Below, in pieces: positions 1 through 64,000 of a stretch of 64,000 nt of DNA (positions within the stretch are counted from its first letter, which is position 1; each line of letters begins with the position of its first letter). The translations under genes and the position numbers were made by a program. A model generated the notes under the pieces. It ran no database searches. It was given only the letters and a program-made list of their open reading frames with translations, and had not been told where the DNA came from. The stretch is from Acidobacteriota bacterium (GTDB lineage: Bacteria > Acidobacteriota > Vicinamibacteria > Vicinamibacterales > UBA2999), in assembly GCA_016184455.1 (NCBI GenBank), contig JACPCS010000107.1, positions 1 through 64,000 on the forward strand, written 5' to 3'.

Positions 1-1737
1 CGAACCGAATCGGGACGCCCAGCTCGCGTCCGGCGGGCTCCCCCTCGCTCCTGATGAGGATGCCTGCCTCGAGCACCCGCGGCGCGATGCGGGTCGGCAG
101 GCCTGCTCCGGCCGTGACGAGCGTCGTCGCCGGGCCGGCGTCAGCGGAGACGAGATCGACACGGCTCGGGCTCAATTCGCGCCAGATCTCATCCCGCAGC
201 CGTTCGAGCGCGCGTCTGTCGTGCTCCTCATCGTGGACGAGCGCGACGAGCGCGGCAGCGGTGCCGACCTCAGGCGCGGCCGGCGGCGCGATCGTGCCGT
301 ATGCGGCGGGCGCTGGCTCCGATCCGGCGAGCCGATCGTCTATGGCGCGCCGCAGCAGCGCGGGGGCCACGCGTCGCAGCCGCGCCAGCCGCGCGAGCTC
401 GCGGGCGGCATCGCGGCGCCGACCAGCCCGCCGCAAGGCGTCGTGCCACACCAGGCGCGCACGGGCGGCGCGAAACGGGGCATGCGCCTCCCGCGCCAGC
501 GCGCAGAGCGCGAGGAGCCGCTCCTCCGCGGCGGGCAGGTCGCCCACCGCCGCCACCGCCCGAAGGTATGCCGTACCCGCGATCACGCGCGCGAGCGGAT
601 CGTCGTGCGCGGCGAGGCGATCGACGAGCGCGCGCGCCCGCTGCCCTGCCTCGAACACCTCTCCCGCCGCGAGCAGCACACGCACGCTCGTCGCCTCCAC
701 CGACGCCGCAATCACCGCGTCGCCGTGTACCGGTGCGTCGCCAGACGGAAGCTCGGCGCGCGCGTCGCGCAGCCGGTGCTGCCAGCAGAGGACGCGCGCA
801 AGGGTCGCCTGCGCCCACGCCTGCCGGTCCGGCGCGAGCGCCTCCATCAGCCGCACGGCGCGGCAGAGCGACTCGGCGTCGGTCAGCCGGCCTGCATCCG
901 TGCGAGCGACCGCCTGCCACAGGCGTGCGTCAATCGCGATCGACTCCCCATCGGCCGCGGTCGCCAGTTGCGCCGCCTCCCCGAAGAGCTTCTCCGCGGC
1001 GGACGCCCGTCCACGCTCGAGGAGCAGGCGGCCGAGACCCATGAGCACCTGCGCCGCCGGTCCCCTGGCCTCGCGCCGAGTCAGCGTGCCAGCCACCTCG
1101 CGCAGCAGCCGTTCCGCGGCAGCATGCCGGCCGCTGCGTTCGAAGTCCACCGCCCGCACCGCCCGCTGCAGGTGACGCGTCACGTCGGCCGGAAGTGGAG
1201 CCGCAGCACCGTGCGCCGCGGGCTGCGGCCCATAGGCCGCCCGCGCTTCGCGGACGACACCCGCAGCGTCCGCTCTCGCCGTTCCACGGGCTCCGCGCGT
1301 GCGCTGCCTGGCGAAAGGTGAGCAGCACGTGGGGCCGAGGCGATCGCGACGCGGCGTCCAAGAGCGCCGCGCGTGCCGCGCCCGTATCGGTCGACGCGCT
1401 CCCGATGAGCAGCAGCGTCCGATCGTCCAGTTCCGCCGCGAGGCCGTCGCGCAGCCGCAGATAGAGCGGCACGAGCATCGGCACGAAGCCGCGCACCCGC
1501 GCCTCCGCCGCGGCGCGGCGACTGAATGCGGTGGCCTGCGAGGGCGACCGCACGTCGGCGACCACCCAGCGCGGGGTGCCGTCGCGCGCGTCGGCGAGCA
1601 CCTCGCAGAATGCGGGGGCCGCGCCCGACGGCCGGTCGGCGGGGAGGCGGTCGAGACGGACCTCGTCGCCGGTGGCAAGGTCGCATCCGTGGAGATCGTC
1701 GTACGCGATGTAGCGGTCGTGGAGAAGGCGTGGCATG
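1..1737 (-). CDS. TPR-type signalling/transcriptional regulator, partial, apparent frameshift
   Basis: This gene runs off the left edge. The start is the ATG at 1737 (MPRLLHDRYIAYDDL). About 150 residues in that frame look like the N-terminal domain of large acidobacterial TPR regulators (often sigma-54 interacting). Sense then moves to another frame near 1265-1290. From there a stop-free frame continues to position 1 and encodes alanine/leucine-rich helical repeats, for example around RHAAERLLREVAG, LLLERGRASAAEKLFGEA and LPAAEERLLALCALA, typical of TPR bundles. No output domain (AAA or HTH) is visible, so the regulator assignment is inference from architecture. The frame change is either a real lesion or an assembly error. 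Confidence 0.5.
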
Positions 1738-1858
1738 CGCCGCCCACCTGCAAAGGGGCGTGCCGCTCGGAACTGGCCGGAAAACGCCTGATCACCGCCG
1801 CGAGGTGGCAATTTCTGCACACCAAAACGGCGTCGAGCGATGAAATTTTGATCATGTC

Positions 1859-1882
1859 GCCGGAGGTCTGCAGGCCTCCGGC
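1859..1882. repeat. 24-bp palindrome, family shared with 44843-44864
   Basis: Near-perfect inverted repeat: an 8-nt arm GCCGGAGG and its complement CCTCCGGC flank a CTGCAG core, with one mismatched pair. It lies just downstream of the DUF4399 gene (- strand) and could act as its terminator, although there is no T-tract. A second copy with the same CCGGAGG-N-CTG-N-AG-N-CCTCCGG plan is inside the protease gene at 44.8 kb. Confidence 0.6.
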
Positions 1883-1901
1883 GTGGGGGTGGCGAGCCGC
1901 G

Positions 1902-2330
1902 CTACTGGGCGACGTCGACGGTGATCGTCGAGCAGAGCCCCTCGAGGGTGCGGTGGAGGTCGTCGCCGATCTGCAGCGTCAGCCGGTGCTTGCCGGGGGG
2001 CAGCTGCATGTCGATGGCGTTCTTTGCGTCGCCGAAATGGACCCACGGTGCCGCACGCGGGATCGTCGATCCGGGCGGCAGGCAATCGGCATCGACCGCG
2101 ACGTGGTGATGCCCAAGGTTCGGCCGCGTCTCCTTCACCTCGCCCGGCGGCACGGCCGCAATCTGGAAGTTCTCGGCGCCGAACTCGAGCGCGACGGGGC
2201 TCTTCACCGTGGCGCCGTCCTGCGGCTGAACGAAGAACACGCGCGGCCCGGCCGGGGCCGACTGGCCGCACGCGGCGAGCGCCAGCGACGCCAGAAGCAG
2301 TGTCGTCATTCGGAATCGTGGTATCGGCAT
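1902..2330 (-). CDS. DUF4399-family lipoprotein
   Basis: 142-residue predicted exported lipoprotein. The N-terminus has a short basic stretch, a hydrophobic segment and the lipobox LALAAC, so cleavage before Cys is expected. The mature part carries the DUF4399 signature: a histidine cluster GHHHVAVD followed by HFGDAK and a [13 protein letters not shown] segment close to the C-terminus. The function of the family is unknown; it is a small beta-rich periplasmic domain. The ATG at 2330 is preferred because it gives a 22-residue signal peptide. A sigma-70-like promoter lies immediately upstream. The gene is divergent from aroC and followed by a palindrome. Confidence 0.8.
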
Positions 2331-2340
2331 GGTGCGGCAG

Positions 2341-2369
2341 AGTGTATCGGCCCGTAGCGCAACTCGCAA
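2341..2369 (-). promoter_or_regulatory. Putative promoter of the DUF4399 lipoprotein gene
   Basis: On the minus strand TTGCGA (2364-2369) is separated by 17 nt from TACACT (2341-2346). Transcription would start about 4-6 nt before the ATG at 2330, leaving almost no 5' leader and no Shine-Dalgarno, so the message may be leaderless. Confidence 0.4.
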
Positions 2370-2376
2370 GGGTACA

Positions 2377-3594
2377 ATGCCGATCATGCTGCGCTTCCTG
2401 ACCGCCGGCGAATCCCACGGGCAAGCGCTCGTGGTCACCGTGGACGGGATGCCGGCGGGGCTCGAGCTCGACATCGACGCGCTCAACGAGCAGCTCCGGC
2501 GACGCCAGGGCGGCTACGGACGCGGCCGCCGGATGGCGATCGAAAGCGACCGTGCCGAAATCCTGGCCGGCGTCCGCCAGGGACGGACCACCGGCGCGCC
2601 CGTCGCGTTTCTCATCCGCAACCGTGACTGGGTGAACTGGCAGCAGACGATGTGCGTCGAGCGGGAGATGCCCGAGGGCGCGAGCGGTACCCGCCGCGCC
2701 GAGGTCACGCGGCCGCGGCCGGGCCATGCCGACCTTGCAGGCGCGATCAAGTACGGCCACGACGACATCCGCGACGTGCTCGAGCGTGCGAGCGCGCGCG
2801 AAACGGCCGCGCGCGTGGCGGCCGGCAGCCTCGCGCGGCAGCTGCTCGCACGGTTCGGCATCCGCATCGCCAGTCACGTCTCGATGATCGGCGACGTGGC
2901 GCTTCCCGATGGGCGCACCGTCTCGTTTGCGGAGGCCGCCGCCATTTCGGACGAGGCGCCGCTGCGCTGCGCGGACGCCGCAGTCCAGCAGCGAATGATG
3001 GCCGCCATCGACCGCGCACGCGATGCGGGCGATACGCTCGGCGGCGTCTTCGAGGTCATCGCGACCGGCGTCTCACCGGGGCTCGGGTCGTACGTCCAGT
3101 GGGATCGCAAGCTCGATGGGCGCCTCGGCCAGGCACTCATGTGCATCCACGCGATCAAGGCGGTCGGCATCGGCATCGGCCCGGAGGCCGCGCTCCGGCC
3201 CGGGTCGCGCGTGCACGACGAGATTCTGCCGCCCGCTGCCGACACGGGCCTGCCGGTGCGGCCGACCAACAATGCCGGCGGGCTGGAGGGCGGCGTCACC
3301 AACGGCGAAGACATCCGCGTGAGCGGCTTCATGAAGCCGATCTCCACGCTGATGAAGCCGCTCCGATCCGTCGACCTCGCCACGATGACGCCCCAGCCGG
3401 CCGCGATCGAGCGGAGCGACGTCTGCGCGGTGCCCGCCGCGGCCGTCGTCGGCGAGGCGATGGTGGCGTTCGTCCTCGCCGACGCGTTTCTCGAGAAGTT
3501 CGGCGGCGACTCGATCGGCGAGATCGAGCGGCACTACGCGTCGACCGCCGAGGAGGTGCGCCGGCGGTTTTCCAAGCGGGCTACGCCCGCATGA
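2377..3594 (+). CDS. aroC: Chorismate synthase
   Basis: Converts 5-enolpyruvylshikimate-3-phosphate to chorismate in a reduced-FMN-dependent reaction, the last step of the shikimate pathway. Family signatures are seen in order: GESHGQA near the N-terminus, [44 protein letters not shown], then [16 protein letters not shown] and the C-terminal [19 protein letters not shown]. About 405 residues, the usual long bacterial form. The start may be the ATG at 2377 (AAGGG 4 nt upstream) or the ATG at 2386 ([12 protein letters not shown]), the commoner N-terminus. First gene of a co-oriented housekeeping run; an array of heptamers separates it from def. Confidence 0.97.
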
Positions 3595-3598
3595 GCAG

Positions 3599-3656
3599 AC
3601 CTCAGGCCTCAGGCCTCTGGCCTCAGCCGGGCCCTGCGGCCTGGGGCCTGGGGCCT
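3599..3656. repeat. Heptamer array pair between aroC and def
   Basis: Left arm: CCTCAGG, CCTCAGG, CCTCTGG, CCTCAGC from 3600. Right arm: CCTGCGG, CCTGGGG, CCTGGGG to about 3654. Both have a 7-bp period, and the arms are largely complementary, so the spacer can fold back on itself. It fills nearly the whole 70-bp gap between the aroC stop and the def GTG. Confidence 0.75.
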
Positions 3657-3664
3657 TCACCATC

Positions 3665-4174
3665 GTGATACGGCCGATCCTCCGCCACGGGGACGACATC
3701 CTTCATCAGCCCGCGGCGCCGGTCCAGGAGATCACGCCGGAGATCCAGCTACTCATCGACGACATGATCGAGACGATGTATGCGGCGCCTGGCATCGGGC
3801 TCGCGGCGCCGCAGGTTGGCGTCGGGCTCCGCATCTTTGTCGCCGACGTCTCGGGCGGGCACGATCCTGCCGACCTGCTGACCTTCATCAACCCGGAATT
3901 CGTGGAGCGCGACGGCACCCAGCGCGAGGACGAAGGCTGCCTGAGCGTTCCCGGGTTCAACGCCGCGGTCACGCGGTCGTCACGGGCGGTGGTGAAGGGC
4001 CTCGGCCGTGACGGCCGCGAGCACGTCGTGGAAGCGACGGGCCTCCTCGCCCGCTGCTTCGAGCACGAGATGGATCATCTCGACGGGACGCTCTTCGTCG
4101 ATCGCCTGCACGGGCTCCAGAAAGATCTCATCGTCCGCAAGATCAGGAAGCTCTCGCGCGCGGGGAAATGGTGA
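3665..4174 (+). CDS. def: Peptide deformylase
   Basis: Removes the N-formyl group from nascent proteins using a metal ion. All three family motifs are present: GIGLAAPQVG, EGCLSVP (metal-ligand Cys) and HEMDHLDG (two metal-ligand His and the catalytic Glu). 169 residues, normal length. The start is a GTG giving MIRPILRHGDDIL, a usual beginning of the family. The stop codon overlaps the fmt start region (TGATG), so def-fmt are translationally coupled, the classical pairing of deformylase with the enzyme that adds the formyl group to initiator tRNA. Confidence 0.97.
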   Translation: MIRPILRHGDDILHQPAAPVQEITPEIQLLIDDMIETMYAAPGIGLAAPQVGVGLRIFVADVSGGHDPADLLTFINPEFVERDGTQREDEGCLSVPGFNAAVTRSSRAVVKGLGRDGREHVVEATGLLARCFEHEMDHLDGTLFVDRLHGLQKDLIVRKIRKLSRAGKW

Positions 4175-5142
4175 TGCGGATCGTGTTCTTCGGCACGCCG
4201 CAGTTCGCCGTGCCGACGCTTCAGACGCTCCTCGCGTCGCGGCATACCGTCTGCGGCGTGGTCACACAGCCGGACCGGCCGCGAGGCCGCGGCCAGCGCG
4301 TCTCCGAGTCGCCGGTCACAGTGTTGGCAGCTGGCGAGAGCGTTCCACTCCTGCAGCCAGATCGGCTCCGCGACCCTGTGGTGGTCGACACGCTGCGGGC
4401 CTGGCGTCCCGACCTCGGGGTCGTTGCCGCCTACGGGAAGCTCATTCCGGAATCGATCCTCACGCTGCCGGCGCACGGGATGATCAACGTCCACGCATCT
4501 CTGCTGCCCAAGTATCGGGGCGCCGCGCCGGTGCAGCGCGCGGTCATCGACGGCGAGCACGAGACGGGCGTGACCATCATGCAGATGGAGAAGATGCTCG
4601 ACTCCGGTCCGATGCTGGCCAAGGTGAAGCGCCCGATCGGGCCCGATGAGACGGCCGACGTCATCGAGCGCGATCTCGCCGTGCTCGGCGCCGACCTGCT
4701 CCTCCAGGTCGTGGACCGGATCGAGGCGGGCACCGTGCAATCGGAGCTGCAGGATTTCATGTGCTGCAGCTACGCGCCCAAGGTGACGAAGGAAGAAGGG
4801 CTCATCGACTGGAGCCTCCCCGCGATCTACATCCATAACCGGGTGCGCGGCCTCTATCCGTGGCCGCATGCCTACACCTATCTCGACCTCGTCCGCCTCA
4901 TCATCCTGAAGACGCACGTCGAAGAGGCGCCGACCGATGCGCGGCCCGGTACGGTGGTCGACGTGACGCGGGATGCCGTCCACGTCGCGGCGGGCCACGG
5001 GGGGCGCATCGTACTGAACCAGGTGCAGCTCGAAGGGGGCCGGTCGATGGCGGTGCGCGACTTCCTCGCGGGACATCGCGTCACCCCTGGCGCGTTCTTC
5101 ACTGGCCCTCCTGCCTCGGTGCCCGACACGGCGGGCTCATGA
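4174..5142 (+). CDS. fmt: Methionyl-tRNA formyltransferase
   Basis: Formylates Met-tRNA(fMet) with 10-formyl-tetrahydrofolate. The N-terminal Rossmann-like domain begins MRIVFFGTPQFAVP. The catalytic region shows NVHASLLPKYRGAAPVQ with the conserved Asn and His, and the GVTIMQMEKMLDSGPML stretch. A C-terminal OB-fold-like domain follows (YPWPHAYTYLDL). The ATG at 4174 is chosen because it gives the canonical N-terminus; an in-frame ATG lies at 4168. The end overlaps rsmB by 4 nt (ATGA). About 322 residues, normal. Confidence 0.97.
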   Translation: MRIVFFGTPQFAVPTLQTLLASRHTVCGVVTQPDRPRGRGQRVSESPVTVLAAGESVPLLQPDRLRDPVVVDTLRAWRPDLGVVAAYGKLIPESILTLPAHGMINVHASLLPKYRGAAPVQRAVIDGEHETGVTIMQMEKMLDSGPMLAKVKRPIGPDETADVIERDLAVLGADLLLQVVDRIEAGTVQSELQDFMCCSYAPKVTKEEGLIDWSLPAIYIHNRVRGLYPWPHAYTYLDLVRLIILKTHVEEAPTDARPGTVVDVTRDAVHVAAGHGGRIVLNQVQLEGGRSMAVRDFLAGHRVTPGAFFTGPPASVPDTAGS

Positions 5143-6494
5143 CCGCGCCGGCGCGTGTGGCGGCGTACGACGCGCTGCGCGCGATCGTCGCCGGGACGGT
5201 CGATCTGCCCGCCGCCCTCGCTCTCAGCCGCACACGCCTCGACGACGAACGCGACCGCGCTCTGACCGCCGACATCGTGACCGGCACGCTTCGCTGGCAG
5301 CGGAGCCTCGATTTCCTGATCGAGCACTTCACCAGGCGGCCGCTCTCGAGATTCGACGTCGAGGTCGTGATCGTCCTGCGCCTGAGCCTGTATCAGCTCC
5401 TGCACCTCGACCGCGTCCCCGCATCGGCCGTCGTCGATGACGCGGTCGATCTGACGCGATATGCGCGAAAAACGAGCGCGTCGGGCTTTGTCAACGCCGT
5501 CCTGCGGACGGTGCTGCGCCAGCGTCATCGTCTGCCGCTGCCGCGGCGACCGGACGCCGGCGACCGTGCGGCCGCCCTCGCGTATCTCGGGATCACGCAC
5601 GCGCATCCCGACTGGCTCGTCGCCCGCTGGCTGGACCGACACGGCTTCGAGGCGACGGAGCGCTGGGTCCGCTTCAACAACGAGACGCCCCGGCTGACGC
5701 TGCGCGTGAACACGCTGCGGGCCCGCCGCGACGAGGTCGCGGCCGCGCTCGCCGGCGAAGGCGTCGAGACGGAGCCGACGCGCTACGCACCCGACGGTCT
5801 GGTCGTCACGGCGGGCAACGCGCTCGCGCCCCCTCACGCCGGAAGGTTCGTCGTGCAGGATGAGGCGTCGCAGCTCGTGAGCCTGGCGGTGGGCGCGCAA
5901 CCGGGCGAGCGCGTCCTGGATCTCTGCGCCTCCCCCGGCGGCAAGACGCTCGCGATGGCCGCCGACATGCGCGACACGGGCCTTCTGGCGGCCTGCGATG
6001 TCCGAGTGCGCCGCGTCCAACTGCTGCGCGAGACCGTCCGTCCCGCCGGCGCCGTCTGTGTACGCCTCGTGCACGTGGCCGCCGCGGGGCCGCTGCCCTT
6101 CGCGCCGCGCTTCGATCGCGTGCTGGTGGATGCGCCGTGCTCGGGACTCGGCACGATTCGACGAGACCCCGATATCCGGTGGCGGCGGACCGAACGCGAC
6201 CTCGTCGTGTTCGCGCGCGATCAACTGGCGCTCCTGGAGCGGGCGGCCGCAGCGGTGCGTCCCGGCGGCCGCCTCGTGTATGCCACCTGTTCCAGCGAGC
6301 CGGAGGAGAACGAGGCGGTGGTCGACGCGTTTCTCGCGGGCCGCTCCGAGTTCCGATCGCTCGATCTGCGGCGCGACGGACCTCGGTCGTTGACGGCGAT
6401 CCTCGACGAGCGCGGCCGCCTGCGTACGCTGCCGTTCGCGCACGGGCTCGAGGCCTTCTTCGCCGCGGCGCTCGTCCGCCGTGGTACGATCTGA
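5139..6494 (+). CDS. rsmB: 16S rRNA (cytosine-967 C5) methyltransferase
   Basis: SAM-dependent m5C methyltransferase of 16S rRNA. An NusB-like helical N-terminal domain (roughly residues 1-140) is followed by the Sun/RsmB catalytic domain. SAM site: VLDLCASPGGKTLAMA. Catalytic motifs: DAPCSGLGTIRRDPDIRW and YATCSSEPEENE, each with its conserved Cys. 451 residues, usual size. The ATG at 5139 overlaps the fmt stop as ATGA. The def-fmt-rsmB order is a common bacterial arrangement and supports the specific name over other m5C enzymes. Confidence 0.93.
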   Translation: MTAPARVAAYDALRAIVAGTVDLPAALALSRTRLDDERDRALTADIVTGTLRWQRSLDFLIEHFTRRPLSRFDVEVVIVLRLSLYQLLHLDRVPASAVVDDAVDLTRYARKTSASGFVNAVLRTVLRQRHRLPLPRRPDAGDRAAALAYLGITHAHPDWLVARWLDRHGFEATERWVRFNNETPRLTLRVNTLRARRDEVAAALAGEGVETEPTRYAPDGLVVTAGNALAPPHAGRFVVQDEASQLVSLAVGAQPGERVLDLCASPGGKTLAMAADMRDTGLLAACDVRVRRVQLLRETVRPAGAVCVRLVHVAAAGPLPFAPRFDRVLVDAPCSGLGTIRRDPDIRWRRTERDLVVFARDQLALLERAAAAVRPGGRLVYATCSSEPEENEAVVDAFLAGRSEFRSLDLRRDGPRSLTAILDERGRLRTLPFAHGLEAFFAAALVRRGTI

Positions 6495-6500
6495 CCGGAC

Positions 6501-7223
6501 ATGCCTCTTCGCACGCGTCTGTGGGGCCTCGGGAAGCTGCTGCTCCTCGTCTCGGCTCTGGCGGTCACCTACGTGGTGTTCGCGTTGATCGGCATGCGCG
6601 CGGCCGTGCGCGCGCGTGAGGTCGCCGTGCCGAATCTCGTCGGCGCACCCGTCGAGCAGGCGGCGCAGACGGTTGCGACCGTCGGCCTCGGCTTGCGCGT
6701 GGATCCGAACCAGCGGGCGGACGACACGGTGCCGGCGGGCCGGATCGTCCAGCAGGATCCGCCGGCGGGCATGGCGACCCGCCGCCAGCGCACCATTCGC
6801 GTCTGGGTCAGTGCCGGCCCGGCCACGACGACGGTCCCGGCGCTGGTCGGCCATACGGAGCGGACGGCGCTCATGCGTGTCGGCGAGGACGGGCTGCAGG
6901 TCGCGAGCGTCTCGGAAATCCGCTCACCCGACTACCCTGCCGATGCCGTCGTCGCGCAGGATCCTGCCCCTTCGGCTCGCGCGCCGCAGGTCTCATTGCT
7001 GCTCAACCGGGGCGAGCAGGCGACCACATACGTGATGCCGGATCTGATCGGCACCAATGGAGCGCGCGCGGCCGAGGCGCTCCGCACCCGCGGCTTCCGC
7101 GTCGCGATCGTCGGATCGCAGCCGTACGCGGGCGTCCCGGCGGGCACGGTCGTTCGCCAGCAGCCGGCGGGCGGCTTCCAGGTGGCGCCGTCGGAGCTCA
7201 TCTCGCTCGAGGTGAGCCGGTGA
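6501..7223 (+). CDS. Membrane-anchored triple PASTA-domain protein
   Basis: 240 residues: a short basic N-terminus, one transmembrane helix (about residues 11-32, LLLLVSALAVTYVVFALIG), then three successive PASTA repeats, each beginning VPNLVG, VPALVG and MPDLIG. PASTA domains bind peptidoglycan or beta-lactam-like ligands. No kinase or transpeptidase domain is attached, so this is probably a stand-alone cell-wall sensor or adaptor in the periplasm. It sits 6 nt after rsmB, and its TGA overlaps the GTG of rpe, so it is co-translated with housekeeping genes. This layout after rsmB recurs in Acidobacteriota (inference from memory). Confidence 0.85.
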   Translation: MPLRTRLWGLGKLLLLVSALAVTYVVFALIGMRAAVRAREVAVPNLVGAPVEQAAQTVATVGLGLRVDPNQRADDTVPAGRIVQQDPPAGMATRRQRTIRVWVSAGPATTTVPALVGHTERTALMRVGEDGLQVASVSEIRSPDYPADAVVAQDPAPSARAPQVSLLLNRGEQATTYVMPDLIGTNGARAAEALRTRGFRVAIVGSQPYAGVPAGTVVRQQPAGGFQVAPSELISLEVSR

Positions 7224-7921
7224 CCCAGCGCACGGTCGCCGTGCCGCCGGGCACGATCCAGATTGCAGCCTCGATTCTGTCCGCCGATTTCGCCGAGCTC
7301 GGACGCGACATCGCGGCAGTCGAGCGCGGCGGTGCCGATCTCATTCACATCGACGTGATGGACGGCCATTTCGTGCCGAACATCACCATCGGGACCCCGG
7401 TGGTGCGCGCGATCAAGCGCGTGGCGACGCGACCGCTCGATGTGCATCTCATGATCGAGCAGCCGGAGCGGTACGTGGACGACTTCGTGGGCGCCGGTGC
7501 CGACCTGCTCTCGGTGCACGTGGAGGCGGCGCGCCACCTGCACCGCACGATCGCGCACATCAAGAGCCGCGGCGTCCTCGCCGGGGCGGTGCTCAACCCG
7601 TCGACGCCGGCGTCGGCGCTCGAGGAGATTGCCGGCGAGCTCGACTTCGTGCTGGTGATGTCGGTCAATCCGGGATTTGGCGGCCAGGAGTTCATCCCGC
7701 AGAGCGTCGAGAAGCTGCGCCGCGTCCGCGAGGTGCTCGCCCGCGGCGGCTGCTCCGTCCCGATCGAGATCGACGGCGGGATCGACCACGCCAATGCCGC
7801 CGACGTGGTGGCGGCCGGCGCCACGATCCTGGTGGCCGGCAATGCGATCTTCGGCGCGGCCGACCCCGAGGCCGCCACTCGCGCCCTGCGCGCCGCCTGC
7901 GGCTCCGCGACGCGCGCATGA
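7220..7921 (+). CDS. rpe: Ribulose-phosphate 3-epimerase
   Basis: Interconverts D-ribulose 5-phosphate and D-xylulose 5-phosphate in the pentose phosphate pathway. TIM-barrel motifs are intact: ASILSADFAELG, HIDVMDGHFVPNITIG (metal-binding His/Asp), DVHLMIEQPE, VMSVNPGFGGQ and EIDGGI. 233 residues. The start is a GTG overlapping the preceding TGA. The last codons lie just before a heptamer array that separates it from ybgC. Confidence 0.96.
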   Translation: MTQRTVAVPPGTIQIAASILSADFAELGRDIAAVERGGADLIHIDVMDGHFVPNITIGTPVVRAIKRVATRPLDVHLMIEQPERYVDDFVGAGADLLSVHVEAARHLHRTIAHIKSRGVLAGAVLNPSTPASALEEIAGELDFVLVMSVNPGFGGQEFIPQSVEKLRRVREVLARGGCSVPIEIDGGIDHANAADVVAAGATILVAGNAIFGAADPEAATRALRAACGSATRA

Positions 7922-7925
7922 AAAG

Positions 7926-8021
7926 CAGGCCCAAGGCCTCAGGCCCCAGGCCTCAGAAGGGCTCGAGCCGCCAGTCGACATCGTCCAGACTGAGGCCTGA
8001 GGCCCGGGACCTGAGGCCTGC
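7926..8021. repeat. Inverted pair of heptamer arrays between rpe and ybgC
   Basis: Left arm about 7926-7957: CAGGCCC, AAGGCCT, CAGGCCC, CAGGCCT. Right arm about 7991-8020: TGAGGCC, TGAGGCC, CGGGACC, TGAGGCC. Both have period 7 and the right arm is the reverse complement of the left, with about 30 nt between. The last GAGG (8013-8016) lies 6 nt before the GTG at 8023 and can serve as the Shine-Dalgarno of ybgC. Confidence 0.8.
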
Positions 8022-8022
8022 T

Positions 8023-8406
8023 GTGACCCGGCTGCGCGTCCGGTACGCCGACACCGATCGCATGGGCGTCGTGTACTACGCCAACTACCTGGTGTGGTTC
8101 GAGGTCGCGCGCACCGAGTGGCTGCGGGCCACCGGCTGGAGCTACCGCGAGATGGAACGCGACGGTCTGACGCTCCCCGTCATCGAGGCCCACTGCGAGT
8201 ATCGGCAGCCGGCGCGGTACGACGACGAGGTGGACATCGCGGCACGCGCCACGCTGCTCACGCCCGTACGGATCCGCTTCGACTATGAGGTGACGCGGCC
8301 GGCCGACGCGACGCTCGCCGCGGTGGGCTATACCGTTCACGCAGCGGTCGATGCCGCGGGCAAGCCGTGCCGGCTGCCCGCTCGCGTGCGGGAGATGCTC
8401 GCGTGA
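8023..8406 (+). CDS. ybgC: Acyl-CoA thioesterase, YbgC/4-hydroxybenzoyl-CoA thioesterase family
   Basis: Hot-dog fold thioesterase. It has the family signature RYADTDRMGVVYYANYLVWFE with the catalytic Asp, and the RYDDEVDIA strand. 127 residues from the GTG at 8023, matching the family. An in-frame ATG at 7918 would add 35 residues, but those are only translated heptamer array, so the GTG, with GAGG 6 nt upstream, is preferred. YbgC is often linked to the Tol-Pal envelope system; a bamD gene two places downstream fits an envelope role. The end overlaps the next gene's GTG. Confidence 0.88.
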   Translation: MTRLRVRYADTDRMGVVYYANYLVWFEVARTEWLRATGWSYREMERDGLTLPVIEAHCEYRQPARYDDEVDIAARATLLTPVRIRFDYEVTRPADATLAAVGYTVHAAVDAAGKPCRLPARVREMLA

Positions 8407-9341
8407 AAGCACTCGTCACCGGCGCGGCCGGGTTCATCGGGTCGCATCTCTCGGAGCGCCTCGTCGACGCCGGGGTACCCGTCACCGGCATCGACTGCTT
8501 CACCGACTTCTATCCCCGCGCGATCAAAGAACGCAACCTCGAGCGGCTGCGGGAATCGCCGCGGTTTTCGCTCGTCGAGGGCGCGCTGGCCGACGCCGAC
8601 CTGCCGACACTGCTCGACGACGTCACACACGTCTTTCACCTGGCCGCGCAGGCGGGCGTGCGCAGGAGCTGGGGTCGCGAGTTCCACATCTACTCGGTGC
8701 ACAACGTGGAGGCGACGCAGCTCCTGCTGGAAGCGTGCATCGGCAAGCCGATCGAGCGGTTCGTCTTTGCGTCGAGCTCGTCGGTGTACGGCGACGAGGT
8801 GGCGCTGCCAATGCGCGAGGATGCGCGGCCGCAGCCTGTTTCCCCGTACGGGGTGACGAAACTGGCGGCCGAACAACTCTGCTACCTCTACCACGTGAAC
8901 CACAGCGTGCCGACCGTCTCGCTGCGCTACTTCACCGTGTACGGCCCGCGGCAGCGTCCCGACATGGGCTTTTCGCGGTTCTTTTCGGCCGTCGCGCGCG
9001 ATCAGCCGGTACCGGTGTTCGGCGACGGACGCCAGACGCGCGACTTCACGTTCGTGGCCGATGCCGTCTCGGCGACCGTCGCCGCCGCGACGCGCGGCAA
9101 ACCGGGCGGTGTCTACAATATCGGTGGGGGCTCGCGTGTACAGTTGCTCGACGTGTTCGAGCTCATCCGCCAGGTCACGGGGCGTCCGCTCCGGGTCGAA
9201 CGCCTCGAGCCGCAGCGTGGGGACATGCGCGACACGTACGCCGATACGACCCGAGCGCGGGCCGACCTCGGCTTTGCGCCGGGTGTCACGCTCGAGCAGG
9301 GTCTCCGTGCGCAGTACGAATGGATGACGGCAGGCCAATGA
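8403..9341 (+). CDS. NAD-dependent sugar-nucleotide epimerase/dehydratase (UDP-glucuronate 4-epimerase-like)
   Basis: Extended short-chain dehydrogenase. NAD site GAAGFIGSHL at the N-terminus; catalytic SSSSVYG and YGVTK (Tyr-x-x-x-Lys); and the RYFTVYGPRQRPDM substrate segment typical of UDP-glucuronate/UDP-glucose 4-epimerases. 312 residues from the GTG at 8403, which overlaps the ybgC stop. It probably makes activated sugars for envelope polysaccharide. Exact substrate specificity cannot be read from sequence alone. Confidence 0.88.
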   Translation: MKALVTGAAGFIGSHLSERLVDAGVPVTGIDCFTDFYPRAIKERNLERLRESPRFSLVEGALADADLPTLLDDVTHVFHLAAQAGVRRSWGREFHIYSVHNVEATQLLLEACIGKPIERFVFASSSSVYGDEVALPMREDARPQPVSPYGVTKLAAEQLCYLYHVNHSVPTVSLRYFTVYGPRQRPDMGFSRFFSAVARDQPVPVFGDGRQTRDFTFVADAVSATVAAATRGKPGGVYNIGGGSRVQLLDVFELIRQVTGRPLRVERLEPQRGDMRDTYADTTRARADLGFAPGVTLEQGLRAQYEWMTAGQ

Positions 9342-10174
9342 GCGTGCTTCGCAGTCAACTCCCACCCTCCAACACCCAACTCCCACATGAGAAGTGCTTG
9401 GGCGTTGGGTGTTGGGTGTTGGGACTTGTCTTTCTCGTCGCGCTCGCCGCATCCGGCTGCGGCGCCAGGCAGCAGGCGCCGCCGCCCGGCACCGCCCAAC
9501 CCGACAAGTTCCTGTTCGAGCGCGCCACGCAGGCGCTCAAGGAGCGCAGCTGGGTGAACGCGCGTACCTACTTCCAGCAGATCGTCGACGGGTACCCGCA
9601 GAGCCCGTTCCGGCCCGACGCCAAGCTCGGGATGGGCGACGCCTATCTCGGGGAAAACACGCCGGAGTCGCTCGTCTCGGCGCAGAACGAGTTCCGTGAG
9701 TTCCTGCAGTTCTACCCGACGAACCCGCGCGCCGACTACGCCCAGTACAAGATCGCGATGAGCCACTTCCAGCAGATGCGGGCGGCCGATCGCGATCAGA
9801 CCGAAACGCGGGCGGGGTTGAAGGAGTTCGAGGTCTTCTTCGACAAGTTCCCGAAAAGCCCGCTCATGCCCGAGGTCAAGGAGAAGTGGCGGATGGCGCG
9901 CGACCGCCTGAGCGAGCACTCCTACCGCGTCGGACTGCTCTACTACCGGCTGCGCTGGGATCCGGGTGCGATCAGCCGGTTTCAGGAAGTGCTGAAGGAA
10001 GACCCTGCCTACAGCGGCCGCGACGCCGTCTACTTCTATCTGGCGGAGTCGCTCGCCCGGTCCGATAAGAAAGCCGAGGCCATCCCGTACCTCGAACGGC
10101 TGCTCGCCGAGTTCGATCGCAGCGAGTACCTGGACGACGCCCGGGAACGGCTGCAAGAGCTGAAGAATCAGTAG
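9338..10174 (+). CDS. bamD: Outer-membrane assembly lipoprotein BamD-like (TPR)
   Basis: Predicted outer-membrane lipoprotein with TPR repeats, resembling BamD of the beta-barrel assembly machine. A lipobox ends at LAASGC and is followed by a low-complexity linker and tandem helical repeats (FERATQALKERSWVNARTYF, SPFRPDAKLGMGDAY and similar) with the Tyr-Pro turns of the family. About 278 residues. The ATG at 9338 overlaps the epimerase stop. The signal-peptide region is largely encoded by a heptamer array (9356-9425), so the true start could lie inside the array, e.g. a GTG shortly before LGLVFLVALAASGC. Confidence 0.8.
   Translation: MSVLRSQLPPSNTQLPHEKCLGVGCWVLGLVFLVALAASGCGARQQAPPPGTAQPDKFLFERATQALKERSWVNARTYFQQIVDGYPQSPFRPDAKLGMGDAYLGENTPESLVSAQNEFREFLQFYPTNPRADYAQYKIAMSHFQQMRAADRDQTETRAGLKEFEVFFDKFPKSPLMPEVKEKWRMARDRLSEHSYRVGLLYYRLRWDPGAISRFQEVLKEDPAYSGRDAVYFYLAESLARSDKKAEAIPYLERLLAEFDRSEYLDDARERLQELKNQ
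9356..9425. repeat. Inverted heptamer arrays inside the 5' end of bamD
   Basis: Left arm 9356-9383: CAACTCC, CACCCTC, CAACACC, CAACTCC. Right arm 9398-9425: TTGGGCG, TTGGGTG, TTGGGTG, TTGGGAC. The arms are mutually complementary with period 7 and a 14-nt loop. The region is translated in the assigned reading frame and contributes the GVGCWVLG part of the hydrophobic signal segment. Confidence 0.85.
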
Positions 10175-10177
10175 TTT

Positions 10178-10999
10178 ATGACACGACACCTGACGGCCAT
10201 GGTCCTGCTCCTGGCAGGCTCTGGGACGGCTCTGGCGCAGCGCGCGCCGGCACCCGCCCCGGTGAACCTGCCGCCCGAGGTGATCTCGCTCGCCTGCGCG
10301 CCGAGCCTGACGTTCGAGGCGCCCCCGATGCCCATGCGCGTGACGGGCGGGCAGGACTCGGACATCCGGCGGAACTTCGCCCCCGGCGATCTCCTCTCGA
10401 TCAACGCGGGCACCGATAACGGTATCGACGTCGGACAGGAGTACTACACGCGCCGTACGGTCCCCGTCGAGCGCCGGCCCATCGGCCGCGACAACCCTGC
10501 GACGATCCGCACGACCGGCTGGGTGCGCGTCTATGCCGTCGATCGCCAGAAGTCGCTCGCGACCATCGTGCACGCATGCGACGCGATCGAGCTGGACGAC
10601 TACCTCGAGCCGTTCATCGTGCCGACGCCGCCCGCCGTGGCAGCCGATCGGCCGGCGGCCCAGCGCGGCAACTACGGACGCGTCCTCATCGGCAACGACA
10701 ATCGCACCACATTCGGGCGCGGCGACTACTTCATGGTCGACCGCGGCAGCGACCACGGCGTCACCGTCGGCGCCCAGTTCGTCGTCTATCGCGACCACCA
10801 GCGGCGCGAACGGATGCTGCTCGAGCGTGCCGGCACTGTGCGCCAGGCCCGCCAGGCCGGCAGCGACGAGCCGCGCAATTTCCTGTTCGAGCTCGGGGAA
10901 GCGGTGGCGATGGACGTCGGACCCGACCGGTCGACGTTGCTCGTCACGCTCTCGCGCGACGCGTTCATCGCGGGCGACTGGGTCGCACTGAGGCGCTAG
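10178..10999 (+). CDS. Exported protein with FlgT-C-like repeats, function unknown
   Basis: 273 residues with a cleavable signal peptide (MTRHLTAMVLLLAGSGTALAQ, cleavage after ALA). Two similar segments, near residues 69-95 (GDLLSINAGTDNGIDVGQ) and 180-205 (GDYFMVDRGSDHGVTVGAQF), match the GD-x-G-x-x-x-G-x-x-VG pattern seen in FlgT C-terminal/LysM-like periplasmic domains. It follows bamD by 3 nt and probably acts in the periplasm. Its TAG overlaps the stop of pgsA tail to tail. No specific function can be assigned. Confidence 0.6.
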   Translation: MTRHLTAMVLLLAGSGTALAQRAPAPAPVNLPPEVISLACAPSLTFEAPPMPMRVTGGQDSDIRRNFAPGDLLSINAGTDNGIDVGQEYYTRRTVPVERRPIGRDNPATIRTTGWVRVYAVDRQKSLATIVHACDAIELDDYLEPFIVPTPPAVAADRPAAQRGNYGRVLIGNDNRTTFGRGDYFMVDRGSDHGVTVGAQFVVYRDHQRRERMLLERAGTVRQARQAGSDEPRNFLFELGEAVAMDVGPDRSTLLVTLSRDAFIAGDWVALRR

Positions 11000-11592
11000 C
11001 CCGCCTTGCGGGCGCGCGCGATGTTCACGTCGACCACGCGCGCGTTGAGGAGCCGCTGGAAGCGCGCGTAATAGTCCACCGCGGACACGACGGCCGCGAG
11101 CAGCACGAACCAGAGCACCGCCTGCCCGAGCGGCGTCAGCACCGGCAGCGGTCCCCCGCCGAGAATCAGCAGCAGAATCGCCACGACCTGCGATGCCATC
11201 TTCGTCTTGCCGAGGGGCGAAGCGGGAATCGCGAAGCCCTTGGCGTGCGCGAGGCTGCGCAGGCCGGTGATGGCGAACTCGCGGCCGATGATGAGCGCCA
11301 CCATCCACGCCGGCGCGAGGTTCAGCTGCACGAGAGAGATGAAGGCGGCTGATGTGAGCAGCTTGTCGGCGATCGGATCGAGCATCTGGCCGAGCCAGGT
11401 CACTTGCCGCCGGCGCCGCGCCAGATAACCGTCGAGCCAGTCGGTCATCGACGCCAGCGCGAAGATCGCCGCGCCGGCGAATTCCTTCGGCAGTCCGACA
11501 ATCTGCCGCCCCTGGAACTCGGTCAGCAGCACGACGACCATCAGCGGCACGAGCACGATCCGACAAAGGGTCAGCGTGTTCGGCAGGTTCAT
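10996..11592 (-). CDS. pgsA: CDP-diacylglycerol-glycerol-3-phosphate 3-phosphatidyltransferase
   Basis: Integral membrane enzyme making phosphatidylglycerol phosphate. The CDP-alcohol phosphatidyltransferase motif is complete: DWLDGYLAR followed by GQMLDPIADKLL (D-x2-DG-x2-AR-x8-G-x3-D-x3-D). Several hydrophobic helices follow. 198 residues, normal length, starting MNLPNTLTLCRI, the family's usual N-terminus. Lone minus-strand gene in a plus-strand region, convergent with the FlgT-like gene and divergent from the nucleotidyltransferase. Confidence 0.94.
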   Translation of the reverse strand: MNLPNTLTLCRIVLVPLMVVVLLTEFQGRQIVGLPKEFAGAAIFALASMTDWLDGYLARRRRQVTWLGQMLDPIADKLLTSAAFISLVQLNLAPAWMVALIIGREFAITGLRSLAHAKGFAIPASPLGKTKMASQVVAILLLILGGGPLPVLTPLGQAVLWFVLLAAVVSAVDYYARFQRLLNARVVDVNIARARKAG

Positions 11593-11645
11593 CGCGATCG
11601 GTGCCCAATTCTACATCAGGTCTCGGAGTATGATCGTTGATTGTC

Positions 11646-12704
11646 ATGAAGGCGATCCTTCTGGCTGGGGGCAAGGGTACCCGGCTGCGCCCCCTCACGA
11701 TCCACACGCCGAAGCCGATCGTTCCCATCTTCGACCGCGCGTTCCTCCACTACCAGATCGACCTCCTCAAGCAGGTGCCGGAGATCGACGAGATCGTCCT
11801 GAGCCTCAACTATCAGCCGCGCCGCATCGAGGAGATCTTCGGCGATGGATCGGCGCTCGACATCCGGATCCGCTACGTCGTCGAGCCCGCGCCGCTCGGC
11901 ACGGCGGGCGCCGTCAAGTACGCCGGCGACAACCTGACCGGATCGGTCGTCGTCTTCAACGGCGACGTGCTCACGCAGATCGATCTCGGCTCCGTCATCC
12001 GACTGCACCGTGAGCGGCGCGCCAAGGCCACGATCGTGCTCACGCCCGTCGAGAACCCGAGCGCCTACGGGCTCGTCGAGACCGACGCCGATGGCAACGT
12101 GGCGCGGTTCCTCGAGAAGCCGCGGCCGGACGAGATCACCACGAACCATATCAACGCCGGCATCTATGTCCTGGAGCCCGACACGTTCGATCGCATTCCG
12201 AGCGCCGTCCCGTGGTCGATCGAGCGGAGCTACTTTCCGTCGCTCGTCGAACGGGGCGAGACGTTCGTCGCGTACGTCTACAACGGCTACTGGATCGACA
12301 TCGGGACGCCGGACAAGTACCTGCAGGTTCACCGCGACATCATGGATGGCCGGTTTGCGGCGCCGCCGTTCGCCAACATGCCGCCGCCGCGCGCGTCGGT
12401 GTCGCCCGACGCGCGGGTCGAGGATGGCGCCACGATCGAGGGGCCCTGTTTCATCGATGCGGGCGTGGTCGTCAAGGGCGGCGCGCGGATCGGACCGTAC
12501 TCGGTCATCGGCCGGCAGACGCAGATCGACGAGCGGGCCACCATCGAGGGCGCCATCGTCTGGCCCAACTGCCGCGTCAGCGAGGAGGCGGTCGTCCGCA
12601 ACGCCATTCTCGGCCGGCACTGTCACCTGGGCCGGAGCGTGACGCTCGACCGCGGCGCCGTCCTCGGCGACAAGACCACGCTGACGGACTACACGCGGGC
12701 GTGA
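11646..12704 (+). CDS. Sugar-1-phosphate nucleotidyltransferase (mannose-1-phosphate guanylyltransferase-like)
   Basis: The N-terminal nucleotidyltransferase domain has the signature LLAGGKGTRLRPLT and TPKPIVPI, VFNGDVLTQ and the EKP triad residue. The C-terminal half is a left-handed beta-helix with hexapeptide repeats (VSPDARVEDGATIEGPCFI and on). 352 residues. The ATG at 11646 is chosen; a TTG nine nt upstream is in frame. Next to a phosphomannomutase, so GDP-mannose synthesis is the best guess, although glucose-1-phosphate is not excluded. Confidence 0.85.
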   Translation: MKAILLAGGKGTRLRPLTIHTPKPIVPIFDRAFLHYQIDLLKQVPEIDEIVLSLNYQPRRIEEIFGDGSALDIRIRYVVEPAPLGTAGAVKYAGDNLTGSVVVFNGDVLTQIDLGSVIRLHRERRAKATIVLTPVENPSAYGLVETDADGNVARFLEKPRPDEITTNHINAGIYVLEPDTFDRIPSAVPWSIERSYFPSLVERGETFVAYVYNGYWIDIGTPDKYLQVHRDIMDGRFAAPPFANMPPPRASVSPDARVEDGATIEGPCFIDAGVVVKGGARIGPYSVIGRQTQIDERATIEGAIVWPNCRVSEEAVVRNAILGRHCHLGRSVTLDRGAVLGDKTTLTDYTRA

Positions 12705-12709
12705 CCAGA

Positions 12710-12740
12710 CAATTGCCAACTCCCAAGACGCCAACTCCCA
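12710..12740. repeat. Short heptamer-type repeat before phosphomannomutase
   Basis: CAATTGC, CAACTCC, CAAGACG, then CCAACTCCCA. CAACTCC recurs at 12717 and 12732 (15 nt apart, two heptamers plus one base). It fills the gap between the two sugar genes and abuts the ATG at 12741, leaving no purine-rich Shine-Dalgarno. Confidence 0.55.
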
Positions 12741-14096
12741 ATGCAGATCAACTCTGAGATCTTCAAGGCGTACGACGTTCGAGGCCTGTACCCCGGCGAA
12801 ATCAACGAGGAGATTGCCCGCCTGATCGGCCGCGGGTTCGCGGCCCATCTCCAGACGGATCGCGTCGCGGTCTCACGCGACATGCGCGTCTCGTCGCCGG
12901 CGCTCGCCGCGGCGTTCATCGAAGGCGTTCGTGAGCAGGGAACACACGTCGTCGACTACGGGATGCTCGGAACCGACATGCTGTATTTCGCGGTGGTCCG
13001 AGACAGCCTCGGAGGCGGGGCGCAGATCACGGCATCGCACAACCCGAAGGAGTACAACGGCGTCAAGATGGTGCGGGCCGGGGCGCAGGCGCTGAGCGGC
13101 GATGCCGGCATCGGCGACATCCGCGACATGATCGCGCACGACCGGCTGCCGCCACCGGCCGCTCGCCGGGGGTCGCTGACGACGCGCGACGTCGTCGGCG
13201 AGTACGTCGAGAAGGTGCTGTCGTTCATCGATCCGTCGGCCGTCCGGCCCTTCTCGGTGGTGCTCGACGCGGGGAGCGGCATGGCGGGCCTGGTCGCTCC
13301 GGCACTCTTCGATCGGCTCCCGTGCCGGACGACCCGCCTCTGCTTCGAGATCGACGGCACGTTCCCCAACCATGAGGCCAATCCGCTCATCGAAGAGAAC
13401 CGCCGCGACATCACCGCGGAGGTGATCCGGCAGAAGGCCGATATCGGCATTGCGTGGGACGGCGACGCGGACCGCTGTTTCTTCGTCGATGGCACCGGCG
13501 ACTTCGTCTCCGGCGATTTCGTGACGGCGCTCCTGGCCGAGGCGTTCCTGCTGAAGCATCCCGGCGCGACAATCATCTACGACCTTCGCGCCAGCCACGC
13601 CGTTCGCGACCTGGTGGCGCGGTACGGCGGACGCGCGCTGCGGAACCGCGTCGGCCACGCGTTCATCAAGCGGAGGATGCGCGAGGAGGACGCACTCTTC
13701 GGCGGCGAGGTGACCGGCCACTACTACTTCCGCGATTTCTTCTACGCCGACAACGGCTTCCTCCCGGCGCTGCTCATGCTGGAGCTGATGTCGCGCAAGA
13801 ACCAGTCGCTGCGCGAACTGCTCCAGCCGTTCCGGGAGCGCTACTTCATCTCCGGCGAGATCAACACGCGGCTGGGCAGCATGGCGGACGTGCCGCGCAC
13901 GCTCGCCGCCCTGGAGGCGCGGTACAGGGACGCGGCGCTCGATCACATGGACGGGATCTCGGTCGACTATCCCGACTGGCACTTCAACGTCCGGCCGTCG
14001 AACACCGAGCCGCTCCTGCGCCTGAACCTGGAGGCGGTCACGCCCGGGCTGATGGCAGAGAAGCGGGACGAGGTCCTGGGCCTGATTCGGGGTTAG
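12741..14096 (+). CDS. Phosphomannomutase/phosphoglucomutase
   Basis: Alpha-D-phosphohexomutase interconverting hexose 6- and 1-phosphates. Four domains are signposted: the catalytic-serine loop TASHNPKEYNG, metal loop DGDADR, sugar-binding GEVTGHYYFRD and phosphate-binding RPSNTEP. 451 residues, usual for bacterial PMM/PGM (ManB/CpsG type). Coupled to the nucleotidyltransferase just upstream; together they would convert mannose 6-phosphate to GDP-mannose. The start ATG directly follows a heptamer repeat. Confidence 0.92.
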   Translation: MQINSEIFKAYDVRGLYPGEINEEIARLIGRGFAAHLQTDRVAVSRDMRVSSPALAAAFIEGVREQGTHVVDYGMLGTDMLYFAVVRDSLGGGAQITASHNPKEYNGVKMVRAGAQALSGDAGIGDIRDMIAHDRLPPPAARRGSLTTRDVVGEYVEKVLSFIDPSAVRPFSVVLDAGSGMAGLVAPALFDRLPCRTTRLCFEIDGTFPNHEANPLIEENRRDITAEVIRQKADIGIAWDGDADRCFFVDGTGDFVSGDFVTALLAEAFLLKHPGATIIYDLRASHAVRDLVARYGGRALRNRVGHAFIKRRMREEDALFGGEVTGHYYFRDFFYADNGFLPALLMLELMSRKNQSLRELLQPFRERYFISGEINTRLGSMADVPRTLAALEARYRDAALDHMDGISVDYPDWHFNVRPSNTEPLLRLNLEAVTPGLMAEKRDEVLGLIRG

Positions 14097-14098
14097 GC

Positions 14099-14104
14099 TA
14101 CAAT
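14099..14104 (+). promoter_or_regulatory. Putative -10 box of tRNA-Gly
   Basis: TACAAT, a strong -10 sequence in a GC-rich background, ends 18 nt before the mature tRNA start, a fitting distance. No clear -35 element is seen. Confidence 0.45.
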
Positions 14105-14122
14105 GACAGAACAGCCGAGCGA

Positions 14123-14197
14123 GCGGGAGTAGTTCAGCGGTAGAACGCGAGCTTCCCAAGCTCGATGTCGCGGGTTCGATCCCCGTCTCCCGCTCCA
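14123..14197 (+). tRNA. tRNA-Gly (anticodon CCC)
   Basis: Complete cloverleaf: acceptor GCGGGAG pairs with CTCCCGC, D-arm GTTC/GAAC, anticodon stem CGAGC/GCTCG around loop TTCCCAA (anticodon CCC, reads GGG), T-loop TTCGATC in a GCGGG/CCCGT stem, discriminator T and an encoded CCA. 75 nt. Confidence 0.97.
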
Positions 14198-14271
14198 AAT
14201 TCATCAACAACGCTGCGCCCACAATGCCTGCGCGCGTGACACGCGCACGGCGCGGTGCGTAGAGAGCATCC

Positions 14272-14460
14272 ACTGCGTCGGTGCGCCTGCAGCATCAGGC
14301 GCCGCAAGAGGGAACCCGGTTCGAATCCGGGACTGCCCCGCAGCGGTAATCGGGAACGACCGCGTCATCACGCACTGGCTCTCCGAGCCGGGAAGCGACG
14401 CCAGTAGGCCCGCGGCACACGTGCCGCTTGCCCGTAAGTCCGAAGACCTGCCGACGTGCA
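14272..14460 (+). promoter_or_regulatory. Cobalamin (AdoCbl) riboswitch
   Basis: Conserved B12-box-type elements appear in order: GGTGCGCCTG / CAGGCGCCGCAAG, GGGAACCCGGT, GAATCCGGGACTGCCCCGC and AGCGGTAA, then AGTCCGAAGACCTGCC near the 3' end. The closing helix is CGTCGG (14276-14281) with CCGACG (14451-14456). A further hairpin GAGGC/GCCTC at 14484-14505 could be the expression platform. It should repress the downstream CobS-fragment/cobC/cobU genes when adenosylcobalamin is abundant. Confidence 0.9.
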
Positions 14461-14561
14461 CATCAGGACCCGACCTCCGAGGGCGAGGCGTGGGGGCCAT
14501 GCCTCTCCTCGATTAACCGTCGGGCCATGCCTTGACGCCGCGAAGGGCGGCAGGAGGGGCC

Positions 14562-14789
14562 ATGTCCACGTACGTTCGGGTCTTGTGCGCCGTCATCGGC
14601 GCGCTCCTGCTCCACGCACACTCCCTGCTGGCGCAATCTGCGCCCATCTTATCGGTAGCCGTCGTCATCACCGCCTTGGTCGGCGTGCACGCGCGGCGAC
14701 GAATCGGTGGCGTGACAGCGGATGTCTTTGGCGCATGTATTGAGCTCACCGAGACGAGCGTGCTCGTGACGGGAGTCCTGCTCACATGA
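14562..14789 (+). pseudogene. C-terminal fragment of cobalamin synthase CobS
   Basis: 75 residues from the ATG at 14562, preceded by GGCAGGAGG. The C-terminal part ARRRIGGVTADVFGACIELT matches the end of CobS (adenosylcobinamide-GDP ribazoletransferase), where R-x-GG-x-T-x-D-x-x-GA-x-x-E is conserved. Full CobS is about 240-260 residues with several helices, so roughly two thirds, including the active site, are absent; only about 100 bp separate it from the riboswitch. The remaining hydrophobic stretch resembles a signal anchor. It may be a relic, or a short membrane protein still translated to couple cobC (ATGA overlap). Confidence 0.55.
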
Positions 14790-15418
14790 GGTCGACGACG
14801 TCGGCGGTGGCGGCCACGCGGCTCATACTCGTCCGCCACGGCGAACCGTGCGAGAGCGTGCGCGGAAGATGCTACGGCCGTCTCGATCCGCCACTCTCGC
14901 ACACCGGCCAGGAGCAGATGGCGGCACTCGGGCGGCATCTTATGGCGTGGGGCGACGCAGCCGTGTACAGCAGCCCGCTGCGCCGGGCGGTCGAAAGCGC
15001 AGTGTGTCTCACTGGCGCCGCCGCGCGACCGATCATTGACGATCGATTCCGTGAGCTCGATTTCGGTGTCATCGAAGGCCTGATGTACGACGAGGTCGAG
15101 CGCGCGTACCCGGCCGTCTTCCAGGCATGGATGCAGCGGCCAACCGAGGTGACGTGTCCTGGAGGCGAATCGGTGGCCGCGATGGCGGCGCGCGTGCGCG
15201 AGGCAGTCGCCGATCTCTTGCGCGCCCGCCCGAATCAGACGACGGTAGTCGTCTCCCATGGCGGCGTGAATCGCATTGTCCTCGCCGATGCGTTGGGGCT
15301 GCCGCTCGCGTCGATGTTCCGGCTCGGCCAGGACTATGCCTGCTTCAATGTCGTCGAATACTGCAATGGCCACACGGCCGTCCGCGCCATGAACGTGCCG
15401 GCGGGACTGCCGTGCTGA
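14786..15418 (+). CDS. cobC: Histidine phosphatase, CobC-type alpha-ribazole phosphatase
   Basis: Phosphoglycerate-mutase-superfamily enzyme. It has the catalytic RHGE motif (LILVRHGEP), the central SSPLRRAVESA stretch, a Glu-bearing RELDFGVIEG segment and the second catalytic His in VVVSHGGVNR. 210 residues. In the lower-ligand branch of cobalamin assembly CobC removes phosphate from alpha-ribazole phosphate. Overlap with the upstream CobS fragment (ATGA) and the downstream cobU (GTGCTGA), together with the riboswitch, supports this role over a generic phosphatase. Confidence 0.85.
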   Translation: MRSTTSAVAATRLILVRHGEPCESVRGRCYGRLDPPLSHTGQEQMAALGRHLMAWGDAAVYSSPLRRAVESAVCLTGAAARPIIDDRFRELDFGVIEGLMYDEVERAYPAVFQAWMQRPTEVTCPGGESVAAMAARVREAVADLLRARPNQTTVVVSHGGVNRIVLADALGLPLASMFRLGQDYACFNVVEYCNGHTAVRAMNVPAGLPC

Positions 15419-15957
15419 CGCTCGTACTCGGCGGCGCACGCAGCGGAAAGAGCCGTCATGCACAGTCGCTCGTCGAAGGCCGGCAGGCGATCTACATTGC
15501 CACGGCGCACCGGGATCCACGCGACCGCGAGATGCTCGCGCGCATTGCGCGCCACCGTGCCGATCGCCCTGCGTCGTGGATCACCATCGAGGAGCCTGAG
15601 GCGGTTCCCCGCGTCGTGCGGCAGGCGCAGCCTCATGACGCGCCCGTCGTGGTGGAGTGCGTCACGTTGTGGCTTTCCAACCTTCTGCATCACGAGGCGC
15701 AGACGCCCTCACGCAAGCAGCAGGAGATCCTCCTCGCGGAGGTCCGGGCGCTTGTCGCCGCAGGCGAGTGTCGCGAGCTCATCGTCGTGAGCAACGATGT
15801 CAGCGGCGGCCTTCATCCACTGACGAAGCTGGGCCGCCGCTTTCAGGATCTTCAGGGGTGGGCGAATCAGATCCTGGCGGAAGCCGCCCAGGAGGTCGTT
15901 CTCGTGGTCGCGGGGATTCCTCTTCGCATCAAGACGTCTGCCCTTCGTCCTACTTGA
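15412..15957 (+). CDS. cobU: Adenosylcobinamide kinase / adenosylcobinamide-phosphate guanylyltransferase
   Basis: Bifunctional enzyme of the nucleotide-loop pathway. The start is the GTG at 15412 (LTLVLGGARSGKS), which places the P-loop GGARSGKS right at the N-terminus as in CobU/CobP. It has the VECVTLWLSNLL switch and the SNDVSGGLHPL motif, and ends LVVAGIPLRIK. 181 residues, normal. Last gene of the riboswitch operon. It converges with the OMP gene, overlapping it by 8 nt at the stops. Confidence 0.93.
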   Translation: MLTLVLGGARSGKSRHAQSLVEGRQAIYIATAHRDPRDREMLARIARHRADRPASWITIEEPEAVPRVVRQAQPHDAPVVVECVTLWLSNLLHHEAQTPSRKQQEILLAEVRALVAAGECRELIVVSNDVSGGLHPLTKLGRRFQDLQGWANQILAEAAQEVVLVVAGIPLRIKTSALRPT

Positions 15958-16666
15958 ACGACAACCCTGCCGATGCGGTCACGAGCGTGACCGGCACCGT
16001 CGAGACGCCTTCTTTGGTCCGCCCGCCCGCCTTGTGGAACCGCACGTCGAACGAGAACGCCAGGTGCTCGGTGTTGAACCACCGGGCGCCGCCGCCGATG
16101 TTGATCGTCTGGAGCGCCGCCGTTTCACGCGTGCGCGCCGGCGTGAGCGGCGCCGTGCTGCTGCTGCCGCTGGCAAACTCCGACGTCGACGTGTGCACCG
16201 TAATCTGCCCCACCCCCGCGCTGACGTAGCTCCAGCCGCGCGACGACCCGAAGTTGAAGGAGAGCTGCGGCGTGAACATCCGGACGCGCGTCTCCACTGA
16301 CGGCAGCGTCGGGCGCGGGGGCGGCGTGCTCCCGCTGCCGGAGGGAGACGGCGGCGCCGCCCCACCGCCGACGCGAATCAGGTTGACGCCCAGCCCAATC
16401 CGCGCGGGCCCGAGGTGAAAGACGTACACGTGGCCGCCGATGTCGAACCCGAGACTCGCGGTCGGAATCGGGGTCGCCGTCGGGGCAGGTGGGAAGAAGC
16501 TGGCGTCCTGCGGCAGCGAGCCGGTCGTGGCGCGGACGTCGATCGCGTACGGTCCGGGCGGACCTTCGGTCTGCTGGGCGACCGCGGCGCTCGGCAGAAG
16601 CGCCGCGACGACGAGCAGGGCCGACGCCCTCAGCCCCAAGCCCAAAGCCCGAAGCCTGAAGCCCAA
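15950..16666 (-). CDS. Predicted outer-membrane beta-barrel protein
   Basis: 238 residues: a signal peptide (LLVVAALLPSAAVA, cleavage before QQ), alternating short amphipathic strands rich in Gly/aromatic residues, a Pro/Ser-rich loop (near residues 105-120) and a C-terminus ending in Phe-Lys. This fits a small eight-stranded barrel or lipid-A-deacylase-like porin, but no family motif is recognised. The TTG at 16666 lies inside a heptamer array, so the first 10-14 residues are translated repeat and the genuine start is uncertain. Downstream of deoC by 3 nt. Confidence 0.65.
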   Translation of the reverse strand: MGFRLRALGLGLRASALLVVAALLPSAAVAQQTEGPPGPYAIDVRATTGSLPQDASFFPPAPTATPIPTASLGFDIGGHVYVFHLGPARIGLGVNLIRVGGGAAPPSPSGSGSTPPPRPTLPSVETRVRMFTPQLSFNFGSSRGWSYVSAGVGQITVHTSTSEFASGSSSTAPLTPARTRETAALQTINIGGGARWFNTEHLAFSFDVRFHKAGGRTKEGVSTVPVTLVTASAGLSFK

Positions 16667-16669
16667 CCC
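16632..16669. repeat. Heptamer array at the start of the OMP gene
   Basis: Five units in phase: AGCCCCA, AGCCCAA, AGCCCGA, AGCCTGA, AGCCCAA (the AGCC repeats start at 16632, 16639, 16646, 16653, 16660). On the minus strand they read as TTGGGCT-type heptamers and encode the proposed N-terminus of the OMP. The array abuts the deoC stop codon. Confidence 0.8.
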
Positions 16670-17545
16670 CTAATAGCCCTTGGCCGCGCCGGTCGGCTGC
16701 TGGCCCCGCGATTCCTGCACGATGCGTACGCCGGCGCTGGCGCCGATGCGTGTGGCCCCGGCGGCCACCATCGCCTTGAGCGACTCGAGATCCCGCACGC
16801 CGCCCGCCGCCTTCACGCCCATCTCCTCGCCAACCACGCGGCGCATCAGCGCGACATCGTGCGCGGTGGCGCCTCCTGGGCCGAAGCCGGTGGAGGTCTT
16901 CACGAAATCCGCGCCGGCCGCCTTCGCCAGCGTGCACGCGGCGATCTTCTCCTCGTCCGTGAGGAGCGCCGCCTCGATGATCACCTTGCTCACCGCGCCT
17001 GCGTCGCGGCACGGGGCGGTGACCGCCTCGATGTCGCGCTCGACGAGCCGGAGGTCGCCCGACTTGAGCGCGCCCACGTTGATGACCATGTCGATCTCTT
17101 TCGCGCCGTCAAAGATGGCCCGCCGCGTCTCGTAATGCTTGGTGTCGGCCGTCGTGGCCCCCAGCGGAAACCCGACGACCGAGCACACCGTGACTCGACT
17201 GCCCTGCAGCAGCTTCGCGCAGAGCGCGACCCACGTCGGGTTCACGCAGACGCTGGCGAACTCGTACTGCGCCGCCTCCCGGCAGAGCGTCTCGATGTCG
17301 CTCCGCGTTGCGTCGGGCTTGAGGAGCGTGTGGTCGATCATCGCAGCCACGCCGCCCGCCGATCCGCCCGAGGCGTGCAGACCGAGGCGTTCCGCGCCGG
17401 CATCGAGAATGCCGCGCAGACGATCGGGGCAGCACTCGTAGAGCACCGCATGGCAGGGGCAGCGGGCCGGCGCGCCGGGACGGGCAACTGCCGCCATCTC
17501 CTCGACGACGATCCGAATCAGGCGCTCAATCTCGGCGGGCTGCAC
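16670..17545 (-). CDS. deoC: Deoxyribose-phosphate aldolase with Cys-rich N-terminal extension
   Basis: Class I aldolase splitting 2-deoxyribose 5-phosphate to glyceraldehyde 3-phosphate and acetaldehyde. Barrel motifs: [39 protein letters not shown], the Schiff-base Lys region [10 protein letters not shown] and KAAGGVRD. The core begins near residue 65. Before it lies a helical, Cys-rich extension ([15 protein letters not shown]). About 291 residues if the GTG at 17545 is used. It overlaps rpiB by 20 nt. The DeoC/RpiB pairing recalls the enzymatic core of sugar-phosphate-utilising bacterial microcompartment loci, but no shell genes lie in this window. Confidence 0.9.
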
Positions 17546-18164
17546 CCTCCAGCTCCCGAATCTTCGCGAGCCGCCGCAGGTAGCGGGGCTCGCGCATCGT
17601 GGTGGCGAGAAACGTGTCGACAATCGTCAGCGCGTCGACGGGCGTCACGAGCGTGGCGCCGAGCGCCAGCACGTTGGCGCCGGTGTGCTCCCGCGCATAG
17701 CGCGCCAGCGTCTGGTTCGGGCACATCGCGGCGCGAATGCCGCCGATCTTGTTCGCCGCAATCGTCGAGCCAAGGCCGGCGCCGTCGATCACGATGCCCG
17801 CATCCGCCTCGCGGCGCGCGACCTGCCGCGCCACCGCGGCGGCGACGTCGGGGTAATCCACCGGCTCCGGCCCATCCGTCCCAAGGTCATGGACCGCGAT
17901 GCCGCGTCCACGCAGGTGCTCACGGATCGCGCGCTTGAGGGCCACGCCGGTGTGATCGGCGCCGATCGCGACCACGCGGATCGTCGCGGGCGGCGCCAGC
18001 GACTCGGCATCGACGTCGGTGCCCTCCCGCACGACGGCGATCCGCCGCGCCTTCAGCGTGTCGTGCGCCAGCGGCGTGATATGTCCGCCCGCTACCAGAA
18101 CGACCGTGCTCCCGTACTCGAGCACACGGGCGTCGGCCTCGGTGATCATCTGGAAGCGTTTCAT
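17526..18164 (-). CDS. rpiB: Ribose-5-phosphate isomerase B (RpiB/LacAB) with N-terminal extension
   Basis: The core, from about residue 64, shows [15 protein letters not shown], a [12 protein letters not shown] stretch, and the [21 protein letters not shown] active-site loop. The usual catalytic Cys of the G-x-G-x-G region appears as Ala/Gly-rich sequence (DGAGLG). An N-terminal domain of about 60 residues ([12 protein letters not shown] through [14 protein letters not shown]) resembles the head region seen in some microcompartment-linked proteins such as EutT-type enzymes. 212 residues. Likely co-transcribed with deoC; divergent from hpt. Confidence 0.85.
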
Positions 18165-18209
18165 GCGGCGGGACGCTATGTTACTCTCGCGTGGAACCGT
18201 CCCTCAAGG

Positions 18210-18731
18210 ATGCAGGTGCTCATTCCTTCCGACGAGATCCAGCAACGCGTGCGCGCGATGGCGCACGAGATCCATCGCGATCATCCCGACGGTGTGCACC
18301 TCGTCGCCGTGCTGAAGGGTGCGTTCGTGTTTCTCTCGGATCTGGCGCGTGCGCTGCCCGGCCGCTGTTCGCTCGACTTCATGGCGGTGTCGAGCTACGG
18401 CACCAGCACGAAGTCGTCGGGGCAGGTTCAACTGCTGAAAGACCTCGAGAGCACGCTCGAGGGGCGCGACGTCGTCATCGTCGAGGACATCGTCGACACG
18501 GGCCTCACGCTGAAGTACATGCAGAACATCCTGCGCGCGCGGTCGCCGCGCCACCTGCGCACGGCCTGCCTGCTGAGCAAGCCGTCGCGCCGCCTGGTCG
18601 ACGTGAAGGTCGACTACGTCGGATTCGAGATCGAGGATCGCTTCGTCGTCGGCTACGGGCTCGACTTCGGCGAGCAGTACCGGAACCTGCCGTATATCGC
18701 GGTGCTCGACGGATCCCCGAAGCCTAGTTGA
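18210..18731 (+). CDS. hpt: Hypoxanthine phosphoribosyltransferase
   Basis: Purine salvage: hypoxanthine/guanine plus PRPP gives IMP/GMP. It has the PRPP-binding motif VVIVEDIVDTGLTL, the VLKGAFVFLSDL loop and the base-binding VDYVGFEIEDRFVVGYGLD stretch. 173 residues from the ATG at 18210, typical of HPRT. It overlaps the amidohydrolase tail to tail by 8 nt. With upp and a deaminase nearby it forms a salvage cluster. Confidence 0.95.
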   Translation: MQVLIPSDEIQQRVRAMAHEIHRDHPDGVHLVAVLKGAFVFLSDLARALPGRCSLDFMAVSSYGTSTKSSGQVQLLKDLESTLEGRDVVIVEDIVDTGLTLKYMQNILRARSPRHLRTACLLSKPSRRLVDVKVDYVGFEIEDRFVVGYGLDFGEQYRNLPYIAVLDGSPKPS

Positions 18732-20124
18732 CGGCCGCGCGCACCTTCGGCACCCACGCGCGCGCCTCCGTGAGGACCGCCGCCTCGTCGAGCGTCAGCA
18801 TCTTCCGGTCGCGCATCAGCACCCGCCCGTTCACGATCGTCGTGCGCACGTCGTCGCCTCGCGTGGTGTAGACGAGGTGCGATACCGGGTCGTACATCGG
18901 CGTCTGCCGCGCGGCCGACATGCCGACGACGATGAGGTCGGCGCGCTTGCCCGGCTCGAGCGAGCCGATCTGCGACGCGAGACCGAGCGCCCGCGCACCG
19001 CCGATCGTCGCCATCTCGAGCGCGGTCCCCGCGCCAAGCGCCCGCGGATCGCCGGTCCGGACTTTCTGCAGCAGCGACGCCGTCCGCATCGCGTCGAACA
19101 TGTCGAGGTCGTTGTTGCTGGCCGCGCCGTCGGTCCCCAGACCTGTCGCGACGCCCGCGCGTACGTACTCGGTGACCGGGGCGATGCCGCTCGCCAGCTT
19201 CATGTTGCTTTCCGGGTTGTGTGAGACGCTGACGCCGCGCGCCTGCAGCAGGCGGATTTCGGGCTCGGACACCCAGATGGCGTGGGCCGCGAGCACGCCG
19301 GCGCCCAGAAATCCGAGGCCGTCGAGATACGCCACCGGGGTGGCCCTGAACCGCTCCTGCGCGGTCTTCATCTCGTCGGCGGACTCGGCCAGATGAATCA
19401 GCGTCGGGACGGCGTGGCGGCGGCTCAGATCGCGCGCGGCCCGCAGCGTCTCGGCGTCGAGCGTATACACCGCGTGCGGCGCCACGGCCGGCGTGATGAG
19501 CGGGTCGCCTGTGAAGGCCGTGATGAAGGCCTCGGCCCGCGCGAGCGCGTCGGCCGGCGTCTTCGCATCCGCGACCGGAAACTGGATGATGGTCTGGCCC
19601 AGCACGCCGCGGAGGCCGGCGGCCTTCGTCGTGCGCGCGATCTCCTCCTCGAAGTAGTACATGTCGGCGTAGGTCGTCGTGCCCGACTGGATCATCTCGA
19701 GCGCGGCCAGTCGCGTGCCCGCGCGCACGAATTCGGGCGACACGGTCCTGGCTTCCGCCGGGAACATGTATTTGGTGAGCCAGTCCATGAGCGCCAGGTC
19801 GTCGGCGAGACCGCGGTAGAGCACCATCGGGGCGTGCGTGTGCGTGTTGATCAGCCCCGGGAGTACGACCTGTCCGGACGCGTCGATGGTCTCGCCGCCT
19901 CGAAACTGCGCGGCGATGGCATCGGCCGTGTCGACCGCCACGATGTCGGTCCCGTCAATCACGACCGCCCCGCCGGGAATCACCCGGCGGCTCGCGTCCA
20001 TCGTGACCACAGTGCCATTGCTGACGATGAGCGACACCTGCCGCTGCCCCGTCTGCGTCGACACGACGACGAGCGCCACGAGCACCACCAGCAGCGCGCC
20101 GACGACCACGAACGCGATCTTCAT
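18724..20124 (-). CDS. Membrane-anchored amidohydrolase, MTA/SAH-deaminase-like
   Basis: 466 residues. A hydrophobic anchor (about residues 4-22, IAFVVVGALLVVLVALVVV) is followed by a TRZ/ATZ-type metallo-amidohydrolase: metal site NTHTHAPM, HLAES, a conserved His in LAAHAIWV, SHNPESNMKLASG and the metal Asp in GTDGAASNNDLDMFD. These motifs match 5'-methylthioadenosine/S-adenosylhomocysteine deaminases, which are normally cytosolic. The membrane segment implies a periplasm-facing or membrane-tethered enzyme. The actual substrate (adenosine derivative, cytosine or other) cannot be decided here. Confidence 0.85.
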   Translation of the reverse strand: MKIAFVVVGALLVVLVALVVVSTQTGQRQVSLIVSNGTVVTMDASRRVIPGGAVVIDGTDIVAVDTADAIAAQFRGGETIDASGQVVLPGLINTHTHAPMVLYRGLADDLALMDWLTKYMFPAEARTVSPEFVRAGTRLAALEMIQSGTTTYADMYYFEEEIARTTKAAGLRGVLGQTIIQFPVADAKTPADALARAEAFITAFTGDPLITPAVAPHAVYTLDAETLRAARDLSRRHAVPTLIHLAESADEMKTAQERFRATPVAYLDGLGFLGAGVLAAHAIWVSEPEIRLLQARGVSVSHNPESNMKLASGIAPVTEYVRAGVATGLGTDGAASNNDLDMFDAMRTASLLQKVRTGDPRALGAGTALEMATIGGARALGLASQIGSLEPGKRADLIVVGMSAARQTPMYDPVSHLVYTTRGDDVRTTIVNGRVLMRDRKMLTLDEAAVLTEARAWVPKVRAAVN

Positions 20125-20153
20125 CCGCGATCCCTCGCACTATCATAGAGGCA

Positions 20154-20777
20154 GTGCCGCTTCACCTCGTCGACCATCCGCTCGTGCACGATGCCCTGAT
20201 GGAGCTGCGCGACGTCCGCACCGCGCCGCCGGCGTTCCGGCGCGCGGCCAATCGCATCAGCGTGCTGCTCGCCACCGAGGCGCTCCGCGACGTGCCGACG
20301 AAGGCGGAAGAGGTGGCCACGCCGCTCGGGCCCGCCGCCGGCCGCGTGGTCGACGGCGACGTCGTGGTGGTGCCGGTACTCCGCGCCGGTCTCGGGATGC
20401 TCGACGCGGTGCTCGAGCTGCTGCCGGCCGCGCGCGTCGGTCACATCGGCCTGCAGCGCGACGAGGCCACGGCGATCGCGTCGAAGTACTACTCGAAGCT
20501 GCCACCGAGCGTGGCCGAGAGCTACGTGCTGATGATCGACCCGATGCTCGCCACCGGCGGGAGCGCCGTGGCCGCGATCGATCTCCTGAAGCAGGCTGGC
20601 GCGAAGACCATCCGCACGATCTGCATCGTCGCGGCGCCCGAGGGCATCGCGCTCGTGGAGCGGCATCACCCCGACGTGCACCTCTACACGCCCGTGGTCG
20701 ACCGCCACCTCAACGCGCACAAGTACATCGTGCCCGGGCTCGGCGACTTCGGCGATCGGCTGTACGGAACGGAATAG
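20154..20777 (+). CDS. upp: Uracil phosphoribosyltransferase
   Basis: Pyrimidine salvage: uracil plus PRPP gives UMP. Motifs: VVVPVLRAGLGMLDAVL, the PRPP loop MIDPMLATGGSAVAAI, and the uracil-binding C-terminal YIVPGLGDFGDRLYGT. 207 residues from a GTG at 20154. Divergent from the amidohydrolase with only a 29-nt gap. TATCAT at 20143-20148 could be a -10 box, giving a near-leaderless message. Confidence 0.95.
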   Translation: MPLHLVDHPLVHDALMELRDVRTAPPAFRRAANRISVLLATEALRDVPTKAEEVATPLGPAAGRVVDGDVVVVPVLRAGLGMLDAVLELLPAARVGHIGLQRDEATAIASKYYSKLPPSVAESYVLMIDPMLATGGSAVAAIDLLKQAGAKTIRTICIVAAPEGIALVERHHPDVHLYTPVVDRHLNAHKYIVPGLGDFGDRLYGTE

Positions 20778-20832
20778 CGCCTGGCGACTCACCAGGGCCG
20801 CAGACACGCCATGTTAGACTGAGGGTTGCTCC

Positions 20833-20909
20833 GGACGCGTAGCTCAGTTGGTTAGAGCGCGCGCTTCACACGCGCGAGGTCACTGGTTCGAGTCCAGTCG
20901 CGTCCACCA
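20833..20909 (+). tRNA. tRNA-Val (anticodon CAC)
   Basis: Cloverleaf of 77 nt: acceptor GGACGCG pairs with CGCGTCC, D-arm GCTC/GAGC, anticodon stem CGCGC/GCGCG with loop TTCACAC (anticodon CAC, reads GTG), variable AGGTC, T-arm ACTGG-TTCGAGT-CCAGT, discriminator A and an encoded CCA. Confidence 0.97.
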
Positions 20910-21034
20910 CCTCCAACTCATTGATTCCCAAGGGGCCGGAATCGCGATCCCAGCCTGTGTATCGAACCGTCGCCATCGAGTTGAGGCTGGGCTCGAAAGA
21001 CTGCCGCTGTGCACCTGGTTGTAGAATCGAATGA

Positions 21035-21250
21035 GTGATCAAGACAGTTGGAAGTCGTCGGCTCGAGGGGGGTGAAGTCGGCGCCCTTCAACGCACGATG
21101 GCTGCCGTGCGCGCCACGGGCGCCATTGTTCCTCGAGGCGTCTACCGGTTCCGGAGTTTCGAGGAGGCCGACGCGTGGATGACACGCACGATGGCCCGTA
21201 CGCACGCGAACCTCAAGTCGAGGACCTCGCCCGCATCTGCCGAGCGCTGA
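21035..21250 (+). CDS. Small protein overlapping a nucleotidyltransferase gene
   Basis: 71 residues from a GTG, or 50 from the in-frame ATG at 21098. It contains GVYRFRSFEEADAWM, a motif common in short proteins encoded immediately before MNT/AbiEii-type nucleotidyltransferases. It overlaps the next gene by 76 nt in another frame, which indicates coupled translation. It may be the partner (antitoxin-like or adaptor) of a two-gene module; no function is proven. Confidence 0.5.
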   Translation: MIKTVGSRRLEGGEVGALQRTMAAVRATGAIVPRGVYRFRSFEEADAWMTRTMARTHANLKSRTSPASAER

Positions 21251-21666
21251 ACGACGCCGGCGCGCGCTACATCCTCATCGGCGGCTTTGCCGTCATTGCG
21301 CATGGCGGGTCCAGGACGACCAAGGACATCGACCTGCTGGTAGATGCCTCGCCTGACAATATTGCCCGCGTCAAGCAAGCCCTTCGCATTCTCGAAGATC
21401 GGGCCATTGATGAAGTGGCCGAGACTGACGTCGCGCGCTATGCGGTGGTCAGAGTGGCTGACGAGATCGTCGTCGATCTGATGGCACGGGCCTGTGGAAT
21501 CGAGTATGCGGATGCAGTCAGCGACGTCGAGCGATTGACGATCGCAGGCGTTGACATCCCGGTCGCCAGTCTCGCCACACTCATCCGCACCAAGGACACT
21601 CTGCGACCATCAGACGCGGCCGATCGTCGCTATCTCGAAGAGCTACTGCGCGCCGAACGCGAATAG
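21175..21666 (+). CDS. Nucleotidyltransferase (AbiEii/MNT-like)
   Basis: 163 residues. The polymerase-beta-type nucleotidyltransferase signature is present: IGGFAVIAHGGSRTTKDIDLLVD, in which G-G-x-A and D-x-D supply nucleotide and metal binding, followed by a third Asp region (EIVVDLMA). Such minimal enzymes often pair with a small upstream protein in toxin-antitoxin-like modules. Its coding start lies inside the upstream small ORF. Convergent with the peroxiredoxin gene, separated by about 98 bp containing an imperfect hairpin near 21735-21766. Confidence 0.8.
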   Translation: MDDTHDGPYAREPQVEDLARICRALNDAGARYILIGGFAVIAHGGSRTTKDIDLLVDASPDNIARVKQALRILEDRAIDEVAETDVARYAVVRVADEIVVDLMARACGIEYADAVSDVERLTIAGVDIPVASLATLIRTKDTLRPSDAADRRYLEELLRAERE

Positions 21667-21764
21667 TCATGATCGTCGGGTCTCCGTTCCGCGGTGCGCA
21701 GTCGGTCGAGCTGGCGCAGCCACACGGTCGTCTGGTTCCAACTGGCGCCAATTAGGGCCACCAA

Positions 21765-22427
21765 TCATGCTCCCAGCGCTGCGGTGACGGTGCGGGCCGC
21801 CGTGAGGAGCTCCTCCTGCGTGGGGAACTTCCCGAGCCCCGACAATCCCTCTTTCCCGCACTCGACATTCGCCCAGCGGATCATGCCGTCGCGATCGATG
21901 AGGAATTGTCCCTTCATCTGCGTGAAGGTGGATTCGGCCTCGCGCCTGTCTGTTGCCGTCGGCTGGAAACCATCGAGCCGGTTCAGCGCGTCGCCGGCCT
22001 CCATCACGGGCAAAGGCTCCTGGAGATCGCCGAACGGGTTGATTCGGACCTTTTCGACCGCCCGCATCATCTCCGGCGTCGGCTCGGGCCGCGGAACTCC
22101 AAAGGATCGGTGCGTCTCGAGCTGCGGATCGGCGCCGATCGGGAGCCGCGTCGGCCGGTACCGGAAATACAAGCGCGCGTTCTCGAGCTCGGTGCCGACG
22201 ATGGCGAGGCACTCGACGCCGAGGGGCTTCAGCGCGTCGGAAGTGGCGGCCATCTGCGCGAGCGCCCGCCGGCAGAACGGACAATACAGTCCGGGAAACA
22301 GCCCGAGCAGCAGCGGCGTGCGGCCACGATAATCCGAGAGCGCAATCGTCCGGTCTTCGTGCACCGCGGGAACGGCAAAATGGGGCGCCTGCTCCCCCGG
22401 CATGATCGGTATTCGCCTTCCCTGCAT
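21765..22427 (-). CDS. AhpC/TSA-family peroxiredoxin-like protein
   Basis: 220 residues with a thioredoxin fold. The redox site is GLYCPFCRR (Cys-x-x-Cys), and a late segment FLIDRDGMIRWANVE is typical of the family. The middle carries a longer insert than in AhpC. Probably a cytosolic thiol peroxidase or disulfide reductase. The ATG is at 22427. It lies 12 nt downstream of the kinase-ATPase gene and is probably co-transcribed with it. Confidence 0.8.
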   Translation of the reverse strand: MQGRRIPIMPGEQAPHFAVPAVHEDRTIALSDYRGRTPLLLGLFPGLYCPFCRRALAQMAATSDALKPLGVECLAIVGTELENARLYFRYRPTRLPIGADPQLETHRSFGVPRPEPTPEMMRAVEKVRINPFGDLQEPLPVMEAGDALNRLDGFQPTATDRREAESTFTQMKGQFLIDRDGMIRWANVECGKEGLSGLGKFPTQEELLTAARTVTAALGA

Positions 22428-22439
22428 GGTCGTGCCCCC

Positions 22440-25400
22440 TCAACACAGAAACGGTAAGAGCAGCAGCGTATCAGGATCGAGTCCCGTCCGGACACACAGC
22501 TGGCGGGCCCGCTCCATGTACTCGGCCGCGCGCTCGCGATCGCCCCGGTCGAGCGACACGGTCGCGAGGCCGTCATAGCACGGCAGGAGGAGCTGCGGCT
22601 CGCCGATCCGCTCGGCGAGCGCCAGCGCCTCGCGATAGGCGTCCTGCGCGCGCTGCAGCTCGCCCCGGCACTGATGAATCTGCGCGATGACGATGAGCGG
22701 CACCGCGAGATGGTCGAGCTGGCCGAGCTCGCGGTCGATCGTCGCCGCCGCCTGTGCCGCCTCGAGTCCCTCCTTCTCGCAGCGATCGGTCAGTGCGCAG
22801 TAGGCGGCCGCCAGGTTGGCGTAGATGTACGGCTGGAGCGACGCAGCGCCGATCTTCGACGCCAGGTCGAGGCCTGTGAGCGAGACCTCGATGGCGCGCT
22901 GGGGCTCGACCGTGCTGTACAGCACGCCGAGATTCGCGTAGCCGCGGCAGGCGACATCGAGAAGCCCGAGCTCCCTCGCCGCCGCCACGCTGCGCTCGAT
23001 GCGCTGCCGTGCGCCGTCGAGGTTGCCGCTGCGCGCCAACGCCACGCCAATCGTATTGGTGGCATGGGCGATGGCGGCCGTGGCCGTCCGGCGCACGTCC
23101 GGCCCCGCGGCGAGGTCGGCGAGCGCCGCCTCGGCCGCCTGCAGAGCCTGCTCCGCCCACTGAATCGCCTGCGCGCTGTCGCCACTGCGAAATGCCGCGC
23201 GCCCAAGCTCGTGGTACAGGTGTGCCGACTCGAGATGCGCCGCCGATCCGTCGAGTGTCTCCAGCGCGCGCCGGTACCACGTCATCGCCGCCGTCCGGTC
23301 GCCGCCCTGCCAGTGCAGCGTTCCAATCTTCCTGCTCATCCGCGCGTGATCCACCCGCTCGGCGTGGACGGACTCTTCCAGGATGCGCTGGTACGCCTCG
23401 AGGGCAGCCCAGCGGTCGCCGACCAGTGCGAGCAGATCCGCCAGCCGCTCCTCGACCCCGCGCCGTATCGGTGCCGTTCCATCGCCGTCGCGGAGCACCT
23501 CGAGCGCCCGCCGGTAGTGACCCGTCGCCTCGTCGGTCGCGTACATCATGTACGCGGCATCTCCGGCGGCAACGAGCGCGCGCGCCGTGCGTCCCGCATC
23601 GGCCTGCCGTCCGGCGCTGTACAGGTGGTGCGCGATCTCGGCCGCGTAGCGCTCGGATGCGGGGTCGAGCCGCGTCATGGCGTCCGCGATGCGAAGGTGA
23701 AGGCGCTGCCGCCGCAGCTGCGGCGTCGAGGCGGCCAGCGTCTGGCAGACGAGCTGATGTGGAAACCGCCAGAGGATGTCGTGGCGCCCCGACGGACCCT
23801 TCAGCAGCCGTGCCTGCTCGGCTTCCTCGAGGGCCCGGACGACCGCATCGGCGTCGGCGTCGGCGACCGCCTCCAGCAGGTCGAGGTCGAACTGGCGCCC
23901 GATGATCGCGGCCGCGCGCAGCACCTTCTGTGTGTCGGCGGGCACGCGCGCGAGCCGCCGCTCGAGCAGGCTGCGGACCGATTCCGGAATGTCGGCCTCG
24001 TCGATCTCGAGGTCGCGCCGCCACCGGCCCTGTGCGTTGAACAGCCGGCCGTCCTCTTTGAGGTGCCGGTACAGCTCGGCCACGAAGAATGGATTGCCTC
24101 CCGTCTGCTCGACGAACCGCCGGACCAGCCGCGCGGGCGGGTCGTCATGCGCGAACGCCGCCAGCATGCCGCGCACGTCGACCTCGGCAAACGGCTGCAG
24201 CCCGATGCGTCTCGCCGCGCCCTGCCGCACGATGTCGGCGATCACCGCTCGAACGGTCTGCGCGGCCGACGCGTCGCGGCCCTGACCGCGGACGCGATCC
24301 AGCAGGTGCTGCAGCGCGCCCTTCGCCTCGCCCGCCGGCGGATCCTCGCTCTCGCGGCACGCCGTGACGAGCAGGATCGCGTGTCCCGCCAGGCGTCCCG
24401 CCAGATGCTGGGTGAGCTGCACCGTCGGTTCATCGGCCCACTGCAGGTCGTCGACGAACAGGATGAGCGGCGCGATCCGGCTGCAGCGGACGAAGAGCTC
24501 CTCGACGTTCTTGAACAGAAACCGCTGCCGCAGCTGCGGCGGCAGGTCGAGCGGAGCCGCCAGATCGGGGAAGAGGCGGTGCAGCTCGGGCAGCAGCATC
24601 GCCAGCTCCGGCGCGCCCGGCGCGACGACCCGCCGGAACGAGGCCGCCGGCAGCACGCGCGATGCGTCCTCCAGCAGCTCGATGTACGCGAGGAGCGCCG
24701 GCGCGCTCTCCTGCTCGTCGCACCGGCCCACGAGGGTCACGCATCCGATCTGACGCGCCGCGCGAAGCGTCTCCTCGGCGAGACGGGTCTTGCCGACACC
24801 CGCGTCGCCCTCCAGCACCACGACGCCTCCGCGTCCCGCAGCGGCCTGCCGCACGCGATCGAGCAACTGTGCACGCTCGGCGTCACGGCCGATCAGCCGG
24901 GCGCTGGCCTCGGCGTGAGGCAGATCCGGAACGATCGGCGCGACCGGGTGTGCCGCCGCCGGCGTCGGATCCACCGCAACGCGCCGCAGGCTCATCCGGA
25001 TGTCGCCGAACGACGCCGGACGTGCGGCCGGATCCTTCGCCAGCAGCCGCGCGACGAGCGCGGCGACGGGCGCCGGCACGCCCGCCGTTCGCTCCCGCAG
25101 ATCGGCGGCAGGCTCGCCGAGGATCGCCGCGAGCGTCTCGTCCACACTTCCCCGATGAAACGGGTTGCTGCCCGACAGCAGCTCGTACAGCACGATGCCA
25201 CACGCGAAGATGTCCGATCGACGGTCAGCCGGCTCCCCGCGAATCTGCTCGGGCGCCATGTACGCCGGCGTCCCCCGCACGACGCCGACCTCCGCCGGCA
25301 TGGCCCGCCCGGCAGCCGCCGGCTCGAGGCTCTCCACGGGCAACCGCGTCGCGAGGCCGAAGTCCATCACCTTGACGTGCTGGTCCTCGGTCAGCATCAC

Positions 25401-25796
25401 GTTCGCAGGTTTCAGGTCGCGGTGAATGACGCGCCGCTTGTGCGCCGCCTCGAGCGCCTCGGCGACCTCTTCGGCCACGTGGAGCGCGTCGGCAAGCGGC
25501 ATTGGCCCCCGCCGCAGCCGGCGCTCCAGCGTTTCCCCGCGGACGTACTCCATGACGATGCACGGCCGGCCGTCGAGCGTCGCGACCTCATAGATCGAGC
25601 AGATGAACGGATGATCGAGCGCGGCGGCGGCGCGCGCCTCACCGAGCAGTTGGTCGAGCGCATCCTGCTCGCTCTGTTCGCCGGGCGACATGAGGAACTT
25701 CAGCGCCACCTGGCGGTGGAGCACGAGGTCGTCGGCGAGGCACACCTCGCCCATCCCTCCGCGTCCCAGACTCTCGACGATGCGGTACCGGCTCAT
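22440..25796 (-). CDS. Ser/Thr protein kinase fused to AAA-type ATPase and TPR domains
   Basis: 1118 residues. Kinase domain 4-270: LGRGGMGEVCLAD, catalytic HRDLKPANVML, DFGLA and APEQIRGE. About residue 300 onward: a predicted STAND-like ATPase starting LIGRDAERAQLLDRV with Walker A VVLEGDAGVGKTRLAEE and the Walker B-like LILFVDDLQWADE. The C-terminal third is tandem TPR helices. This is a large cytosolic signal-transduction regulator of a type common in Acidobacteriota and Myxococcota; partners unknown. All kinase catalytic motifs are intact. A hairpin just upstream terminates the preceding gene. Confidence 0.92.
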   Translation of the reverse strand: MSRYRIVESLGRGGMGEVCLADDLVLHRQVALKFLMSPGEQSEQDALDQLLGEARAAAALDHPFICSIYEVATLDGRPCIVMEYVRGETLERRLRRGPMPLADALHVAEEVAEALEAAHKRRVIHRDLKPANVMLTEDQHVKVMDFGLATRLPVESLEPAAAGRAMPAEVGVVRGTPAYMAPEQIRGEPADRRSDIFACGIVLYELLSGSNPFHRGSVDETLAAILGEPAADLRERTAGVPAPVAALVARLLAKDPAARPASFGDIRMSLRRVAVDPTPAAAHPVAPIVPDLPHAEASARLIGRDAERAQLLDRVRQAAAGRGGVVVLEGDAGVGKTRLAEETLRAARQIGCVTLVGRCDEQESAPALLAYIELLEDASRVLPAASFRRVVAPGAPELAMLLPELHRLFPDLAAPLDLPPQLRQRFLFKNVEELFVRCSRIAPLILFVDDLQWADEPTVQLTQHLAGRLAGHAILLVTACRESEDPPAGEAKGALQHLLDRVRGQGRDASAAQTVRAVIADIVRQGAARRIGLQPFAEVDVRGMLAAFAHDDPPARLVRRFVEQTGGNPFFVAELYRHLKEDGRLFNAQGRWRRDLEIDEADIPESVRSLLERRLARVPADTQKVLRAAAIIGRQFDLDLLEAVADADADAVVRALEEAEQARLLKGPSGRHDILWRFPHQLVCQTLAASTPQLRRQRLHLRIADAMTRLDPASERYAAEIAHHLYSAGRQADAGRTARALVAAGDAAYMMYATDEATGHYRRALEVLRDGDGTAPIRRGVEERLADLLALVGDRWAALEAYQRILEESVHAERVDHARMSRKIGTLHWQGGDRTAAMTWYRRALETLDGSAAHLESAHLYHELGRAAFRSGDSAQAIQWAEQALQAAEAALADLAAGPDVRRTATAAIAHATNTIGVALARSGNLDGARQRIERSVAAARELGLLDVACRGYANLGVLYSTVEPQRAIEVSLTGLDLASKIGAASLQPYIYANLAAAYCALTDRCEKEGLEAAQAAATIDRELGQLDHLAVPLIVIAQIHQCRGELQRAQDAYREALALAERIGEPQLLLPCYDGLATVSLDRGDRERAAEYMERARQLCVRTGLDPDTLLLLPFLC

Positions 25797-25800
25797 GACA

Positions 25801-25835
25801 CAAAAGGGGCAGCCCCGAAGGACTGCCCCCTTTTG
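25801..25835 (-). terminator. Intrinsic terminator after the 178-aa exported protein
   Basis: On the minus strand CAAAAGGGGGCAG and CTGCCCCTTTTG form a stem of about 12 bp with one bulged base around a loop containing TCCTTCGGGG. The T-run at the end of the 3' arm supports rho-independent termination of the gene upstream on that strand. Confidence 0.7.
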
Positions 25836-25863
25836 CCTCGCAGCATTGGCGCCACTGCGCCGC

Positions 25864-26400
25864 CTACGAGGTCTTCTTCAGCTGAGCGACGAGCGCTTCC
25901 AACATTTTCACATATTCGCCCTCGGTCGCCTGGAAGGCCTTCATGTACTCCTGCTCCGACAGCTTGGCCTTGCCCCACTCGCCGTCGAACGAATAGCTCC
26001 GCCCGCCGATGTCAGCCGTATCGAACTGGTTCTCGCGACGGCGCGGGTAGAGGCCGTTCGCCCCGAGATCGGCAATCAGCACCTTCGACGCGGGCACGGA
26101 GGCGCTGTTGAGATCGATATAGACGTCGCGGTAGGCCTTCTTCGCGAGCTGCTCATCCATGCGCTCGGGCACGCTGTACCGGGCCCTGACGACGAGCAGC
26201 TGGCTGCCGGGAAAGTACAGTGCGCCGACGTATTCGTCGCCCTGCACCTTCGCGGCGATGCTGTCGAGTTTCATGGAGTCGAGGAGCTTGGCGAGCTCCG
26301 CGGCAAGTCCGGCGGAATTCGACTCCTGCGCGCCGGCAACGACGGAGACGAGCAGCAGCACGCACGCGCAGACGCCCCACCGCACAGCACGAGTGATCAT
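25864..26400 (-). CDS. Exported protein of unknown function
   Basis: 178 residues. A signal peptide (CACVLLLVSVVAGA, cleavage before QES) is followed by a mixed alpha/beta domain with a LLDSMKLDSIAAKV helix, YVGALYFPGSQLLVV strands and a helical C-terminus (EYVKMLEALVAQLKK). No family recognised with confidence; similar small secreted proteins occur in Acidobacteriota (inference). It has its own promoter and terminator, so it is monocistronic. Confidence 0.7.
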   Translation of the reverse strand: MITRAVRWGVCACVLLLVSVVAGAQESNSAGLAAELAKLLDSMKLDSIAAKVQGDEYVGALYFPGSQLLVVRARYSVPERMDEQLAKKAYRDVYIDLNSASVPASKVLIADLGANGLYPRRRENQFDTADIGGRSYSFDGEWGKAKLSEQEYMKAFQATEGEYVKMLEALVAQLKKTS

Positions 26401-26424
26401 GGTGCCCCCCGGTAAGTACGGCGA

Positions 26425-26453
26425 CTTGTATCACCCGCAGGCGCAGGCGTCAA
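26425..26453 (-). promoter_or_regulatory. Putative sigma-70 promoter of the 178-aa exported protein
   Basis: Minus strand TTGACG (26448-26453), exactly 17 nt, then TACAAG (26425-26430). The start of transcription would fall about 18 nt before the ATG at 26400. Confidence 0.5.
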
Positions 26454-26458
26454 TCAGC

Positions 26459-26534
26459 AGTAGGCGGTAGGCAGTAGGCAGAAAGGCATGCCGGTGCGTC
26501 GCACCGACCGCCGGTTGCCTACTGCCTACTATCC
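26459..26534. repeat. Inverted heptamer arrays enclosing a second hairpin
   Basis: Left arm 26459-26479: AGTAGGC, GGTAGGC, AGTAGGC. Right arm 26515-26528: TTGCCTA, CTGCCTA, then CTATCCG. Between them CGGTGC-GTC-GCACCG forms an independent perfect hairpin. The right arm contains the stop codon of the small membrane protein gene (TAG at 26529-26531 on the minus strand). Confidence 0.8.
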
Positions 26535-26813
26535 GATGAAGAGCGGGCCTTCCTCGTCGCCCGCGGCGGCGTGCGACTCCTTCTGCGGTCCGCGGAAGAT
26601 CGCCAGAATCGCCTTGAAGACCGAGGTCGCCCGTGCGGCGTCGGCGGTGAGCGCCTGCAGACTCGCGACGATCGGCCGGATGTCCTGCTCGACGCGGTCG
26701 GCGAACCGATCGACGCGCCGCACCAGCCGGACGGCCACGACGACCGCGGCCACCTGGATGGCGGCCATGACGAGCACCGCGACGGCTATGATGCCGAGGA
26801 ATACGTCAGTCAC
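26529..26813 (-). CDS. Small membrane protein after mlaD
   Basis: 94 residues. One long N-terminal transmembrane segment (about residues 5-32, IIAVAVLVMAAIQVAAVVV) is followed by an amphipathic helix (VRRVDRFADRVEQDIRPIVASL) and a short acidic tail, reminiscent of DUF948-type proteins. The GTG start overlaps the mlaD stop by one base (TAGTG), so it belongs to the Mla operon and may assist the transporter. The C-terminal codons end within a heptamer array. Confidence 0.7.
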   Translation of the reverse strand: MTDVFLGIIAVAVLVMAAIQVAAVVVAVRLVRRVDRFADRVEQDIRPIVASLQALTADAARATSVFKAILAIFRGPQKESHAAAGDEEGPLFIG

Positions 26814-27853
26814 TAGAACAGGCTCACGCGGACGTTGAGGAATTTGCGCGGGTCGGCGCGGATGTCGCGTACGAGCTGCCGCAGCTCGGCGACCGCGCTG
26901 TTCATGTTCTCATACAACTGCCGATCCCGCAGCAACTGGCCGGCGGTCCCCTGCCCCTCCTGGAGGCCCGCCACCACTTTGTCGAGCCGATCGGACATGG
27001 AGTTGAGCCGGTCGTACAGCTGGCGATCGTTGACGAGCCGACCGGCCGTCCCCTCGCCGCGGCTGATGCTGCCGGTAATCGCGTCCAGATTGGCGCCGGT
27101 CGACGAGAGCGACCGCGCGAACGCGTCATCGGTCAGGAACCGGCCGAGCGTGCCCTCGCCCGCGCGAATGCGCGCGGTGATCGTCTCGAAGCTCTGGAGC
27201 GACGCTTCGAGCGCCTTGGCGGCGGTCGGATCGTTGATCAACCGGGGGAGCGTCCCGCGGCCGCGGTTTACGCTGTGCACGACGGCTTCGGCCGCCTTCA
27301 CGAGCGCCGACATCTCCTTGTACAGCGCCTCGTCGGTGAACAACCGGCCGACGGTGCCCTTGCCGAGGCGGATCTCCTGGATCAGATACGTCAGCTCTTG
27401 GATGCCCTGCGACGCCTGGGCCGTCACCTCGGTGAGCGAGGCGGCCGTCGGCCGCGTCCGCACGTACCCCCACTCCGGAATCGGCGTGCCGGCGGTCGAG
27501 GCGGTGATATCGATGGCGCTTTCCCCGAGCAGCGAGACCGAACCGAGCGCCGCGGTCGAGGCGGTCGTCACGCGGGGGCGCATCCGATCCGACAGCTCGA
27601 ACGTGACCTCCACGCGGTCGCCGATGAAGTCGATCCCGGTGACCGAGCCGACCTCGACGCCAGCGACGCGCACGGGCGAGCCCTCATTGAGCCCGGTGAT
27701 GTTGTCGAACACCGCTTTGAGCGAGTAGCGCTGCCAGCTGAACCCGCCTTCGCCGCTCAGCAGGAAGATCAGCATGGCCGCGAGCGCCAGGGCGACGACC
27801 GACACGATCCCGATCTTCAGTTCGGCCCAGGCAAGTGAACGAGTGCGTGGCAT
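26813..27853 (-). CDS. mlaD: MCE-domain lipid-binding protein of the Mla ABC transporter
   Basis: 346 residues: one membrane anchor (about residues 12-32), an MCE domain (YSLKAVFDNITGLNEGSPV, VRVAGVEVGSVTGI), and a long C-terminal helical region. Between about residues 163 and 310 a GxGT-x-GRL-type motif recurs five times (GKGTVGRL, GRGTLPRL, GEGTLGRF, GEGTAGRL, GQGTAGQL), each followed by a D-x-x-L/A-Y/A stretch. MlaD hexamers carry phospholipids between inner membrane and periplasm. Same operon as mlaF/mlaE. Confidence 0.92.
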   Translation of the reverse strand: MPRTRSLAWAELKIGIVSVVALALAAMLIFLLSGEGGFSWQRYSLKAVFDNITGLNEGSPVRVAGVEVGSVTGIDFIGDRVEVTFELSDRMRPRVTTASTAALGSVSLLGESAIDITASTAGTPIPEWGYVRTRPTAASLTEVTAQASQGIQELTYLIQEIRLGKGTVGRLFTDEALYKEMSALVKAAEAVVHSVNRGRGTLPRLINDPTAAKALEASLQSFETITARIRAGEGTLGRFLTDDAFARSLSSTGANLDAITGSISRGEGTAGRLVNDRQLYDRLNSMSDRLDKVVAGLQEGQGTAGQLLRDRQLYENMNSAVAELRQLVRDIRADPRKFLNVRVSLF

Positions 27854-27866
27854 GACGTGTGTGCCT

Positions 27867-28712
27867 CTACGATGACAGGAATGTACGGAGGTACGGGTCG
27901 CGCGCGCCGCGGAGCTCCGCGGCGTTCCCTTCGAAATGGATGCCCCCGTCCTTCAGCATAATGAACTCCGCCTCTCGCGCCTTGGCCGCATCGGCCTCCA
28001 CGATCCGGATCCCGTCGCCGTTCAGGACCGCTTCGTGCGTCGCGATGTGGAAGGCGTCGCGGAGCTGATGCGTCACGACGATCGAGCTGATCTCTTCGAG
28101 GTCGCGCAGCTTGATGATCTCGTTGTCGACCGTGTCGGCCGTGATCGGATCGAGGCCCGTGGTGGCCTCGTCGTACAGCAGGATACGCGGTTTGTACGAC
28201 ATCGCCCTCGCGATCGCGACGCGGCGGCGCTGGCCCCCCGACAGCTCCGACGGCATCCGGTCGGCGAACTCGGCGAGGCCGATGAACCCCAGCACCTCAT
28301 CGACGCGCGCCCACACCTGGTCCTCGGGCATCCCCTCCTCCAGGAGCTTGTACCCGACGTTTTCGGCCACCGTCAGGGAATCGAACAGCGCCCCTTCCTG
28401 GAATACCATCCCGAGGTCCGCCCGCACCTTCATCAGCCCCGCTTCCGCCATCTGATCCACGCGTTCGCCGTTCACCCAGATGACCCCGGCGTCGGGCTTC
28501 CACAACCCGAGGATCAACTTCAGAATCGTCGACTTCCCGGACCCGCTCGCCCCCAGGAAGATCTTCGTATGCCCCTTGATGAGCGTGAAGCTGATCTCGC
28601 GCAGGACCACGTGGTCGTCGAACGCCAGCGACACCCGGTCGAACACCACGATGGGCGAACCCGGGCCGAGCGCCTCTTCGAGCGCCGGTGCACGCTGGGT
28701 GGCGAAGGTCAT
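27867..28712 (-). CDS. mlaF: ABC transporter ATP-binding protein MlaF
   Basis: 281 residues. Walker A GASGSGKST, Q-loop VFQEGALF, signature LSGGQRRRVAIARAM, Walker B ILLYDEATTGLDP and the H-switch VVTHQL. The sequence after the Walker B (TGLDPITADTVDNEI) matches the Mkl/MlaF subgroup. Cytosolic ATPase driving phospholipid movement with MlaE and MlaD. Located 13 nt before mlaD. Confidence 0.95.
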   Translation of the reverse strand: MTFATQRAPALEEALGPGSPIVVFDRVSLAFDDHVVLREISFTLIKGHTKIFLGASGSGKSTILKLILGLWKPDAGVIWVNGERVDQMAEAGLMKVRADLGMVFQEGALFDSLTVAENVGYKLLEEGMPEDQVWARVDEVLGFIGLAEFADRMPSELSGGQRRRVAIARAMSYKPRILLYDEATTGLDPITADTVDNEIIKLRDLEEISSIVVTHQLRDAFHIATHEAVLNGDGIRIVEADAAKAREAEFIMLKDGGIHFEGNAAELRGARDPYLRTFLSS

Positions 28713-28823
28713 CCCTACGGGTACGTCCTTCCCACGACGAGACTGGCCGCTCCGTTGTCGCGGCCAGCAGAACCGCGGTCGAAGGGCTGTCTCTGGTGGT
28801 AGTGCATCAGTTGATACAGGCCA

Positions 28824-29597
28824 TTAGTAGAGCACGCGCATGAGGACGGGCGTCAGGAAGAAGTCGACCGCAATGACCAGCACCGAGGCGACCACCACCG
28901 CATTGGTGGTCGATCGGCCGACGCCCTGCGTGCCACCCCGCGTCCGCAGCCCGACGTGGCAGCCGATCGTGCCGATCACGAACCCGAGCACGAACGGCTT
29001 GACGATCCCCTGCCATGCATCACCTAGATACAACCCTTCCTGTACCTGCGTCCAGTAGGTGCTCGAGCCGACACCCAGGTTCGTGACGGAGATGATCCAG
29101 CCGGCGATGATGGCGAACGTGTCGGCAATCACCGTCAGCACGGGCGCCATCATCGTCGTCGCGAGCACCCGTGGGATGACGAGCTTGCGGAGCGGGTCGG
29201 TGCCGAGCGTGCGCAGCGCGTTGATCTGGTCCGTGACGGCCATCGACCCGAGCTCAGCCGCGATGCCGGAGCCGACGCGCCCCGCCAGCATCAGCGCGGT
29301 CAGCACCGGGCCGAGCTCCCGGATCATGGAGGCGCTGACGAGCTGCCCGACCAGCGTCCGCGCGCCGAATCGATCGAGCGTCTGACCTGTCTGGAGCGCG
29401 AGCGCCGCCCCGGTGAAGAAGCCGGTCAGCGAGACCACGGTCAGCGATCCGATGCCGATCGCCTCGAACTGCATCACCACATCGCGCCGGTAGAACGGCG
29501 CCGTCACCGCGGCCCGGACGATGTGCCCGAGGAGCAGGACGTATTCCTGCACCTCGAGCACCGCGGCCTTCATCCAGCGCTCGGTGTGGGTCAGCAC
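28824..29597 (-). CDS. mlaE: ABC transporter permease MlaE
   Basis: 257 residues with five to six hydrophobic helices. Conserved MlaE signatures: GIGSLTVVSLTGFFTGAAL, RELGPVLTALMLAGRVGSGIAAELG and MAVTDQINALRTLGTDP. Starts at a GTG 4 nt after uvrB. The 111-bp gap to mlaF is unusually long for this operon and shows no further coding. Confidence 0.95.
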   Translation of the reverse strand: MLTHTERWMKAAVLEVQEYVLLLGHIVRAAVTAPFYRRDVVMQFEAIGIGSLTVVSLTGFFTGAALALQTGQTLDRFGARTLVGQLVSASMIRELGPVLTALMLAGRVGSGIAAELGSMAVTDQINALRTLGTDPLRKLVIPRVLATTMMAPVLTVIADTFAIIAGWIISVTNLGVGSSTYWTQVQEGLYLGDAWQGIVKPFVLGFVIGTIGCHVGLRTRGGTQGVGRSTTNAVVVASVLVIAVDFFLTPVLMRVLY

Positions 29598-29601
29598 GCG
29601 A

Positions 29602-31608
29602 TCATCGGCCTGCGGAGAGGCGGGTCAGCCCGAGCTCACGGCTGCGCAGCGCCTTGAGCCGGTCGCGGATCGAGGCGGCCCGCTCGAAGTCGAGGTTCGC
29701 CGCCGCGGCCTTCATCTCCTTCTCGAGCCGTGCGATCTCGGCATCGAGCTCCGCCTGCGTGCGGAACGGCAGCCGCTCTTCCTCGACCTCGGGCGCGCTC
29801 ACGTAGTCGCGCTCGTAGACGCTCGACAGCACGTCGTCGATCTGGCGCACGACCGACTCCGGCGTGATGCCGTGCTCGGCGTTGTAGGCCGCCTGGAGCG
29901 CCCGCCGGCGCTCGGTCTCGGCAATCGCCGACTTCATCGAGGCGGTGATCGTGTCCGCGTACATGATCACGCGGCCGTTGATGTTGCGTGCGGCGCGGCC
30001 CGATGTCTGTATCAGCGACCCCGAGGAGCGCAGGAAGCCCTCCTTGTCGGCGTCGAGGATCGCGACCAGCGAGACCTCCGGCAGGTCGAGCCCCTCCCGG
30101 AGGAGGTTGATGCCCACGAGCACGTCGAAGGCGCCGCGGCGCAGATCGCGCAGGATGTCCACCCGCTCGAGTGTATCGATGTCCGAGTGCAGGTATCGCA
30201 CCCGCACGCCCAGCTCCTGGTAGTACGCCGTCAGGTCTTCCGCCATGCGTTTGGTGAGCGTCGTCACGAGCACGCGCTCGTGCGTGCCGACCCGATCCCG
30301 GATCTCGGTGAGCAGATCGTCCACCTGGCCCCGCACGGGACGCACCTCGATCGGCGGGTCCATCAGGCCCGTCGGCCGGATCACCTGCTCGACGACCACG
30401 CCGCCGGCCCTGGCCAGCTCGTACGGGCCCGGCGTCGCCGAGACGAAGACCACCTGCTTCACGCGCGCTTCCCACTCTTCGAAACTGAGGGGGCGATTGT
30501 CGAGCGCCGAAGGGAGACGGAAGCCGTAGGCCACGAGCACTTCCTTTCGCGAGCGATCGCCGTGGTACATGCCGCGAATCTGCGGCACGGTCTGATGGCT
30601 TTCGTCGACGACGACGAGCGCGTCGTCCGGGAGGTAGTCGAGCAAGGTCGGCGGCGGCTCGCCCGGCGCCCGTCCGGTCAGGTGCCGCGCGTAGTTCTCG
30701 ATGCCGTGACAGTAGCCGATCTCGCGAATCATCTCGAGATCGAACATCGTGCGCTGGTGCAGCCGCTGCGCTTCGAGCAGCTTGCCTTCGGACTCGAGCT
30801 GGCCTCGGTACCATTCCAGCTCCTGTTTGATCGCTTCGACCGCGCGCTTCGTGCGGTCGCGCGAGGTGACGAAGTGCGATTTCGGATAGACGGCGACCTT
30901 CTCGACGCGGCGGATGACCTTCCCCGTCAGCGGGTCGAACCATGCCAGCTCGTCGACCTCGTCGCCGAACAGCCCGATGCGCAGCGCGTGCTCCTCGTAC
31001 GACGGCACCACCTCGACGATGTCGCCGCGCACGCGGAAGGCGCCGCGGCCGAATTCGGCGTCGTTGCGCTCGTACTGGATCTCGACGAGCTTCCGCAGGA
31101 TCTGGTCGCGATCGATCCGCTGCCCGAGCTGCAGCGGCAGGAGCATCCCGTAGTACGCCTCCGGGGAGCCGAGGCCGTAGATGCACGAGACGCTCGCGAC
31201 GATGATGACGTCGCGCCGCTCGAAGAGCGACCGGGTGGCGGAGAGGCGCATGCGGTCGATCTCGTCGTTGATCGTCGCTTCCTTCTCGATGTACGAGTCG
31301 GTCGCGGGCACGTAGGCCTCGGGCTGGTAGTAGTCGTAGTAGCTGACGAAGTACTCGACGGCGTTCTCGGGGAAGAAGCGCTTGAACTCCTGATAGAGCT
31401 GCGCCGCCAGCGTCTTGTTGTGCGCCATCACCAGCGTCGGCCGGTTCACCGCGGCGACGACCTGCGCCATCGTGAACGTCTTGCCGGAGCCGGTGACGCC
31501 CAGCAGCACCTGGTGCGTGTCGCCGCGGTTCAGGCCCTCGACGAGCTCCGGGATGGCGTGAACCTGATCGCCACGGACTTCGAAGTCACTGACGAGGGCA
31601 AAATTCAT
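29602..31608 (-). CDS. uvrB: Excinuclease ABC subunit B
   Basis: Nucleotide excision repair helicase-like subunit, 668 residues. Walker [13 protein letters not shown], beta-hairpin region [32 protein letters not shown], helicase motifs VVDESHQ and QTSGRAARN, and the C-terminal UVR motif ([18 protein letters not shown]). Begins [10 protein letters not shown]. Its 5' leader consists entirely of an inverted heptamer array and has no Shine-Dalgarno. The first gene of an operon with the Mla transporter, an uncommon partnership. Confidence 0.97.
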
Positions 31609-31610
31609 TT

Positions 31611-31692
31611 ACGATTTGCGATTCGTGATTGGTGATTCGGGACAGATGGCCGGGCCCAAATCGCCAATCACAAATCACTAATCATAAATGAT
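31611..31692. repeat. Inverted heptamer arrays forming the uvrB leader
   Basis: Left arm 31611-31638: ACGATTT, GCGATTC, GTGATTG, GTGATTC. Right arm from 31658: AAATCGC, CAATCAC, AAATCAC, TAATCAT, AAATGAT (AATC at 31659, 31666, 31673, 31680; AATG at 31687). Perfect 7-bp phase in both arms, complementary to each other, AT-rich unlike the surroundings, exactly filling the gap between the VWA stop and the uvrB ATG. Confidence 0.9.
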
Positions 31693-32610
31693 TTATCGCC
31701 CTTCTTTATAGAGCGCGAAGTAGCCCTTGCGGGTGTGGACGCGGAGATCGCGCAGCCCGGGCCGCTTGACCCTGATCTCGACGCGGCGCCAGCTGCCGTC
31801 CTGGGCCGTGTTGGTGGAGACGTACCCGAGGGTGTACTGGTTGCGAATCTGGGCGACGATCTTTTCGTAGGCCGCCTCCACGTCCTTCATCGCCGTGGGG
31901 AAGAACGCCTGGCCGCCCGTCGCCTCCGCGATGTCCATGAGCCGCATGCGCTGGCCGATGCGGACGCTGCTCGGCTGGTTCTCGAGAAAGCCGACCGCAT
32001 GAATGGTGACGTCCGAGGCGCGGACGAGCGTCATCGCGTCGCTGAACGTGATCGTGCTGCGTGTGTCGCCGCCGTCGGTGTAGAGCACGAGGATCTTCCG
32101 GCCGTCAGCCTCGGCCGCGCCGTCGAGATACACGCCGAGCGCGTCGTACAGCGCCGTCCAGCCGTCCGGCTTCCGGTTGCGGATACGCTCGACCATGCGT
32201 GGAAAGTTGGCCTGGTCGTAGCGGGCCACCCTGACCTCGGTGTCGAAGTCGACGAGCGTCATGTCGACGGCGTCGCTGAGGGTGTTGAGGAACTTCACCG
32301 CCGCCGACCGGGCGAGCTTGATGTCCTCGCCCATGCTGCCGCTCGTGTCGAAGAGCAGCCCGAGATGGAGCGGCAGTTCCTCGGTCTCGCTGTCGCCGCG
32401 CGCAAACGAGGTGAGGGTCTGCGGCTTGCCGTCCTCGCGGATCTCGAAGTCGTCGCGTGTCAGATCACTGAGGAAATTCCCGCGCCGATCCGTGACCGTC
32501 ACGCCCATGGTCACGAGATCGATCCGCGATCGGAACTGCGCGTCGATGACGCTCGGGACGAGTCCGCCCAGCACTGCGGCCGTCATCAGGGCCCTGCGCA
32601 TCCGCATCAT
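31693..32610 (-). CDS. Acidobacterial-type VWFA-domain protein, exported
   Basis: 305 residues. A signal-like N-terminus is followed by the typical opening segment of the acidobacterial VWFA-related family (TMGVTVTDRRGNFLSDLTRDDFEI, near residues 34-60), then a von Willebrand A domain with MIDAS DTSGSMGED, the Thr/Asp positions DMTLVDFDTEV and LYTDGGDTRS. The C-terminus (IVAQIRNQYTLGYVS) is also family-typical. Role is not known; likely protein-protein interaction outside the cytosol. It is the strongest taxonomic clue in the window. Confidence 0.88.
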   Translation of the reverse strand: MMRMRRALMTAAVLGGLVPSVIDAQFRSRIDLVTMGVTVTDRRGNFLSDLTRDDFEIREDGKPQTLTSFARGDSETEELPLHLGLLFDTSGSMGEDIKLARSAAVKFLNTLSDAVDMTLVDFDTEVRVARYDQANFPRMVERIRNRKPDGWTALYDALGVYLDGAAEADGRKILVLYTDGGDTRSTITFSDAMTLVRASDVTIHAVGFLENQPSSVRIGQRMRLMDIAEATGGQAFFPTAMKDVEAAYEKIVAQIRNQYTLGYVSTNTAQDGSWRRVEIRVKRPGLRDLRVHTRKGYFALYKEGR

Positions 32611-32669
32611 CCTCAGAGACCTCCGATCCTACACCGGGTACCGGGGAAACCCGATAGATCAGAGGGGCG

Positions 32670-32675
32670 TATAAT
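32670..32675 (+). promoter_or_regulatory. Consensus -10 box upstream of the DHH gene
   Basis: A perfect TATAAT in GC-rich DNA, about 53 nt before the ATG at 32729. The -35 region is not recognisable. Confidence 0.45.
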
Positions 32676-32728
32676 TAGAGTTTCGCGTCTATGGTGCAGG
32701 TGGTTCCGGGGGCGGCCGTGGTCATCCT

Positions 32729-34153
32729 ATGAGGTGCCTCGCCGTCTGCCAGACCGAGCTGGTCATCAGGATGCTCCACGAAATCCTGCTGCCCAGCTTC
32801 GAGGTCGAATTCCTCGTCGAGAGCAAACCGGTCGCCCGCCGCCTCCATGAAGCGCGCCTGAACGTCACAGCCGCGGACCCGCGGCGCACCGATACCTACC
32901 TCAGAGCCGACCTGACCCCTGGCACCTGCGTGGTGGTCGAAGACAACGGCCGCCGCAGCCTGAAGAAGATCCTCGAGGCGATCCGCGACGCGGGCGGAAC
33001 GCTGGTCTACGTGCTCGGCGTCGGCATCTCGCACGCGCGGGAGCGCGAGCACGCGCTCAAGGCGCAGTTTCCCGAGCTGAACTACCTCGCGCTCTCGGAG
33101 CTCTTCGGCGGCCCGCTCCTCACCGAGTTCAGCCGGTCGCTGACGCGCCTGCGCGTCCAGCAGTACCAGCGGTTCTTCACTGACGCCGAGCGCGTCCTGA
33201 TCCTGCTGCACAACGAGCCCGATCCCGATGCGCTCGCCAGCGGCCTCGCGCTGCGCAATGCGCTCCGGCGGACGCGTCAGACGGCCGTCATCGCGGCGCT
33301 CGAAGGGGTGACGCGGCCGGAGAACGTGCGCATGGTCAACCTGCTCGACCTGCACGTCGAGCAGATCACGCCGGCGCAGGTGGCCGAGTACGACCGCGTG
33401 GCGATGGTCGACGTGCAGCCGCACTACTTCGGCGGCGCCATCGATCGCGTCGACCTGGTCATCGATCATCATCCGGAGCAGCCCGGATATACGGCGGTGT
33501 TCAAGGACATCCGCCCCGACTACGGCTCGACCTCCACGATCATGACCGAGCACCTGCGGGCGGTCGACGCCAACATCTCGGAGCGCACCGCCACGGCGAT
33601 GCTGTACGCCATCAAGTCGGACACGCTCTTCTTCAACCGCCAGGCGAACCGGGTCGACATCGAGGCGTTCTCGTATCTCTATCCGCTCGCCGACGCGGCG
33701 CTCATCCGCAAGATGGAGGGGGCGGAAATCACGATGGAGCGGCTGGAGTACGTGCTCCGCGCCAAGCAGCACGGCCGGCTGGTCGAGCAGGTGTTCTGCG
33801 CCTTCCTCGGCGCGCTGCCCCGCGAGGACTTCATCCCGTACGTGGCCGACTTCTATCTGCAGCTCGAGAACGTGAAGTGGACGATCGTGGCCGGCGTCGT
33901 CCACGACTCGCTCGTCATCTCGGTGCGGAACCTCGGCTACTCGCGCAACGCCGGCGAGTTCGTGCGGAAGTACTTCGCCGATATCGGCAGCGCCGGCGGC
34001 CACCGCGCCATGGCGAAGGCCGTCGTCCCGCTCCGCGCCTTCCGCGACAAGTTCGGTAACATCCAGGCGGACGGCCTGACGGAGCGCATCCTGACGATGG
34101 CGCTCGACTTCCTGCACGAGCACCAACCGGCCGGCCGGCTGGTCAGAGCGTAG
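32729..34153 (+). CDS. DHH-family phosphoesterase with N-terminal Rossmann/RCK-like domain
   Basis: 474 residues. About 1-140 look like a TrkA-N/RCK-type nucleotide-binding domain without a clear GxGxxG. Then the DHH domain: NEPDPDALASG (metal Asps), VDVQPHYF, DHHPEQ, and the DHHA1 segment with GSAGGHRAMA. This matches oligoribonuclease/pAp-phosphatase (NrnA-like) or cyclic-dinucleotide phosphodiesterases. The motif before PDPDA has Asn-Glu where many members have His-x-x. Cytosolic. Followed 9 nt later by a 61-residue protein. Confidence 0.8.
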   Translation: MRCLAVCQTELVIRMLHEILLPSFEVEFLVESKPVARRLHEARLNVTAADPRRTDTYLRADLTPGTCVVVEDNGRRSLKKILEAIRDAGGTLVYVLGVGISHAREREHALKAQFPELNYLALSELFGGPLLTEFSRSLTRLRVQQYQRFFTDAERVLILLHNEPDPDALASGLALRNALRRTRQTAVIAALEGVTRPENVRMVNLLDLHVEQITPAQVAEYDRVAMVDVQPHYFGGAIDRVDLVIDHHPEQPGYTAVFKDIRPDYGSTSTIMTEHLRAVDANISERTATAMLYAIKSDTLFFNRQANRVDIEAFSYLYPLADAALIRKMEGAEITMERLEYVLRAKQHGRLVEQVFCAFLGALPREDFIPYVADFYLQLENVKWTIVAGVVHDSLVISVRNLGYSRNAGEFVRKYFADIGSAGGHRAMAKAVVPLRAFRDKFGNIQADGLTERILTMALDFLHEHQPAGRLVRA

Positions 34154-34162
34154 GAGAAAAGC

Positions 34163-34348
34163 GTGAAAGACGCACGTGTCTGCTCGATCGAGCTCGAGTC
34201 GGAAAAGATCGCGTTTCTCGAACAGATGGCGGCGACCTACGGCCTGCCCGACGTCGGGAAGGCCGTGCGGTGCCTGGTCAATTACGCACGGGAGAACCCC
34301 GACAGGCACGAGGCGATCTTCGCCGAGGTGCGCTGCCTCGACTGCTGA
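34163..34348 (+). CDS. Small protein downstream of the DHH phosphoesterase
   Basis: 61 residues from a GTG preceded by TAGGAGAA. A predicted strand (VCSIELESEK) followed by two helices (LEQMAATYGLPDVGKAVRC, LVNYARENPDR) suggests a ribbon-helix-helix-like fold, and it ends in a C-x-x-C (RCLDC). No known family assigned. The tight coupling to the DHH gene suggests a regulator or partner. Confidence 0.6.
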   Translation: MKDARVCSIELESEKIAFLEQMAATYGLPDVGKAVRCLVNYARENPDRHEAIFAEVRCLDC

Positions 34349-34828
34349 TTACTGTGGCGGCGTGGGCGCCGCGGCCGCGCCGGTCGCCGGAGGCAGGTTC
34401 GAGTTGCCGATGTCCTCGATCACCTTCCAGGTCCCCTCGGGCTGCTTCTTCCAGATCGTGACGTACTTGCCGCGCTCCTTCGCGCCGTTGGCCGTCAGCT
34501 CGTAGGAGCCAACGGTGTAGCCGAGATCGCCGGCGGCTGACACTTCAGCCCGTTCCGGCGTCCACGACAGCGAGACGCCCGGGGCCGTCACCGGTTCGGC
34601 GAATGCCTTTCGGATGGCGTCGGTGCCTCGGACGGCGGCGCGTCCCGACAGGTGCGCCGTGGCATCGGGTGCCCAGTACGACATGAACAGATCGACGTCC
34701 TTCGTCGACTGCGCGAACTGCCGATCGGCCTCGAGGAGCCCGGTGCGCTCCTCGTCGAGGTTGACCGAACGGCCGCAGCCGACGGCGATCAACGCCAGCA
34801 TGGCGGCCATGCACACCGAGCGGCGCAT
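34349..34828 (-). CDS. SnoaL/DUF4440-like lipoprotein
   Basis: 159 residues. Lipobox LIAVGC at the end of a short signal; the mature part has the NTF2-like pattern (LLEADRQFAQSTKDVDLFMSY, then DAIRKAFAEP and YVTIWKKQPEGTWKVIED) of DUF4440/ketosteroid-isomerase-like proteins. The C-terminus is Ala/Pro-rich. The start at 34828 is supported by AAAGGAG. Convergent with the small protein, with adjoining stops. Confidence 0.8.
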   Translation of the reverse strand: MRRSVCMAAMLALIAVGCGRSVNLDEERTGLLEADRQFAQSTKDVDLFMSYWAPDATAHLSGRAAVRGTDAIRKAFAEPVTAPGVSLSWTPERAEVSAAGDLGYTVGSYELTANGAKERGKYVTIWKKQPEGTWKVIEDIGNSNLPPATGAAAAPTPPQ

Positions 34829-34912
34829 GCGTCTCTCCTTTCGCAGCCTCGCAGCGCGGATTGTACATCCGCTCGCCGGCAGTGGCCGTTGCGCGTCAGC
34901 CGCCAACGGACT

Positions 34913-34926
34913 TACTGTGTACTGTG
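34913..34926. repeat. Two-copy heptamer repeat
   Basis: TACTGTG twice in tandem, 12 nt before the ATG of the ACT gene. Probably a minimal member of the heptamer-array class, but two copies could be chance. Confidence 0.35.
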
Positions 34927-34938
34927 AAGAGGTAGGCC

Positions 34939-35352
34939 ATGTTGAGCACACGTCCAGCCAAGGAAATCGTCGTCAGGATGCCAAACGAGATTGGCGGGCT
35001 CGACCGGCTGGCCAAGTCAATCGCGGACAAGGGCGCCAATGTCCTCGGCGTCTGCGCGTGGGTAGAAGGGAGCGACGCCGTCATTCGGCTGCTGACCGAC
35101 GACAGCGTGCGCGTCGCCGACGCCTTGAAGCCGCAGTACAGCGTGCGCCAGACCGATGTGCTGGTCGCCGAGCTGCCGCACAAGCCGGGCATGCTCCACC
35201 GCCTCACGGAAAGGCTCGCGCAGGAGCAGATCGACATCCATCACTTGTACGCGGCCGCCTCAGGCAGTCAGGACAAGTGCCTGGTCGTGTTCGCCACGGC
35301 GAACAACGACCGCGCCATGGTGCTGCTGAACGCCTCGACCACGGCACGCTGA
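34939..35352 (+). CDS. Tandem ACT-domain protein
   Basis: 137 residues with two ACT-like halves: EIVVRMPNEIGGLDRLAKSI, and VLVAELPHKPGMLHRLTERL, each with the G-x-L turn that binds amino acids or other small ligands. No catalytic domain. GAAGAGG precedes the ATG. Probably a cytosolic ligand sensor. A second ACT protein and a CBS protein lie within 2.4 kb. Confidence 0.8.
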   Translation: MLSTRPAKEIVVRMPNEIGGLDRLAKSIADKGANVLGVCAWVEGSDAVIRLLTDDSVRVADALKPQYSVRQTDVLVAELPHKPGMLHRLTERLAQEQIDIHHLYAAASGSQDKCLVVFATANNDRAMVLLNASTTAR

Positions 35353-35815
35353 GCCTCGGCGAGATCTGCTTGTGGCGATGGGGCCTCCAGAGGTGGGCCC
35401 TCCAGAGGTTGACAGCGCTCCAGGCGAGGAACATATTGGACATGGAGGTCTTGTGGGCCTCCGGTCCCCGGAGACTCGCGACCGCCATCCGAACTCCTTC
35501 AAGGAGGGAAGTATCGACAGCTGCTCAACAGGCGCGGCGACCACCCGCTACGACCGCCTGGGCTGTGGCCGTTTCGCTTCCAGGGCCGAGCTTCCTCATC
35601 GGCACAGCGGAGTCCTTCCGCCGGCGAGCGTGACACAGCCCCGCGACCGGATATCCAGCTCAGTGCCGCACGGCACAGCGCGGGACAGCATCCCTCAGAT
35701 CGCGGAGAGCGGTTGACGGCGGTGGTCGCCCAACCCTGACGCCTTCCGCCCATCAACCAGCTCGACGACCGAACGGCCCCGGTGGGAGCCTGTCCGATGA
35801 CCGGGCCTCGGGGTC
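35353..35815. other. 463-bp region without a supported gene
   Basis: Several short open frames exist on both strands but none has a family-like sequence, a convincing start or a clean reading frame. A 15-bp direct repeat (GGCCTCCAGAGGT-type) occurs twice at 35381-35410. The region could be decayed coding DNA between the two ACT genes. Confidence 0.5.
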
Positions 35816-36037
35816 CTAGGCGAGGATCACCTCGTCATCCTGCGTCTTCGCCATGATCCCCGTGGCAGGATGGATGCCAAGGACGATGGGATCCTCGACA
35901 TAGCGTGCGACCTGGAAGCCTTTGCGCAGCTCGGGATAGACGATCTGCCGCGGCAACCCCTTGGCCTGCACCATGTTGGGCATCTCCTGGATATCGATCT
36001 CGAAGAGCCCGTCGCTGGTCGCGAGCACCGAGCGCAC
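35816..36037 (-). CDS. Hypothetical protein, possibly a C-terminal remnant
   Basis: 73 residues from a GTG (VRSVLATSDGLFEIDIQEMP), with a globular-looking sequence (LPRQIVYPELRKGFQVARYV, then HPATGIMAKTQDDEVILA). The same frame is open about 75 nt further upstream without a start codon, which may mean a truncated larger gene. No family recognised. Confidence 0.4.
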   Translation of the reverse strand: MRSVLATSDGLFEIDIQEMPNMVQAKGLPRQIVYPELRKGFQVARYVEDPIVLGIHPATGIMAKTQDDEVILA

Positions 36038-36248
36038 GTGGTTGAAGTCCCCTGGTGATGGTCTGCGTGGACCGATGGAGCGCCCGACGGCGCCGAAGAA
36101 GCGGGGCGACGCATGAAGACGTCACGCTGGACCGCAGCGAGCACTGCGGCTCTGCGGGACGTGTGCGAAAGATCCGGCATGGCCCTGGCGCAACGGGGAA
36201 TTCTCAGCAGTACATACGAACGCCGCCGCGCCAGCGGCAGGCCGGTGA

Positions 36249-36767
36249 TCAGCGTCGGCGGCGCTGGCCGGAACGCGCCCTTCCGGCCGCGTGCCGGCCG
36301 CGCGTGCGCGCCGTCTTCAGCGTGCCACGCTGGCGGCGGGGCGCCGCGGCGGCGCGCGTGATGAGCGGAATCGCGCGGTCGGCATCCTCGCGGCTCTCGA
36401 AGCCGATCACGGTGGTATGCCGGCCTCCGATGACTTGGCCGAGAACAAAATCCGCATTGATCCCCGCCTCGCCCAGCGCCCACGCGATGGCATGTCCGAG
36501 CCCGGGACGGTTGTCACCGTCGACCCGAAGCGCACCGATGGCCGCCTCCTGCAGGCCCGCCGCTGCCGCCGCCGCGGCGGCGCGGGCGCCGCTGATTGGC
36601 GCTACCTCGATCGCCGCCCGCGTGCGATCACCGGGCAGCCGATATCCCATCACCACCTGCAGGTTGACTCTTGCCGTGGCCAGCGGTTCGAGCGCTCTGG
36701 CGAGCGCGCCCGGTTGGTTGTCGACTTCGACGCGCCACAGGGTCATCGGCTTGACGCGAACGGGCAT
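36249..36767 (-). CDS. Tandem ACT-domain protein with Arg-rich tail
   Basis: 172 residues. First ACT near 7-60 (WRVEVDNQPGALARALEPL), second near 78-130 (GALRVDGDNRPGLGHAIAWAL). The last ~30 residues are unusually Arg-rich (TARTRGRHAAGRARSGQRRRR region) and may be an extension read through degraded DNA. A ligand sensor similar in plan to the protein at 34.9 kb. Perfect TATAAT -10 about 45 nt upstream. Confidence 0.7.
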   Translation of the reverse strand: MPVRVKPMTLWRVEVDNQPGALARALEPLATARVNLQVVMGYRLPGDRTRAAIEVAPISGARAAAAAAAAGLQEAAIGALRVDGDNRPGLGHAIAWALGEAGINADFVLGQVIGGRHTTVIGFESREDADRAIPLITRAAAAPRRQRGTLKTARTRGRHAAGRARSGQRRRR

Positions 36768-36787
36768 GTTCTCTGTCCTCGAGAGGG

Positions 36788-36818
36788 CGCGCGGAACGCG
36801 CGTTGAGGCCGCATTATA
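36788..36818 (-). promoter_or_regulatory. Promoter -10 and leader hairpin of the ACT gene
   Basis: Minus strand TATAAT at 36813-36818, followed in the predicted leader by a palindrome CGCGCG-TTC-CGCGCG near 36788-36803. The hairpin lies between promoter and ATG and could control this amino-acid-sensor gene; no -35 is evident. Confidence 0.4.
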
Positions 36819-36888
36819 CGCCTCACAGCGTGTCCGCCCGGCCAGGCTGCTCCTCCTCCGCCGTCGGTACCCGATGCCTGGGCCGGCC

Positions 36889-37347
36889 CTACGAGCGCGG
36901 GCGGGTGGGCGTCAGATCTGCCGGGATGTAGTGCACGTACGCGTTCAGCAGGTGAATCGCCTCGTCGCGCTCGTCGAGCTCCAGCGCCAGCAGATCGCGC
37001 ATCGAAAGGATCCCCGCAAGCCGGCCCTCCTTCAGCACGAGCAGGTGCCGCACGTGCGCCTGCTGCATCCGGCGAAGGCATGTCTCGTGGTGATCGGCGA
37101 TGTCGGCGACCACTAGGTCGGTGCTCATGACCGCGCTGACGGGCGTGCGCACCGGATCGACGCCGGCCGCCACCACGCGCGAGAGCACGTCGCGTTCGGT
37201 GAAGATGCCGGCGACGCGTTCGCCGTCGAGGACCGGCACGGCGCCCACGTGGCGGTCGGTCATGAGGCGCGCCACCTGGGCAATCGACGTGGAGATGTCG
37301 ACCGCCACGACGTCCTGGTTGTCAACGAGAGGCCGGATGGACTTCAT
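36889..37347 (-). CDS. CBS-pair domain protein
   Basis: 152 residues, two CBS motifs: first from IAQVARLMTDRHVGAVPVLD to RVAGIFTERDVL, second around MQQAHVRHLLVLKEGRLAGILSMRDLL. CBS pairs bind adenosine nucleotides. Start at the ATG 37347, preceded by GGGAGG. Stand-alone regulatory module in the cytosol. A heptamer array separates it from the PLP enzyme upstream on the same strand. Confidence 0.88.
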   Translation of the reverse strand: MKSIRPLVDNQDVVAVDISTSIAQVARLMTDRHVGAVPVLDGERVAGIFTERDVLSRVVAAGVDPVRTPVSAVMSTDLVVADIADHHETCLRRMQQAHVRHLLVLKEGRLAGILSMRDLLALELDERDEAIHLLNAYVHYIPADLTPTRPRS

Positions 37348-37374
37348 CGGGCACCTCCCGGGGCCGATCATACT

Positions 37375-37409
37375 CCCGGGATTCGGGATCCGGGACCCGG
37401 GACCCGAGT
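37375..37409. repeat. Heptamer array between PLP enzyme and CBS gene
   Basis: Five in-phase units: CCCGGGA, TTCGGGA, TCCGGGA, CCCGGGA, CCCGAGT. No inverted partner arm. It touches the TGA of the PLP enzyme gene (minus strand, 37409-37411). Confidence 0.8.
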
Positions 37410-38512
37410 CAGCGGGTGCGATCGAGCGCCTGTTCCACGTCGGCAATAATGTCCTCGGCCGCCTCACAGCCGACGCTGAACCGGATGAAGCCGTCGCTGA
37501 TCGCGTCGCCGCCCCAGCGGGCCCGGCGCTCGGCCATCGAGAGGACGCCGCCAAAGCTCGTCGCTTCACGGACGAGCGAGAGTGCGCCGAGGAACGCCTC
37601 GGCGCGGGGCCGCGTGGCGAGATCGAAGCTGACGAGCGTCCCGAACGCCCGCATCTGGCGCCGCGCCGTGGCGTGCGCCGGGTGCGACGGCAGGCCGGGA
37701 TAGTGCACGCCTGCCACATCGGGTCGCGCGGCGAGAAATGCGGCGAGGCGCTCGGCCGAGGCGCACTGCCGGCTCAGCCGCAGCGGCAGCGTCGGGAGCG
37801 ACCGGTGTGCAAGCCACACTTCCATCGGGCCGGGGATCGCGCCGTGGTGGGTGCGCCACGTGCGCAGCGCCGCGATGAGCGCCTCGTCGCGCGTCGCGAC
37901 ATGTCCAAGCAGCAGATCGCTGTGCCCGGTCAGCGCCTTCGTGTCAGAGGCGACCACGAGCGCGGCGCCCAGTTCGAGCGGCTGCTGAAGGTAGGCTGTC
38001 GCGGTCGTATTGTCGACCGCGACGAGCGCGCCACGCGCCCTCGCGTGTTCCGCCAGCCCCTGAATGTCACACACGTCGAGGAGCGGATTCGACGGCGTCT
38101 CGAGCCAGAGGAGCCGCGCGCCCTCGAGAGCGGCGGCGTGATCGCCGTGCGTGGGCACCAGGCGCACCTCGACGCCGATCGGCTCGAGCCACGAGGCGGC
38201 CAGCCGGCGGATGGCGTAATAGCAGTCTGAGGGCAGCACCAGCACGTCGCCGCGCTTCAGCGTGACGCCGAAGGTCGCCGCCACGGCGGCCATGCCCGAC
38301 GCGAACGCGACCGCGTGACCGCCCTCGAGCGCCCCGAGTGCCGCCTCCCACGCGGTCCAGGTGGGATTGTGAAAGCGTCCGTACGTCAGCGCGTGCTCGG
38401 CGGGGTCGCCCGGCGTGGTGTAGGTGGACGAGAACTGCGGGCCGGCGAGAAACGGGCCCGGCTCGCCGCGCGGCCGGTACCCGGCGTGGACGATTAAGGT
38501 ATCGCGGTGCAT
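37409..38512 (-). CDS. Cys/Met-metabolism PLP-dependent enzyme (cystathionine gamma-synthase/lyase-like)
   Basis: 367 residues from the ATG at 38512. Fold-type I PLP enzyme: AFASGMAAV near the cofactor phosphate site, WLETPSNPLLDV, AVDNTTATAYLQ, the Schiff-base Lys in SDTKALTGHSD, and the C-terminal RFSVGCEAAEDI. It is a trans-sulfuration-family enzyme; gamma-synthase, lyase or methionine gamma-lyase activity cannot be resolved by eye. Divergent from the peroxidase fusion gene. Confidence 0.88.
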   Translation of the reverse strand: MHRDTLIVHAGYRPRGEPGPFLAGPQFSSTYTTPGDPAEHALTYGRFHNPTWTAWEAALGALEGGHAVAFASGMAAVAATFGVTLKRGDVLVLPSDCYYAIRRLAASWLEPIGVEVRLVPTHGDHAAALEGARLLWLETPSNPLLDVCDIQGLAEHARARGALVAVDNTTATAYLQQPLELGAALVVASDTKALTGHSDLLLGHVATRDEALIAALRTWRTHHGAIPGPMEVWLAHRSLPTLPLRLSRQCASAERLAAFLAARPDVAGVHYPGLPSHPAHATARRQMRAFGTLVSFDLATRPRAEAFLGALSLVREATSFGGVLSMAERRARWGGDAISDGFIRFSVGCEAAEDIIADVEQALDRTR

Positions 38513-38596
38513 CGAGCCCCATGATACGCGCGGCAGCGATGCAGGTCGTGACGGTTTCATGACATTTCGCCGCGCTATCGCCCGTAGAATGCCGCC

Positions 38597-39988
38597 GTGC
38601 GACAGGATCCGGTGCCGCACCGTAGAGTCCGCACGCGACAGGTCCTGCTGTTCGTCCTCGCGATCGGCCTGCCGTGCCTCGTCCTCGTGGCTCTCAGCCT
38701 GCGGATGCTCGCGCAGGAGCGTGAGCTCGCCGAAAAACGCCTGGCCGACGAGCGTCGCCGCATGGCCGCCGACGTGCGGCAGGACTTGCTGACGCGGCTC
38801 GAACGCCTGCGCCTGCAGGCCGCCGGCACGGTCCACGCCGATCCGATCGTGCTGGTCGCTGACGCCCAGGGCGACCGGCTGCTATTACCGTGGGACGCAC
38901 AATCGACCGGCGGTGCAGCACTCGACGATCCCACATTTTCCGCCGCCGCCCGCGAGGGCGAACGCGAGGAACTCGTGTCGCGCCGGTTCGAAGCGGCTGG
39001 CGCCGCGTATCGCCGCGCGCTCGGACGCGCACATCATCCAGCGCAGACGGCGTTCGCACAGCTGTTGCTCGCGCGTGCACTCGCCAGGGGAGGCCATCAG
39101 CGCGCCGCCGACAAGCTGTATCGAACGATCCTGGCCGCGCCGCTGGCCGTGGCGGACGAGCACGGGATTCCGTTCGCGCTGTACGCGGCGCGCCGGCTGC
39201 TGGACCGGCCCGCGGTGGCAGACGAGACCGACGCGGCCGTTCTCGAGCTTGTGCGGGCGGCCCTGGCGTGCGCGTCCTGCCACGATCCTGAACGCGCGTT
39301 CACCGACGGACGGCGCCTCGCGGTCGGCGTCTTCGGCCGGGCCGGCCGCCGAAATGTCCCCGCGATCATCAACCGGGCCTGGGGACGATCGTTCTTCTGG
39401 GATGGGCGCGTGACGACCCTTGAAGAGCAGGTGCTCACGCCGATTGAAGATCCCGACGAGATGGATCTGGCGGTCTCCCAGGCCGCCCGGCGAGTTGACC
39501 TGACGGTCGATCAGCTGTCGCGCGCGCTGGCCAGCTACGTGCGATCCATCCTGTCAGGCAATTCCCGGTACGACCGCTTTGCGGCTGGCGAGCGGACGGC
39601 GCTCTCACCCGAAGAGCAGGCCGGACTCCAGATTTTCAGCGGGAAGGGCAATTGCACAGCCTGCCACGTCGGTCCTACGCTCACCGACGAGCGGCTGCAC
39701 AATACAGGCGTCGCGTGGACCGACCGACGCCTGCTCGATCCAGGGGGCGGCAACGGCACCTTCAAGACGCCCACGCTGCGCGAAGTCACCCGCACCGCGC
39801 CTTACATGCACGATGGCAGCCTCGCCACACTGGAGGAAGTCGTCGACTACTACGACCGCGGCGGCAACGCGAATCCGTTCCTTGATCCGGAACTGCGCCC
39901 ACTGCGGCTGACGCCGGGCGAAAAGAACGCGCTCGTCGCCTTCCTGCGGACGCTCAACGGCGACGTGTCGGAAGGCCCGTCGCAGTAA
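38597..39988 (+). CDS. Sensor-like N-terminus fused to truncated di-haem cytochrome c peroxidase (MauG/CcpA family)
   Basis: 463 residues. Residues 15-37 are a transmembrane anchor, then a helix (LAEKRLADERRRMAADVRQ) and an extracytoplasmic region with TPR-like segments that resembles acidobacterial sensor kinases. From about residue 225 the sequence becomes a di-haem peroxidase: first haem CASCH in ACASCHDPERAFTDGR, second CTACH in GNCTACHVGPT, plus TPTLREVTRTAPYMHDG carrying the axial Met. The part normally preceding the first haem is missing, so this looks like a recombination product. If made, a membrane-bound periplasmic redox protein. Confidence 0.75.
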   Translation: MRQDPVPHRRVRTRQVLLFVLAIGLPCLVLVALSLRMLAQERELAEKRLADERRRMAADVRQDLLTRLERLRLQAAGTVHADPIVLVADAQGDRLLLPWDAQSTGGAALDDPTFSAAAREGEREELVSRRFEAAGAAYRRALGRAHHPAQTAFAQLLLARALARGGHQRAADKLYRTILAAPLAVADEHGIPFALYAARRLLDRPAVADETDAAVLELVRAALACASCHDPERAFTDGRRLAVGVFGRAGRRNVPAIINRAWGRSFFWDGRVTTLEEQVLTPIEDPDEMDLAVSQAARRVDLTVDQLSRALASYVRSILSGNSRYDRFAAGERTALSPEEQAGLQIFSGKGNCTACHVGPTLTDERLHNTGVAWTDRRLLDPGGGNGTFKTPTLREVTRTAPYMHDGSLATLEEVVDYYDRGGNANPFLDPELRPLRLTPGEKNALVAFLRTLNGDVSEGPSQ

Positions 39989-40097
39989 TTACATCCGGTA
40001 TCGCCGCACGCGCGGCAGTTTCTGCGTACTGGTCGTGACGCGATCCCGCTAAACGTCTTTGTGACCGAACGCGGCGCACCAGCGTCGCGACGACGGA

Positions 40098-41405
40098 TCA
40101 AAGGCGTTCACTTGCCGGAACCCTGCTCGCGAGCCGCTCGCCGCTGGCGCCCACGACAGGCTCGATGAACTGGTGGGAGGCGTCCTCGTAGGCGCGCGCC
40201 ATCAGCTCCACCAGATCCTGCGTTCGATCCGAGGCTTCGTCGTATGCGCCCGCCATGTCGAACGGGCCCACGGGGTTGTGAGCCGGCGCGATCACATAGA
40301 CGGAGTCGAACCGCAGCCGGGCCATCTCCAGCGCGTCGCGCAGCGCGGCGGCTTCGGCCGCCCCGAGGAATTCGCTGAGGCGGTGTCGCAGCTCAAGTCG
40401 AGGCGTCGACAGCCGGTGCGGGTTCTGCGGGTGCGTGACGGCGCTCACGACGACCACCTGCGTCACCCCAGCCGACGCCAGTTCCTCCAGCAAGCGGAAG
40501 ATGGCGCCCGGCCGGTCACAGAGCCGATGCGTTTCGCCGCGCCAGTAACTGTCGACGCCGAAGGTGACGGCCTGCGGATCGCAGGCGAGCGGCGGCGTCA
40601 GTGCGCCGGCCACGAGATCGCCCGCCTGATCGCGGCCCGTCCCGCTCAGGTCGACGACCTCGGCGCCGCGCTCGCGCCCCGGCCGCGGGGCGACGAACTC
40701 GCGCTGGTGCGGTTCGCGCAGCAACGCCGCCACCAGATCGGTCCGGGCGTCCAGGTCCGTCACGGCGACCATCACTTCGCGGAAGCCCGGCTGCCCCAGG
40801 TTCTCACCAAGTACCTCGGCGTACCGTCGGCCGAGCTCCGAGGCCGCGGGCCCGGACGCCGGCGACGCTCCGCGAATCAGCTGCCACAGCGCACGGGCAA
40901 ACGCCTGTTGAATGGGGTCGGCGTCGAACGGCGCGCCGAGCAGCCGCCACCACGGACGGCCGCTCATGCGGCGTCTTCGTCGACCGCTGCGACCGGTCAC
41001 GACGCCGCCAACAGCGAGCGTCACTGCGACGAGCAGCAGGAGCACGAGCGGCGCGAGAGGCACCCATGGCGGTGCCGCGAGACCGAGCGCGCCGAGCGCG
41101 CCGACGGCTGCTGTGACCGCCGCCAGCAGGATCACGAGCCACGCGCTCGCGCGCAGCGGCCACTTCCATCGATAGAACGCCGCGACCGACGGACTGCGCC
41201 ACAATCCGTCTGCCTCCCACAATCGGGACGCGCCACCGATCGCCGCCAGCGCCGCCGATGCCGCACCGACGCCGTGACCGGCGACCACGTCGATCTTGAC
41301 GCCCGCCTCCTCGAGCGCGCGCAGCACGCCGGCGTGGTACGCGCCGTGCGCGCCCGTCCCGCAGAGCACGAGCGCCGTTCGACGCTCAGGGGAATACGGC
41401 TGCAC
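40098..41405 (-). CDS. Patatin-like protein lacking the catalytic serine
   Basis: 435 residues. The oxyanion-hole motif is present (CGTGAHGAYHAGVLRALEEAG), but the nucleophile elbow, GxSxG in active patatins, reads GHGVG (VAGHGVGAASAAL). Two transmembrane segments (about 86-135) interrupt the domain. The C-terminal half shows VTQVVVVSAVTHP, as in patatin family proteins. Presumably a pseudoenzyme or a lipid-binding relative on the inner membrane; phospholipase activity is doubtful. Confidence 0.65.
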   Translation of the reverse strand: MQPYSPERRTALVLCGTGAHGAYHAGVLRALEEAGVKIDVVAGHGVGAASAALAAIGGASRLWEADGLWRSPSVAAFYRWKWPLRASAWLVILLAAVTAAVGALGALGLAAPPWVPLAPLVLLLLVAVTLAVGGVVTGRSGRRRRRMSGRPWWRLLGAPFDADPIQQAFARALWQLIRGASPASGPAASELGRRYAEVLGENLGQPGFREVMVAVTDLDARTDLVAALLREPHQREFVAPRPGRERGAEVVDLSGTGRDQAGDLVAGALTPPLACDPQAVTFGVDSYWRGETHRLCDRPGAIFRLLEELASAGVTQVVVVSAVTHPQNPHRLSTPRLELRHRLSEFLGAAEAAALRDALEMARLRFDSVYVIAPAHNPVGPFDMAGAYDEASDRTQDLVELMARAYEDASHQFIEPVVGASGERLASRVPASERL

Positions 41406-41422
41406 GGCGCATCCGGATCAGG

Positions 41423-41887
41423 CTAGTCGTTGTGGATGGTAATGAGCTTGACGAGCTCGAACTCGCGGTTCCCGGCGGGCGTCACGACTTTGATCTCGTC
41501 GCCCTCTTCCTTGTTGAGAATCGCGCGCCCGATCGGCGAGGAGGTGGAGATCAGCCCCTTTTCCGCGTCGGCTTCCTCCGGCATCACCAGCTGGTACACG
41601 ATGATGTCGCCGTTGCCGCCGCGCAGATGGACCGTCGACCCGAAGCCGGCCCGGCCGCGCGGGATGCGATCGAGGTTCATGAGCTGAATCTCGCGGACGC
41701 GCTTCTGCAGCATCGCAATGCGCGCCTGCACGATCTCCTGGCGCTCCTTGGCCGCTTTGTACTCAGCGTTCTCCCGCAGATCGCCGAGCTCGCGCGCGCG
41801 CTTGATCTCCTTCGGCAGCTCGAACTTCAGCTCGCGGTCGAGCGCGGTAATCTCATCGCTGAAACGCTTCAAAATGCGTTCTTTCAT
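41423..41887 (-). CDS. greA: Transcription elongation factor GreA
   Basis: 154 residues. N-terminal coiled coil with the acidic tip (ARELGDLRENAEYKAAKERQ) that enters the RNA polymerase secondary channel, and a C-terminal FKBP-like domain ending SSPIGRAILNKEEGDEIKVVTP. Start at the ATG 41887 (MKERILKRF). Divergent from the methyltransferase across a heptamer array. Confidence 0.94.
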   Translation of the reverse strand: MKERILKRFSDEITALDRELKFELPKEIKRARELGDLRENAEYKAAKERQEIVQARIAMLQKRVREIQLMNLDRIPRGRAGFGSTVHLRGGNGDIIVYQLVMPEEADAEKGLISTSSPIGRAILNKEEGDEIKVVTPAGNREFELVKLITIHND

Positions 41888-41912
41888 CGAGACGTTGACT
41901 TTAACATAGCCG

Positions 41913-41954
41913 GTAGTTGGTGGTTGGTGGTTGGTGGTTGGTGGTTGGTGGTTC
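41913..41954. repeat. Six-unit heptamer array in the greA/methyltransferase divergent region
   Basis: GTAGTTG, four identical GTGGTTG units and GTGGTTC, ending immediately before the ATG at 41955. No inverted partner. GGTGG in the final units is the only Shine-Dalgarno-like sequence before the methyltransferase. Confidence 0.92.
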
Positions 41955-42752
41955 ATGAAGACGATCTCGAGTCGCCAGAATCCGATCGTCCAGCGGTTTC
42001 GCGCGCTCGCGCGTACGCCCGATCCGACGGGCGCGCGCCTGCTCCTCGACGGCGTGCACCTGGTGCAGGAGGCGCGCGCGGCGGGCGCCGAGATCGAGGT
42101 CGCGGCGATCGCCTCCCGCGCTCGGGCGTCGAGCGAGGAGGCGGAGGTGGCGCGCCGCCTCGAGGCGGAGGGCACGTCCGTGCTCAGCGCGCACGACCAG
42201 GCGTTTGCGGCGATGAGTCCCGTGCGGTCGCCGTCGGGGCTGGTGGCGATCGCACGCCGGGCGCCTGTCGAGGCTCGCGCGATCAGCGCGAGGCGCGACG
42301 CCTTCGTCATCGTCGTGGCCGACGTCCAGGACCCGGGCAATCTCGGATCGCTCCTGCGCGCCGCCGAAGCCGGTGGCGCCACGGGCGTGCTCGTCTGCGG
42401 TCGGTCGGCGAATCCGTTCTCGTGGAAGGCGGTGCGCGGGAGCATGGGAGCCGTCCTGCGGCTGCCGGTCGCCGCGGGGCTGGGCGTGGACGAGGCCGTC
42501 GCGGCCGTCCGGTCGCACGGCGGTCGCCTGGTCGCGGCCGCCCCGCGCGGCGGCCGTGCGCCCGACGCCGTCGACTGGCGCGGACGGCTCGGGCTGCTCC
42601 TCGGCGGCGAAGGACCGGGCCTGAGCGAGGCGGTACTCGCGGCGGCGGACGATCTGGTCACCATCCCGATGACCGCGCCCGTCGAATCACTGAACGTCGC
42701 CGTGGCGGCGGGGATTCTCGTGTACGCTGCCAGGCGGCAACGGCATGGGTGA
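41955..42752 (+). CDS. RNA 2'-O-ribose methyltransferase, TrmH/SpoU family
   Basis: 265 residues. An N-terminal L30e-like substrate domain ([17 protein letters not shown] ... [12 protein letters not shown]) and a SPOUT catalytic domain: [16 protein letters not shown] (motif 1), [11 protein letters not shown] (motif 2) and [16 protein letters not shown] (motif 3). Modifies 23S rRNA or tRNA; the target is not determinable here. It overlaps rarA by 8 nt. Confidence 0.92.
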
Positions 42753-44127
42753 TTCGCTCTTCGACGACGCACCTTCACCGCAACGGGCCGCGGAGGCACG
42801 GAGGCACGGAGCCCTGGAGGGAACACCGCTCGCCGAGCGGATACGGCCGCGCACGCTCGACGAGGTCGTGGGCCAGGAGCACATGCTCGCGCCCGGCACG
42901 CCGCTGCGCGAGGCGATCGAGCGCGACCTGCTGCAGTCGGTCATCTTCTGGGGCCCGCCCGGCACGGGCAAGACGACGCTCGCGCGGATCATCGCGGAGA
43001 TGACGCGGGCGCGCTTCGTGCAGTTCAGCGCCGTGCTGTCGGGCATCAAGGAGATTCGCGACGTGATGGCGGCGGCCGAGCGCGAACGGCGCGCGACCGG
43101 GCGCCGCACGATTCTCTTCGTCGATGAGATTCACCGCTTCAACAAGGCGCAGCAGGACGCGTTCCTCCCCCGCGTCGAAGCCGGCGACATCGTCCTCATC
43201 GGCGCGACCACCGAGAACCCCTCGTTCGAGGTGAACGCGGCGCTCCTCTCGCGATCGAAGGTATTCGTGCTGCGGCCGCTGACCGTCGAGGGGATTGAAG
43301 GCATCCTTCGCCGCGCGCTGAGGGACCGCGAGCGCGGCCTCGGGTCGGCGGATCTGACCGTGAGCGACGCCGCCGTTGCCGCCATCGCGCGGTTTGCCAA
43401 CGGCGACGCGCGGGCCGCCCTGAACCTGCTCGAGTTCTCGGCGGCGGCCGCGCCCGTGGATCCGGCGACCGGCGGACGAACGATCGACGTGCCGCAGCTC
43501 GAGCAGGCCATTCAGCGCCGGGCGCTCCTCTACGACAAGTCGGGCGAGGAGCACTACAACCTGATCTCCGCGCTCCACAAATCGATGCGCAACAGCGATC
43601 CGGATGCGGCGGTGTACTGGATCGCGCGCATGCTCGAGGCGGGCGAGGATCCGCTCTACATCGCGCGGCGCCTGATCCGCTTCGCCTCCGAGGACATCGG
43701 CAATGCCGACCCGCAGGCGCTGACCGTCGCGGTCGCGGCCAAGGACGCCGTGCACTTCATCGGGATGCCCGAAGGGAACACGGCGCTCGCCCAGGCAGCC
43801 ATCTATCTCGCCACTGCCCCGAAGAGCAATGCGGTCTATACGGCCTACGCGTCAGCGGCCGCCGACGCCCACACGCAGGCCGCGGATCCGGTGCCGCTGC
43901 ACCTGCGCAACGCGCCGACAGGTCTGATGAAGGAACTGGGCTACGGCAAGGGCTACCGGTACGCCCACGAGGAGCCGGAGGCGATCGCCGACATGCCGTG
44001 TCTGCCCGAGTCGGTCGCCGGGAAGAAGTACTACGAGCCGACCGATCGCGGATTCGAGAAAGAGATCAGGCGGCGACTCGAGGAGTGGAAGCAACTGAAA
44101 ACGCAAAGCTCAAAACTCAAGAAATAG
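42745..44127 (+). CDS. rarA: Replication-associated recombination protein A (RarA/MgsA AAA ATPase)
   Basis: 460 residues. Walker [14 protein letters not shown], Walker [19 protein letters not shown], sensor [11 protein letters not shown], and the C-terminal MgsA domain ([19 protein letters not shown], then [13 protein letters not shown]). Acts at stalled forks. Both ends are unusual: near residues 16-23 an 8-bp repeat is translated (AEARRHGA), and the last ten residues ([11 protein letters not shown]) come from a heptamer array. Confidence 0.95.
42792..42811 (+). repeat. Octamer repeat within the 5' end of rarA
   Basis: GGAGGCAC twice in tandem followed by GGAG. Translated in the rarA frame before the conserved TPLAERIRP segment, i.e. 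in a non-conserved N-terminal extension. Confidence 0.55.
44092..44121 (+). repeat. Heptamer array in the 3' end of rarA
   Basis: AACTGAA, AACGCAA, AGCTCAA, AACTCAA in 7-bp phase, then the TAG stop. AT-rich compared with the rest of the gene, and encoding the Lys/Ser-rich tail. Confidence 0.65.
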
Positions 44128-44136
44128 GTTCGAGGC

Positions 44137-45096
44137 CTAATCAGTCTCGATCGCAGCAGTCCCGAACCCGGGCACCTTGCGGAACATCTCGCTGCGCACC
44201 GGCAGGATGAACGAGAAGCGGTAGTCGCCCTGCATCCGGCCGACCGGGATCCCCACGAGGTCTCCCCGCTGATTCAGCACGCCGCCGCCCGAGACGCCCG
44301 GATGACCGTCGGTGAGGCACGTCACCAGGCCGTTGTCCATGTGCTGCCCGACGTAGCCGGTGCTGAGGATGATGCCCTTCGAGTAGTCGTTGCCGAGGCG
44401 GAAGATCGGCTCGGCGAACTCGAACGGGAACGACGCGTCGACGCGCAGCGGCGGCAGCGCGATCGGCTCGCGCACGCGGACGATCGCCCAGTCGCCCGGA
44501 TGGACCTCGGCGGTCGCGTCGCCGCTGTCGATGATCTGCGCCGGCAGATCCCGGTCGCGATACCGGATCGTCACCGACGAAATCCGTCGGCGCTCACGGC
44601 CCGGCGGCTCGTCGAGCGTGGTCACCCCGTGCTTGACGGTGATGAAATAGCCGTGGCCCAGGTACCCCGCCGTGCCGTAGCTCGTCTTGCCGAAATTGTC
44701 CGTGGCGTTGAGCTCCACGAAGCTCTGGCGGCGCTCCCGGAGCAGCCGCACCGGCAGAAGCCCCATCTCCGCCTGGAGCTGCCGCTTGATCTCGTCGATC
44801 AGCGCGCTCTGTGGCGAGCCCGCCGCCGCGACGGCGTCCCCTCCGGAGGGCTGAAGCCCTCCGGCTGCCTCTCCTCCCGCGACCTGCTCACCGGTGGTCG
44901 CCGACGGCAGGATCGATGCCTCACGCGTCCGCAGGATGCTGCGCGCGACGTGCTCCTGCAGCACCTCCAGCCGCGCATCGTTGGCGGCAAGCTGCGCAGC
45001 CATCGAGCGCTGCGCCGTCCAGCTGCCGAGGCTGAACGCCAGCGACGAGAGCGATACGGTGAGGCCGGCGAAGAGGACGAGGCGACGTACGGACAC
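44137..45096 (-). CDS. Membrane-anchored trypsin-like serine protease
   Basis: 319 residues from a GTG at 45096 (GGAG 8 nt upstream); a frame extension to 45186 is possible. A transmembrane segment (about 5-27, LVLFAGLTVSLSSLAF), a helical stalk, then a trypsin-like domain: His in ITVKHGVTT, Asp in HPGDWAIVRV, Ser in GHPGVSGGGVLN, so the triad is complete. Probably periplasmic. The linker segment GGLQPSGGD is encoded by a palindrome shared with position 1859. Confidence 0.8.
   Translation of the reverse strand: MSVRRLVLFAGLTVSLSSLAFSLGSWTAQRSMAAQLAANDARLEVLQEHVARSILRTREASILPSATTGEQVAGGEAAGGLQPSGGDAVAAAGSPQSALIDEIKRQLQAEMGLLPVRLLRERRQSFVELNATDNFGKTSYGTAGYLGHGYFITVKHGVTTLDEPPGRERRRISSVTIRYRDRDLPAQIIDSGDATAEVHPGDWAIVRVREPIALPPLRVDASFPFEFAEPIFRLGNDYSKGIILSTGYVGQHMDNGLVTCLTDGHPGVSGGGVLNQRGDLVGIPVGRMQGDYRFSFILPVRSEMFRKVPGFGTAAIETD
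44843..44864. repeat. Palindrome inside the protease linker
   Basis: CCGGAGGG, CTGAAG, CCCTCCGG: perfect 8-nt arms. Same plan as the palindrome at 1859-1882 (CCGGAGG...CTG.AG...CCTCCGG). Confidence 0.65.
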
Positions 45097-45290
45097 TGCG
45101 ATGCTCCGATCCGCTACCTGAAGACTGGGAACCGACGCGGACCTGAGGGGCCGCAGTGATCCAGGCTCGGCAGCCGCTCTCCGCACACGGATACCCCGCG
45201 CGCGGGATGAGCTAAACGCTTGGTTGTCAGTCGGATGCGAGCGAAACCTTAATCTAGCAACGGCTCAGGAGCGTGTCAAACAACTTCGCC

Positions 45291-47187
45291 TTATGAAACC
45301 TGTCGTTCACGCTTCTGGGTTCCGGAGCTTCTCGGTTCGTGTTCACGTTCGGTTCTGTGTTCCTCGTTCTGCTTCGGAAGGTTCTCAGTTCGCCGGCCGT
45401 CCGGAGAAATCTCGCCGTTCTGTTCGTTATACGGCGCGCGAAGAAGCAGCTCCACCCGACGCTCGCCGGCCAGCGTGACCACACCGAGGTCCCATGGAGG
45501 TGCGTCCGGCTGGCTGAAAATCAGTTGCCGCCCGTCCGGTGAAAACGAGTTCGGAACCTGAATGCCCGGCCCCTGGCTCAGGCGTTCCGGAGCGCCTGTC
45601 CCGTCGGCCGCCTGCCAGTAAATGGTTTCGACCCCTCCTGTGCCGCCGTAAAGGCGACGCGTTGCCCGTCCGGTGTCCATACCGGTCCTCGGTTGTTGCC
45701 GGGATCGAACGTCAGACGGGTCATCGTCTTCCGCGCCAGATCCCAGAGCCAGATATCGTTGTCGTCCTCGCGTACATCGAGGGCGACCCGTGTTCCGTCC
45801 GGCGACAGTCGCGCGTACGCATACGTGCGCGGCGGCGCAGCGATCGGTTCCTCGCGCCCCATCCGATCCACCCAGACCAGTGAAAGCGCGAGCGTGCCGA
45901 GGCGGCCCGGCACGTACACGAGCGTTCCGTTGGCAGCTACGGCCCACTGCACCGCCCCTGTCGGCGTGGTCATAACGCCTTCGAGCACCGGAACCGGCGT
46001 GCCGGCGATTTCCCGCCGATCAAGGTCGAAGGCCACGGCACGCAGCGTGCCGGCCGCGCCATACACGAGATGTCCCGTCGGGACATAGTGCGCGTGGTGC
46101 CCGCCGCGCAGGAGCACCTTGTAGTCACGGGACGCCACATCGAGAACGGCGATCTGGGCGCTGTCGAGGCCTCCGCTCGTCGGCATAATGGTGAAGAGCA
46201 CGGCCTGTCCGCCCGGCAAGCGCTCCGGCCACAGGTGATCGGCCTCCCCTCGCCCGCGGTCTGGCTTCGAGAGCATCATCGGTTCACCGCCCGCCGCGGA
46301 GACCTGCTGAAGGCCGGTCGTCTGAGTGCTCGTGGCGAAGATCACCGTCTCGTCCGGCAGCCAAGTTGCGCCGCGCGAGGGGCCATCCATCTGCGCAATC
46401 GTTACCGCGGGCCCACCCGTGATGGCGACCTTCTTCAGGGCCGACGTGGTAACGCCGGACGTTCGGGATCGGCCGGGGTGGAGCTGAAGACGCTGAGCGC
46501 GACGAACTCGTCGAGCGCGAAGAGCAGTGTCGACGTTATCCGCCACACGCTTCCGGACGTCGCGCTCCAGACACCTGCGCAGCAGGGAGCGCACCGAGGG
46601 AGGCGTGCCGGCCGGCAGAGCATTCCAGTCCGGCTCCTTCGTCAGCACAAAGGCGAGCGTCTCACTCAAGTCCTCGCCTTCGAATGCGCGGTTCCCCGTG
46701 AGCATTTCATAGAGCAGGCAGCCAAACGCCCAGATGTCGGCGCGTTTGTCGGCCGGCTTGCCCCGCGCCTGCTCCGGCGCCATGTACGCAGCCGTGCCGA
46801 GAATGACGCCAGCCTGCGGGGCGGCCATACTCAACGTGGGCGAGTTCGTGACGGTCGGCGTCACAGATGAAGCCTCGGTCGGGCCGAGCGCCTTGGCCAG
46901 CCCGAAGTCGAGCACCTTCACCTGGCCGTCGGTCGTCAGCGCGATGTTCGCGGGTTTGAGGTCGCGATGGCGATGTGTGGATGATTCAGCGCGGCGAGGA
47001 GCTGCGCCTCACGCTCGAAGCGCGCAACCCGCTCAGGATCGGTGACGACACTGTCGGGAAGAACTTTGATGGCAACGTCGCGTCCGAGCTTCGTGTCGCG
47101 AGCGCGATATACGTCGCCCATGCCGCCAGCGCCGAGAGCGGCCTGAATCTCGTACACGCCCACACGCGTACCGGGCGACAGCATCAA
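45291..47187 (-). pseudogene. Collapsed Ser/Thr kinase-TolB-propeller gene
   Basis: Starts correctly at 47187 (GVYEIQAALGAGGMGDVYRAR, IKVLPDSV) but jumps from LNHPHIA straight to the out-of-frame HRDLKPANIAL near 46965, deleting about 60 codons of the kinase N- to mid-lobe. A second loss near 46470-46550 removes the transmembrane region and the first propeller blades (VRKRVADNVDTAL, then ALKKVAITGG). Near 45660 the frame changes again (TFDPGNNRGPVW, then ETIYWQAADGTG). The expected C-terminus is replaced by repeat-encoded sequence (45315-45385). Remnant of a family like the intact kinase at 22-26 kb. Confidence 0.85.
45315..45385. repeat. Degenerate TTC/GAA array capping the kinase pseudogene
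   Basis: GTTC/TTC words recur at intervals mostly of 5-7 nt (e.g. TCGGTTC, CGTTCGG, TTCTGTG, TTCCTCG, TTCTGCT). It resembles an eroded heptamer array and replaces the normal 3' end of the kinase gene. Confidence 0.4.
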
Positions 47188-47237
47188 GCCGAGCCGGGCG
47201 CATTATATGCCGCGGGATGCGCGGCCGCCCGGCCGGC

Positions 47238-47609
47238 CTACTCAATTCCGGTGTGTTTCTCGAGACCGGAGAGGCGCCGCTCATGGTCGTCGCCGATGCG
47301 GCGCACGAAATCACGGATGTCGCCGAGCGGCGCAAGCTCCTGCTTGATGTCGCGCAGGAGCCTGCCGTGCTCCTCGAGCTGACGGCCGTGATGCGCCTGC
47401 ACTTCCGCAATCATGCGAATCTGCGTGTCGTGCTGCTCGTAGAGCGCACGCAGCCGATGTACGTCGTCCTTCAGCACGCGCACATCGTCCTTCAGCACGC
47501 GCACATCGTCCTTCAGTACGCGCACATCGTCTTTCAGCACGCCCATGTCCGCGCCGAGCGCGTCGAGCCGCCCCTCGACCCTGGTCATCCGATCGTCGTT
47601 GTCAGTCAT
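47238..47609 (-). CDS. Coiled-coil protein with DDVRVLK repeats
   Basis: 123 residues from the ATG at 47609 (GGAGG upstream). Four to five consecutive copies of D-D-V-R-V-L-K form ideal coiled-coil heptads, followed by long amphipathic helices to the C-terminus. No catalytic motif. Its start overlaps the preceding gene by 8 nt. Function unknown; comparable to the coiled-coil/TM protein at 58950. Confidence 0.6.
   Translation of the reverse strand: MTDNDDRMTRVEGRLDALGADMGVLKDDVRVLKDDVRVLKDDVRVLKDDVHRLRALYEQHDTQIRMIAEVQAHHGRQLEEHGRLLRDIKQELAPLGDIRDFVRRIGDDHERRLSGLEKHTGIE
47465..47545 (-). repeat. 21-bp coding repeat
   Basis: Near-identical 21-nt units (core CGTCCTTCAGCACGCGCACAT on one strand split as 21-nt words) repeated about four times, encoding the DDVRVLK heptads. 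Almost no synonymous divergence, implying recent expansion. Confidence 0.8.
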
Positions 47610-48003
47610 CGGTCCTCCGGGATCGACGACGAGCCAACGGCGTGCCACGCGGTGTTGGCCGGTTTTTCGCGGATCGTCGGCGGAACGTGGCAATTTCTGC
47701 CGCGTGCCGCCGCTCCAGCCGCCGCAAATTCTGCCGACGCTGCGCCAGGGACGGCTCTGGGCGGAGCGACTCGAGACCCAGCGAGCGGAGGCGGCGATTG
47801 GTCTCGGCAATCTCCCGGTTGTCGGCCCGACGCGTCGCCTCTCGCGCTCGCCAGGCGGCGGGATTCGTCCGACGCAGTTCTTCCTCGCGGGCGATTGTTC
47901 GCCGAAGTCGCTCCTCCTCGAGAATCGAGAACCGCAGTTGACTGGCCGTGAGGTCGTCTATGGTGGTCCGAACCGCGGTCGCGTGCCCCAACGTCTTCCT
48001 CAT
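47602..48003 (-). CDS. Basic helical protein of unknown function
   Basis: 133 residues from the ATG at 48003. Rich in Arg/Glu helices (SILEEERLRRTIAREEELRR; ARRADNREIAETNRRL-type). No known domain. It overlaps the coiled-coil gene's start, so the two are probably made together. Could be a DNA- or RNA-binding small protein, but nothing specific is seen. Confidence 0.5.
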   Translation of the reverse strand: MRKTLGHATAVRTTIDDLTASQLRFSILEEERLRRTIAREEELRRTNPAAWRAREATRRADNREIAETNRRLRSLGLESLRPEPSLAQRRQNLRRLERRHAAEIATFRRRSAKNRPTPRGTPLARRRSRRTDD

Positions 48004-48101
48004 GCGCTCACCGTCGCGACCGACGACGGTGCCATCGTCAACCGGAGAAGTCAAGCACGCGTGCGGGCGCGTGTGCGGGCGCGGGTGAGAAGTGTGACCG
48101 A

Positions 48102-49934
48102 CTAGATGCGCTGGAAGTTCTTCTCCACTTCCCGCCGCGTGAGGCGCAGCATGACGGGCCGTCCGTGAGGGCAGATCGTGGAATACGCGGTCGCGCGCAG
48201 CTCCTCCAGGATGTGCGCCATCTTCTCCGCCGTCAGCGGGTAGTTGGCCTTCACCGCGGCGTGGCAGGCCATCGTCGCGGCGATGCGCCGGAGCGCTTCC
48301 TCGACGCGCGCGCCGCGATCGAGCCCCTCGAGGTCTTCGGCCAGGGCGCGGATTGCCGCCTCGCAGTCCTCGCGGCGCAGCAGTGCCGGTACCGCCGCCA
48401 CGCGCACCGACGCTCCGCCGAACTCCTCCAGCTCGAATCCGAGCCGCTCGAGCTGGGCGGTGTGGGCCGCCAGACCCTGGCGGGCGGCCGGCGGCAGCTC
48501 GACCAGCATCGGCTCGAGCAGCCGCTGGCTTTCGAGCCGCCCGGCCGTCAGCCGCTCCATGATCCGCTCGAAGAGCACGCGCTCGTGCGCGACGTGCTGA
48601 TCGATGATCGCAATCCCCTCCTCGTCGACGGCGATGATGAACGTGTCGCGGAACTGGCCGAGCGCGATCATCGGGCGGATCGTCGGTGCGATCCCCCTGT
48701 CGCTGGTCGGTGCGAACTGGGCTTCGCTCGTCGGTGCGATCGCGCTGCCGGTTGTCGGTGCGAACCCGCTGTCGCCCGTCGGTGCCACCCCACCTGCCCA
48801 TCTACTAGGGAACGTCGGCGCGTACCCAGCCGGCAGCGGCAGCGTCGACGGGAGCGGATCGGCGGGCCGCGGCGCCTGCAGCTGCAGCTCCGGCGCCGGA
48901 CCGCGCCCGAGCGCGTCGCCGAGCGTCCGCCGGATCACCTCGTGCACGTACGACTGATCCCGGAATCGGACTTCCGCTTTCGTCGGGTGCACGTTCACGT
49001 CGACGGCCGTGTACGGCATCGTGATGAACAGGTGCACTTCCGGGCTGCGCTCCTTGATCGACGCCACGCTGTACGCGTCGATGATCGCGTGCGCGATCGT
49101 ACGGTCGCGCACGATCCGGCGATTGACGAACAGGTGCTGCGGGCCGCGCGTCGGCCCGCCCTGAGCCCGGTCGAAGGGCCCGCCCAGACCGCCGCCGGCG
49201 GCACCGGGCTCCGCCAGCGCTGCGATGTAGCCGACGATCTGCACGTCGCCGGTCTCGCGGCGCACCTCGATCAGGTCGGCACGCTCGCCGTAGAGCTGGT
49301 AGAGCCGGTCGCGCAGGCTGCCGACCGGCGGACACTGCAGCACCGTCCGCCCGCCGCTCGTCAGCGTGAACCCGATCTCCGGGTAGCACAGGGCCATCTG
49401 CGTGACGACGCGCGAGACTTGCGCAGCCTCGGCGCTGTCGGACTTGAGGAACTTGCGGCGAGCCGGCAGGTTGTAGAAGAGGTCGGCGACCCCGACGGAG
49501 GTCCCCTCGGGCATGCCGACCTCCGTCACGGCGGAGACAGTGCCGCCGTTCACACGGATCTCGCTGCCCGAGGCGGCGCCGCGCGCGCGGCTGCGCAAGG
49601 TACAGTGCGACACCGACGCGATGGCCGGCAGCGCTTCGCCGCGAAACCCGAGCGTCGCGATGCCGTCGAGGTCGTCGGCGTGCCGAATCTTGCTCGTCGC
49701 GTGCCGCTCCACGGCCAGCCGCACGTCCTCCGCCGCCATTCCTTCCCCGTCGTCGTCCACGCGGATCCGCTTTTTGCCGCCGAGCTCCACCGCGATGGCG
49801 ATGCGGTGCGCGTCCGCGTCGATCGCGTTCTCGACGAGCTCCTTGACGACCGACGCGGGACGCTCGACGACTTCCCCCGCGGCAATCTGATTGGCAAGGT
49901 CCGGCGGCAGGACGCGGATGCGGCCTCCGCTCAC
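48102..49934 (-). CDS. mutL: DNA mismatch repair protein MutL
   Basis: 610 residues from the GTG at 49934. GHKL ATPase: VIRVLPPD-type start, AAGEVVERPASVVKELVENA, DDGEGM, TLGFRGEALPAIASVS, LFYNLPARRKFLK. The C-terminal dimerisation domain has DQHVAHERVLFE and CPHGRP. Two oddities: an inserted GGPFDRAQGG-type loop just before the conserved PTRGPQHLFVNRR, and a linker containing five APT units spaced 8 residues. Overlaps corA's stop by 2-3 nt. Confidence 0.95.
   Translation of the reverse strand: MSGGRIRVLPPDLANQIAAGEVVERPASVVKELVENAIDADAHRIAIAVELGGKKRIRVDDDGEGMAAEDVRLAVERHATSKIRHADDLDGIATLGFRGEALPAIASVSHCTLRSRARGAASGSEIRVNGGTVSAVTEVGMPEGTSVGVADLFYNLPARRKFLKSDSAEAAQVSRVVTQMALCYPEIGFTLTSGGRTVLQCPPVGSLRDRLYQLYGERADLIEVRRETGDVQIVGYIAALAEPGAAGGGLGGPFDRAQGGPTRGPQHLFVNRRIVRDRTIAHAIIDAYSVASIKERSPEVHLFITMPYTAVDVNVHPTKAEVRFRDQSYVHEVIRRTLGDALGRGPAPELQLQAPRPADPLPSTLPLPAGYAPTFPSRWAGGVAPTGDSGFAPTTGSAIAPTSEAQFAPTSDRGIAPTIRPMIALGQFRDTFIIAVDEEGIAIIDQHVAHERVLFERIMERLTAGRLESQRLLEPMLVELPPAARQGLAAHTAQLERLGFELEEFGGASVRVAAVPALLRREDCEAAIRALAEDLEGLDRGARVEEALRRIAATMACHAAVKANYPLTAEKMAHILEELRATAYSTICPHGRPVMLRLTRREVEKNFQRI
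49158..49179. repeat. Palindromic element inserted in mutL
   Basis: GCCCTGAGC, CCGG, TCGAAGGGC: interrupted inverted repeat, matching a dispersed palindrome type (CCCTGAGC..GTCGAAGGG) seen in diverse bacterial genomes. Translated as PFDRAQGG in a loop of the N-terminal domain. Confidence 0.6.
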
Positions 49935-50892
49935 ATCCACCTCTTCCGCCAGAACACCGCGAGCATCCCAGCCGCGATCGTCGCCATCATCGCCGCGACC
50001 CACCAGAACTGCGCGGTGTGGCTCCCTGGAAACATCGGGAGCGGGATGTTCATGCCCCACATGCCGGTCAGCACGGTCAACGGAAGAAAGATCGTCGAGA
50101 TCACGGTCAACACCTTCATCACCACGTTGAGGCGATTCGAGATGGTCGTCAGGTGGGCTTCGAGGATGCTCGTGACCCGGTCCTGGAACAACATGGCTTC
50201 CTCGGACATCCGGACGAAGTGATCGTAGACGTCGCGGAAGCGGTACGTGATCTCGTCGTTGATCTGCGGAAACTCGCGGCGCGCCAGACGCCCCACCGCG
50301 TCGCGCTGCGGCAGAACGACGCGTCGGAGCGATGCGAGGTCGCGCTTCAGCAGGAGAATCTGGCGAACGAGATTCTGCCGGCGTCCGAGAATCGCGATCT
50401 CCTCGAGCTCATCCAGCTGCTCCTCGAGCGCGTCGATCTCCGGCCGGTAGTTGTCGACCATGGTGTCGACGATCCGGTGCAGGAGCGCCGCCGGCCCCTC
50501 CGCCAGCACGTGCTCGTGATGCTCGCAGACCTCCTTCCAGCGGGCGATGCTGCGCGAGTGCCCGTCGTGGACGGTGACCAGATAGTTCCGCCCGAGGAAG
50601 AAATCGACGTCGCGCGTCGCGAAGCCGCCTCGCCGGTTGTCGACGTCGATTCCGTGCAGGATCAGGTACAGGTAGTTCGGGTAGGGCTCGATCTTCGGGT
50701 GGTGGATCTCGCTGAGCGCGTCTTCCACCGACAGCGGATGGAAGTGGAAGACGTCGCTCAGCAGCCGCGCTTCCTGCTCGCCCGGCGCCACCAGATCCAC
50801 CCAGAGGGTGACGCTCGAGCTCGGCTCGAGCCAGGCCGGGTCAACCTGCGCCGCGGTGGTCGTGTCGCCGTTCCGGTGGACGAAGATGGTGA

Positions 50893-50896
<4 letters not shown>
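49931..50896 (-). CDS. corA: CorA-family magnesium/divalent metal channel
   Basis: 321 residues. A cytosolic funnel domain (WVDLVAPGEQEARLLSDVF, HHPKIEPYPNYLYLILHG) and two C-terminal transmembrane helices with the selectivity motif GMN in TGMWGMNIPL. Long helix with IDALEEQLDELEE. Operonic between ppdK and mutL with short overlaps (4 nt at both ends). Confidence 0.94.
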
Positions 50897-53628
<2,732 letters not shown>

Positions 53629-53640
53629 TCGTCTATTCCC

Positions 53641-55854
53641 TCACGCCTCCGTGACCATTTCCGAGAGGTCCGCAATGTCCAGGATCAGGTCGCGGAGCGC
53701 CGCCACGAGCGTCAACCGCGCCTGCCGGAGCGCCTCATCCTCCGTCATGACGAGCACATCGTCAAAGAACTTGGCGACGGCCGGCTCGAGCGCGGCGATG
53801 GCGGTAAATGCCTCGCGGTAGTCGCCGCGCGCCGCCGCGTCGCGGATACGCGCGGCCCGGCCGTCGAGCTGCGCCCACAGCGCCCGCTCGGCCGATTCCA
53901 CCAGCCGCCCCTTGATCGCGTCCAGATCGCCAGCCTCCGCCATCCCTTTCGTGATGTTCTTCACCCGTTTGAGGAGCGTCGCGACGCCATGGAGGGGCGA
54001 CGCATGCGTCGCGCCTCCCGCGCTCATCTGCGCCAGCGCCTCCAGCTTCAACCGCGCTTCGAGCGGGCTCACGCGTTCGATGCCGCCGTGGAGCACCGCA
54101 CGGACGTTCCGGACGTCGTAGCCCCGCTGCTCGAGCAGATAGGTCAGCCGGTCGCCCATGAACGACAGCAGGGGCGCGCGGTCACCCTGCGCGAACGGCG
54201 CGCCCGCCCGTTCGAGCAGCGCTCCGATGCGCAGCCGCGCGGTGAGCCCGGTCAGCTCCGGCAGGTCGGTGAGAATCTTCACCGCTCCCTGCGCCTGCCG
54301 GCGAAGGCCGAGCGGGTCGCGCGAGCCGGTGGGGCGCTCGCCGACGATGAACATGCCCACGACCGAGTCGAGCTTGTCGGCCAGCGACACCGCGGCCCAG
54401 GCAATCGCCGCACTCCCGAGCTGCGGACGCGCCGGCGGCGCGTCCGCCTCGACCCCGATCGGCAGGTAGTGAAAGTAGATCGCCTTCCAGATCGGCTCTG
54501 GCACGCCTTCTTCGCGGGCGTAAATGCCGCCCATGGTCCCCTGCAGCTCGGTCAGCTCGCGCACCATGTCGGTGGCGAGATCCGCTTTGGCGAGCAGACC
54601 GGCGCGACCGGCCTGATCGGCGGACGCGTCCGGCTGTCCGAACGCCTCCTTCGCAATCCAGCGCGCCAGCGAGGAGACACGCTCCGCCTTCTCACGGTAG
54701 CTGCCGAGCTTCGCGTGGAACAGGATCGTCGACAGCCGGTCGATGCGCGACTCGAGCGTCGCCTTGCGGTCCTCCTCCCAGAAGAACTGCGCGTCGCGCA
54801 ACCGCGCGGCGAGCACGCGCTCGGCATTGCGGGCGATGATCTCCGGCCGCTCCGGCTGCAGGTTGATCACCGCCAGAAAGGCCGACTTGAGCTTCCCCTC
54901 CTCGTCGACCACCGGAAAGAAGTGCTGATGATGAATCATCGTCGTGGTCAGCACCTCTTCGGGCAGCCGGAGGAACTCGGGCCCGAAATGCCCCGCCACG
55001 ACCGACGGGTACTCGACGAGATCCGGCACTTCCTGCAGCAGCGACGACTGCGCGGCAACCAGCCCGGACACACGGCCGCCCAGCCTGCGCGCGTGCGCTT
55101 CCAGCTCACGGCGAATCCGCGACTCACGCTCCCCGCGGTCGAGAATGACGAAATTCTCGAGCAGGCGCGCCTGATAGTCGTCGAAGGTCTTAATCTTGAT
55201 GGCGCGGCCGGCCCGACCGCTGGTCGTCTGGAACCGATGGCCGTAGGTCTGCGATCCCGACCGGATCTCCTGCACGTTGGGCCCCTCGGCCATCTCCGTC
55301 CGCCGGATGACGAACGGGACGACGCGCCCCCCGTACATCAGGACGAGCCAGCGGATCGGCCGCGCGAAGAGCAGATCGCCCTTGCCGTCGTCGAGGAACG
55401 CGTCCCACCGCATCGGCTTGGGGAACGTCAGGTCGCGCAGGAGCGCCGTCATGACGTCGGCCAGCACGTCGACGGTCGCCTTGCCGCGCTGCCGCACGCG
55501 ATACGCGAGATACGTTCCCTTGGGCGTCTCGTGCTTCTCGAGCGAGGCCACGTCGACGCCGTATTTCTTCGCAAATCCAAGCGCGGCGGGGGTCGGCGTC
55601 CCGTCCGCGGCGTAGGCGGCGGACACGGGCGGTCCGGTCACGAGCTCTTCGAGTTCAGTCTGCCGCTCGGCGACCTTCGCCACGCGGGCGGTCAGCCGCC
55701 GGGGCGTGCTGTAGCTCTCGGCGGGCGCATCGGTCGTCAGCCGGAACTCCTTGAGGCGCTGGTCGAGCTGCCGGGCGAGCTGCGCGGTGAGCGCCGGCAG
55801 CCAGCTCGCGGGAATCTCCTCGCACCCGATCTCGATGAGCAGCTCGCGGTCCAT
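53641..55854 (-). CDS. glyS: Glycyl-tRNA synthetase beta subunit
   Basis: 737 residues from the ATG at 55854 (MDRELLIEIGCEEIPASW), the invariant beginning of bacterial GlyS. Contains PTRRLTARV-like STPRRLTARV, MIHHQHFFPVVDEEG, LAKADLATDMVRELTELQG and the C-terminal tRNA-binding region. Forms an alpha2beta2 enzyme with GlyQ. Begins 4 nt after the glyQ stop. Confidence 0.97.
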   Translation of the reverse strand: MDRELLIEIGCEEIPASWLPALTAQLARQLDQRLKEFRLTTDAPAESYSTPRRLTARVAKVAERQTELEELVTGPPVSAAYAADGTPTPAALGFAKKYGVDVASLEKHETPKGTYLAYRVRQRGKATVDVLADVMTALLRDLTFPKPMRWDAFLDDGKGDLLFARPIRWLVLMYGGRVVPFVIRRTEMAEGPNVQEIRSGSQTYGHRFQTTSGRAGRAIKIKTFDDYQARLLENFVILDRGERESRIRRELEAHARRLGGRVSGLVAAQSSLLQEVPDLVEYPSVVAGHFGPEFLRLPEEVLTTTMIHHQHFFPVVDEEGKLKSAFLAVINLQPERPEIIARNAERVLAARLRDAQFFWEEDRKATLESRIDRLSTILFHAKLGSYREKAERVSSLARWIAKEAFGQPDASADQAGRAGLLAKADLATDMVRELTELQGTMGGIYAREEGVPEPIWKAIYFHYLPIGVEADAPPARPQLGSAAIAWAAVSLADKLDSVVGMFIVGERPTGSRDPLGLRRQAQGAVKILTDLPELTGLTARLRIGALLERAGAPFAQGDRAPLLSFMGDRLTYLLEQRGYDVRNVRAVLHGGIERVSPLEARLKLEALAQMSAGGATHASPLHGVATLLKRVKNITKGMAEAGDLDAIKGRLVESAERALWAQLDGRAARIRDAAARGDYREAFTAIAALEPAVAKFFDDVLVMTEDEALRQARLTLVAALRDLILDIADLSEMVTEA

Positions 55855-55858
55855 GGCG

Positions 55859-56743
55859 CTAGAGACCCTGCGGAACGTTCGTGGGTTCGCCCTGTTCCAC
55901 GTACGCCTTCGCAATCCTCACCGCGAGCTGACGGACCCGCAGGATGTAGGCCGTCCGCTCGGTGACGCCGATGCTCCCGCTCGAATCGAGGATGTTGAAC
56001 AGGTGCGAGCACTTGAGGCAGTGCTCCAGCGCCGGCCAGATGAGTCCCGAGGCGAGCAGCTGCTCCGCAAAGCCGTACGTGCGATCGAACAGTTCCCGAT
56101 GCAGCGCGGCGAACGCCTCGGGCGGCATGTCGACCTGTCCGAAGGCGTACTTCGACTGGTCGATTTCCTCCTGCAGCCGGACCTCGCTGTACTTGACGCC
56201 GCCGCCCCACTCGAGATCGAAGACGTTGTCGACCCGCTGCAGGAACATGGCGATCCGCTCGAGCCCGTAGGTGATCTCGCACGAGATCGGTGACAGATCG
56301 ATCCCGCCCACCTGCTGGAAGTACGTGAACTGCGTGATCTCCAGGCCGTCGAGCAGCACCTGCCAACCGATGCCCCACGCGCCGAGCGTCGGCGATTCCC
56401 AGTTGTCCTCCTCGAAGCGGATGTCGTGCTGGCGCGGATTGATGCCGCACGCCTCGAGGCTCTCGAGATAGATCCGCTGCACCTCGTCGGGCGACGGCTT
56501 GAGGATCACCTGGTACTGATGGTGCTTGAAGAGCCGGTTCGGGTTCTGCCCGAAGCGGCCGTCGTCGGGACGGCGCGACGGCTGCACGTAGCCGACGCTC
56601 CAGGGCTTCGGCCCGAGCACACGAAAGAGCGTTTCCGGGTGTGAGGTGCCCGCGCCAACCTCGAGGTCGAGCGGCTGCTGCAGCAGGCAGCCGTGCGACG
56701 CCCAGAAGGCGGAGAGCTTGAGAATGAGGTCCTGGAATGTCAC
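55859..56743 (-). CDS. glyQ: Glycyl-tRNA synthetase alpha subunit
   Basis: 294 residues. Family blocks: [67 protein letters not shown] and QQVGGIDL. Catalytic half of the heterotetrameric enzyme. It lies 16 nt after recO in a long minus-strand operon. Confidence 0.98.
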
Positions 56744-56759
56744 GAGGTTGAGTGTGGCG

Positions 56760-57440
56760 CTATCCGCGGCGACGCAGTGCTCGAAGCACGCGCTCGGATT
56801 TCAACGTCTTCTCCAGATGCATCGTAATCAGTCCCCGGTGCAGCTGCTCGAGCTCGCGGAGCGTCGCGCGCGCGGCGGGCACATCACCGATCCGTTCCGG
56901 GGCGACGGTCCGCGCCGCCGAGAGAAACGCAGCCGCGCTGGCCGAGAGCGCACCACGCGCTTCCGGGTAGACGCCCTGGAGGCGCAGCAGCCAGTACTCG
57001 AAGTAGCGCGCCAGCGGCTCGACAGGCGCTCCTCCGCCGAGCGCGCTCAGCATCGACGCGCCCAGGCGATAGAGCCGCTCGTCGGCGTCGGCCTCCTGCG
57101 CCCACTCGTCGAGCAGCTCCGCAAAATAGCCCACGTACCCCAGCGCATTGCCCTCGAGTGGGTGGCGGCCGGCTTTCGCCGGACCTCCGAGCGCCAGCGG
57201 CGATCGAATCGGCTCGGCGAAATTGAGGCCGACCAGCTCACGCCGCTCTTTCTCGAAATAGGCGACGCGCGCTTCGGTCAGCGGCTCGAGCGCGCCGAGA
57301 AACCGCGACCGCACGCGCCGCGCCCCTTTCGCCACGCCCCGCTTCTTGCCCCGATCGCGAGTAAGGAACACGACAATGCGATCGGCCTCGCCGAGCGTGT
57401 ACGTGCGGAGGATCAGCGCGTCGGCGGTGTACAGAGGCAC
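56760..57440 (-). CDS. recO: DNA repair protein RecO, zinc finger lost
   Basis: 226 residues. OB-fold N-terminus ([30 protein letters not shown]) and a helical C-domain ([15 protein letters not shown]). Many RecO proteins have a four-Cys zinc site after that point; here there is no cysteine in the whole protein and the segment reads straight into [13 protein letters not shown], so the finger has been removed. A palindrome (57166-57187) inserts [10 protein letters not shown] in the middle region. Between mgtE and glyQ in an operon. Confidence 0.88.
57166..57187. repeat. Palindrome translated inside recO
   Basis: CCGGC-TTTC-GCCGG hairpin with flanking GGCGG/ACC; on the coding strand it yields [10 protein letters not shown]. 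The surrounding residues are RecO-like, so this is an insertion into a loop. Confidence 0.5.
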
Positions 57441-57455
57441 AAAACCACGTCTATT

Positions 57456-58829
57456 TTACCCGCCGGGTGCGAGATAGCGCATGAACACCGTCGCGAGGCC
57501 CAGGAACGAAAAGAAGCCAAAGACGTCGGTCAGCGTGGTGACGAAGACGGATGAGGCGAGCGCCGGATCGACGTTGGCGGCGCGCAGACCGAGCGGAATC
57601 AGCGTCCCGGCCGTGGCCGCCACGAACATGTTGATGATCATCGCCGCGCACAGCACCAGACCGAGGACAGGGCTGCCGCGGGTGACCCATGCCACGGCGG
57701 CCGCGACCAGACCCAGCACGACACCATTGCCGACACCGACCGCCGCCTCCTTGACGAGCGCCTTGCGCGAGTTGCTCCACGTCAGCTCTCCGAGCGCAAT
57801 GCCGCGAATGATCACCGTCAAGGTCTGCGTGGCCGCATTGCCGCCCATCCCGGCCACGATCGGCATGAAGACGGCGAGCGCCGTGATGCGCTCGATCGTC
57901 CCCTCGAACAGCGCGACCACCGAGGCCGCCACGAACGCGGTCACGAGATTGACGCCGAGCCACGGCAGCCGCTTCCGCAGTGACTCGCCGGCCGGCGTGA
58001 ACGCCCGCTCGTCGCCCGCGACGCCTGCCAGCCGGTAAATGTCCTCGGTCGCCTCTTCCTTGATGACGTCGATGACGTCGTCCACGGTGATGACGCCGAC
58101 CAGCTTGTTCTCCTCATCGACGACGGGAATCGCCAGCAGGTTGTACGAAGCAACCTGCCGCGCCACCTCCTCCTGGTCCATGTCGACTCGGGCGCTGATG
58201 AGGTCGGTCGTCATGATCCGCTTGAGCGGCGTCTCGGGCGAAACGAGCAGCAGGCGGCGCAGCGACGTGACGCCGACCAGATGGCGCCGCTCGTCGACGA
58301 CGTAGAGATAGAAGACCATCTCGACGTCGCGGTTGGTCTGCAGCTCGGTGATCGCCTCGCCGACCGTCATGTCCTCGTTGAGCGCGAAGACGTGCGGGTT
58401 CATGATGCGGCCGGCGGTCTGCTCGTCGTACTCGAGGAGGTTCTCGACCTCGCCCGACTGCTTCGGCCGCATGAGTTCCAGGACGGCGGCCGAGAGTTCC
58501 TCCGGCAGGTGATCGATCAGTGCCGCCGCATCATCGGAGGGAATCTCCTGGGCCAGACGGGCGATGTCCTCGGCCGAGCGCGTCGCCAGCAGCGCCGCGC
58601 CCGCCTCCGGGCCCAGCTCGGAAATCGCCTCCATCGCCAGTCGGCCGTTGCGCTCGGCGAGCAGGCTGAAGGTGGCCTGACGGTCGCGTTCGGGAAGCTC
58701 GCTGAAGATCTGGGCGAGGTCGGCCGGATGCTGCTTCTGCAGCAGGTTCAGCAGGTTGGCGGTCGCACCGATGCGCAGCAGCCGTCTGACCGAGTCGAGG
58801 ACGAGATCGATTCTTCGCTGCGCCGCCAT
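57456..58829 (-). CDS. mgtE: Magnesium transporter MgtE
   Basis: 457 residues. N-domain superhelix (HPADLAQIFSELPERDR), CBS pair (MNPHVFALNEDMTVGEAI; MTTDLISARVDMDQEEV; GVITVDDVIDVI) and a five-helix membrane domain with the pore-lining PIVAGMGGNAATQTLTV. CBS domains sense cytosolic Mg2+. Head of the minus-strand operon continuing with recO-glyQ-glyS-ppdK-corA-mutL. A plausible extended -10 lies upstream. Confidence 0.95.
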   Translation of the reverse strand: MAAQRRIDLVLDSVRRLLRIGATANLLNLLQKQHPADLAQIFSELPERDRQATFSLLAERNGRLAMEAISELGPEAGAALLATRSAEDIARLAQEIPSDDAAALIDHLPEELSAAVLELMRPKQSGEVENLLEYDEQTAGRIMNPHVFALNEDMTVGEAITELQTNRDVEMVFYLYVVDERRHLVGVTSLRRLLLVSPETPLKRIMTTDLISARVDMDQEEVARQVASYNLLAIPVVDEENKLVGVITVDDVIDVIKEEATEDIYRLAGVAGDERAFTPAGESLRKRLPWLGVNLVTAFVAASVVALFEGTIERITALAVFMPIVAGMGGNAATQTLTVIIRGIALGELTWSNSRKALVKEAAVGVGNGVVLGLVAAAVAWVTRGSPVLGLVLCAAMIINMFVAATAGTLIPLGLRAANVDPALASSVFVTTLTDVFGFFSFLGLATVFMRYLAPGG

Positions 58830-58862
58830 GATGCAGGTCCGTCTGGCACGTGCAAACAGCTC

Positions 58863-58868
58863 AATGTA
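58863..58868 (-). promoter_or_regulatory. Putative extended -10 of mgtE
   Basis: Minus strand TGC-TACATT, an extended -10 type, about 34 nt before the mgtE ATG. CTGTCA lies 19 nt further upstream as a weak -35. Confidence 0.3.
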
Positions 58869-58949
58869 GCACGCGAAACTGCGCTATTGACAGCGTTTTG
58901 GCGACGATGGCATCGTCGTCCCGAGGTCGGGCGCCTGGAAAGGTCATGC

Positions 58950-59234
58950 ATGGACACGCTGATTGTTCCAGGCCCGTTGCAAGCCACGCTCGGTCACCAA
59001 GCATCCGAGGGGCTGGGTGAAATGTTCGGGCTGTACCACCAGATCGCGACCGACCGCTTCGAACGGCGCCTCGCCGAAGAGATCGCGGCCGTCCGCGTAG
59101 AGATGCACCAGGGCTTCGCGGGCCTGCGACAGGAAATGGCGAGCCTGCGGGTCGAATGGCTGAAGTGGTCCTTCCTCTTCTGGATCGGCCACGTGGGGAT
59201 TACGCTCGGCGTCGTTGCCTACATGGTCCGGTAG
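58950..59234 (+). CDS. Small coiled-coil protein with C-terminal membrane helix
   Basis: 94 residues. A helix with heptad pattern (RRLAEEIAAVRVEMHQGFAGL, then QEMASLRVEWLKW) followed by one transmembrane helix (SFLFWIGHVGITLGVVAYMV). Similar in plan to DUF1640/CCDC90-like proteins. ATG at 58950 with GGAAAGG upstream. Lone plus-strand gene, convergent with era. Confidence 0.65.
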   Translation: MDTLIVPGPLQATLGHQASEGLGEMFGLYHQIATDRFERRLAEEIAAVRVEMHQGFAGLRQEMASLRVEWLKWSFLFWIGHVGITLGVVAYMVR

Positions 59235-59243
59235 CGGCGTTGT

Positions 59244-60137
59244 CTACCGCCGCGGCCGTTGCAACCCCATTTCGTCGAGCACCCGATCGTCGTCGCGCCA
59301 CTCGGATTTCACTTTCACGCGAAGGTCGAGATAGACGCGCGTGCCGAAGAAGCGCTCCAGCTCTCCACGCGCGGCGGTGCCGATCTGCTTGATCATGGCG
59401 CCGCCCTTGCCGACGACGATCGGCTTCTGCGACTCGCGCTCGACGAGAATGGTGCCGTAGATCCGTACGAGCTTCTGCGCGGCCACTTCCTCGAAGTGAT
59501 CGACCACGACGGCCGTTGAAAACGGCAGCTCGGCGTGCGTGAGCTGCAGCACCTGCTCGCGCACGATCTCGGCCACGAAGAAGGTCTCGGGCTGATCGGT
59601 CACGAAGTCGGGCGGATAGAGCGGCTCACCCTCTGGCAGGTACTGCAGGAACAGCCGCTCCAGCACGTCGACGTTGGTGCCGCCGGTCGCGGAGATCGGC
59701 ACGATCTCGACGAACGGATGCTCCCGGTGGTACTGGTCGATCATCGGCAGCAGCTTCGGCTTCGCGATCAGATCCACCTTGTTCAACGCCAGGATCGCGG
59801 GCGTCTTCGCCTCCTTCACCAGCGAGAGCAGATGGCGATCGCCCGGGCCGGGCTTGACCGAGACATCGACGACGAGCGTCAGCAGGTCGACTTCGCGCAT
59901 CGCCTCGAGCGCCAGATCGACCATGCGCACGTTCATGCGGTGCGTCGGCTTGTGCACGCCGGGCGTGTCGACGAACACGACCTGGCCGTCCGGATAGTTC
60001 TTCACGCCGACGATGCGCGTACGGGTCGTCTGAGGCTTGTCGGAGACGATCGCCAGCTTGTGGCCGACGATGCGGTTGAGCAGCGTCGATTTGCCGGCGT
60101 TCGGCCGGCCGATGAAGGAGACGAAGCCCGCTTTCAT
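59244..60137 (-). CDS. era: GTPase Era
   Basis: 297 residues. G1 GRPNAGKSTL, G2/G3 with FVDTPGVHKP, G4 LNKVDL, G5 ISATGG, then a KH domain (IVGKGGAMIKQIGTAARGELERF) that binds the 3' end of 16S rRNA. Ribosome assembly. It follows the CorC-like gene after a spacer carrying a GAF relic. Confidence 0.97.
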   Translation of the reverse strand: MKAGFVSFIGRPNAGKSTLLNRIVGHKLAIVSDKPQTTRTRIVGVKNYPDGQVVFVDTPGVHKPTHRMNVRMVDLALEAMREVDLLTLVVDVSVKPGPGDRHLLSLVKEAKTPAILALNKVDLIAKPKLLPMIDQYHREHPFVEIVPISATGGTNVDVLERLFLQYLPEGEPLYPPDFVTDQPETFFVAEIVREQVLQLTHAELPFSTAVVVDHFEEVAAQKLVRIYGTILVERESQKPIVVGKGGAMIKQIGTAARGELERFFGTRVYLDLRVKVKSEWRDDDRVLDEMGLQRPRR

Positions 60138-60144
60138 CCGTCGT

Positions 60145-60170
60145 GGCGCGCCGCGCGGCGCGCCGGCACG
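60145..60170. repeat. GC-rich palindrome and 14-bp direct repeat
   Basis: Perfect 20-bp palindrome GGCGCGCC-GCGC-GGCGCGCC. Its right half plus GGCACG (60157-60170) recurs exactly at 60415-60428, so a 14-bp direct repeat brackets the GAF relic. Confidence 0.6.
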
Positions 60171-60249
60171 GCGATGATAGCCGAGGCGTGCCGGCCGCCG
60201 GCGCTCAAGCGGCGTGGGCCGAATCCGCCACCTCGGCCGGCGCGGCAGT

Positions 60250-60405
60250 GCGTATCGGAGAACGGCTCGTCCTGCGATGAATAGAACGTCAGCACGCCGA
60301 CCAGCCGGTCGCCCGCGATGGACGCGACCGCGAGCGCACTGCGCAGCCCCAACTGCCCGGTGCCTCGTCGGGGAGCTCGAGGTGCGGATCCGCGTTGATC
60401 ATTCT
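60250..60405 (-). pseudogene. GAF-domain relic
   Basis: In one frame INADPHLELPDEAPG, then with a frame change QLGLRSALAVASIAG and DRLVGVLTFYSSQDEPFSDTH. These are the second half of a GAF domain (R-S-A-L-x-V-P, G-x-L-x-L-Y-S, FS-x-x-H). No start, no other domain, frame broken: a small fragment left by recombination. Confidence 0.75.
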
Positions 60406-61643
60406 GTCTCTGCGGGCGCGCCGGCACGACGGCGCGCCCGCACTTTCGTGATCCGCCGCCGCTCCACTTCCAGCACTTCCACGGCCAGATCGTCGATCTC
60501 GAACGTCTCGCCCACGTACGGCATGCGGCCCAGGTGCGACAGCAGGTAGCCGCCGAGCGTCTCGAATCCCTCGCGCTCGATCTCGACGCCCAGCCGCTCG
60601 CGCACCTCGTCGACGCTCACCTTGCCGCTGAAGACGAACACGCCCTCGCCTTCGTCGGTCACCGTCTCGGCCTCCACGTCGTACTCGTCGCGAATCTCGC
60701 CGACGATCTCCTCGAGCAGGTCCTCGACGGTCACGAGGCCCGCGGTCCCGCCGTACTCGTCGACGACGATCGCCATCTGCGCCTGACGCCGCTGCATCTC
60801 CTTCAGCAGCTCGGAGACTCGCTTGCTCTCCGGCACCATGTACGCCGACCGCATCAGCGTCGTCAGCGGCGGCTCGGCGCCGGGCGGGAGCGCCACCAGG
60901 TCCTTGACGAAGACGATGCCGAGGATATTGTCGAGGTCCTTGCGATAGACCGGGATGCGCGAGTACTGCTCCTCGCGGAAGAGCGTGCGCAGGTCCGTCA
61001 GCGTCGCATCGGCCGGAATCGCCACGATGTCGGGCCGCGGCGTCATCACCTCGCGCACGACCGTCTCGGTGAAGTCGACGATCGACTGCAGCAGCTCGCG
61101 CCCTTCTTCTTCCGAGATGGCGGCCTCGCCGGCGGCCGCCTCGGCGGCCGCTGCCGCGCTCGGCGCCGCGCCGGCGTCTGCGCCCGCGGTCGCGGCAGCC
61201 TCACGTTCGCTGCGAATGCCCGCCAGATCGATGAGGGTCCGCGTGACGGGCCGCAGCGCCCGCCCGAGCGGATCGAAGGCGGGCAGCAGCACGTCGAGCA
61301 CGCGCTCGGGGTCGCGCCGCGCCATCAGCATCGGGAGCAGATGCTCGCAGACGACGACGAACGCGACCAGCGAGACGAAGAAGGTTGCGGTGGACCGCGC
61401 ATCCTCGAGCGTGCTCAGACGGGCGATCAGGACGCCCGCCATCACGGTGCAGAGGCCGATCAGAATCCGTGCAGGAATGAAGAGCTGGAGCGGATCGTCG
61501 AGGTAGCGGCCGAGGCGATCGCTGCGGCCGCCGCGCTCGGCCATGAGCCGCAGCGACAGCCGCATCAGCGCGCTGAATGCGGCCTGGATCGAGCCCAGAA
61601 CCACGGTGGCGCACGCGAGAAGGAACAGAGCGAGCGGGATCAC
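60399..61643 (-). CDS. CorC/HlyC-family CBS transporter-associated protein
   Basis: 414 residues. Hydrophobic N-terminal part (ALFLLACATVVLGSIQAAF; LVAFVVVCEHLLPML), a linker with poly-Ala, then a CBS pair (EVMTPRPDIVAIPADATL; QMAIVVDEYGGTAGLVTVEDLLEEIVGEI) and a C-terminal CorC_HlyC domain. Family linked to Mg/Co efflux. The last residues (RARRRAGAPAETE) are encoded by a palindrome at 60412-60441. Overlaps ybeY by 4 nt. Confidence 0.88.
   Translation of the reverse strand: MIPLALFLLACATVVLGSIQAAFSALMRLSLRLMAERGGRSDRLGRYLDDPLQLFIPARILIGLCTVMAGVLIARLSTLEDARSTATFFVSLVAFVVVCEHLLPMLMARRDPERVLDVLLPAFDPLGRALRPVTRTLIDLAGIRSEREAAATAGADAGAAPSAAAAAEAAAGEAAISEEEGRELLQSIVDFTETVVREVMTPRPDIVAIPADATLTDLRTLFREEQYSRIPVYRKDLDNILGIVFVKDLVALPPGAEPPLTTLMRSAYMVPESKRVSELLKEMQRRQAQMAIVVDEYGGTAGLVTVEDLLEEIVGEIRDEYDVEAETVTDEGEGVFVFSGKVSVDEVRERLGVEIEREGFETLGGYLLSHLGRMPYVGETFEIDDLAVEVLEVERRRITKVRARRRAGAPAETE
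60412..60441. repeat. 12-bp-stem hairpin in the 3' end of the CorC-like gene
   Basis: GCGGGCGCGCCG, loop GCACGA, CGGCGCGCCCGC: perfect arms. It overlaps the C-terminal codons and contains the second copy of the 14-bp direct repeat (60415-60428). Confidence 0.7.
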
Positions 61644-62125
61644 CGGTGCCTCTCGATCAGGCCTGCACGCAGGCCGCCGCGGGCTCGCAGCCTGGCCTCG
61701 AGCCGGGCCATCTGCCCCGCGTCGCGCTCGTGATCATAGCCAAGAAGGTGCAGCAGGCCGTGGAGCGCCAGCACGCGCAGTTCCGCCTGGAGCGAGTGCC
61801 CCGCCTCGCGCGCCTGCCGGCGCGCCACGCCGGCGGCGACGACGATGTCGCCCAGATTGTCGGGCTCTTCGGCGGGGAACGACAGCACGTCGGTGGGCCG
61901 GTCGATCCGGCGGTAGCGCCGGTTGAGCCGGCGGACGTCGCCGTCCGAGACGATAGCGACCGTCACCACGCCACGCGCGCGCGCGGGCGCCACCGAACCG
62001 AGCCAGCGCGCGAGCCCCGGCGCGCGGACGCCGAGGGGCGCCACGACCTCGACGTGCAGTCGGGCCCGCCGGGATCGCGACCCGGATCCCGGCTCCCGGC
62101 TCCCGGCTCCCGGCTGATCAGTCAT
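61640..62125 (-). CDS. ybeY: Endoribonuclease YbeY
   Basis: 161 residues. Zinc motif H-x3-H-x5-H in [15 protein letters not shown] and family stretch [18 protein letters not shown]. 16S rRNA maturation. The N-terminus ([20 protein letters not shown]) is translated heptamer array, so the conserved protein starts near LHVEVV; the actual start may be downstream. Overlaps phoH by 8 nt; phoH-ybeY-corC-era is a classic order. Confidence 0.92.
62078..62116. repeat. Heptamer array at the phoH/ybeY junction
   Basis: CGACCCG, GATCCCG, then three identical GCTCCCG units and GCTGATC; the phase starts possibly at GGGATCG (62071). On the coding strand it encodes a Gly/Ser/Arg-rich start for ybeY. Confidence 0.85.
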
Positions 62126-63077
62126 TCGAGCGGGCGCCGTTCGCGTAGGCTTCGTACGCCTTGACGATCTGCTGCACCAGCTTGTGGCGCACGACGTCCT
62201 TGTCGTCGAAGTAGGCGAACCCGATCCCTTCCACGTCTTTGACGATCTTGAGCACCTCGACGAGGCCCGACATGCGCGCGTGCGGCAGGTCGATCTGGGT
62301 GATGTCGCCCGTCACCACCGCCTTCGACCCGAAACCGAGCCGCGTGAGGAACATCTTCATCTGCTCGGAGGTGGTGTTCTGCGCCTCGTCCAGAATGACG
62401 AAGGCGTCGTTCAGCGTGCGCCCGCGCATGAACGCAATCGGCGCCACCTCGATCACGCCGCGCTCGATGAGCCGCGTCGCCTTTTCGACGTCCATCATGT
62501 CGAAGAGCGCGTCGTAGAGGGGGCGGAGGTACGGATTGACCTTTTCCTGCAGGTCGCCCGGCAGGAACCCGAGCTTCTCCCCCGCCTCGACGGCCGGCCG
62601 CGCCAGAATGATCCGGCTCACCTTCTTGGCCACCAGGTAGCTGACGGCCTGCGCCATCGCCAGGTACGTCTTGCCGGTGCCGGCGGGACCCACGCCAAAG
62701 ACGATGTCGAAGCGATCGATCGCGTCGAGGTACTTCCGCTGGTTGACGCTCTTCGGGGTGACGCGCCGGCGCGTGGTCTGGCGGGCGCCCCCCTTCATGA
62801 AGTAGTCGCGCAGATCGAGGTCGGCGTTCTCGACGAGCAGATCCGCCGCGATCTTCACGTCGCCGTTGGCGAGCGCGTACCCCTCGTCCATGAGGATGCG
62901 AAGCTGGTCGAAGATCTGCTGCGCCCGCAGCTCGTCGGCCGGGCTCCCTTCGACCGTCAGCTGCGCGCCATGGGTGCGGATGTCGACGTTCAGGAGCGAC
63001 TCGATGTGCTTCAGGTTGGCGTCGTGGGCGCCGTAGAGCGTCTCGATGCGTTCCTCGGGCAGGGCAATCTTTCTCAT
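62118..63077 (-). CDS. phoH: PhoH-family ATPase
   Basis: 319 residues from the ATG at 63077 (MRKIALPEE). Walker [18 protein letters not shown], Walker [29 protein letters not shown] and [11 protein letters not shown]. Probably RNA-related; associated with YbeY. Start overlaps the aspS stop (ATGA). Confidence 0.95.
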
Positions 63078-64000
63078 TTCTTGATCGTGATGTGCAACTC
63101 CCTCAATTGTTTGGAATCGACGGGTGACGGCGCGTCCGACATCAGGTCCACCGCGTTGGCCGTCTTGGGAAACGCGATGACCTCGCGAATCGAGCTCTCG
63201 CCGGCGAGAATCGCGCAGAGGCGGTCGAGGCCGATCGCGATGCCGCCGTGCGGCGGCGTCCCGTACTCGAGCGCCTCGAGGAAGAACCCGAATCGCAGCG
63301 TCGCTTCCTCCGGGCTGATGTTGAGCAGCGAGAAGATCCGACGCTGCAGCTCGGCGTCGTGGATACGAATGCTGCCGCCGGCGACCTCGCTCCCATTCAA
63401 CACCAGATCGTACGCCTTGGCCCGCACGGCTCCCGGCTCGGCTTCGAGACGGCCGAGGTCCTCGTCGCTCGGCGAGGTGAACGGATGGTGCATCGAGACG
63501 TAGCGCCGCTCCGTCGGATCCCACTCCAGCAAGGGAAAGTCCACGACCCACGTGAACGCGTACTGGTTGGCGTCGAGCAGCCCTTTCTGCCGAGCCAGGT
63601 TGAGCCTGAGCTGGCCGAGGAGCTTCGACGTCGGGTCGGGCTCGCCCGCCGCCACGAGCAGCAGGTCGCCGTTGCCGGCGCCCGCGGCATCGAGCATCTG
63701 CCTCACGCCCTCGTCGCCGAGCGCCTTCATGATCGAGCTGGTGATCGTCCCGTCCGCAGCGCGGCGCGCCCACACGAGACCCGCCGCCCCCATCTGCTTC
63801 GCCTGATCGACCATGCCGTCGACCTCGCTCCGCGAATAGCCGCCGGCGTTCGTCACGACGAAGCCGCGGACGGTGCCGCCCCCCGCCACGATCTCGCGGA
63901 ACACGCGGAAGCCCGACTCCCGGAACACCTCGCGCAGATCCTGGATCGGCATCCCGCAGCGGAGGTCGGGCTTGTCGGACCCGTATGTCGCGATCGCCTC
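63074..64000 (-). CDS. aspS: Aspartyl-tRNA synthetase, partial
   Basis: C-terminal ~309 residues; the gene continues beyond the right edge (upstream frame reads [14 protein letters not shown]). Bacterial-type insert domain ([22 protein letters not shown]), [19 protein letters not shown], and class II motif 3 [26 protein letters not shown]. Whether it is discriminating or non-discriminating cannot be judged here. Confidence 0.96.

Follow-up and report, generated by a model that had tools for sequence, protein, structure and literature searches.

The hairpin-forming sequence between uvrB and its upstream neighbor is best explained, with a probability of roughly 0.7, as a local copy of a lineage-specific class of inverted heptamer arrays that occurs genome-wide, would be formed by slippage and would be tolerated between genes. 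The initial annotation had described this structure and suggested that it might control the DNA-repair gene; the structure is present, but a role in the control of uvrB finds little support. Throughout, the window denotes the whole stretch of 64,000 nucleotides that was analyzed.

The uvrB gene (29602-31608, minus strand) encodes 668 aa with Pfam matches to UvrB, UvrB_inter, UVR and Helicase_C and lies downstream of a gene with a Pfam VWA domain (31693-32610), also on the minus strand. The gap between the two genes measures exactly 84 nt (31609-31692). As the initial annotation had seen, it holds two inverted AT-rich period-7 arrays (31606-31642 and 31655-31693), which form an inverted repeat with 40-nt arms, 83% complementarity and a 13-nt loop. 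On the minus strand, the upstream arm (31655-31694) consists of GTGATTT-type heptamers and enters the VWA stop codon (31693-31695), and the downstream arm (31602-31641) consists of AATCACC-type heptamers and covers the uvrB ATG (31606-31608); the dyad hence spans from the uvrB start region (31602) past the ATG into the VWA stop codon (31694). On the coding strand, the gap reads ATCATTTATGATTAGTGATTTGTGATTGGCGATTTGGGC..., then ...CCCGAATCACCAATCACGAATCGCAAATCGTAA ahead of the ATG, and the array unit is GTGATT(T/G/C/A), without GGG. The description of the leader as wholly an inverted array holds for most of its length but not for the G+C-rich stretch around the loop (31642-31654), which is not heptameric; its CGGCC/CTGTCC may correspond to the short uvrB leader of relatives, the match being weak and short. 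The inverted-repeat score of the gap is 22.5, compared with a maximum of 11.0 in 1000 composition-matched 101-mers, and ranks 10th among 558 intergenic regions. Folding of the corresponding RNA confirmed that a long hairpin can form by the ATG (-43.2 kcal/mol versus -18.2 ± 3.1 for shuffled sequences; z = -8.1).

A structured 5′ leader of this kind might control uvrB itself, either as an RNA switch or by occluding the start, and both the very stable fold and the coverage of the AUG by the dyad in read-through RNA speak for this. We nevertheless consider such control quite improbable, in part on the following grounds. A search of the window against Rfam gave no match at the uvrB leader, only a cobalamin riboswitch and two tRNAs. 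Moreover, the AUG would lie mostly outside the main stem if transcription started at the candidate -10 box of uvrB, TATGAT (31681-31686, minus strand), which is located shortly past the VWA stop codon, inside the array at its upstream end. From this box, the RNA is predicted to start near 31674 and to form a hairpin of 53 nt, beyond which the AUG lies in a weakly structured stretch; a start here would leave a shortened leader hairpin with the ATG largely outside. TATGAT is also found near the VWA stop codon in the sister species (G001, locus L009) and in G013 (L013), and it is commoner upstream of genes in this genome than in coding sequence (0.16 versus 0.01 per kb). It is accompanied by no good -35 element; because a consensus scan upstream of uvrB finds no full sigma-70 site, its role as the uvrB promoter is one that we infer. 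The riboswitch (RF00174, 102 bits) lies at 14262-14469, near a tRNA-Gly gene (14123-14197).

No Shine-Dalgarno sequence precedes the uvrB ATG, which agrees with the initial annotation, and an in-frame TAA immediately 5′ of the ATG means that the reading frame cannot start earlier. Since a Shine-Dalgarno match of even four nucleotides was found at only 30% of predicted genes, compared with 12% in a control window, the lack of this motif at uvrB is ordinary: starts without it are usual in this genome, uvrB included.

About eight more period-7 arrays of other heptamers, which the initial annotation had missed, are present in the window. Inverted GGCCTCA/GGGGCCT arrays (3593-3661) stand before a peptide deformylase gene and inverted CAACTCC/TTGGGTG arrays (9356-9431) before a YfiO-like gene; further inverted arrays are made of AGGCCTC (7925-8020) and of GGCAGTA/TACTGCC (26451-26530). 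An AGCCCAA array (16616-16667) has a single arm, a CCGGGAT-type period-7 array (37369-37416) overlaps the end of a called gene and so may or may not count as intergenic, (GGTGGTT)n (41905-41960) lies between greA-like and SpoU-like genes, and (GGCTCCC)n (62069-62120) precedes a YbeY-like gene. The genes beside these arrays (deformylase, YfiO-like lipoprotein, SpoU methylase, GreA-like factor, YbeY) are unrelated, and this occurrence of the same kind of element at unrelated genes argues against a control dedicated to DNA repair. Tandem repeats of 21 nt (3.8 copies, 94%) and of 24/48 nt also occur within predicted ORFs, at 47464-47542 and 48680-48798, respectively.

Across 1.09 Mb of the genome, period-7 arrays were found in 75 intergenic regions. 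This census was taken in pieces, and because the presence of similar arrays partly guided the choice of contigs for the first 429 kb, the number of array-bearing gaps extrapolated to the whole genome is a range, from 185 (unbiased contigs) to 325 (all pieces). Counted strictly inside gaps, the 75 arrays of period 7 compare with 0.15 expected under a first-order Markov model, and with 3, 0, 8 and 10 arrays of periods 5, 6, 8 and 9. At a threshold of 17, 70 arrays were located in gaps and 14 in coding sequence. The sequence of the unit varies widely: 92 arrays represent 36 distinct consensus units, such as GATTTGT, GGCAGTA, GGTAGCC, GGGCTTT and GGGAGTT. A BLAST search of the same genome with the uvrB array returned twenty matches, with itself and matches on both strands counted. 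We rejected an assembly artefact as unlikely, since arrays recur across many contigs and across independent assemblies, and likewise quadruplexes as the basis of the class: four G-tracts were not found, the uvrB unit has no GGG, and GGG is present in the units of only 24 of the 92 arrays.

The arrangement of the arrays is strongly ordered. Where neighboring arrays in one gap share 6-mers, they are inverted in 26 cases and direct in one (p about 4e-7). Between genes on the same strand, the arms start at a median of 1 nt past the stop codon and finish at a median distance of 8 nt from the start codon, the distances to starts being approximate as genes were called with a simple codon-score script; the hairpin thus typically occupies the whole gap between stop and start. 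Array-bearing gaps make up 7 of 135 between divergent genes, 50 of 339 between tandem genes and 17 of 84 between convergent genes, a depletion in divergent gaps (7/135 versus 67/423 for all others; Fisher p = 0.001). The G-rich arm precedes its partner in 25 of 36 hairpins.

The order of units matched between arms in none of 28 cases at p ≤ 0.05, and unit-by-unit copying of one arm from the other is therefore not supported. Mismatches between arms, read on the transcribed strand, comprised 27 G.U and 21 A.C pairs (p = 0.47, from 48 positions only). On this count there is no excess of G.U over A.C, the strand bias that a structured leader or any selection for pairing at the RNA level would be expected to leave, and we discarded such selection as a cause. 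Pairing therefore follows from the presence of two oppositely oriented arrays of the same unit, and nothing suggests that RNA pairing between the arms has been fine-tuned.

The position bias raises the possibility that the inverted arrays serve the gene upstream, here the VWA gene, as 3′-end elements that end transcription without a U-tract or protect the 3′ end of the mRNA, and thereby insulate uvrB. We regard this as a tentative alternative, possible yet clearly short of likely. The higher frequency of arrays in convergent and tandem than in divergent gaps agrees with it, as do the arms that adjoin the stop codon and the report that most repeats of this kind in X. axonopodis pv. citri are transcribed (Rehm et al. 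2015, PMC4692102). However, avoidance of promoters would yield the same position bias, and most gaps carry no array. In addition, the 12 nt that follow the hairpins show no enrichment of T (56 of 252) and no terminator-like site was found at uvrB; on these two results, an intrinsic terminator with a U-tract was rejected.

Comparison with relatives showed that the arrays turn over rapidly, while the VWA–uvrB gene order is kept in most of them. In the sister species, which belongs to the same genus, the uvrB gap measures 41 bp and has no array. At other orthologous gaps, this species keeps a short left part at 26.4 kb with the loop and the right arm missing, carries (GGTAGCC)n in place of the (GGTGGTT)n of the window at 41.9 kb, and has no array at 62.1 kb. 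Among 49 uvrB upstream regions, the hairpin is absent from most, and the structure is not conserved at orthologous leaders. Together with the genome-wide occurrence of the class, this lack of conservation led us to reject riboregulation specific to uvrB. Across the order the distribution is patchy, with many arrays in some genomes and none in 40-80 kb of others.

In four relatives (L014, L029, L032 and L033), arrays of other heptamers lie between the VWA stop codon and a conserved -10-like box, i.e. upstream of the presumed uvrB promoter; the arrays of L029, L032 and L033 were flagged by an automated scan, while that of L014 was recognized by eye only. This position argues against a dedicated control of uvrB and is in agreement with 3′-end elements of the VWA gene, although in the window the array encloses the candidate -10 box instead of preceding it. 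The conserved box, GTGGTACGAT (up to 2 mismatches), is found upstream of uvrB in 29 of the 49 regions, compared with 1.4 expected (L014, L016, L020-L027, L029-L034, L037, L059, L061-L064, L066, L069, L071-L073, L075 and L076). Throughout the order, it probably serves the uvrB promoter as an extended -10 element. It was not found at uvrB in the window or in the sister species, both of the window's genus.

Five more distant relatives (L011, L016, L017, L018 and L019) have a small GGCCGY..RCGGCC hairpin with some compensatory changes in the uvrB leader, between a TAAGAT/TAAAAT/TAGAAT-like box overlapping the VWA stop codon (TACGAT in L016) and the uvrB start. This would fit a structured leader at uvrB, but the covariation term is not favorable and the hairpin is only suggestive. 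The inverted GTGATT pattern itself occurs in only two of the 149 genomes that were sampled within the phylum, namely in this genome and a distant one, and not in the sister species. In the distant genome (G186), the inverted arrays at C312:145-202, C351:7036-7093 and C362:4759-4813 have loops that are alike, and they perhaps represent a different, palindromic element.

Many dispersed intergenic copies that are able to fold, together with two Y1_Tnp matches in the genome, could point to a mobile palindromic element of the REP/REPIN type that was moved by a RAYT/Y1 transposase and landed before uvrB. Of the explanations considered, we find this the hardest to credit: the 36 different units share no conserved core of 20-40 nt, and the local sequence of orthologous gaps has grown stepwise and changed its unit, unlike a clean insertion. 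Y1 counts do not obviously track the arrays either, as 5 matches occur in one genome (G002) whose 20-kb sample contains no array. Since neither the array units nor the orthologous sites fit, a mobile palindrome was rejected. We also set aside, as not decisive, the idea that the arrays result from losing the hairpin nuclease SbcD. In nearly the whole order, including G000 and most of 38 relatives, no match to SbcD (TIGR00619) exceeded the cut-off, and the protein is present in two genomes of one genus (G037 and G049). It was undetected also where the sampled stretches have no arrays, and G049 has both SbcD and arrays.

We therefore return to local slippage and passive tolerance as the favored explanation. 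Tandem slippage by 7 nt at a time would let arrays grow, shrink and swap their unit in place; next to the first array, a second one of the same unit in inverted orientation would arise or be retained, and the pair could then fold in DNA or RNA. Such arrays would persist where harm is small, in short stop-to-start gaps, and rarely between divergent genes, the site of promoters. Between the VWA stop codon and the uvrB start, a short leader probably came first, and the array grew around it. If TATGAT is the promoter, the uvrB mRNA would have a leader of roughly 65 nt, of which the 5′ part forms a hairpin and the end before the AUG is weakly structured; weak structure at this point would permit a start without a Shine-Dalgarno sequence, as at most genes here. 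If uvrB is instead read through from the VWA gene, the whole hairpin would lie between the two reading frames. One point against passive slippage is that the 26:1 inversion and the precise filling from stop to start are more orderly than plain slippage predicts. This order could reflect selection for the hairpin. The almost constant inversion of the second array goes beyond slippage alone; selection for a hairpin at gene ends or hairpin-templated synthesis could account for it. A bolder proposal, to which we give little credence, is that an activity of this lineage counts seven nucleotides, is largely blind to sequence, and makes and keeps inverted heptamer hairpins as gene-boundary elements that separate consecutive genes.

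None of the papers searched described such arrays for Acidobacteriota. Among known systems, the closest are the heptameric G-rich repeats GGGAATC / GGGGA(C/T)T of Xanthomonas and Nostoc (Rehm et al. 2015, PMC4692102). These, too, consist of a tandem 7-nt unit in at least two copies with an intergenic bias, lie between aligned genes near stop and start codons and more rarely between divergent genes, include many inverted pairs (about 70 per Xanthomonas genome), have unrelated neighboring genes, and vary in length and sequence between relatives. The arrays described here differ in that they have dozens of units, most of which lack GGG, with a unit at uvrB other than GGGNATC / GGGGAYT, and in that inverted pairing is nearly the rule. 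Because most units here are without GGG, quadruplex formation cannot be the common feature of the class. Furthermore, most arrays are lost or changed in those orthologous gaps of the sister species that were compared, whereas two Xanthomonas genomes keep 83% of theirs (PMC4692102). The TAACTGA repeats of Beggiatoaceae and cyanobacteria (MacGregor 2015, PMC4679880) are likewise heptamers in gaps, often ending beside a start codon without a ribosome-binding site, but they have a single fixed unit and are almost exclusively direct repeats, not hairpins. As cited in PMC4692102, Calothrix (cyanobacterial) heptanucleotides resemble the arrays in being tandem 7-nt units, and a Helicobacter pylori heptamer, GTGATTA, comes close to the uvrB unit. 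With REP/REPIN elements the arrays share dispersed intergenic hairpins at high copy number; those elements have a conserved sequence and a linked transposase, whereas the arrays share only the period of 7 nt. In our best reading, the arrays are a lineage-specific variant of the Xanthomonas/Nostoc intergenic heptamer repeats, and the uvrB case is ordinary within it. The supposed uvrB regulator thereby becomes a clear natural test of what makes heptamers the dominant intergenic repeats of some bacteria. A few hundred arrays in one genome have only period seven and inverted order in common, and the corresponding sites of the sister species are empty or carry another unit. This contrast separates the sequence, which is free, from the period and the arrangement, which are kept, and speaks against quadruplexes as the reason why the class as a whole exists.
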